This document shows positions 1 to 7,137 of a stretch of 7,137 nucleotides of DNA, one piece after another (the first letter of the stretch is position 1; each line of letters opens with the position of its first letter). The notes beneath the pieces are model-generated. The model was not told where the DNA came from. It saw only the letters and a program-made list of their open reading frames with translations, and ran no database searches. The position numbers and the translations under genes are program-made. This DNA comes from Bacilli bacterium (GTDB lineage: Bacteria > Bacillota_I > Bacilli_A > RF39 > UBA660): positions 1 to 7,137 of the forward strand of contig CAAHEM010000070.1 in assembly GCA_900772435.1 (NCBI GenBank), read 5' to 3'.

Positions 1-100
1 ACATATTTATTACATTAGGAAGTGCTATTATTACTAAGATTGCTAAGATTGCAATTACTGCTAGTAACTCTACTAATGTAAAACCCTTCTTATTTTTCAT
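1..100 (-). CDS. Type IV pilin-like prepilin, N-terminus only (cut by left window edge)
   Basis: The first 33 codons are visible from the ATG at 100-98. They read MKNKKGFTLVELLAV followed by an unbroken hydrophobic stretch to about residue 28 and then LPNVINM. This is the class III (type IV pilin/pseudopilin) signal: a short basic leader, a G^F site cut by prepilin peptidase, Glu at position 5 of the mature protein (+5) and a hydrophobic assembly helix. The family is exported to the membrane, cleaved and N-methylated, then assembled into a pilus or into a competence/secretion pseudopilus. The ribosome binding site AGGTGAT lies at 110-104, three bases before the start. The globular C-terminal part that would tell a major pilin from a minor pilin or a ComG-type protein is outside the window, so no gene symbol is given. 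The gene appears to have its own promoter with an unusual G9 spacer. Confidence 0.9.
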   Translation of the reverse strand, partial: MKNKKGFTLVELLAVIAILAILVIIALPNVINM

Positions 101-115
101 ATCATCACCTATTCT

Positions 116-143
116 ATTATAATATCTACCCCCCCCCGGTCAA
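116..143 (-). promoter_or_regulatory. Promoter of the pilin-like gene with a poly-G spacer
   Basis: On the minus strand a -35 TTGACC (143-138) is followed by a 16-nt spacer (137-122) and a perfect -10 TATAAT (121-116). The spacer begins with nine consecutive G (137-129). A start about 5 to 7 nt after the -10 would give a leader of only about 9 to 10 nt, just enough to hold the AGGTGAT ribosome binding site. The boxes are seen directly. Promoter activity and length variation of the G tract are inferred. Confidence 0.7.
129..137 (-). repeat. G9 homopolymer (C9 on the plus strand)
   Basis: Nine identical G/C bases stand in an otherwise very AT-rich intergenic region. The run is directly adjacent to the -35 box of the pilin promoter and lies wholly inside its spacer. 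Mononucleotide G runs of this length are typical slipped-strand mutation sites. An assembly or sequencing error in the run length cannot be excluded. Confidence 0.85.
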
Positions 144-210
144 TATTTTTGTTAATAACTTTTCCTATTTTACATTGTTAGTATTTTCTAATATTAAAAA
201 TTAATACATC

Positions 211-241
211 AAAAAAGATTGAATATTAAATATTCAATCTT
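211..241 (-). terminator. Rho-independent terminator of recA
   Basis: Immediately after the recA TAG stop the minus strand reads AAGATTGAATATT, a central T, then the exact reverse complement (241-215). This gives a practical stem of about 11 bp with a loop of about 5 nt. The 3' arm ends in a run of six T (216-211). The stem is AT-rich but perfectly paired, and it separates recA from the pilin-like gene. Confidence 0.85.
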
Positions 242-1252
242 CTATTTTTCATCTTTTGATTCGTTATTACTAAATAAATGTGTTCTAACTTTTTCTTCAA
301 TTTCTTTATAAAGAGCGGGATTATTTTTTAAGACTAACTTAGCATTTTCTTTTCCTTGACCAATCTTTTCACCTTTATAACTATACCAAGCACCACTCTT
401 ATCTAAAATTCCTAAGTTAGATGCAATATCTATAATTTCGCCAGTCTTAGAAATACCTTCACCATACATAATCTCTACTTCAGCAGTTTTAAATGGAGGA
501 GCAACCTTATTTTTTACAACTTTGATAACAGTTTTATTTCCAAGTACATCACTACCTACTTTAATTTGTTCAGCACGTCTAACATCTAATCTAACAGTTG
601 AATAAAACTTTAATGCTCTTCCTCCTGGTGTAGTTTCAGGATTACCAAACATTACTCCAACTTTTTCTCTTAATTGATTTATAAATATACAAATAGTATT
701 TGTTTTATTTACAATGCCACCAAGTTTTCTTAAAGCTTGTGACATAAGTCTTGCTTGAAGACCAACATGTGAGTCACCCATTTCACCCTCAATTTCAGCT
801 TGAGGAACTAATGCAGCAACTGAGTCTATAACTATAATACTCATAGCTTCACTTCTAACTAAAGCTTCAACTATCTCAAGAGCTTGTTCTCCAGTATCAG
901 GTTGACTTAATAAAAGTTCATCTGTATCTACTCCTAACTTCTTAGCATAAACTGGATCTAATGCATGCTCTGCATCTATAAAAGCAGCTCTACCTCCAGT
1001 CTTTTGAACTTCAGCAATTGCATGTAATGCGATAGTAGTTTTACCACTTGATTCAGGACCAAATATTTCAATAATTCTTCCCTTTGGATAACCACCTACA
1101 CCTAATGCTTGATCTAATGCTAAAGAACCACTTGATACAACATCTATATTTCTAACACCTTTTTCTCCTAATTTCATTATAGCGCCTTTACCGAATTGTT
1201 TTTCGATATCAGCTAATACTTGATCTAACGTTTTGTCTTTCTCTTTTTTCAT
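242..1252 (-). CDS. recA: Recombinase RecA
   Basis: RecA is the ATP-dependent strand-exchange protein that coats single-stranded DNA, pairs homologous duplexes and stimulates LexA self-cleavage in the SOS response. The 336-residue product is full length (352 in E. coli, slightly less in many Bacillota). It shows Walker A GPESSGKT at residues 65-72, catalytic Glu95 in [10 protein letters not shown], Walker B ending in Asp143 ([10 protein letters not shown]), and the DNA-binding loop 2 region at about 192-212 with [14 protein letters not shown]. The short C-terminal tail is polar and rich in charged residues (SNNESKDEK). The ATG start has a strong AAAGGAG (1266-1260) with 7-nt spacing. The gene is a single transcription unit with its own promoter and terminator. 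It follows pgsA as in Bacillus, but without an intervening cinA. The protein holds the only tryptophan found in the window (GAWYSY). Confidence 0.99.
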
Positions 1253-1275
1253 AAGTTTTCTCCTTTGATAATTTA

Positions 1276-1304
1276 ATTGTAAACTAATTAAATTTCTTTG
1301 TCAA
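1276..1304 (-). promoter_or_regulatory. recA promoter (sigma-A type)
   Basis: The -35 TTGACA (1304-1299), a 17-nt spacer and the -10 TACAAT (1281-1276) are close to the housekeeping consensus. The predicted start near 1269 leaves a leader of about 17 nt containing the AAAGGAG ribosome binding site. No other intergenic candidate upstream of recA fits both boxes as well. Confidence 0.85.
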
Positions 1305-1314
1305 CACTTTTTTG

Positions 1315-1328
1315 CAAACACTTGTTTG
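1315..1328. promoter_or_regulatory. Candidate LexA (SOS) operator upstream of recA
   Basis: The 14-nt element reads CAAACAAGTGTTTG on the minus strand. It has the geometry of the Bacillota LexA box CGAAC-RNRY-GTTCG. The central four bases AAGT satisfy RNRY. The symmetric second and thirteenth positions are A/T where the consensus has G/C. It ends 10 bp upstream of the recA -35 box. recA is a usual LexA target, so the placement is sensible, but no lexA gene is in the window and the match is imperfect. Confidence 0.5.
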
Positions 1329-1331
1329 TTA

Positions 1332-1375
1332 ATAATTTAATTATCCTAAAATAGGCATTTTCATAATTAAATTAT
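1332..1375. repeat. 13-bp perfect inverted repeat in the pgsA-recA gap
   Basis: The plus strand carries ATAATTTAATTAT at 1332-1344 and its exact reverse complement at 1363-1375. The 18-nt spacer contains the small palindrome CCTAAAATAGG (1345-1355). Shorter copies of the same unit form another inverted pair (1270-1278 and 1286-1294) across the recA -10. Function is unknown. All arms are pure A/T, so chance is a real alternative. Confidence 0.4.
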
Positions 1376-1451
1376 ACTAAAAATTAGTTATTTCAAAAAG
1401 AAATTTTATACTTAAAATAATAACATTTTTTACAAAATAAGTTTTTTAAAT

Positions 1452-1483
1452 AAAAAAATAAGAAGCATTTTTGCTTCTTATTT
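1452..1483 (-). terminator. Rho-independent terminator of the rodZ-pgsA unit
   Basis: On the minus strand AATAAGAAGCA (1482-1472), an AAAA loop and TGCTTCTTATT (1467-1457) form a perfect 11-bp stem followed by seven T (1458-1452, overlapping the end of the 3' arm). The 5' arm contains the pgsA TAA stop (1480-1478), so the hairpin begins inside the last codons of the gene. It is the strongest terminator in the window. Confidence 0.92.
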
Positions 1484-2074
1484 AGTATCAAATAAATACT
1501 TTTTATTTTTTACATAATATTGAATTCCACTAATTACTGATAATACTGTAGCTATCATTATTATTGCTTTAGCTGGATAAATATTTGCTAGTGAGAATGG
1601 TAAATCATAGAAGAATAACAATGTTATACCAACTAACATACAAGCAGTTTTAATTTTACCAGCCATTGAAGCTCCAACAGCGCCTGATTTTTGACCAGCA
1701 ACCATCTTAATAGAATCAACTACTATATCTCTTGATACAATAACAACTGGTATAATTGGACTAATATATCCTTCAGTAGCAAGTAAAATAAGTACACCGT
1801 TAACTAAGATCTTATCAGCAATAGCATCCATTACTTTTCCTATATCAGTTACTAAATTATATTTTCTTGCTAGATATCCGTCAAGAAAATCTGTTAGAGA
1901 TGCAATCAAGAATATAATTCCACAAATCAAATACTTACTATCAATTATTAATTTACCAGCAAGTTGAAACTCTGGAAAGTTAATTCCCACTTTATCAACT
2001 GGAAAAATCATAATAATCAATAATAATATAGATAATGCTATTCTACAAATAGTAATTTTATTTGGAACATTCAT
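1478..2074 (-). CDS. pgsA: CDP-diacylglycerol-glycerol-3-phosphate 3-phosphatidyltransferase
   Basis: PgsA transfers the phosphatidyl group from CDP-diacylglycerol to glycerol 3-phosphate, the committed step to phosphatidylglycerol, at the cytoplasmic membrane. The product of 198 residues (family about 190) is mostly hydrophobic helices. It carries the full CDP-alcohol phosphotransferase signature D-x2-D-G-x2-A-R-x8-G-x3-D-x3-D at residues 62, 65, 66, 69, 70, 79, 83 and 87. The N-terminus VPNKITICRI resembles the usual N(L/K)(I/L)T..R of the family. The start is placed at the ATG at 2074-2072, which lies 9 nt after AAAGGAG (2090-2084). An in-frame TTG at 2080 is only 3 nt from it and overlaps the upstream stop. 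The gap to the RodZ-like gene is 2 nt, implying coupled translation. The pair rodZ(ymfM)-pgsA is conserved in Bacillota. Confidence 0.95.
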   Translation of the reverse strand: MNVPNKITICRIALSILLLIIMIFPVDKVGINFPEFQLAGKLIIDSKYLICGIIFLIASLTDFLDGYLARKYNLVTDIGKVMDAIADKILVNGVLILLATEGYISPIIPVVIVSRDIVVDSIKMVAGQKSGAVGASMAGKIKTACMLVGITLLFFYDLPFSLANIYPAKAIIMIATVLSVISGIQYYVKNKKYLFDTK

Positions 2075-2076
2075 AT

Positions 2077-2568
2077 TCAAACTCTCCTTTCGATATTATA
2101 ATAATCTATATTAATATTTTCTAATTGTTTATCTGTAATATATTTTACTATAAATAATACCAAGAATACTAAAATTATAACAGCTACGATATATAAGATT
2201 ATATATTTCACATTACTATTCTTTCTTTGAATAGTATATGGTGAAACTATTTTATTTTCTTCTTTTTGTTTTTCTAGTATATTTATTTCTCTTGTTTGTT
2301 CTAATATATCGCTGACTGGAATTCTAGAAGTATAACCAAATATAAAGTCATTAAATTTATCAACTACTTCATCTTCATCTAGATTAAGATATTTAGCATA
2401 TTTCTTAATAGTTTCTTTTAAGAAAAACACATCTTTAAACGCATTAGCATTTCCGTCTTCTAAGTTATCAAGTTGACTCTCAGTTATTCCAAGATCTTTC
2501 ATAACTTCTTCTTTAGAAATACCAATAGTTTCTCTAGCTTCTTTGAAACTTTCTCCTATTTCTTTCAT
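2077..2568 (-). CDS. RodZ-like membrane protein with N-terminal helix-turn-helix (YmfM type), short form
   Basis: RodZ proteins link MreB filaments to the cell-wall elongation machinery. This 163-residue product has the family's cytoplasmic helix-turn-helix domain at about residues 1-77 (IGESFKEARETIGISKEEV, then LGITESQLDNLEDG and IKKYAKYLNLDEDEVVDKF). A charged linker follows, then one membrane span at about 120-142 and only about 20 residues outside. Bacillus YmfM and E. coli RodZ are much longer, so the extracytoplasmic domain is missing here. The start is ATG 2568-2566, preceded by TAGGAGA (2578-2572). The frame stays open upstream to 2637, but that part lies in the RNase P RNA gene. The position directly upstream of pgsA, as in Bacillus, supports the assignment. 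The stop is TGA and overlaps the pgsA ribosome binding region. Confidence 0.85.
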   Translation of the reverse strand: MKEIGESFKEARETIGISKEEVMKDLGITESQLDNLEDGNANAFKDVFFLKETIKKYAKYLNLDEDEVVDKFNDFIFGYTSRIPVSDILEQTREINILEKQKEENKIVSPYTIQRKNSNVKYIILYIVAVIILVFLVLFIVKYITDKQLENINIDYYNIERRV

Positions 2569-2591
2569 AATTCTCCTATAAATAAAAAAAT

Positions 2592-2940
2592 AATAATTTT
2601 TAATAAGCCATGTTCTGTACCTATAAATAGGTGGCAAACATTTATCTAAAGATTTCTCTTTCCCTTACTCCTTTGTTATTCATTCGTAAGAGCTCCCCTA
2701 CCAATTTTGGGTTTCTCACTCGTGGGGTTTACCTCGTTCCACAATAGTTATCCCTAACTATCTCGTCTCTATGGCACTTTATGACTAATATAGTCAGTTC
2801 TTGACTACCTCATCGCCGTTAATACTTACGTACTACCTAAGGTTATTTTTTCCCTTAGCACGAACACTTTCATTCATTTCAGAATGAGTGAGCATGGACT
2901 TTCCTCTACATTAAATGCAGCGTTTGCCTAAAAAATTATT
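2592..2940 (-). ncRNA. rnpB: RNase P RNA, type B (catalytic subunit of RNase P)
   Basis: This ribozyme removes 5' leaders from tRNA precursors. The minus strand shows the conserved blocks in order: GAGGAAAGTCCATGCTC near the 5' end, GTGTTCGTGC, AAAGTGCCATAGAGACGA, GTGGAACGAGGTAAACCCC, GAGAAACCC, TTGGTAGGGGAGC, and ACAGAACATGGCTTA at the 3' end. The block after GAGAAACCC follows the Bacillus (type B) pattern. P1 is a perfect 10-bp helix between AATAATTTTT (2940-2931) and AAAAATTATT (2601-2592). P2 pairs GGCAAAC with GTTTGCC, and P4 joins CCATG and CATGG. At about 349 nt it is shorter than the roughly 400-nt Bacillus RNA. P1 begins inside the gpsB stop region, so the 5' end must come from processing or from a promoter within gpsB. 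gpsB is its neighbour in Bacillus too. The exact ends are inferred from P1. Confidence 0.96.
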
Positions 2941-3253
2941 CTTCTCCATATACAACTTTTTCAAGGTCACTAATTCTTTTTAATAAATCAACATTAGTTA
3001 CGCCTTTATTAGAGTTAGCTATTTCAAGTGCAGATTTTAAGTTTCTAAGTTCAGCCTTTAATTTAGCATTATCTGATTCTAAAGACTTAATTTCAGTAAC
3101 TAATCTTTTAGTTGTTGTTTCAAAATCAACATAATCTTTAATGATTAAATCAAGAAATTGATCAACCTCTTGAGGTCTATATCCCCTAGCATCTATTTTA
3201 AAATCCTTATCTAGTATCTCTTTAGCTGTTAGAAATCTCTTATCATCATACAT
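2936..3253 (-). CDS. gpsB: Cell-cycle protein GpsB (DivIVA-like)
   Basis: GpsB is a cytoplasmic, membrane-associated coiled-coil adaptor that brings penicillin-binding proteins to sites of wall growth and helps them switch between division and elongation. The 105-residue product starts with LTAKEILDKDFK, followed by the DivIVA/GpsB signature RGYRPQEVDQFLDLIIKDY. Tyr25, Asp31 and Asp35, which contact partner peptides in Bacillus GpsB, fall at identical positions. A coiled coil follows (about 38-75), and the short C-terminal helical domain VDLLKRISDLEKVVYG matches the family. The start is ATG 3253-3251: it gives the same N-terminal spacing as Bacillus GpsB, and a GTG at 3274 lies only about 5 nt after a good -10 box. 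The ribosome site is the weaker AGAGAGG, 9 nt upstream. The stop codon overlaps the rnpB 5' end. Confidence 0.95.
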   Translation of the reverse strand: MYDDKRFLTAKEILDKDFKIDARGYRPQEVDQFLDLIIKDYVDFETTTKRLVTEIKSLESDNAKLKAELRNLKSALEIANSNKGVTNVDLLKRISDLEKVVYGEE

Positions 3254-3278
3254 ACTTTTTAGCCTCTCTTCCACAATA

Positions 3279-3307
3279 ATTTTACCTCAAAAAATATATA
3301 TTTGCAA
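3279..3307 (-). promoter_or_regulatory. Promoter of gpsB-rnpB-rodZ-pgsA
   Basis: The -35 TTGCAA (3307-3302), a 17-nt spacer and the -10 TAAAAT (3284-3279) lie just downstream of a terminator-like hairpin. The predicted start at about 3272 leaves a leader of about 19 nt before the ATG at 3253. No comparable promoter was seen between gpsB and pgsA, so this one may drive the whole unit. Confidence 0.65.
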
Positions 3308-3309
3308 GA

Positions 3310-3337
3310 TAAAAGAGCAAACCCTAAAGTTTACTCT
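3310..3337 (-). terminator. Putative rho-independent terminator upstream of gpsB
   Basis: On the minus strand AGAGTAAAC (3337-3329), a 6-nt loop and GTTTGCTCT (3322-3314) form a 9-bp stem with one U-G wobble. The stem is followed by TTTT and a further T-rich stretch. It would end transcripts from the priA-fmt operon, or from a small transcript within 3324-3404, just before the gpsB promoter. Confidence 0.6.
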
Positions 3338-3404
3338 CAAAATCTAAAATACAACTATTAATCAGTAAATCCATCTCTTTAAAATGCTCATTTATATTTT
3401 TCAT
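3324..3404 (-). CDS. Doubtful 26-codon small reading frame
   Basis: An ATG at 3404 opens a frame of 26 codons (MKNINEHFKEMDLLINSCIL and six more residues). It ends in TAG inside the loop of the terminator-like hairpin. In its favour, its composition is protein-like and the hairpin sits right at its end. Against it, no Shine-Dalgarno sequence precedes the ATG, whereas nearly every other gene here has a clear one, and I recognise no family. It may be part of a 3' untranslated region or a small RNA. Confidence 0.2.
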   Translation of the reverse strand: MKNINEHFKEMDLLINSCILDFESKL

Positions 3405-3453
3405 GAGTATATATTACTATTTTTAAATAAATATTTCATCAAATTCGACAAAA

Positions 3454-4215
3454 TTAGTTTTTCTTTTCAATTAGATTATCAAAATACTCAAATTGATCTG
3501 AAAAATCATTTTTACCTATTTTTTCAATTCTAATTATATAATCTATTTTACTTTCACTATTATTAATTATTTTATTAAGGAAAGTATAATCATAAGTTAT
3601 CTTTGTTATATAATTTTCAGTATAAGTAAAATTTATTAAGAAATCATCAGATACTTCTATTTCATAAGTAGTTTTATATTTATAATTATATTCTTTTAGA
3701 TAGTCAGAATACTTAATTTTACAAGTATTGTTGTCAGTAAATTCACAATAACTAATTAATGATTTAATTAATTCTAAATCATATATATTCCCTGTTATTG
3801 GATTTTTAACACTCTTAACTATCATAAAATTATTATTGCTCCCTGGTACAAAATACTTATCTTTATAAGTTATATATCCACCTTTATCTATAGATTCACT
3901 AATATAAGAAGTAAGTTTACCATCAGTATCTATATCTAATTTAATTTTTTCTTGATCTATATTTTTTGTTATTTCTAAACTATAATTATCTTTAATATTA
4001 TCAAGTTTTTTTATAATATCTTCTTTTGTAATAGTTATAGTATTTTCATTATTTGGTTTTGGATTAGTGTTATCATTTCTCTTTTCATTAGTATTAAAAA
4101 ACAAAAATGACATACCAAGTAGCACTACAACTAAATATATTAATGTTTTTTGTTTTAGCTCTCTAGATTTTTCTTCATCTGACTTTTCTTCTTTATTAAA
4201 TACTTCTTTTAACAT
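3454..4215 (-). CDS. Hypothetical single-pass membrane protein, extracytoplasmic domain
   Basis: I do not recognise this 253-residue protein. Residues 1-24 are highly charged and predicted cytoplasmic. One membrane span follows at about 25-40 (LIYLVVVLLGMSFLFF), with no lipobox cysteine and no evident cleavage site. Next comes an Asn/Lys/Thr-rich linker to about 60 and an outside domain of about 190 residues. This domain alternates polar and hydrophobic residues like beta strands and is rich in Tyr, Ile, Lys and Asp. Its only two cysteines (157 and 165) could form a small disulfide loop. The ATG lies 7 nt after GGAG (4226-4223), and the start overlaps the fmt stop as ATGTTAA, so translation is probably coupled to fmt. 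A LolA/LppX-like beta fold is one possibility, but this rests only on the strand pattern. Confidence 0.85.
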   Translation of the reverse strand: MLKEVFNKEEKSDEEKSRELKQKTLIYLVVVLLGMSFLFFNTNEKRNDNTNPKPNNENTITITKEDIIKKLDNIKDNYSLEITKNIDQEKIKLDIDTDGKLTSYISESIDKGGYITYKDKYFVPGSNNNFMIVKSVKNPITGNIYDLELIKSLISYCEFTDNNTCKIKYSDYLKEYNYKYKTTYEIEVSDDFLINFTYTENYITKITYDYTFLNKIINNSESKIDYIIRIEKIGKNDFSDQFEYFDNLIEKKN

Positions 4216-5141
4216 AATACTTCTCCAACTAAACTATCTTTATTTTTTCCGTTTAAATAATCTTTAGCTGTCATTTCTTTTTTACCACTAGGTTTTAACT
4301 TAGTAATTGTTATTGCTTTGTCTTTACACATAACAGTTATTCCTTCTTTAGTAGCGTCTATTATTTCTCCAGGTTTTCCTTTTTCTTTATCACTTAATTT
4401 TGATTCACAAATCTTTATTATTTCTCCATTAAGTGTTGTATATGCTACTGGAAAAGGATACATACCTCTTATTTGATTAAATACTTCACGAGCAGTTTTA
4501 TTAAAATCTAATTTTTCTTCTTCACGTTTTATATTATAGGCAAATGTCACTTCATCAGGATTTTGTTTTGTTCTTGTAATATTACCACTAAATATATTAG
4601 GAAGTGTTTCTAATAATAAATCACGTCCCATAATACTGAGTTCATCATGAATTATTCCAACATTATCAGTATCTTTTATTTCAATACTTTTTTGTGTGAT
4701 AATATCTCCATCATCCATACCAGGAGCCATATACATAATTGTTACTCCTGTTTCTTTATAGCCATCGATTATACATTTATGAAGTGGGCTTCCACCTCTT
4801 AATTTAGGAAGTAAAGATGCATGAACATTAATTGCTTTATATTTAGGTGTATCAAGTAATATACTTGGTATTATTTGCCCATAAGCACAAGTTATTATTA
4901 CATCAGGATTCTTCTCTAGTATATATTCATATTCATTTCTTATTTTATTTGGTTGATATACTTCTATATTATGTTTTAAAGCACATTCTTTAACTGGAGA
5001 TGCCTTTAATTCATGATGTCTTCCAACTTCTTTATCTGGTTGAGTTACTACTAAAATTACATTAGTATTTTCTATTAACATTTCAAGTACTGGTACACTA
5101 AATTCAGGTGTTCCCATAAATACAACTTTTTTATCTTTCAT
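4209..5141 (-). CDS. fmt: Methionyl-tRNA formyltransferase
   Basis: Fmt formylates the amino group of methionine on initiator tRNA using 10-formyltetrahydrofolate. The product of 310 residues has the family's usual length. Its N-terminal formyltransferase domain opens with VVFMGTPEFSVPVLEML. The catalytic triad is visible as Asn105 and His107 in NVHASLLPKLRGGSPLH and Asp143 in PGMDDGD (equivalents of Asn106, His108 and Asp144 of E. coli). The C-terminal tRNA-binding domain follows from about residue 205 (EKLDFNKTAREVFNQIRGMYPFP). Two ATG codons stand in tandem. The second (5141) is chosen because it leaves 5 nt after AGGTG (5151-5147), the same spacing as in the pilin-like gene, while the ATG at 5144 leaves only 2. 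The gene lies 22 nt after priA. In Bacillus def sits between them, but there is no room for it here. Confidence 0.97.
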   Translation of the reverse strand: MKDKKVVFMGTPEFSVPVLEMLIENTNVILVVTQPDKEVGRHHELKASPVKECALKHNIEVYQPNKIRNEYEYILEKNPDVIITCAYGQIIPSILLDTPKYKAINVHASLLPKLRGGSPLHKCIIDGYKETGVTIMYMAPGMDDGDIITQKSIEIKDTDNVGIIHDELSIMGRDLLLETLPNIFSGNITRTKQNPDEVTFAYNIKREEEKLDFNKTAREVFNQIRGMYPFPVAYTTLNGEIIKICESKLSDKEKGKPGEIIDATKEGITVMCKDKAITITKLKPSGKKEMTAKDYLNGKNKDSLVGEVLC

Positions 5142-5163
5142 CATATCACCTACACAAATTATA

Positions 5164-7137
5164 TTAAATATTTATATTTATATCAATAGACACATTTTTA
5201 ATATTTATATTATTTACATCCCTCATTACAGGTAATAAATTATCTATTTTTTTATATTTTATCATTATATTAAATCTATATTTATTATTAAGTCTTACTA
5301 TACTCGATATAGACGGACCAAGTACTATAAATTCTTTTTCATCAAGCTTGCTATCTAAATATTTTTTTATTTTTGATGCACCTTCTCCTGCTTCATTAAA
5401 TGTAGTACTTGTTATTAAAATATTACAAATATAATAATATGGTGGATACATTAATTTCTTACGAATATTCATTTCATAATTAAAGAATGCATCAAAATCA
5501 TTTTTAACTACACTTCTATATACATAGTTAGTTGGATTATATGTTTGTATTATAACTTTTCCAGGAAGATTAAATCTTCCAACTCTTCCAGCTGTTTGAC
5601 TTAATAATTCATAAGTTCTCTCTGCACTTCTAAAGTCTGGTATAGAAAGAGAAGCATCACTATTTATTGTACCAACTAAACTAACATTCTCAAAGTTTAA
5701 TCCTTTTGATATCATTTGAGTACCAACAAGTATACTATATTTACCACTTGAAAATTCATTTATTAATTTTTGATGAGCATTTTTAGTACTAGTAGTATCA
5801 GCATCCATTCTAAGAACTTCAACACCATACTTTTTAGCAATCATCCCTTCTAATTTTTCAGTACCAAGTCCTAAATCTTTAATAGCTTCTTCATGACAGC
5901 TAGGACAAATATCACTCTTCTGACATCTATATCCACAATAATGGCAACTATAACTATTACTACTCTTATGATAAATTAATGATATATCACAATTAGGGCA
6001 TTTATAAACAAAACCACAATTAGTACAACTTAAAAATGTTGAGTACCCTCTTCTATTTAATAAAAGTATAACTTGTTCTTTTCTACTTAGTGCTTCTTTT
6101 ATTTCTTTATCAAGTTTATCGCTAATAATATAGTTATGTTTTTTAGCTTCTTTATCCATATCTACTATTTCAAAAGATGGAAGTCTACCACTTATTCTAG
6201 ACGGAAGATTTATTAAATGAAATACTCCTTTTTTACCTCTAGCATATTGTTCTAAAGATGGAGTTGCACTTCCCATTATTACTTTAGCATTATTGTATTC
6301 AGCTCTTTTAAATGCAATATCTATCGCATTATATTTAGGAGTATTTTCTTGTTTATATGTTTGACTCTGACATTCATCTATTATAATTAGTCCTATATTT
6401 TTTAAAGGAGCAAACACTGCACTTCTAGCTCCAACCACTAAAGAAACTTCACCATTCATAATTCTTCTATATTCATCATACTTTTCCCCTTCACTTAAAG
6501 AACTATGAAACACAGCTACATTATCACCAAATACACCCTTAAAACGAGCCACTATTTGAGGAGTTAAAGATATTTCAGGTACTAATACTATACCAGTCTT
6601 ATTTAACTTTAAAATACGTCTTAAAAGTTCTATATATACTTCTGTTTTACCACTACCAGTAACACCATATAATAAAAACTTAGAATCACTAGAATTCAAT
6701 ATTTCATTTACTGCATTTAACTGACCATCAGTTAAATTAATCTCTTTCTTCAAAGAATCAGTTACTACTTCACGATTAACTTCATATTTATTTTCAATAA
6801 CTATTCCCTTTTCAATTAATTTCTTTATAGAACTACTAAATTCTTTTTTCTCTTTTTCTCCATCTCTTAAACTATTAATAATATTAATTTCCCCAGTATT
6901 TCTCTTATGTTCAAGAATATATTTATCTATATCCGCTTCTTTATTTAATGATACTTTAGTAATATATTTTCTATTAATATTAGTTTTTAATGATGCTTTT
7001 AAAGCTTTAGGTAACATTACTTGATAACAAGATATTAAATTACATAACAAAAAATCACTCATATATTTACCTAACTTGAGTAATTCTTCATTTAAATAAA
7101 AATCACTTTCTTGTATTCTAATAATACTTCTATATTC
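5164..7137 (-). CDS. priA: Primosomal protein N' (replication restart helicase PriA), 5' end outside the window
   Basis: PriA recognises stalled forks and D-loops and reloads the replicative helicase. The frame is open to the right edge, giving 657 visible residues. The Met at 7062 is internal, because the codons before it (ELLKLGKYMSDF) continue the conserved PriA N-terminal region, which ends in a MLPKALKAS motif. In order come Walker A GVTGSGKT (6666-6643), VLVPEISLTPQ, motif II IIIDECQ (DECQ at 6378-6367), motif III GSATPSLE and LLNRRGY. Eight zinc-binding cysteines follow as four CxxC pairs (6027-5896), then LVGTQMISKGLNF, PDFRSAERTYELL and QTAGRVGR. Motif II is normally DEEH. The C-terminal domain is complete and ends in TAA. 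About 80-150 N-terminal residues are probably missing from the window. The gene starts the priA-fmt operon seen here. Confidence 0.97.
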   Translation of the reverse strand, partial: EYRSIIRIQESDFYLNEELLKLGKYMSDFLLCNLISCYQVMLPKALKASLKTNINRKYITKVSLNKEADIDKYILEHKRNTGEINIINSLRDGEKEKKEFSSSIKKLIEKGIVIENKYEVNREVVTDSLKKEINLTDGQLNAVNEILNSSDSKFLLYGVTGSGKTEVYIELLRRILKLNKTGIVLVPEISLTPQIVARFKGVFGDNVAVFHSSLSEGEKYDEYRRIMNGEVSLVVGARSAVFAPLKNIGLIIIDECQSQTYKQENTPKYNAIDIAFKRAEYNNAKVIMGSATPSLEQYARGKKGVFHLINLPSRISGRLPSFEIVDMDKEAKKHNYIISDKLDKEIKEALSRKEQVILLLNRRGYSTFLSCTNCGFVYKCPNCDISLIYHKSSNSYSCHYCGYRCQKSDICPSCHEEAIKDLGLGTEKLEGMIAKKYGVEVLRMDADTTSTKNAHQKLINEFSSGKYSILVGTQMISKGLNFENVSLVGTINSDASLSIPDFRSAERTYELLSQTAGRVGRFNLPGKVIIQTYNPTNYVYRSVVKNDFDAFFNYEMNIRKKLMYPPYYYICNILITSTTFNEAGEGASKIKKYLDSKLDEKEFIVLGPSISSIVRLNNKYRFNIMIKYKKIDNLLPVMRDVNNINIKNVSIDININI

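Follow-up and report, generated by a model that had tools for sequence, protein, structure and literature searches.

The prepilin-like gene that opens the window (the whole 7,137-nucleotide stretch of DNA analysed here) is, with a probability of roughly 80% by our estimate from comparative sequence evidence, preceded by a transcriptional contingency locus, in which slippage within a tract of nine guanines would tune the activity of the pilin promoter. In the mechanism that we propose, the pilin would be transcribed from a sigma-A-type promoter with G9 in the spacer between its -35 and -10 boxes, and slipped-strand mispairing in replication would add or remove single Gs. The spacer would then shift around a 17-nt optimum (16 nt with G9, 17 nt with G10 and 18 nt with G11) and pilin expression would change reversibly in single cells. 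The window promoter would moreover be one of many lineage-wide poly-G spacer promoters located before genes for pilins, lipoprotein-like and other exported proteins. An earlier note on this DNA had already read it as a phase-variable promoter, and the comparison with relatives supports that reading by revealing a recurrent, strand-specific poly-G spacer before exported-protein genes; switching itself, with slippage within the population and an effect of tract length on transcription, is what we infer.

Anatomy of the window promoter

The letters on which the earlier note relied (TTGACC, a 16-nt spacer opening with G9, TATAAT, AGGTGAT and the ATG of a prepilin) are found exactly, on the minus strand between positions 143 and 98 (Table 1). 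The downstream open reading frame, MKNKKGFTLVELLAVIAILAILVIIALPNVINM, is truncated by the window end at residue 33.

Table 1. Features of the pilin promoter and of its surroundings in the window.
Feature	Position	Strand	Basis
Type IV prepilin-like gene, 5' part, with N-methylation motif	1..100	minus	Pfam N_methyl (PF07963), E 1.2e-10
Prepilin start codon ATG	100-98	minus	window sequence
AGGTGAT, resembling a Shine-Dalgarno sequence; leader very short	110-104	minus	layout repeated in several pilins of the genus
-10 hexamer TATAAT	121-116	minus	window sequence, relatives' alignment
Remainder of spacer, TAGATAT, non-repetitive	128-122	minus	TAAGTAT in L203 and L294
G9 tract that opens the 16-nt spacer	137-129	minus	corresponding bases are G10 in L203, G5AG5 in L294
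-35 hexamer TTGACC	143-138	minus	identical in L203 and L294
Element AAAAGTTATTAACAAAAATA, 5' of -35	144-163	minus	resembles AAAAGTTATCCACAAAAAT in L203
Hairpin with trailing U-run, separating recA from pilin gene	211..242	minus	-14 kcal/mol, z -3.76
recA, upstream neighbour, same strand as pilin	242..1252	minus	window annotation

The tract had been described as out of character for this DNA, and the base composition bears this out: the longest other run of C or G in the 7.1-kb window is of four bases, and a first-order model predicts by chance, over the same length, some 5e-4 runs of C9 and 2e-5 of G9. The promoter itself scores 11 of 12 letters against the sigma-70 consensus, a match that is unexceptional when taken alone, with 52 promoter-like sites in the window and a mean of 51.4 in shuffled sequences. 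Bare consensus matching was dropped as evidence because shuffled windows yield equal numbers of sites, and the case therefore rests on the tract and its conservation. The leader of about 10 nt that had been predicted is correct provided that transcription starts some 7 nt past the -10 box, the usual distance and not one measured here, and several further pilins of the genus likewise have a short leader and a layout resembling ATAGGTGAT...ATG.

The brevity of this leader, together with promoter-like matches that are no commoner than in shuffles, would suit an explanation in which the boxes are mere decoration and the true promoter lies elsewhere, for instance through read-through from recA. However, a strong hairpin with its U-run parts recA from the pilin gene, and nine pilin promoters chosen from elsewhere on the chromosome of a related genome, G291, share the -10 box and the ATAGGTGA leader with the window, so that we regard a promoter elsewhere as highly improbable. 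The hairpin and U-run are probably the recA terminator and, therefore, the pilin gene probably depends on a promoter of its own.

Just upstream of the -35 box, a TTATCCACA-like element resembling a DnaA box was observed in the window and at three G291 loci (L203, L293 and L294), and similar letters lie near some poly-G promoters of G096 and G128. A role for this element was considered and none is claimed, as its letters differ among copies. The window also carries an RNase P class B RNA (RF00011, 260 bits) at 2599-2935 on the minus strand, between a DivIVA-family gene and a helix-turn-helix/transmembrane gene. When the recA end of the window was used to search plasmids, only a distant recA match was returned.

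Pilin promoters in the nearest relatives

By recA, the closest genomes to the window in a sample of 386 from the family are G357, G002, G291 and G198, which show 83-86% DNA identity and belong to a single genus. Judging from these recA sequences, the window probably belongs to the same genus and G291 is probably its congener. The 386 genomes include none of the same species for a direct comparison of the tract, the best recA DNA identity being 86%, and the recA-pilin pair was not found in synteny in L001 or L055, the two nearest relatives by recA identified at first.

In G291, locus L203 presents the same pilin promoter with G10 and a 17-nt spacer, located behind rbfA (a gene name that reflects our reading of the open reading frame), and locus L294 harbors a second copy with the tract GGGGGAGGGGG (G5AG5) and an 18-nt spacer. 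The spacers of the tract-bearing pilin promoters in the window, L203 and L294 are hence 16, 17 and 18 nt long. The earlier note had reckoned that G10 would yield the optimal 17-nt spacer, which is precisely the combination seen in L203 of this probable congener. Given that the genes in front differ (recA in the window and rbfA in L203), these two copies may be paralogous.

Seven of the 14 other G291 pilin loci (L281, L283, L284, L286, L287, L288 and L293) were picked by eye for alignment, the remaining seven being left unaligned. In all seven, TTGATA and TATAAT are separated by exactly 17 nt of ordinary sequence without a G tract; TATAAT is followed by an identical TAATAATAGGTGA in six of them and by the same sequence with one base changed in L286, and four of the seven share an upstream element, AAAGTT...ACAAAAAT. 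On this alignment, the poly-G spacer is best read as a replacement for a fixed 17-nt spacer within one family of pilin promoters. The seven aligned genes, L294 and L203 are dispersed paralogs with similar promoters and N-termini; several G291 contigs end inside or close to pilin genes, which suggests that the G291 pilins form a repeat family that could also recombine. L286 has no ATG at the usual place.

Pilin motifs are present in all 18 genomes of the genus, with 5 to 44 hits each and none in a reversed control. The pilus assembly ATPase (PF00437, T2SSE family) was likewise detected in 18 of 18, and also in 14 of 14 controls, which makes it unspecific. Runs of at least eight Gs occur in seven of the 18 genomes and amount to 16 tracts, only two of which precede pilins, while G001 and G002, both close to the window by recA, contain no run of G9 or longer. 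From these genome sequences, most pilins of the genus are evidently not under poly-G control.

Poly-G tracts and promoter boxes across the family

Runs of at least nine Gs were identified in 79 of 145 and in 210 of 386 family genomes (overlapping samples), with a maximum of 76 such tracts in one genome. In order to assess their association with promoters, 116 tracts chosen without regard to promoter or pilin context, 48 of them supplied by G029 and G140, were searched for -35 and -10 hexamers matching at least 10 of 12 letters at any distance. Boxes in the right order flank 65 of the 116 tracts when read on the G strand and none when read on the C strand. Their distance is 16-20 in 44 of these 65 and either 10-12 or 21-27 in the other 21, and 51 tracts have no qualifying promoter. 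When a single tract per genome is taken, in a set that partly overlaps the 116 loci, the counts are 18 of 30 in sense (15 at a distance of 16-20, and including among the 18 the artefactual-looking L370) and 0 of 30 in antisense. In addition, a phylum-wide set of 392 genomes contains 38 sites, spread over 19 genomes, at which G8 is followed by TATAMT, versus one site for the reversed pattern, and reading by eye the 30 loci listed for these sites locates TTGAC upstream in 23, some of the others looking like coding sequence. In a TTGAC-based count of 51 tracts, which includes the TATAMT-selected loci, the spacer is 18-20 rather than 17 in 30; on the 17-nt rule, such spacers would be weak states.

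A strand-specific link of 65 to 0 to promoter boxes cannot arise from read artefacts, and it bears directly on whether the tracts might be artefacts of two-colour poly-G reads or of homopolymer error during sequencing or assembly. The relatives are metagenome assemblies, as the window probably is, many tracts lie near contig ends, and the G22 runs of L370 and L381, located near contig ends next to poly-A stretches, are probably such artefacts. Yet the same architecture appears in independent assemblies with unique sequence flanking both sides, which renders an artefactual origin of the tracts extremely unlikely. The earlier caveat on misassembly stands in that the exact length is uncertain by one base in either direction.

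The same counts weigh against the tract acting mainly as a regulator binding site or an unusual DNA structure instead of through a change in spacing. Such a role would be in line with the lack of a canonical -35 at some tracts, namely the G029 cassette (TGCAACT-G9-TGCAATACAAT) and the pilins of G100 and G009, and with the upstream element common to several pilin promoters. Nevertheless, the boxes stand 16-20 apart, in a single orientation, at 44 of the full 116 tracts and at 15 of the 30 one-per-genome tracts, and an intramolecular quadruplex needs separate G runs where the window offers a single run of nine. We therefore consider this alternative very unlikely.

The nucleotide just before the run hardly varies within several of the listed genomes, a pattern that suggests a repeated cassette. 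One promoter motif has 31 matching sites in G140, and in all 30 readable copies the tract runs directly into TATAAT (G8 in one, G9 in four and G10 in 25). A different cassette, TGCAACT-G9 followed by TGCAATACAAT or TGCGATACATT, was observed in G029 (L111-L130) before many exported-looking genes, and no canonical -35 was recognised in it.

Poly-G runs were also encountered in other settings. At L204, L205, L206, L209 and L210, G8 runs lie a few bases before apparent start codons (position 1502 in each case), where they seem to serve as, or to extend, the Shine-Dalgarno sequence as a possible translational counterpart. Runs within apparent reading frames, one of them near the N-terminus, were noted at L007 (10809), L298 (1185), L309 (1499) and L326 (1498), and their placement would fit phase variation by frameshifting within this wider group of genomes. 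Viral contigs returned 13 hits, among which L243 alone was judged to resemble the lineage, by GC content and promoter; they gave no insight into length variation.

Genes downstream of the tracts

Among 93 genes found behind tracts without selection for promoters, 76 look exported, compared to 165 of 535 open reading frames in recA neighbourhoods (Fisher P 3.5e-20) and to 42 of 176 other open reading frames at the same loci (P 2.2e-20), figures to be read with the proviso that copies within a genome are not independent. Genes were scored as exported-looking by an N-terminal pilin motif, a lipobox-like motif or a hydrophobic N-terminus, the last by a crude hydrophobicity rule. A Pfam scan of 20 downstream proteins yielded four N_methyl matches, one of them accompanied by a bacterial surface Ig-like domain, one protein with leucine-rich repeats, two matches below the cut-off and 13 proteins without any match.

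Ten pilin-like genes in eight species, including the window, lie behind poly-G, nine of them recognised by motif and L369 by eye. Clear boxes occur on both sides of the tract in five (the window, L166, L203, L207 and L369). Among the other five, the -35 box of L233 overlaps the tract, and L170, L227, L228 and L229, the last three from G100, are devoid of a clear -35.

Divergence in tract length

Tract pairs with no more than one difference in 48 flanking bases have unequal lengths in nine of 14 cases, a comparison that involves non-independent pairs, lengths taken from assemblies and tracts collected mostly as G9 or longer. This divergence among near-identical copies is at most suggestive of tracts that change faster than their flanks. 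Loss of mismatch repair was considered as a cause of the tracts and ruled out, as MutS domain I scores above the cut-off in 137 of the 145 family genomes; repair loss therefore provides no explanation, and switching may be slow.

The presence of mismatch repair fits as well with a G tract that constitutes a fixed spacer, in which DNA shape sets promoter strength and the length differences between species reflect ordinary evolution without switching. That the genomes compared represent one per species, and that a single length dominates a genome, as G10 does in G140, point in the same direction. The inequality of near-identical copies argues against it even with the non-independence of the pairs, as do the seven sister pilins that work with non-G spacers of 17 nt and the strong downstream enrichment in exported genes, a class typical of contingency loci. 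A fixed spacer is, on balance, unlikely, and a contingency locus remains our preferred reading of the window.

Beyond this single promoter, it seems reasonable to postulate, as somewhat better than an even bet, that the lineage uses poly-G spacer promoters as its main system of surface variation. One G8-G11 cassette would have been copied, in some species, before dozens of exported-protein genes, cells would draw random combinations of pilins and other surface proteins, and promoters with fixed 17-nt spacers or interrupted tracts would be locked relatives.

Comparison with known systems

Most known cases of surface variation driven by slippage concern Gram-negative pathogens, spirochaetes and mycoplasmas; here it appears to be a common feature of a family of uncultured Bacilli with small genomes (assemblies of 0.4-1.9 Mb). 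Many genomes of the family come from animal guts according to their record titles and the window bacterium is probably a gut inhabitant as well; surface switching could help these Bacilli to live with immunity and phages. Since accurate metagenome reads allow the tracts to be scored, switching in populations is testable without culture.

In Mycoplasma hyorhinis, the surface lipoproteins of the vlp type are encoded by a gene family whose promoters have a poly-A spacer between -35 and -10. The repetition of a homopolymer spacer before a surface gene family is shared with the system reported here, but the vlp tract is of A, the lineage is another and no pilins are involved. The mechanism is already known. 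In the literature searched, however, we found no description of it for this lineage or for a pilin target, nor of one cassette copied in front of dozens of genes. The search, conducted largely outside subscription papers and preprints, did not turn up poly-G promoters in these Bacilli, in agreement with the earlier remark that no case was known for pilins of such Bacillota.

A close precedent, put forward in the earlier note, is porA of Neisseria meningitidis, and the available portion of PMC7864442 confirms that its promoter has a poly-G spacer between the boxes, with an optimum quoted as 17 nt. It describes likewise, for tp0126 of Treponema pallidum, a poly-G between -35 and -10 and transcription that is best at a total distance of 17. 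The window resembles porA in its poly-G between the boxes of a gene for a surface structure and in spacings that surround the same optimum, with 16, 17 and 18 nt in the tract-bearing promoters and 17 in seven non-G sisters; many tracts in the family have 18-20. It differs in its host, as porA belongs to a Gram-negative pathogen and the present promoter to uncultured Bacilli, in its target, a type IV pilin, and in the multi-copied cassette of some relatives. Within the Bacillota, the length of an intergenic homopolymer alters the transcript level of the surface protein gene Spy1336/R28 in Streptococcus pyogenes (PMC7098570). This case shares with ours the phylum and a homopolymer tract upstream of a surface protein gene, although the tract is of T and lies in a divergent intergenic region, with no poly-G spacer described in the portion of that source available to us.

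Treponema pallidum offers a close parallel for poly-G promoters at several surface genes, since tprE/G/J have them in addition to tp0126, and tprL tracts of 7-11 vary within isolates (PMC7864442, in the portion available). In that species both variation in length and effects on reporters have been reported, while the present case is built on sequence comparison. Set against tp0126 and tprE/G/J, the family sampled here presents up to 76 tracts of at least G9 per genome.
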